Part shown: piece by piece, positions 1 to 22,567 of the stretch
How positions within the stretch are numbered: the stretch's first letter is position 1
Layout of the letters: the number at the start of each line of letters is the position of its first letter
IMG/VR virus record: IMGVR_UViG_3300027777_000165
Coordinates: 1-22,567 of that record
Source of the DNA: a virus
Reading direction: 5' to 3' (one strand)
DNA: 22,567 nt
Made by a program: the position numbers and the translations under genes
The notes under the pieces: generated by a model
Database searches by the model: none
The model's input: the letters and a program-made list of their open reading frames with translations, nothing else
What the model was told of the DNA's origin: nothing

Positions 1-189
1 TTCAGGTTCTAATGGAACCAACGGTTCTTCAGGTTCATCTGGTAGTTCAGGAAGTAATGGTTCTTCAGGTTCTAATGGAACCAACGGTTCTTCAGGTTCA
101 TCTGGTAGTTCAGGAAGTAATGGTTCTTCAGGTTCTAATGGAACCAACGGTTCTTCAGGTTCATCTGGTAGTTCAGGAAGTAATGGAAC
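1..189 (+). repeat. 63-bp tandem repeat, three copies
   Basis: Units begin at 1, 64 and 127 and are virtually identical at the DNA level. Each encodes 21 residues of Gly-X-Y triplets, with X and Y being Ser, Asn or Thr. The array probably extends left of the window. Near identity of the copies, including synonymous sites, points to recent duplication. Confidence 0.9.
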
Positions 190-2335
190 AAATGGTAGTT
201 CTGGAACATCAGGAAGTAACGGAACAAATGGTTCATCAGGTTCTAGTGGAAGTAACGGAACAAATGGTTCATCAGGTTCTAGTGGAAGTAACGGAACAAA
301 TGGTTCATCAGGTTCTAGTGGAAGTAACGGAACAAATGGTTCATCAGGTTCTAGTGGAAGTAATGGAACAAATGGTTCATCAGGTTCTAATGGAACTAAC
401 GGTAGTTCAGGAACATCTGGTTCTAATGGAACCAACGGTTCATCTGGTAGTTCAGGTTCTAATGGAACCAACGGATCTTCAGGTTCTAACGGTTCTTCAG
501 GAACTTCTGGTTCATCAGGTGTATCCAATTCATTTTTTAATTATCAAGCAAAGACAGGTACAATTAGTGGTGACCCATCAACAGGTCATATCATTTGGAA
601 TAATGCAACTCAATCGGGCGCAACATCAATTAATGTAAGTGATACCGACCAAAGTGGAAATAATATTGATGTATTTTTAGGAAATATAAAAAGTGGTTCG
701 GTAATTACTTTACAACAACAATCAAACCATTCTAATTATCAAACATGGACTTTAGGAACGGCAGTAGATAATACCACATATTGGACTTATCCTGTTACAT
801 TAGTATCGTCAAATGTTTCATTTACTAACGACCAACAAATTTTATTTATTATAACAACAACACCATCTGGAACGAGTGGAACAAGTGGTGTGAATGGAAC
901 AAATGGTTCATCTGGTTCTAACGGAACCAACGGTTCTTCAGGAACTTCAGGTACTTCAGGTTCTAACGGAACCAACGGTTCATCTGGTAGTTCAGGAAGT
1001 AATGGAACGAATGGTAGTTCTGGAACATCAGGAAGTAATGGAACAAACGGTTCTTCAGGTTCTTCAGGAAGTAACGGAACAAATGGTTCATCTGGTTCTA
1101 GTGGATCAAATGGTTCATCTGGTTCTAACGGAACCAACGGTTCTTCAGGTTCTTCAGGTTCTAACGGAACCAACGGTTCTTCAGGTTCTAATGGAACAAA
1201 CGGTTCTTCAGGTTCTTCAGGAAGTAACGGAACAAATGGTTCATCTGGTTCTAACGGAACCAACGGTTCTTCAGGTTCTTCAGGTTCTAACGGAACCAAC
1301 GGTTCTTCAGGTTCTAGTGGATCAAACGGTTCTTCAGGTTCTAATGGAACGAATGGTTCTTCAGGTACTAACGGAAGTAGTGGTTCATCAGGAACATCAT
1401 TCATATGGTTAGGTGTTTATTCCAGTGGTACAACATATCATTTAAATGAGGTAGTATCTTATAACGGAAGTTCTTATATTTCAATTTATGAAGGGCATGA
1501 CAACCATATTCCAAGCTCTACACCTTCAAGATGGAGTGCAGTTGCATTAGCGGGTGTATCAGGAACTAATGGAACACATGGTACTTCAGGTTCTGACGGT
1601 GCACCTGGTTCTTCAGGTTCGAATGGAACTTCAGGTTCTAATGGAACATCAGGTTCTAACGGAACTTCAGGTTCTAATGGTACAGGATTTTCAACAATTA
1701 CAAATGCAGGAAACAATAGAATTATAATTTCTGATGGAACAACAAATGCAGCATACGCATCATCATCTTTAACATATAATGGAACAACATTATTACTAAC
1801 TGGTAGTCAAATAGTTAGTGGTAATTTACAAGTTATTGGTAATTTAACCGCACAACAATACATTATAAGTTCATCATACATATATGTAACAGAATCATTT
1901 GTAAGTGGTAGTACGATGTTTGGTAATACATTAGACGATACACATAAATTTACCGGTTCAGTTTATGTATCGGGTTCTTCACACGTTATTACAGGTTCAT
2001 TAACCGTATCTGGAAGTGTTTCAGCGACCTCCTTTTTTGAATTATCAGATATTAGATATAAAGATATTATTTCAGTTAATCCAAATGTAGATTTATCAAC
2101 ATTAGATGTTATACAATTCACATTAAAAGGTGATGATCAAGTAAGATATGGTTATTCAGCTCAAAGTGTTAAAGAAGCTTGTTCTGACTTAGTCGTTGGT
2201 GATTTACCAATGAGTGTCAACTATAACGATGTCCATACTCTGAAAATACACCAATTGGAAAATAAAATAAAACAATTAGAAAATAAATTAGAGTCATTGT
2301 ATGTCATTATCATGGACAGGGATAACCAAAAATAA
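2..2335 (+). CDS. Collagen-like phage tail fibre with S74 self-cleaving C-terminus (5' partial)
   Basis: The reading frame is open from base 2 with no stop upstream, so the true start lies outside the window; 777 residues are visible. Order: Gly-X-Y array (to about base 520); a beta-type domain (about 520-868); a second Gly-X-Y array (869-1399); a short module with the Trp/Tyr spacing of CBM5/12 carbohydrate-binding folds (about 1399-1550); a third Gly-X-Y array (1553-1688); a beta region; and an intramolecular chaperone of the peptidase S74 (endosialidase) type. The chaperone has SDIRYK with Ser at 2045-2047 and Lys five residues on, then GYSAQSV and a terminal coiled coil (HQLENKIKQLENKL). 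In the S74 family this Ser-Lys dyad cuts just before the Ser once the trimer has folded. That would release 96 residues here. The likely role is host-surface binding by a trimeric fibre. The X and Y positions are mostly Ser, Thr and Asn, with almost no Pro. Function class is secure; receptor unknown. Confidence 0.88.
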   Translation, partial: SGSNGTNGSSGSSGSSGSNGSSGSNGTNGSSGSSGSSGSNGSSGSNGTNGSSGSSGSSGSNGTNGSSGTSGSNGTNGSSGSSGSNGTNGSSGSSGSNGTNGSSGSSGSNGTNGSSGSSGSNGTNGSSGSNGTNGSSGTSGSNGTNGSSGSSGSNGTNGSSGSNGSSGTSGSSGVSNSFFNYQAKTGTISGDPSTGHIIWNNATQSGATSINVSDTDQSGNNIDVFLGNIKSGSVITLQQQSNHSNYQTWTLGTAVDNTTYWTYPVTLVSSNVSFTNDQQILFIITTTPSGTSGTSGVNGTNGSSGSNGTNGSSGTSGTSGSNGTNGSSGSSGSNGTNGSSGTSGSNGTNGSSGSSGSNGTNGSSGSSGSNGSSGSNGTNGSSGSSGSNGTNGSSGSNGTNGSSGSSGSNGTNGSSGSNGTNGSSGSSGSNGTNGSSGSSGSNGSSGSNGTNGSSGTNGSSGSSGTSFIWLGVYSSGTTYHLNEVVSYNGSSYISIYEGHDNHIPSSTPSRWSAVALAGVSGTNGTHGTSGSDGAPGSSGSNGTSGSNGTSGSNGTSGSNGTGFSTITNAGNNRIIISDGTTNAAYASSSLTYNGTTLLLTGSQIVSGNLQVIGNLTAQQYIISSSYIYVTESFVSGSTMFGNTLDDTHKFTGSVYVSGSSHVITGSLTVSGSVSATSFFELSDIRYKDIISVNPNVDLSTLDVIQFTLKGDDQVRYGYSAQSVKEACSDLVVGDLPMSVNYNDVHTLKIHQLENKIKQLENKLESLYVIIMDRDNQK
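230..373 (+). repeat. 36-bp tandem repeat, four copies
   Basis: Units begin at 230, 266, 302 and 338, with a partial fifth from 374. Each encodes 12 residues (four Gly-X-Y triplets). The fourth unit differs by one synonymous base (AAC to AAT). The period is a multiple of nine bases, so gain or loss of a unit keeps both frame and triplet register. Confidence 0.9.
869..1399 (+). repeat. Second Gly-X-Y array of the fibre
   Basis: About 177 codons of uninterrupted Gly-X-Y with X and Y drawn from Ser, Thr and Asn. Repeats of 18-36 bases are shuffled here rather than strictly tandem. A third, shorter array (1553-1688) contains Ala-Pro, one of the few prolines in the arrays. Confidence 0.85.
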
Positions 2336-3890
2336 AATTATAACTGATACTGATTTAAATAATGCTGTTGAAGCTGGTTATTTAAGTAAGAAATCACAAC
2401 AAATCACAATTCCAAGAAGTGATTTAGCACTTACAAAAAGTAGGTTAGTTGACTATGCTGATGTTGATTCAATTAATACAACTTTAAGTAGTAAAATTGA
2501 TAATCAATTAATTACTAAACAAGATATTAGAAAACCTTGTGGTGAATGTACATCATATGATATTGTTATTACACAAGGTGATATTGACATAAGTGGCGAC
2601 GGAAAGGTTTATTTTTACTATTACCCATGTGGATTGTCAACACAACAATATTTAACATTTTCAAACCCCGGTACGTATCAAAATTACATTTGTACGGAAA
2701 ATTGTACAATGCCCGAACCAACTATTTGTATACAATATGATGGAGGATGTACAAGTCCACTAAATAATTCAAGATTTGTGGAAATAGCGGGAAATTGTCA
2801 AACATTAAGTAATACATATAGAACTGTATCATGTGGTACAACAGAATATATTTTTACAATATCTAATGCAGGTTATACATATATCAATACTAAATTTGAT
2901 TTAGGTCAAACTTATGGTAACGTTCCAATAACATTATCATATACATCATACAACTCATTAAACGAAGTCTTTATTGGTAATCTTGATGAAAAAATTGGAG
3001 ACACTTATTCTTCTGCGGCAACAATAGTTTATAAAGAAGAGGTTGTTGGATTCGTAAGTTCAAAACAAAAAACAACAATGGATGTTGTTGTATATTCAAC
3101 TGGAACTGACGGTATTTTTATTCCATATGATATAACTGTTAAAATAGGTTGTCCAACAACATTAAATTGTGGTACAAATTTAATTAATAAAACGTATGTA
3201 ACTAATGTTAACATAAATGTAACTGACACAGGTTATATTAAATATGATACTAATACTAATACGGTGTACAAATATGTTTCTTCAACAGGATTACACGCTA
3301 TACCTGATTGTATTATTTTAGAATCTTTATCATCGGATACACCATACGCTGACGATGCTGCATTTACCATATTATATAGTGGTAACACATGTAACGCTGG
3401 TACCGATGATTGTTTAGAAATTACATTTATATCTAATAGTGAATCCGAAACAACAATTGGATGGACAAGTTGTGTTGGCGCGTGGAGGACTAGAATATTA
3501 ACAGCGGGTGAAACATTTACAACTTGTGCAATTAAAAATAGTGGTTATGGACAAAATACATCTATTTCACAAGGAATTGGATGTTCAGGAACAATAACAC
3601 CAGCGGACATTTATTATAATGACGCTAATTCACAATATTATTTGAGTGCTTGGTTCTCTAATGTTAAAGACAATAATCATATGTGTCTCGGATACCCAAC
3701 TAGTTTCTATTACGTACCTGGAAATGGTTTGTTATCTACACCAACTTATATTTTCCAAGATGCCGCTGGAACAATACCATTTAATTTTAACTATTTTGTA
3801 TATGCCGCAATTCCTGGTGTAGGTTCGATTGGATATGAATATAATAAAACAACTGGTGAAGTTGGATTACAAACATACATATGTTTATAA
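2301..3890 (+). CDS. Cys-rich virion protein, probable fibre or adhesin component
   Basis: A 529-residue protein without a recognised family. The ATG at 2301 lies 35 bases inside the preceding fibre gene, in another frame, which suggests translational coupling. The first 75 residues look helical and polar. The rest looks beta-rich and contains 19 cysteines. Two stretches share a pattern of aromatic-Cys, about 15-20 residues, Gly, then Cys (about residues 80-140 and 370-430), so they may be copies of one small domain. A segment ending in VKIGCP (about residues 175-290) resembles segments of the giant protein encoded at 4208-10993. The C-terminus ends YICL, like the Cys-ending tails of two other proteins here. 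Position among fibre genes suggests a virion surface role; this is inference. Confidence 0.7.
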   Translation: MSLSWTGITKNKIITDTDLNNAVEAGYLSKKSQQITIPRSDLALTKSRLVDYADVDSINTTLSSKIDNQLITKQDIRKPCGECTSYDIVITQGDIDISGDGKVYFYYYPCGLSTQQYLTFSNPGTYQNYICTENCTMPEPTICIQYDGGCTSPLNNSRFVEIAGNCQTLSNTYRTVSCGTTEYIFTISNAGYTYINTKFDLGQTYGNVPITLSYTSYNSLNEVFIGNLDEKIGDTYSSAATIVYKEEVVGFVSSKQKTTMDVVVYSTGTDGIFIPYDITVKIGCPTTLNCGTNLINKTYVTNVNINVTDTGYIKYDTNTNTVYKYVSSTGLHAIPDCIILESLSSDTPYADDAAFTILYSGNTCNAGTDDCLEITFISNSESETTIGWTSCVGAWRTRILTAGETFTTCAIKNSGYGQNTSISQGIGCSGTITPADIYYNDANSQYYLSAWFSNVKDNNHMCLGYPTSFYYVPGNGLLSTPTYIFQDAAGTIPFNFNYFVYAAIPGVGSIGYEYNKTTGEVGLQTYICL

Positions 3891-3901
3891 AATAAATTAA
3901 A

Positions 3902-4192
3902 ATGAGCTCAACAACATTAAAAGTTCCTGATATATCATCAAATTTTGGTAAAATAAATAAAATTATTTGGTTTAATGTTTCAGATTTGGACGGGACATAT
4001 ACAATCAATTTACATATAACTCCAAGCCAAATATTAGACATTGATGTTAAAATTTTTAATTATGCAACAAAGGAAGAACATTTCACTAAAACATATGTAA
4101 AATCATCAAATAATAGTATAATTAATGAGACAATTAAAATAAGACATACACCTGGTTTAAATTCAACAATTTACGGACTAAAAACCAATTAA
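3902..4192 (+). CDS. Small protein of unknown function in the tail-fibre block
   Basis: A 96-residue protein that I do not recognise. It has no Cys, no signal peptide and no membrane segment. The alternating hydrophobic pattern (for example YTINLHITPS and LDIDVKIFNY) suggests a small beta sandwich. It starts 11 bases after the previous stop and ends 15 bases before the 2261-residue gene, so it is probably co-transcribed with both. A small virion protein or fibre-assembly factor would fit the location, but nothing in the sequence shows which. Confidence 0.65.
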   Translation: MSSTTLKVPDISSNFGKINKIIWFNVSDLDGTYTINLHITPSQILDIDVKIFNYATKEEHFTKTYVKSSNNSIINETIKIRHTPGLNSTIYGLKTN

Positions 4193-4207
4193 AAGTAATT
4201 ATAATAT

Positions 4208-7200
4208 ATGAGTTCATTTGATATAAATTGTACAGTTGAGGGGGCCGCGCCAGATAATTTAACACATGAGTGCGGTGTTACCAAAAATTTTACATGGACC
4301 GGAAATGGTACACATGAAGGGCTGTCATTTTATTTAATACGAACACAATTATCGGGGCTTAAATCAACAAATAAATATAAAATACCTAAATTATTAAAAC
4401 TTTTAAAATTTACTTTTACCCCATTATCACCAAATGTTGGATTATCTAATGTTATAGTAAGGGTTAAATACAATGTAGATGGAGTTTTAAAAATATTAAA
4501 CGAATATGATTTAGGTGCAATTTCAACTCCAACATCAATATATCATCAATTACTGATGGATTCAGGTACTAAAGACAATGCTTTTATTTTGTTTGATGTA
4601 ATAACAAGTAATGGAACTAGTGGTGCAATAAATGTAGAATTAGATTGTAATCCTTCATTAATTTTAGCTGAATTTTGTAGAGGTTTTACATCTTCAACAC
4701 AATATTGCTCAACTTGTCCACAAACTATAACATATTTTAGGGAAAGATTACCAAATTTACCAATAACTGGATTAATAAATAAAAACTTAACAGATAACAC
4801 CCCATTCTTAGTTGGTCCATGGTATTATGATGAATATTTACAAACAGAAGTTAATAATGATGAAATTATAACTTTAAATGTTGGTGAAATAAATAAAAGG
4901 ACAAAGTATAGTTATAATATAACAACACATAATTTTGTAAATCAAGGTAACTGCTTGGGAACACCATATGGTTGTGGTAGCTCACAAATTACAATTCCTT
5001 TTAGTGTAAGTGATTATACTGAAAGCACACCATATATTGATGGAACACCAGGTGTTAAACCAAATGGTTTAAAATATGCAATTAAAAATGTAACGGTAAG
5101 TACTGCGACACAAAATAGATTAGTCCCAATTACAGTTGAATGTACAGATGGTGCAGAAGATGTTTCTTTATTAATTACAGATGGCCTACATGGAAATGAA
5201 GTTGGTAAAGTTTCATTTTCTTATAATTCTGGAAATGCTCCATTATATGAAATATGTACACCATTTGATTTAATTAAAGTTAGGTATAAAAAAGGTTTAG
5301 GTGCATTTTTTCAAATTGGACCTAGAGATTGGAATACTTCTAAAACTTTTTATGTTGTTACAACTAGTGGATTGGTTAATCTTAGATTAGCTGTTGGTCA
5401 AAATAAATCATATAATAGTGGAAGTGCTAATGTTAAAGTAACAATTGGTTGTGGAGATGAAATATATGGTTATGATATGGGGGTACATCCGTATTCATCG
5501 TATGATGCTTACCATAACCCAACTTTTATAACAAAACTTTGGTCTAAATTACCAATATCACAATGGTCAGGATCTACTGATAATTATTCAACAAAAGGTA
5601 ATTATATTTGGGCCGACGATTTATTATCCGCACCATCATTACCATATTTCTATGGAGATAGTGTTAGAACATCACCAACAAATAAAGTATATGAAATTGG
5701 TAATTTAATTGATAGAGAATATGGTGTTGTTATTAATTATGTTGTTGAAAAGTGGTTAATTGGTGGAACAAGTACTAATGAAATAATATGGGGACCAACA
5801 AATTGGAAAAATCTTACTGGTCAAGTTTCACCTTATTTTGCGTCTACTTTAGTTAGGGCACCTGGTGATACAACTGATTATGTTCCAGCTAACGTTCATG
5901 CATCAATGGTTGGTGTTGGTATGTTACATAAAATAATTGACAATACTAGTTTACTTGAACCATCTGTTTATTCATACCTAATGGGTTATACACCATCTGG
6001 TACTAGTGAATATTTAGCTAATAATAATTTCTTTACCACTTATGATTTTAGTAAAGAAACACACATACCTATTACTGGATTTGAACATCTAGTAAATCAT
6101 GTTACTAGAGGATATGTTACCGGAAGTAATATTCCAAATTTAAATGCGTATTTAAAAGATAATAAAGATAAATGGTGGGTGTTTGGTGGGTTAGGATTAA
6201 AAGTATTTACTGAATGGTTTGGTACTATTGGTGTCACCACTATGAATGCTGCTGGTCAAAGCCTTTTTTGGGGAAGTCTCGTACATACAATAGGACATGC
6301 AATATGGGCTATACTTGATTTTTTAGGTCCCATTTTTATTGCAGCACTTGTTGTTTTAGCGCTATATTACCTTTTTGTTCCACAAACTAAAACATTTATT
6401 GAAAAAGCAAAACTATTTAGAAAAAGATTTTCAAATAAACCATTTTTAAATTCAATAAACTCAAAAATATCTAAAAAAGATGATTTAACAACTTTTGATA
6501 CTGGAATTTATTCTGACGGCGCATATTTTTACAATATTCCATCTGATTCTACAACAGGTATTCCAACAACTAGAACATTATCATACAAATATATTGATTC
6601 AATAAAAACGTATACACAAGTTGACATATTAAATGACCCAACAAAAGTTGAATACGTTATTGACCAACATAAATTATTTTATTTATTATACATCTCAGGT
6701 AAACCAGAAAAGTATGTAAGTAATCCAACTTTATATCATAGTAATTCAATATCATTAGTAGGTCAAGCACAATCATCAACTATAACTGGTGAATTAAATA
6801 ATCCAGTTAAGATGTCTTATAGTCTTCCTTCTGGACATATTGTTTCAACAGTATCGCAACAAGACGCTGACAATCAAGCCCAAGCATATTTTAACACGTT
6901 AACAACAGCAATGGATACAAATGTTGTTTCTACCGAAAGAAAACCTAGTGTTACTAATATTGAAGTATTTTTTACACATGATTTAAAATTAGAACAATCA
7001 CCTAATTATTTTTTAATTTGGTATGAAAACTCTGATTCATTAGGTATTACTGTAAATAAAAAATTATATTATGATGTTAATGGTAAATTATCAGCATTGA
7101 ATGGATATTATAGATTTTATAAAACTAGTAATTTATTATTTTATAAAGTAGAATATGGTGTTGTAACAGATATTTTTTCAGGTACTACTAGTATGACTTC

Positions 7201-10200
7201 ACAAATACATGGTGGAACATATTATCTAAGTGGTATTGATTTAGATTATACAAGTGTATGGTTAATCAATTCATATCACCCAAAAGATTTGACACTATCT
7301 TTTGGAAATGATTTGGACAATTTAATAACAAATTGGAATACTAATTTGTTTTATAGTGGAGATACTATTAATAAAGGTATAATAAAAGATAGAACAAATG
7401 TGTATGGTCTTTATCTTTATGAAAATAATTTAACTGGCACAACATATAATGAAGCAAACGAATCTACATATAGAGAGGTTTATCCTTTTGAAAGTTTAGT
7501 ATTTACCTATCATAAGCCACATACACTTTTAATTAATACAGTAGAGGTTTGTGATTTAGACAATAGTCAAAACGGTTTAAATTTCAATGTTGTGGATACC
7601 AATGGCAATGTTTCACCAACATATGTTGGTATTACTTTTAGTGTAGATATCTATACAGGTGTAACTAATTCACATGTATTATTTGCAACAAGAATTGTAA
7701 CTATAGCCCCTAATGAAACAACAAAGTTTGTTTCATTAGACATACCATATACAGGTGGAACAATTACAAGTGCTAATATAACAACATGGCAATCATCAAA
7801 TCCATTTAATAATATTACATTTATCCAAGGTTCATTTACACAAAGCCCAGGTGTTACACCTTGTTCTTATTATACCGGTACAACATATATTGTTGATTCA
7901 TTTGGTTATGTCCAATATACTAAATTTAATGCTGGAACATATAATACATCACTAGTGGTTACAAATTTAACTGAAGGCGTATACATAATTTCAGACCCTA
8001 TCGCATATGGTTCATTAATGTCTGTTGTTGATACGAATACATATTATCCACCGGCATATATAAGAATTTTAGAAACAGGTGATTGTTACATTTTACCAAC
8101 ACCTACTCCAACACCAACACCTACGGTAACACCAAGTCATACTCCAACTCAAACCCCAACCCCAACTGTAAACTGCTCATTCGGAGTAAGTGTTGTCGTG
8201 TTATCACCAACTCCTACACCAACTGCCACTAATACCGCTACACCAACTAATACACCAACTAATACACCAACTAATACACCAACACCAACTCAAACTCCAA
8301 CTAATACACCAACTAATACACCAACCAATACACCAACACCTACTAATACATCCACAAATACACCAACCCCAACCAATACACCAACCCCAACTGTAAATTG
8401 TTCATTTGGTATTAGCGTTGTGGTATTAAGTCCAACACCAACACCAACTGCGACTAATACACCTACACCAACAAATACCCCAACTAATACACCTACACCT
8501 ACTAATACTCCGACTAATACACCAACCAATACACCAACTAATACACCAACACCCACAAATACTGCAACTAATACACCAACCAATACACCAACTCCAACAA
8601 ATACTTCTACAAATACACCAACCCCAACTAATACACCTACCCCAACTGTAAACTGCTCATTTGGTGTGAGTGTTGTTGTATTATCACCAACCCCTACTCC
8701 AACAGCAACAAATACTGCCACCCCAACTAATACACCGACAAATACACCGACAAATACTAATACCCCAACTAAAACCCCAACTAACACCCCAACAAATACC
8801 CCTACACCAACTAATACTCCAACTAACACACCTACTAACACTTCAACAAATACACCAACACCTACTAATACACCTACACCAACTAACACACCTACCCCAA
8901 CTGTAAATTGTTCATTTGGTGTGAGTGTTGTAGTATTAAGTCCAACACCAACCCCAACAAACACATCAACTCCAACTAATACACCTACACCAACTAATAC
9001 TCCGACCAATACTAATACTCCAACCAATACACCAACCCCAACCAATACACCAACCAAAACTCCAACTAACACACCAACTAACACACCAACCAATACACCA
9101 ACCAATACACCAACTAACACACCAACTAACACACCAACTAATACACCAACCAATACACCAACACCTACTAATACATCCACAAATACACCAACCCCAACTA
9201 ATACACCTACCCCAACTGTAAACTGTTCATTCGGTGTAAGTGTTGTTGTGTTATCACCAACCCCAACACCAACTCCAACTCCAACCAATACTAATACTCC
9301 AACTAACACACCTACACCTACTAATACGTCAACACCAACCAATACACCAACCAAAACCCCAACTAACACACCTACACCTACTAATACATCAACACCAACC
9401 AATACACCTACCAATACTGTTACTCCTACAAACACCACCACACCGACTAAAACACCTACACAAACACCAACTCCAACACCTTCATTACCAGCTCTTACAT
9501 TATCGGTAGGGTCTTACACACCACAATCTTGTTTTAGTGTTAATGATGGACAATTCACATTAAGTGCGGGAGGTGGTAACGGAGCATCTTATGAGTATTC
9601 TAAAGATGGTACAACATATCAAGCTAGCGCAACGTTTACTGGATTGGCGGGAACAACATATACAGGCTATGTTAGAAATACAAATAGAACGGGAACAGTT
9701 ACTTCAGTATCGGTAACATCATTAGCACGTTCAGCACCAAATGCACCTATGACTATTACAAATGCAACTTGTAATGGTGGTAACGGTTCAATTGCGGTTA
9801 GTGCTGGTTACGGTGGTTCAGGTTCGGGATACAGTGGATCAACTGATAATTCAACGTATGTCCAAATACCATATACATTTGTTAAAACGGCAGGTTCATA
9901 TACAATTTATATAAAAGACAGTTCAAACTGTGTACAATCATATAGTCAAACAATAACACAACCAACAGCTGTTACATCAACAATATCATCATATACCGCT
10001 CCATCATGTTACAACTTATCTGATGGTTCTGTAACCGCAACTGCAGGTGGAGGTGTATCACCATATACATATTCACTTAATAGTGGAACTTACCAAGCAA
10101 GCGCAACATTTAGTAGTTTAGCTAATGGAACATATAGTATTACGGTTAAAGATACTAATGGTTGTACCACAACATCATCAACAAGAACATTTGCAACAAC

Positions 10201-10993
10201 TGCACCAAATGCAACAATAACAGTTACAAATGTAAGTTGTAATGGTGGTGCGGATGGACAAATTGCAGTATCAAATGGTACAGGAGGTGCTCAGGTTGGA
10301 GGATATAGTGCTTCAACAGATAACTCAACTTGGTACGCTTTACCAAAAACATACTATAGTTTATCTGCGAGTTCACCAACTATTTACGTTAGAGATAGTA
10401 ATGGATGTGTACAATCATATCCACAAACTATAACACAACCAACAGCTCAAGTATGTACTATTTCAGTATATTCTTATGATAGTGGTGTGGGTAATGGTTC
10501 AATTGCTGTTGTTGTTTCAGGTGGTTCAGGAACTAAAACACTAAAATTGTATGAAGATACGTCAGCACCATATACTGACTACTCAGTAGATAGTTTGATA
10601 CAAAGTGGCACTTCTGTTGCTAATAATACAACATACTATTTCACAAACGTACCTTGTACTAATAACAAATATTGGGTTCAATGTATTGACGCAAATGGTT
10701 GTGTAATACATTCTAGTTCATCTGTTATGGTTTGTGGTTATTTTAATACAGCCGCACAATTTAAAACAGGAAATAATTTATCATGTACCCCAACACCTGA
10801 TACTCAAATTTTCTTAAGAGGAGGTTCTGATTATACAACTTTTAATGCGAATGGTTATATATCGGCTGGAATGATACTATATACCAATGCTAATGGAACA
10901 ATTTATCCATATAATACAATTTTTGATAGTGTCGCCTTAACGGTTTTCAACGTATCATCAGGAATAGTAGGAACAGTTAGATCTTTATGTTAA
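4208..10993 (+). CDS. Giant virion adhesin with hydrophobic helix, Pro/Thr stalk and SprB-like repeats
   Basis: A 2261-residue protein. Residues 1-680 are beta-rich, with Cys-bounded segments ending in patterns such as NVELDC and VTIGC. Residues about 705-724 form a strongly hydrophobic helix ([14 protein letters not shown]) followed by a Lys/Arg-rich stretch, as in a membrane span. Residues 730-1296 are again mostly beta. Residues 1297-1759 are a Pro/Thr/Asn stalk interrupted five times by a 13-residue VNCSFG cassette. Residues about 1762-2175 hold five SprB-like repeats (CNGG...GSIAV, ending TQPTA), a family known from Flavobacterium gliding adhesins. The last 85 residues form a Cys-ending module (RSLC). 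No Shine-Dalgarno is seen; the leader is TTATAATAT just before ATG. It is likely a long displayed fibre or tail-tip protein that binds the host surface. The role of the hydrophobic helix is unknown. The large size and low-complexity centre warrant an assembly check. Confidence 0.8.
8096..9484 (+). repeat. Pro/Thr/Asn low-complexity stalk, built on a 12-bp TPTN-coding unit
   Basis: About 1.39 kb encoding repeats of Thr-Pro-Thr-Asn and Thr-Pro-Thr-Pro. A conserved cassette, VNCSFG(V/I)SVVVLS, recurs at 8168, 8393, 8648, 8903 and 9218, giving periods of 75, 85, 85 and 105 residues. Outside the cassettes the + strand is nearly free of G. The unit is a multiple of three, so expansion or contraction keeps the frame. 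Pro/Thr stalks of this kind generally form extended, unfolded spacers. Confidence 0.92.
9491..10735 (+). repeat. Five SprB-like repeats
   Basis: Protein-level repeats of about 75-90 residues start near 9491, 9749, 9971, 10214 and 10448. The second and fourth are most alike: both have CNGG near the start, CVQSY near the end and finish QTITQPTA. The first and third form another pair sharing YQASATF. The alternation suggests duplication of a two-repeat block. The motif pattern matches the SprB repeat family of Bacteroidota surface adhesins; I judged this by eye. Confidence 0.75.
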
Positions 10994-11011
10994 AAATTGT
11001 TAAAAATAAGA

Positions 11012-11020
11012 TATTTATAA
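11012..11020 (+). promoter_or_regulatory. Recurrent GATATTTATA leader motif, copy 1
   Basis: TATTTATAA preceded by AAGA lies in the 51-base gap before the 231-residue gene. The same AAGATATTTATA string occurs before the starts at 11821 and 17163. It could be a phage late-promoter element or part of a Shine-Dalgarno-free initiation region; the sequence alone does not decide. Confidence 0.4.
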
Positions 11021-11044
11021 TAAAAGAAATTAAAATTTAAAAAA

Positions 11045-11740
11045 ATGGGACCAGGCAATTCTACAACAAACGTTACTTTACAATTAACAGGGACATCATC
11101 CGTTCCAAATAACTTCAATATTGAAATCTTTGCTTGGAATATAACAACAGATTTAGTATCGACAACAGGTAGAACATATGCCTCAACCGTATCAAGAACA
11201 ACAACATCATCATTAAATGGAGGTACTTTGCTTAATGGTTATGGAATATCGGGTATAACGGGTACCGATAGATATGTTAAATTAACAAGTACAACCACAT
11301 GCACTAGTGATAGTGGTTTAATAAGTATTGAATCTGCAGCATTATCGGTATATACCCCACCTGTTGTTAGTAATTATTCGGCACCAGGAGCCGAAGATAC
11401 TTTCGCCACTCAAGGACCAAGTAATTATTTATCATCTGGTGTTCACAATATAGCATCATTTGATTCGTTATCTTATATATCCGCATCAGATTTTACTGTG
11501 TCTTATCTTAGTGGAACCACCGTATCTGGAGCCGTATATGTAACAGGAACATATCAATATGGTCCATTTAGTAGTTTAACTGTAGTTCAATCTGGAAAAT
11601 CATTTAGTGTAAATGGTTCTCCAAACACATCGTTTATAGGTGACGCATCTCTCCACATTTTAGGTAGGGTACAATTAACATACACTCCTTCTGGAAAATC
11701 TACCACTTTTGATTATTATTATCGACCATGGACAACTTAA
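11045..11740 (+). CDS. Putative virion structural protein, 231 residues
   Basis: I do not recognise the family. The protein is rich in Ser, Thr, Gly and Tyr with alternating beta-strand patterns, typical of phage tail decorations. Two halves are separated by a Pro-rich hinge near residue 105 (VYTPPVVSNYSAP). It has one Cys and no membrane segment. The start is the first ATG after an A-rich leader and gives a complete frame. It sits between the giant adhesin and the baseplate-like genes, behind a copy of the recurrent leader motif, so it may begin a transcription unit. The function is inferred from location only. Confidence 0.65.
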   Translation: MGPGNSTTNVTLQLTGTSSVPNNFNIEIFAWNITTDLVSTTGRTYASTVSRTTTSSLNGGTLLNGYGISGITGTDRYVKLTSTTTCTSDSGLISIESAALSVYTPPVVSNYSAPGAEDTFATQGPSNYLSSGVHNIASFDSLSYISASDFTVSYLSGTTVSGAVYVTGTYQYGPFSSLTVVQSGKSFSVNGSPNTSFIGDASLHILGRVQLTYTPSGKSTTFDYYYRPWTT

Positions 11741-11793
11741 AATAGCTATTTATTTACATTAAATTAATCTTTATATTATCTAAAACCTAATAA

Positions 11794-11804
11794 AGATATT
11801 TATA
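11794..11804 (+). promoter_or_regulatory. Recurrent GATATTTATA leader motif, copy 2
   Basis: AGATATTTATA lies in an 80-base gap, the longest inside the structural block, 17 bases before the ATG of the 185-residue gene. The same gap also holds CTATTTATTTACATT near 11746, a looser variant. The distance to the start would allow a transcription start just upstream of the gene. Confidence 0.4.
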
Positions 11805-11820
11805 GGTGTAAATAATTTAT

Positions 11821-12378
11821 ATGTCAGATTTATTTGGAAGTATGTCTTTTTATGTTCCGTCTTACCCAATGTCGGGTGAAACTCAATCTGTAGTTATACA
11901 AAATTATTTAAATGATTATGAATACACTCCAACAACGGGATATACCACAACAGGGTTTACCTATTTAGGTATTGGAGGTAGTAAGCTATCCGAATTAAAA
12001 AAATACGGAGCAACAGGATATACACAAACATTAACAAGTGGTTCTATGGAAGATGGAACAACTTGGACAGGTTATACATTTGGATATACTCATAATACAA
12101 CCGGTTCAACTACTTTACAATACAGAGATTATTCCGATGGATATACAATGATTACAGGTAATACCACAGGGTTTACCAAGGAGGAAGTTATTAACTATAC
12201 CCTAACAAGAAATGAACATTTTTTGGGTTTTGTGGAACAACCTACTGTTTATTCGGACGTTTTTGTGGAACGAGGTAAATTGGGAGTTATGGAAAGGAAC
12301 TTTAGGTTAAGTGAAATTGATAGTATGGGTGAATTGAGTATATATGGAAATGGGTATTTTAAAGTTAGAAAACAATAA
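11821..12378 (+). CDS. Putative tail or baseplate protein, 185 residues
   Basis: The family is not recognised with certainty. Residues 1-125 are Tyr/Thr/Gly-rich beta sequence. The last 60 residues (from NEHFLGFVEQP to the end) are more charged and look like the conserved core: VFVERGKLGVMERN followed by a short beta hairpin around YGNGYFKVRKQ. It is followed after 25 bases by the 302-residue gene and then the large gpI-like protein, so a small baseplate wedge or connector is plausible. No Cys and no membrane segment are present. The ATG at 11821 is the first in frame and has no Shine-Dalgarno. Confidence 0.65.
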   Translation: MSDLFGSMSFYVPSYPMSGETQSVVIQNYLNDYEYTPTTGYTTTGFTYLGIGGSKLSELKKYGATGYTQTLTSGSMEDGTTWTGYTFGYTHNTTGSTTLQYRDYSDGYTMITGNTTGFTKEEVINYTLTRNEHFLGFVEQPTVYSDVFVERGKLGVMERNFRLSEIDSMGELSIYGNGYFKVRKQ

Positions 12379-12392
12379 GATTTATATTTATT
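12377..12392 (+). promoter_or_regulatory. AAGATTTAYATTTATT motif overlapping a stop codon, copy 1
   Basis: The string overlaps the TAA of the 185-residue gene and lies 11 bases before the next ATG. A copy differing at one base (C for T) overlaps the TAA at 19166. Both resemble the GATATTTATA leader motif with three or four extra bases. A shared regulatory role is possible but unproven. Confidence 0.35.
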
Positions 12393-12403
12393 AATAAAAG
12401 AAA

Positions 12404-13312
12404 ATGGCAGTAGGATCATATGGTATTGTAAGACCCGCAGATGTATCACCAGCAGACGTAGAGATATTATATCATTACGTTTCAAGTAGAACTGCGAACG
12501 TTACACCAACATTAACAAAATTAGATTCCACAGCAATATTAACGCCGGTGTTTCATAATGAAACGACAGGTGGTGTTGCAAATAAAGAAATTTTAGGTGG
12601 TTTATATAATCTGAAATTACAATCGGGTCAATTTTCAGAATTAGGAATTTACACATTACATTTACGTCCTAAACAAGTTAGGACAAATATTATGGATTGC
12701 GGAGTTTTAGCGTCACTTCCATCAGTTAGAGGTTTAGTCATTGACATTGGTAATGTACCGGTTGACGACCAAGGAAAATTCACACCACAAGGATTAGTTG
12801 GATATAGAATTGAATATATTAATAAGACCAATTACCAAAAAGTTCCAAACTTTTATAGATTGGTAACTTCATCTTTTTATTGTGTACCAACTACTGCAAA
12901 TTTATCAAACTCAACAGATAAGGCGATTAGGTATCAATATACCGATTCCCAATCTAACTTTATATTTTTAACAGTAACACCAAGTTCATCACCTTCAAGT
13001 AGACCAAATGTGGTTCCATTTATTGGTGAACCAGGTCAAAGTATTATTTTAACAAATACATTTTTCAATCCAACAACGGTTGAAATTGAAATGGTTGAAC
13101 ATGATGCATCAACATTGGCACACGCGCTTTACGGTGACCAAACTAAGGCAATTGCTCCAGGTATTTACACAATCTACGATAAAGATAAAAATATCTATAA
13201 ACAATACAATCTTTACGAAATTAAAGACCAATTTAATGATACATTATATGAAGTTCGTGAAGAAAGAACAAGTATAGATGAAACTTTAAATTTAGATAAC
13301 ATAACAGGATAA
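12404..13312 (+). CDS. Putative baseplate or tail structural protein, 302 residues
   Basis: I do not recognise a named family. The protein is a mix of beta sequence with a conserved-looking middle (LGIYTLHLRPKQ near residue 83, then a stretch around VRGLVIDIGN), a low-complexity SSSPSSRP linker near residue 200, and a charged C-terminus that looks helical (YEVREERTSIDETLN). Its TAA overlaps the ATG of the next gene by one base (TAATG), so the two are probably translationally coupled and made in fixed ratio. That favours a partner of the large baseplate-like protein downstream. There is no Shine-Dalgarno; the leader is AATAAAAGAAA. Confidence 0.68.
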   Translation: MAVGSYGIVRPADVSPADVEILYHYVSSRTANVTPTLTKLDSTAILTPVFHNETTGGVANKEILGGLYNLKLQSGQFSELGIYTLHLRPKQVRTNIMDCGVLASLPSVRGLVIDIGNVPVDDQGKFTPQGLVGYRIEYINKTNYQKVPNFYRLVTSSFYCVPTTANLSNSTDKAIRYQYTDSQSNFIFLTVTPSSSPSSRPNVVPFIGEPGQSIILTNTFFNPTTVEIEMVEHDASTLAHALYGDQTKAIAPGIYTIYDKDKNIYKQYNLYEIKDQFNDTLYEVREERTSIDETLNLDNITG

Positions 13313-16300
13313 TGGCTAAAGTAAGATATAAAGTTCCAAATGAGGCTGCTAGTGGTGTAGAAACATTTAGTGATAAATTAGTTGGTACACAGATTACTGA
13401 TGGTACTAGTCAACTGACTAATACAAACTTTGATATCAATAGAGTCATTCCTGAAAAAGATAGTAAGAATTTTAAATCACAACCCTTTTCTAATTTCTTA
13501 ACATTAAATGATTTAAAAGGAAAATTGAACACTACAACACAAAATGGTAATGTAAAGAAAAAAGAAAAAATTAAATTTAAAGGTGGAATTAACGACGCAG
13601 GTAAATCTTTATATGGTTCATTAAAACAAAGATTACAAGTATCAATATCAAACATCATTACAAATTTTCCGGCTGCTATATTAGTTGATAAAGATAGTCC
13701 TATTAAAAGTATTCCATATACATTATCTGAAATAACTTATAGTGAAAGTGCAAAGACAACTGAATTTTATATTCAGAAATCAATTTTATTTAATCCATTT
13801 GACATTACGCTCATTAAACCATTAAGTAATACTTTACCTACTGTTGATAATACGATTAGAAATTTTTATTCCTCATATACAAAATATGTTTTAGTATATG
13901 AGAATGTTACATATGATATTATTTCATACACAGAACCTGACGCGTCAAATTTAATTAAATTAAAAGTTAAAGGAAAACCATTTACAGGTTTAACCATAAA
14001 TGATAGTGTTTTAATAAGACCAAATAACGGAATCACTGAAGAATTTTTTAGTGGTTTAGATGATTTAGAAACTCTTTTATTAAATCGAGAAAGTAATCCA
14101 ATATATCAAGCGAGCTTCAAAGTACCTAAAGAAAGTTTAGATGAAACTAAAACTGAAATTGTTAATGTATATGTTAACTGGCCAACAACTAAAGATGGTT
14201 GGAATTTACAAATAGTTGGTATCGATTACGCCGATTACATTAGCCAATTAAGTAGTTTAGGTGATGAAATTGACGATTATAAATCTAATTTAATTGTAAG
14301 ATTTTTAACCGCACCTCAATTATTTGAGTTTGATACTGATGACCAAAAGGCACAATCTATATTTCAATTATACGGTCAATCATTCGATAAAGTAAAAAAA
14401 TATATAGATAACATTGCTTACATGCGTAATGTAAGTTATGACGGAATAAATAATGTTCCAGATATATTATTAAAAAATCTTTCACAAACATTAGGGTTAT
14501 CTACCATTAATTTATTTGACGAAAAAACATTAGAAGATACTTTATACTTAAGACAAGATACTGTGTTTGATGGTGTATCAGTAGGTAAAACTTTAGTGGA
14601 AGCTGAATATGAATTTTATAGGAGATTATTAGTTAATCTTGCTCACATATATAAATCAAAAGGAACGAGAGCATCTTTAGAATTTTTCTTAAAGTTTATC
14701 GGGGCACCAGAACCAATGATTAAAATTAATGAATTTGTTTATAATGTAACGTCATTACCAAGACGTTTGTATGATAACAATAGTAGTCAATCACAACTTG
14801 AAACGGATTTATATGATGTAATACAAGGTTCTACAAACCAAATTCAAATTACTGGATACACATTTAGTAGTAGTGAGTATACATATTTAACTGGTTCTGT
14901 GGCAAGTACATCAACATTAACAAGAGATGAATACCCAATTGATTCAAACGGACAACCAAGAAAAACAACAAACACTCAAAGTGATATATTTTTTGGAAAA
15001 GGTTCTGGTTGGTATGATACCACACTTGAACATAGGTCATCAGATATAATTGATACACATTTATCTAGCGGTTCATTTGTTAATGGTGTGTTCCAATTAA
15101 CAGGTAGAACTAAGACAATTAAAACAATGTCAAAACCATACACACATGGTGAAGATTATTTTGACACATTTAGAACATTACCTGGATTAGATTATGGATT
15201 TGGATTAACATCAAAAATTGACAATACAAAAATTAATGTAAGTAACCAACAACTTATTTTAAATAGAAAAAATATTAATGTTCATTTATCACCAGCACAA
15301 ACTGTTGATTATGACATCTACCGTCAATCTAGAAATTTAAATCTATCTTTTGGTTCTGCAACACTTTCACCTCAAACAGGTGTAACATTTGCTGAATTTC
15401 TTGATAGTGCATTAAATCAATTGATAACAAATTCAAATGTAATAAAATATAAAAATAATTACATTATTTTAGAAGATGTATATCAAGATTATATCACTAA
15501 TAAATATGGAACAAATTATGGTTATGTTCCATATGACCATATTTCATTAACTGAATTTATAAATAAAATGGGACCTTATTGGGTTCAAGTTATTGAACAG
15601 TTTATCCCATCAACTACACAATGGACAGGTGGTAATTTAATAGAGAATAATAAATTTGGTAGGTCAAAATATAAGTATAAAAAACCATGTCAAATATTTG
15701 AATTTGTTGATAATGTTTACCCACAACCAACAGGTAATACTTACTCAACACAATTTGAAGAAGAAATTATTAATTTATCTAGTTTTTATGCTGCGGACGA
15801 TGATTTAAATTATGATGGTTATTTACAATTATATCCTATTTTTGAAATTGACGGTATAACATATAGAGGACCAAGTGACCCTAATAATGTTTATGCGTTA
15901 GGTCAAACAACGGGATGTACATATGCATTAGTTAGTGGAACAACTACGGTTCCAAATGTTAGTGTTAGATTATATAAAGGAAATGGTACTAATGCTTTAG
16001 AAATACCAATGTCCAATTCTGATATAACACAATTAAAATCATTATGGAAAACTGCAATAATAAATACAGTTAATTATATTAACACAGTTTCGGGACAAAC
16101 AGGAAATATTTTAGGTAAAGATACCGATTATGGAACATTAATAGGAAATTCAACCATCACCGGACAAACAATACAATCTATTTTGTCTTATGAATTTTTC
16201 ACTGGAAAAACTGGAGAAGAGTTTGTAAAATTTAAATCGTACAAACATGGTCCACATAGTTGTACTGTGATAAATTCATTTAATTTTATGGTAGGATATG

Positions 16301-17136
16301 GTACTAGTGCCGTTGACCCAACCCCAACTCCAACCCCAACACCGACTCTTACACCAACAAATACCCCAACTAACACCCCAACTAATACAAATACACCAAC
16401 TAACACATCAACTAATACACAGACCCCAACTAAAACTCCGACTAACACCCCAACAACAACCAATACACCAACCAATACATCAACACCGACTCCAACTCCA
16501 ACATCAACAACAGATACTCTACCAATCGGGTCAACACTCATTTACCTATCAAGTGGAACCACAATAGTTAATGCTTGTACTGGTACAACTCAATCGTATT
16601 ATTATCAAACACCAAATCCACCAACAATCCCAAATTTTAGTTTTGAGGGTGTAAAAATATTTACGGACCCAACATTATTAACACCAGCATTGGGAAGTCC
16701 TGGTTTTACTAAATATTATTATTCATCTGATTATAATACATTATATTATGTTAGTGATAGTGAAGGTAGAAAATACGTTAGTAACACACCTTGTCCAACC
16801 CCAACCCCAACAACGGGTACTGTAATTAACGCAGTTGTAAGTTTAATTACTGGACAAACTGCATGTGACGGAGGAGATTATGGAGACGCTCCATCGAATG
16901 ACCCATTAGTAGACCCCAAATTTTTTACCTTTACAATCTATGGAAGTAATATTGTAAATGCAACTGCAATAATTAATATACCGGCTTTTTTACTTGCGGA
17001 TTTTGTAGATAATCAAGTATTTTATGTAAAAGGAAGGTCTTCTGGCACATTCTATTGGAGAAAATTTATTTTAAGTGGATCACCAAGTCCTACCGCAATT
17101 GCTAATTCATCTGGTATCGCGGTATTGTGTGTATAA
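13312..17136 (+). CDS. Large baseplate/tail protein with gpI-like segment, Pro/Thr stalk and C-terminal adhesin modules
   Basis: A 1274-residue protein. Residues about 330-475 contain an aromatic helical region followed by AHIYKSKGTRASLEFFLKFIG (KGTR at 450-453). This resembles the core of P2 gpI-type baseplate proteins and the large wedge proteins of T4-like phages. Residues 476-1000 are mixed alpha/beta. Residues 1003-1067 are a Pro/Thr/Asn stalk with the same unit as the giant adhesin. After it come two modules (about 1068-1162 and 1170-1274), each with a Cys near its middle and one near its end; the protein ends VLCV. A baseplate protein with a stalk and displayed modules is unusual: the modules may project from the baseplate and touch the host. 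The start overlaps the upstream stop by one base. Assignment to T4 gp7 specifically is not justified by eye. Confidence 0.75.
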   Translation: MAKVRYKVPNEAASGVETFSDKLVGTQITDGTSQLTNTNFDINRVIPEKDSKNFKSQPFSNFLTLNDLKGKLNTTTQNGNVKKKEKIKFKGGINDAGKSLYGSLKQRLQVSISNIITNFPAAILVDKDSPIKSIPYTLSEITYSESAKTTEFYIQKSILFNPFDITLIKPLSNTLPTVDNTIRNFYSSYTKYVLVYENVTYDIISYTEPDASNLIKLKVKGKPFTGLTINDSVLIRPNNGITEEFFSGLDDLETLLLNRESNPIYQASFKVPKESLDETKTEIVNVYVNWPTTKDGWNLQIVGIDYADYISQLSSLGDEIDDYKSNLIVRFLTAPQLFEFDTDDQKAQSIFQLYGQSFDKVKKYIDNIAYMRNVSYDGINNVPDILLKNLSQTLGLSTINLFDEKTLEDTLYLRQDTVFDGVSVGKTLVEAEYEFYRRLLVNLAHIYKSKGTRASLEFFLKFIGAPEPMIKINEFVYNVTSLPRRLYDNNSSQSQLETDLYDVIQGSTNQIQITGYTFSSSEYTYLTGSVASTSTLTRDEYPIDSNGQPRKTTNTQSDIFFGKGSGWYDTTLEHRSSDIIDTHLSSGSFVNGVFQLTGRTKTIKTMSKPYTHGEDYFDTFRTLPGLDYGFGLTSKIDNTKINVSNQQLILNRKNINVHLSPAQTVDYDIYRQSRNLNLSFGSATLSPQTGVTFAEFLDSALNQLITNSNVIKYKNNYIILEDVYQDYITNKYGTNYGYVPYDHISLTEFINKMGPYWVQVIEQFIPSTTQWTGGNLIENNKFGRSKYKYKKPCQIFEFVDNVYPQPTGNTYSTQFEEEIINLSSFYAADDDLNYDGYLQLYPIFEIDGITYRGPSDPNNVYALGQTTGCTYALVSGTTTVPNVSVRLYKGNGTNALEIPMSNSDITQLKSLWKTAIINTVNYINTVSGQTGNILGKDTDYGTLIGNSTITGQTIQSILSYEFFTGKTGEEFVKFKSYKHGPHSCTVINSFNFMVGYGTSAVDPTPTPTPTPTLTPTNTPTNTPTNTNTPTNTSTNTQTPTKTPTNTPTTTNTPTNTSTPTPTPTSTTDTLPIGSTLIYLSSGTTIVNACTGTTQSYYYQTPNPPTIPNFSFEGVKIFTDPTLLTPALGSPGFTKYYYSSDYNTLYYVSDSEGRKYVSNTPCPTPTPTTGTVINAVVSLITGQTACDGGDYGDAPSNDPLVDPKFFTFTIYGSNIVNATAIINIPAFLLADFVDNQVFYVKGRSSGTFYWRKFILSGSPSPTAIANSSGIAVLCV
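16318..16512 (+). repeat. Pro/Thr/Asn stalk in the baseplate-like protein
   Basis: About 65 codons of Thr-Pro-Thr-Asn/Pro repeats in a near G-free + strand. Unit and codon choice match the stalk at 8096-9484, which lies about 7 kb upstream in another gene. Here the conserved VNCSFG cassette is absent. Confidence 0.9.
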
Positions 17137-17145
17137 AAATTAAAG

Positions 17146-17158
17146 AAAGATATTTATA
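17146..17158 (+). promoter_or_regulatory. Recurrent GATATTTATA leader motif, copy 3
   Basis: AAAGATATTTATA lies only four bases before the ATG at 17163. If this were a promoter -10 element, the transcript would start at or inside the gene. At this site the motif therefore fits an initiation-region signal better, unless it drives a leaderless message. Confidence 0.4.
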
Positions 17159-17162
17159 ATAT

Positions 17163-19166
17163 ATGAGTTTTTTAAATAGTAACGACGCAGAGTATTTATC
17201 GGCAAGAATAACCCAAAAGGGTAGAAATGCAATTGCAAAGGGAGCATTTGATATCAGTTATTTCACAATTGGTGATTCTGAATATAACTATAATATGACA
17301 GGAACAACAGGTTATCAATCTGTGTTCGCACCATTAGATAAAGAAACACATGTTAAATATCCATTTCAATATACAAGTGGAACCACAATTTACGGTGTTC
17401 CGGTAAATCAAACCACCGAACCCACAACATTGAGAAATCAAATTGGACCCGCTGGTTTTATATCTGATTATTCAGGTACAACAAGTCGTAGTACAATTCA
17501 ATGTTTACATAAAAAAATAGACATATCATCTTTTAGTGGGACCACATCAATTACCGTTACCGGTATGACAGTAGGAACGACATATAGTGATTGTCAATAT
17601 ATCACGTTAGCACTTAACGAAGCAAAAATATCGGGTAACATATTAACAGGAAAAACGAATAGTTTAACATATAAAATAGTATCTGTTAGTGGGTTAACAA
17701 CAACAAGTGAAAAATTAACATTAGATAGACCTATACTCAAATTGGGAGGTACTGTGGACATCATTTGTAATAAATGTGAATTAGAAAATCCAATTGAAAA
17801 TGTAGAAAATACCGACCAACATAATCCATGGACTATGAATATTGTTTGGGGTAAAAAACCAATCGGTATTCCAGATAGTGCACCATATAGAAATTTATCA
17901 GGTTATACTAGTAACAAATATATAGGAGTAAAGGAATTTTTAGGATATGGAAGTACAGGGCAATCTTTTACTGATTTTACCGGAGGAACAATTACAGGTA
18001 CGTCATTTGTAAATTCTTTTGGTGATATTATTGAACATACATCGGAAGAACAAAGAGCAATCGCAATTGTACATTTCTCCGAAATTGGTGATTTATCAAA
18101 TGACCCAGATAGGTTCTTTAAATATGACGATTATATCGGTACCGAAACTAACGATAGAACATACTTCCAAGTTTATTTACCATTCTTACTTTACCATAGA
18201 AATACAGGTTCAACCGTAGGTGCAATTTTTAATATGGGAAGTGACGTTAAATTTATAGTTTCAACATTAAATAATAATTCACAAATTGAATATCGTGATT
18301 TGTTAGATGAGATGGGTAATAAAGTAGGTAAAGTATTTGTTAATAATAAAACTATAGTATTTGATGATGAAGAAATTGTTGCGGCATTAGATTATAAATC
18401 TAATAGACATCACACATTACCAGCACCAAAATTAGGATTAACGTCACCAACAGGTAACACCCATATGTTATCAGGAACAGGAACAACAATGTGGATGACT
18501 TACGGATTTGGTGGGTCAAATACAACAACAATACCACTTAGATCATTACCATGTAATTATGTTTCAAAAATAAACGGAACTAATGATACATCAAATGTCA
18601 CATTTAAATTTGGTAATGAATTTTCAAATTTAAAAATAAATAGTGACTTGACAAATGGATTTTTAGCAAATGAGTTTTTTGCTTTAGTACAAACAGGTAT
18701 AACAACAGGAACACCCATCAATAGTGAATGGAAAAAAATTAATTTAACATCTACAGATTTACAAACTTCAACATATATTGACCCAACAAAATTAACAGGA
18801 GTAACATTTACGATTACAAAAGAGATGTACGATGGTGGAAGTACATTTAATTTAACTGAAGACCCACATATGATTGGTAAAGTTAATTTTACAGATACTA
18901 CAGCTCCACATTTTGGTGATGAACAACCATTCCCTGGAAGTATTAAATTAGTACGAGCCTCAGATATTGAAGAAATGAATTTCTTGGTTAATCTACCAAC
19001 AGGTAAATTTACAACATCACAAAACCCAACATATACAAGTGGAGACCCTATAATCACTGAAGTTGCGTTACTTAATAACAATAAAGAAGTGATGGTTAAA
19101 GCAAAAACAAGTAAACCAATCAAAAGAACTGGAACTCAAGTATTTGCGGTTAAATTGGATTTCTAA
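17163..19166 (+). CDS. Virion structural protein, probable baseplate component, 667 residues
   Basis: The first 45 residues (ITQKGRNAIAKGAFDI, then YFTIGDSEYNY) follow a pattern common at the N-termini of phage tail and baseplate proteins: a kinked helix, then a strand containing GDSE. The central part is beta-rich. The last 85 residues (from FPGSIKLVRASDIEEMNF to the end) form a compact domain with NPTY and ITEVALLN motifs that looks strongly constrained. It follows the large gpI-like protein after 26 bases, with the recurrent leader motif in between. It is the last structural gene before the replication block. By position it could correspond to T4 gp8 or another wedge protein, but I see no decisive match. 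No membrane segment or signal peptide. Confidence 0.7.
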   Translation: MSFLNSNDAEYLSARITQKGRNAIAKGAFDISYFTIGDSEYNYNMTGTTGYQSVFAPLDKETHVKYPFQYTSGTTIYGVPVNQTTEPTTLRNQIGPAGFISDYSGTTSRSTIQCLHKKIDISSFSGTTSITVTGMTVGTTYSDCQYITLALNEAKISGNILTGKTNSLTYKIVSVSGLTTTSEKLTLDRPILKLGGTVDIICNKCELENPIENVENTDQHNPWTMNIVWGKKPIGIPDSAPYRNLSGYTSNKYIGVKEFLGYGSTGQSFTDFTGGTITGTSFVNSFGDIIEHTSEEQRAIAIVHFSEIGDLSNDPDRFFKYDDYIGTETNDRTYFQVYLPFLLYHRNTGSTVGAIFNMGSDVKFIVSTLNNNSQIEYRDLLDEMGNKVGKVFVNNKTIVFDDEEIVAALDYKSNRHHTLPAPKLGLTSPTGNTHMLSGTGTTMWMTYGFGGSNTTTIPLRSLPCNYVSKINGTNDTSNVTFKFGNEFSNLKINSDLTNGFLANEFFALVQTGITTGTPINSEWKKINLTSTDLQTSTYIDPTKLTGVTFTITKEMYDGGSTFNLTEDPHMIGKVNFTDTTAPHFGDEQPFPGSIKLVRASDIEEMNFLVNLPTGKFTTSQNPTYTSGDPIITEVALLNNNKEVMVKAKTSKPIKRTGTQVFAVKLDF

Positions 19167-19181
19167 AGATTTACATTTATT
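19166..19181 (+). promoter_or_regulatory. AAGATTTAYATTTATT motif overlapping a stop codon, copy 2
   Basis: The string starts in the TAA of the 667-residue gene and lies in the 38-base gap before the resolvase gene. It differs at one position from the copy at 12377-12392. The gap is otherwise pure A/T-rich leader without a Shine-Dalgarno. Confidence 0.35.
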
Positions 19182-19204
19182 TTAATTTACATTATATTAG
19201 AATT

Positions 19205-19819
19205 ATGAATGATAATTTAATAAAATTAAAAAATAAACCAAAAATTTTAGGACTTGATATTAGCACAAAAGTTATCGGGTTTGCTTTGTTTGATATTTCA
19301 GGTTCTAAACTATTAGAACTAACACATTTTTCCCCAAAAATAAAACCACAACCTGAAGATAAGTTGGAAGAACTTATGATGAAAGCTAATGCTTTTCAAA
19401 AACATTTGGAGAGTTATAAGAATATGGGTATTACTCGTGTCATCATTGAGGAACCTTTGTTAAATTCAAATAACGTTTATACAGTAGGGACATTATTGAG
19501 ATACAATACAATGATATGTAAATTGATTTATGATATTTTTGAGATTGTCCCAACATTCATTTCAACGTATAACGCAAGAAAATATGCATTTCCTGATTTG
19601 GTAGGACCAAATGATAAAGGACGTAATGTATTATTTGGTGGTTATCCAAAAGACATAGATAAGAAACAAGTTATTTGGGATCATGTTAATGATGTGTGTC
19701 CCGATGTTCAATGGTTGTATGATAAGAATGGTAAATTGAAAAAAGAAAATTTTGATATGAGCGATGCAGCAACCGCAGTTATTGGTCACTTCAATATGAT
19801 AAAACAATTGGATAAATAA
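19205..19819 (+). CDS. RuvC-like Holliday junction resolvase
   Basis: A 204-residue protein with the RNase H-like fold signature of RuvC resolvases. The first strand carries the acidic residue in LGLDIST (Asp18). The second acidic site is IIEEP (Glu82/Glu83). The C-terminal pair is in DMSDAATA (Asp184, Asp187). These residues bind the two metal ions that cut branched DNA. Length fits the RuvC family. In phages such enzymes resolve recombination or replication junctions before packaging. It is the first nucleic-acid enzyme after the structural block and is followed by a strong terminator, so it probably belongs to the upstream transcript. There is no Shine-Dalgarno before its ATG. The family call is confident; the exact substrate is inferred. 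Confidence 0.85.
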   Translation: MNDNLIKLKNKPKILGLDISTKVIGFALFDISGSKLLELTHFSPKIKPQPEDKLEELMMKANAFQKHLESYKNMGITRVIIEEPLLNSNNVYTVGTLLRYNTMICKLIYDIFEIVPTFISTYNARKYAFPDLVGPNDKGRNVLFGGYPKDIDKKQVIWDHVNDVCPDVQWLYDKNGKLKKENFDMSDAATAVIGHFNMIKQLDK

Positions 19820-19872
19820 TATTTGGCAACTTATATTTTATATTACGATTTATCAATGATATATTTAATAAT

Positions 19873-19948
19873 AGGACGGGACAAGGGTTAAAAGCCTTGT
19901 TTGGTTGGTAGGAGGTCAGCGGTGGTGTGCTGGCCTCCATTTTTTTTT
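19873..19948 (+). ncRNA. Possible small structured RNA in a G+C-rich island
   Basis: About 65 bases of G+C-rich DNA stand out sharply in an A+T-rich genome. It holds a hairpin at 19881-19900 (ACAAGG paired with CCTTGT), a G/T-rich linker, and the terminator hairpin at 19911-19938 with nine T residues after it. No open reading frame of note is present. Two stems ending in a terminator fit a short phage RNA, or a structured 3' end of the resolvase message. The boundaries are guesses. Confidence 0.4.
19911..19948 (+). terminator. Rho-independent terminator between resolvase and primase
   Basis: GGAGGTCAGC pairs with GCTGGCCTCC over 10 base pairs with a single G-T wobble. The loop is eight bases (GGTGGTGT), and the stem is followed by A and nine T residues (19940-19948). 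It should end transcription coming from the structural genes and resolvase, and so separate them from the primase operon. Confidence 0.88.
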
Positions 19949-19976
19949 ATAAGATTTTTTTGTTATAATATACAAC

Positions 19977-20918
19977 ATGAACACCCAAGAAGTAGATTAT
20001 TCCGCAGTATTTGAAATTTTGGAAGACATATTTGGTGACTATAAGAATCATAATGATTATAGATACCAAGTGTCTTTTGATTGTCCTGTGTGTTCTCATG
20101 AAATAAAAGGATTAGAAAAAGGTGATGGTAAGGGCAATTTGGAAATCAATTACAAATACGGTGTTTATAAGTGTTGGGTATGTGCCGAATCTCACGAAAC
20201 ACACGGTTCAATATATAAGTTAATTAAGAAGTTCGGTAACCCTAAACAACTTAAAAAATATATTCTTTTAAAACCAGAAGAAGATGAGGATGGGAATAAA
20301 AAAGAATATAAACCAGTTAAATTACCAAAAGAATTTATTTCATTTAAAGACGCAAGTTTTGGAATGAAATTAACACCAGGATATAAGCAGGCACTCAATT
20401 ACATCAAAAAAAGAAATATAACAGATTTGATGTTACAACTTTATAATATTGGATTTTGTGCTACAGGACCTTATGAAAATAGAATTATCATTCCTTCATA
20501 TGATGAAAACAGAAGATTGAATTATTTTATTGCTCGTTCCTTTTTAAATAAAACGAAGAGAAAATATATGAACCCCGTGGTACAAAAGGAAATCATTATT
20601 TTCAATGAAAGTTTAATTAATTGGGACGAACCTGTTTATATAGTTGAAGGTGCGTTCGATAGTATTTTCATTCCAAATGCAATCCCAATGTTAGGAAAGT
20701 TTATGGGTGAACATTTATTTAAAAAACTATATGATAATGCAAAAAAAATTATTATAGTACTTGACCCTGACGCCTATAATGACCAAGAGAGATTATATCA
20801 TAGATTAAATTGTGGAAAACTGATGGGGAAAGTGTGGAGTATTAAATTAGAGGGAGACAAAGATATTGCTGATTTACAAGGAAACTTAAGTGAATATAAA
20901 ATGAAACAAATAGAGTAA
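19977..20918 (+). CDS. DNA primase, DnaG/T4 gp61 type
   Basis: A 313-residue protein with the two hallmarks of bacterial-type primases. At the N-terminus a zinc-binding domain has CPVC (Cys36, Cys39) and CWVC (Cys66, Cys69). A Toprim catalytic core follows, with VEGAFDS (Glu224) and LDPDAY (Asp263, Asp265), the metal-binding acidic residues, and a downstream DIADL that may complete the site. It makes short RNA primers on single-stranded DNA for lagging-strand synthesis, together with a replicative helicase that is not in this window. The length is close to T4 gp61 and well short of full bacterial DnaG, so the C-terminal helicase-binding domain is absent or minimal. It starts 29 bases after the terminator and is followed after one base by the RecB-like nuclease, so it appears to head a replication operon. 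Confidence 0.88.
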   Translation: MNTQEVDYSAVFEILEDIFGDYKNHNDYRYQVSFDCPVCSHEIKGLEKGDGKGNLEINYKYGVYKCWVCAESHETHGSIYKLIKKFGNPKQLKKYILLKPEEDEDGNKKEYKPVKLPKEFISFKDASFGMKLTPGYKQALNYIKKRNITDLMLQLYNIGFCATGPYENRIIIPSYDENRRLNYFIARSFLNKTKRKYMNPVVQKEIIIFNESLINWDEPVYIVEGAFDSIFIPNAIPMLGKFMGEHLFKKLYDNAKKIIIVLDPDAYNDQERLYHRLNCGKLMGKVWSIKLEGDKDIADLQGNLSEYKMKQIE

Positions 20919-20919
20919 C

Positions 20920-21789
20920 ATGAATTTAAAAGACATCTCATTAGAGATAAACGATTTATTAGAAAAGAGAAGACAAGAATTAGAATTAACATTCATAGAA
21001 GAAGAACACATTTACTATATGAAAGATATTGATGGTGAAATTAAAAAGAACTTTCCATCCGTATCTAAAGTAGTTAAGAAATTTCACAAACCATTTGATG
21101 CTGATGGTATGGCACTTAAAATGGCAAAAGGAGACCCTGAAGGACAATCACAATTACTTGCCGAATGGAAAGAGGCTGGCGACTTATCAACCAATATGGG
21201 AAGTAGAGTTCACTTTGAATTGGAGAAAGATTTAATTGGTCGTTTTGGCAATTACAAAGAAGTTAGACAACCAATATTTGAAATTAATGAGGAACAACAA
21301 CGCAAAAGTGATGCAATGATTAAAGCGGGAAAAGATTTTCTTAATTTAATGTTAGAACGAGGAGGGGTATTATTAGATACTGAGATTGTATTAGGAGACC
21401 CAACAGAACAATACACGGGTCAACCCGATAAGTGTTGGTTGATGCAAAATAAAACAAAAGATGATTTTGGATTTGTAATAACAGATTGGAAAAGTAATAA
21501 GCCAAAGAACTTTGAGGTACATCACTACACTGGTAGATTATATCCACCATTTAATAATTTTCATGATAATGCCTTAGGTCATTATTATTTACAATTACCA
21601 TTATATGGTCGATTGTTGCGTAAGATGTTAGAAGGAACAAAATATTCCGATACTAAATTATTAGGTGGAGTTATAGTTCTTTTAAAAGAAGACGGAACAT
21701 TTACCGAATATAAAGTTCCACCACAAATAACAAATGCAATCCTTACAATGGATTTATCAAAATATATTTCAAGATGGTCAAAAAAATAA
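20920..21789 (+). CDS. RecB-like PD-(D/E)XK nuclease
   Basis: A 289-residue protein with the motif order of RecB-family nucleases: an N-terminal strand-turn-strand with FPSVSKVVK; GSRVHFELE (Gly94, His98, Glu100/102); GQPD (Asp170); the catalytic TDWKSNK (Asp189, Lys191); and QLPLY (Gln225, Tyr229). Such single-domain phage nucleases act in recombination, end resection or host DNA breakdown. A Cas4-like iron-sulfur cluster is not supported, since only one Cys (in DKCW) is evident. The gene starts one base after the primase stop and overlaps the following nuclease gene by 16 bases, so all three are likely co-translated. The fold call is confident; the biological role is inferred. Confidence 0.85.
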   Translation: MNLKDISLEINDLLEKRRQELELTFIEEEHIYYMKDIDGEIKKNFPSVSKVVKKFHKPFDADGMALKMAKGDPEGQSQLLAEWKEAGDLSTNMGSRVHFELEKDLIGRFGNYKEVRQPIFEINEEQQRKSDAMIKAGKDFLNLMLERGGVLLDTEIVLGDPTEQYTGQPDKCWLMQNKTKDDFGFVITDWKSNKPKNFEVHHYTGRLYPPFNNFHDNALGHYYLQLPLYGRLLRKMLEGTKYSDTKLLGGVIVLLKEDGTFTEYKVPPQITNAILTMDLSKYISRWSKK

Positions 21790-22567
21790 TACACATTGCC
21801 GACTTACATATTCGTACAATTCAAATGCATGATTTGTATAGAGAACAATTTGAAACATTAATTGATGAGATACGAGAACATAATATTGTGTGGCATCAAG
21901 AAGGTATTGAATATGAAGAAATTCGTATCGTTGTTGCAGGGGACCTGGCACATCAGAAAATAAATATTTCTAATGAACAGTTATTATTAACAAGTTGGTT
22001 TTTAAAAGAGTTATCCAAATACGGTAAAGTTGTTATCATACCGGGTAATCACGATTTCTTAGAGAATAACACACAACGATTAGATAGTATAACACCAGTG
22101 GTTCAATTATTAGACGACCCAACTATTGTTTACTATAAAGATAGTGGTGATTATATTGATGAAAATATTCAATGGGTTGTTTATTCATTATATCAACATA
22201 ACGCACGTCCTGAATTTACAAAAGACGAAACTAAATTAACTATTGGATTATTTCACGGACCTATTATGGGATTATCGACTGACTTGGGATACGAATTTGA
22301 AGATGCATATGATAGGTTAAACTTTGTTGATCTGGATTTATTGTTATGTGGTGACATTCATAAGAGACAACAATTCACATTACCAAACGGAGGTCATGCA
22401 ATCATGGTCGGTAGCCTCATTCAACAAAACTTTGGTGAGACAGTTAAACATCACGGATATGGTATTTATGATGTGGAAACAAATGAATATACATTTCATG
22501 ATTTGGACAACGAACAACCGTTTCTTCATTTCTCAATAAACGATATAAAAGACATTGAAGATGGAAA
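21774..22567 (+). CDS. SbcD/Mre11-like nuclease subunit, T4 gp47 type (3' partial)
   Basis: The frame opens at ATG 21774, inside the end of the RecB-like gene, and is still open at the window edge; 264 residues are visible. It shows the metallophosphoesterase motif series: IADLH (Asp10, His12), AGDL (Asp57), GNHD (Asn92, His93, Asp94), FHG (His161) and CGDIHKR (Asp194, His196). This is the Mre11/SbcD/gp47 pattern, a two-metal nuclease that works with an SbcC/gp46-type ATPase on DNA ends and hairpins. In T4 this pair is needed for recombination-dependent replication. The ATPase partner would be expected just downstream, outside the window. The start is chosen because the DLH motif lies about ten residues in, as usual for the family. 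Confidence 0.9.
   Translation, partial: MVKKIIHIADLHIRTIQMHDLYREQFETLIDEIREHNIVWHQEGIEYEEIRIVVAGDLAHQKINISNEQLLLTSWFLKELSKYGKVVIIPGNHDFLENNTQRLDSITPVVQLLDDPTIVYYKDSGDYIDENIQWVVYSLYQHNARPEFTKDETKLTIGLFHGPIMGLSTDLGYEFEDAYDRLNFVDLDLLLCGDIHKRQQFTLPNGGHAIMVGSLIQQNFGETVKHHGYGIYDVETNEYTFHDLDNEQPFLHFSINDIKDIEDG

Follow-up and report, generated by a model that had tools for sequence, protein, structure and literature searches.

The window, i.e. the whole stretch of DNA that was analysed, is a 22,567-base fragment from an IMG/VR record, and this contig itself carries neither sheath nor Gp23 genes. On its plus strand, an open reading frame at 13312–17136 encodes a protein of 1274 aa, and a Pro/Thr stretch and a tip form the 3' end of this gene. 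The order along the protein is a core (residues 1 to about 800), a variable middle domain (about 801–995), a stalk (1003–1067) and a tip of 202 aa (Table 1). Position 16318 corresponds to codon 1003, and Pro1003 is the first residue of the stalk. A preliminary description had taken the first thousand or so residues for a baseplate or tail core, followed by a Pro/Thr stalk and two Cys-containing modules. The stalk and the two modules, each with a cysteine pair, were confirmed, and a structural protein of the baseplate region is upheld by a family that adjoins gp6 and gp25 and by relatives with sheath and Gp23 genes (see below). The length given for the core was not: the universal part spans about 800 residues, and residues 801–995 or so form a further domain that is missing in many homologues.

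Table 1. Features of the 1274-aa gene and of its two neighbours in the window.
Feature	Position	Strand	Remark
Conserved baseplate-region core, residues 1–800	13312..15711	+	47 plus at least 342 homologous IMG/VR loci
Inferred recombination zone, residues ~641–680	15232..15351	+	Phylogenies conflict before vs after the zone
Variable intermediate domain, residues 801–994	15712..16293	+	Missing in core-only and core+stalk homologues
Pro/Thr(Asn) stalk, residues 1003–1067	16318..16512	+	Pro and Thr content far beyond chance
Tip module 1, residues 1073–1160; Cys1089, with Cys1161 at its end	16528..16791	+	
Short CPTPTPTT linker joining the tip modules, residues 1161–1168	16792..16815	+	
Tip module 2, residues 1169–1274; Cys1185 and Cys1273	16816..17133	+	
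Upstream 302-aa partner gene	12404..13312	+	Synteny anchor; 97–98% identity in relatives with a stalkless core or another tip
Downstream 667-aa gene, highly divergent	17163..19166	+	Directly after the tip in the window

Residues 995–1072 (78 aa) contain 36 Thr and 17 Pro. In the richest segment of 78 aa, Pro and Thr together reach 54, versus a mean maximum of 22.8 and a highest value of 29 in 500 composition-preserving shuffles. Each tip module contains two cysteines, which makes four in all (1089, 1161, 1185 and 1273). Long antisense and alternate-frame ORFs in the region, among them the antisense one at 16188–16541, were dismissed as by-products, or shadows, of the repeat.

In two relatives, L006 and L011, the upstream 302-aa gene is 97–98% identical to that of the window, and the RuvC-like and primase genes 96–99%, against only about 40–44% for the gene directly after the core gene. 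This downstream gene (17163–19166) shares about 40–50% identity between close relatives whose neighbouring genes reach 96–99%; this hypervariable gene follows a separate tip gene in L022, L021, L043 and L340. Elsewhere in the window, the ORF at 4208–10993 encodes a protein of 2261 aa whose long Pro/Thr stretches are interrupted by five near-identical beads, VNCSFG(V/I)SVVVLS; it also has a weak DUF5977 match. C-x-F beads like these are also present in the stalks of the core homologues L016, L033 and L046. The ORF at 2–2335 encodes a protein of collagen-like repeats (Pfam Collagen, E=2.7e-57), which also matches CBM_5_12 weakly.

The core family and its position near gp6

A first scan of IMG/VR yielded 47 homologous loci, and a profile scan yielded at least 342; the core is common to all of them as far as their contigs reach. 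The core profile also matched the large gene located two or three places after gp6 in Flavobacterium phage immuto, Microcystis phage Mel-JY01 and LR756508.1. After iteration it matched all 80 of the 80 IMG/VR relatives of this immuto-type gene, with E values from 1e-61 to 1e-103, and nearly all of these distant loci align in two colinear blocks (residues ~186–515 and ~686–801). The same two blocks carry the homology to immuto_161, WWT39511 of Mel-JY01 and the 1400-aa protein of LR756508.1, which differ from the window core by an identity of only about 20% and by a longer stretch between the blocks. Among distant loci with enough upstream DNA to be testable, 62 of 63 had a gp6-like gene 1.4–4 kb upstream of the core homologue. 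Because the distant homologues follow gp6, the core is a member of a baseplate-region family. By homology, it is assigned to an unnamed and widespread family of contractile, T4-like environmental phages.

A family profile that includes the distant members matches neurexin LamG domains, and one of these members, L198, has a weak Laminin_G_3 match between the two blocks. In the distant family (L145–L224) the longer inter-block stretch, together with the LamG match, hints at a lectin-like insertion inside a baseplate protein.

By their gene content, the window's relatives are classified as large T4-like contractile phages. Among six large relatives, five encode the contractile sheath (PF04984, Phage_sheath_1) and four the T4 Gp23 capsid protein (PF07068), both being present in G001, G002 and G005. 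Cultured relatives of the gp6 gene are found in immuto and Mel-JY01, at 25–28% identity. In a relative of 203 kb, gp25 and gp6 are followed by genes of 1423, 230, 589, 268, 306 and 303 aa, then by the core homologue, and finally by variable genes, one gene of 723 aa and one that is RuvC-like. Six genes separate gp6 from the core in the window's clade, unlike the close gp6 spacing of the distant family.

Database searches gave the core no established name. No convincing match to any Pfam, PHROG or PDB sequence family was obtained, and tblastn of the core against phage records gave no match. Profile comparison (hhalign) with Tevenvirinae gp7 returned a probability below 1%, with a shallow gp7 profile (Neff 2.3) and without a positive control. 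That with P2 gpI likewise remained below 1%, again without a positive control and with gpI entered as a single sequence; its IMG/VR relatives were too similar for profile building. A first structural model of the core, built from 22 sequences, was useless (pLDDT 43). A second one, from 113 sequences, reached a pLDDT of 66.9 and had no significant match in the PDB. The best phage match of the core in the PDB, a 1031-aa chain from a baseplate entry of Klebsiella phage KP1, was not significant (E=0.023) and is a hint only. In a fold search of BFVD, the sole significant matches were uncharacterised phage proteins, one of them named 'Binding domain, N-terminal'. Neither a fibre family nor a fibre chaperone domain was found in the 1274-aa protein. 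A scan of genome contigs returned one fragment, in an archaeal MAG, which gives no host inference.

Variable extensions and a tip found on several proteins

Architectures were surveyed in 62 non-redundant homologues (<98.5% identity). A Pro/Thr stalk was present in 35 and absent from 20, the remaining seven being cut by contig ends; the presence of stalk and modules, variable as the preliminary description had asked to have checked, thus differs among homologues. The same description held that core baseplate proteins seldom carry long stalks, which does not apply to this family, where 35 of 55 classifiable homologues are stalked. Twelve homologues end right after the core, 12 consist of core and stalk, 12 of core, intermediate domain and stalk, 11 of core, long intermediate and stalk, and eight of core and intermediate domain without stalk. 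Among complete genes of the family, the shortest have about 790 aa and the longest at least 2296. On the core tree, a minimum of 10 changes is needed to explain stalk presence, and a minimum of 18 to explain architecture. A conserved structural core is therefore accompanied by extra modules in some homologues and by none in others.

The window's own tip had no Pfam or PHROG family match. A scan of 34 tips of the family detected one VWA domain, one SprB repeat match and one weak Por secretion tail. The VWA and SprB tips provide support of the adhesin type, yet they are isolated matches among the 34. The core homologue of L035 ends in its von Willebrand factor A domain (13905–14714) after a very long Pro/Thr stalk, and L033 has the same architecture up to the tip, which is unrelated. 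In L142 the tip of the core homologue (11575–12249) resembles 66 other ORFs of the fetched loci. SprB repeats occur in a gliding adhesin of Flavobacteria, and the SprB match, which in our reading may be that of L142, is a possible hint at a Bacteroidota host.

In the fetched set, the 202-aa tip was found in no core protein besides those of L004 and L005, except for a weak match of 32% in L340. It was found on other proteins. In L022 (76% identity) and L340 (62%) it makes up the C-terminal portion of a separate gene that directly follows the one for the core, and a more distant match occupies the same C-terminal position in a separate downstream gene of L021 and L043. In all four loci a Pro/Thr stretch precedes the tip, and homology begins at the border between stalk and tip. 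In L337 and L338 the tip (79% over 182 aa) is attached, via a Pro/Thr stalk, to a baseplate-region protein of 541 aa, encoded between gp6 and the core. For L337, the contig is shared with L044, where the core homologue has 818 aa and no extension; the replication genes of this contig are 91–97% identical to those of the window. The base form of the 541-aa protein measures 252–296 aa, and about 27 homologues include five with a Pro/Thr stalk extension. In L122 (1358–3868) this base form makes up the C-terminal part of an ORF of 837 aa and seems to be fused to a partner on its N-terminal side. Across these independent contexts the tip keeps 62–79% identity over about 180–200 aa, as well as its cysteines. 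Because they occur on two or more baseplate-region proteins and also in a stand-alone gene, stalk and tip behave as a portable cassette. The modules had been described beforehand as displayed, and a tip shared with other proteins is what one would expect if parts of the adhesin type are on display. That the tip recurs on a different tail-base protein or in a separate gene suggests that surface-contact parts are swapped between structural proteins of first contact.

Signs of exchange were also found within the core gene. In the window protein, residues 1–640 cluster with L006, L009, L011, L013 and L014 (support 100). Residues 681–800 reject this grouping in an AU test (p=0.0002), which used 115 columns and a quick tree, the group having been picked from the N-terminal tree; they are nearest to homologues with core, intermediate domain and stalk. 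As judged from these trees, the two segments have conflicting histories. The label of the intermediate domain changes nine times on the N-terminal tree versus five times on the C-terminal tree, a drop that would be expected from joint transfer of the C-terminal block and the intermediate domain.

A probable baseplate protein with a proposed display cassette

The reading that we favour, with a probability of roughly 0.7, is that the product of this gene is a structural protein at the periphery of the baseplate in a large T4-like contractile phage and bears an optional C-terminal display cassette, made of a flexible Pro/Thr stalk and a two-module Cys tip. The comparison of homologues shows that the family can do without the cassette, and that gain, loss and exchange of the cassette do not follow the history of the core. 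The tip is best read, by analogy, as a putative host-surface-binding part shown from the baseplate. The core would be anchored in the wedge. Since wedge-region proteins occur several times in a contractile tail, multiple tips would be displayed around the baseplate. The stalk would act as an extended, flexible spacer, and the tip may reversibly contact glycans or proteins of the host surface, which could aid adsorption or broaden the host range. The Pro/Thr coding repeats may serve as exchange points. A test of whether exact DNA repeats have a particular part in such exchange gave no support beyond codon constraint: the longest exact match between two of the window's Pro/Thr stretches (24 nt) does not exceed that of codon-shuffled controls.

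Could the joint between stalk and tip have been created during assembly, by fusion of the contigs of two phages within the Pro/Thr repeat? The window does contain further Pro/Thr repeats, in the ORF at 4208–10993. Contigs of two other metagenome records nevertheless cross the junction without a gap: L004 is 99.5% identical over 8038–22566, and hence a distinct strain, and L005 is 99.99% identical over 10507–22567, both being gapless across the whole gene. Because these near-identical contigs run through unbroken, the joint is not chimeric, and the chance of an artefact is considered negligible. Rather more weight, while still unlikely, is given to the proposal that the protein is not a wedge subunit, and is instead a fibre-anchoring or fibre-like protein within the baseplate cluster, stalk and tip being the tail fibre. 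The 1423-aa gene between gp6 and the core in the window's clade and the failure to match gp7 or P2 gpI speak for it. It is opposed by the many phages in which the conserved core of about 800 aa stands alone, fibreless, by the location of the distant family in the wedge gene block, and by the lack of any fibre family or fibre chaperone domain in the protein.

It is also improbable, more so than a fibre, that the Pro/Thr stretch and the tip arose neutrally, through expansion of repeats and fusion of genes, and are devoid of a binding role. Such an origin would fit the highly variable presence of the extension and the nature of the repeats, which are low-complexity DNA, and the 24-nt match mentioned above, no longer than in the shuffled controls, points the same way. 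However, a by-product would hardly keep 62–79% identity over about 180–200 aa plus its cysteines in independent contexts, and folded tips of many kinds are found repeatedly at this position.

Similar additions have been described in other phages. In the Bacillus myophages Vp4 and Deep-Blue, baseplate wedge 3 likewise exists in a short structural form and in a long, module-bearing form: Vp4 Gp119, which has carbohydrate-binding folds, binds cells, whereas its module-free Deep-Blue homologue, Gp177, does not (PMC11406892). The modules of Gp119 are recognisable carbohydrate-binding folds; in contrast, the window tip is carried by a Pro/Thr stalk, has no family match and also occurs on other proteins. 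Evolved Dit proteins of skunaviruses, which restore adsorption (PMC10688798), similarly represent an optional binding domain added to a conserved structural protein of the tail tip. They belong to siphophages of Gram-positive hosts and result from an internal insertion, whereas the window has a stalked cassette at the C-terminus. In Pseudomonas phage K8, GP075, a putative wedge variant, is an accessory receptor binder beside the tail fibre (PMC9887876); its changes are point changes and small duplications, unlike the added cassette of the window. A literature search for Pro/Thr stalks in phages found no papers. Optional binding modules on baseplate proteins are already known from Vp4 Gp119 and evolved Dit, and the distinguishing trait here is the portable stalked tip.

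Tentatively, and with odds that we place below even, the observations could reflect a general stalk-and-tip system, in which a library of folded tips circulates, with Pro/Thr coding repeats as exchange points, among several structural baseplate proteins and stand-alone adhesin genes, altering the set and geometry of host contacts without altering the tail fibres. Annotation usually treats baseplate proteins as conserved scaffolding and takes host range solely from the tail fibres. In the present case, scaffold proteins of widespread environmental phages that have no cultured close relative carry interchangeable modules resembling contact parts. Natural pairs with and without the module, such as the window and L044, make its role directly testable, and host-range prediction and annotation would need to include inspection of the C-termini of wedge-region proteins.
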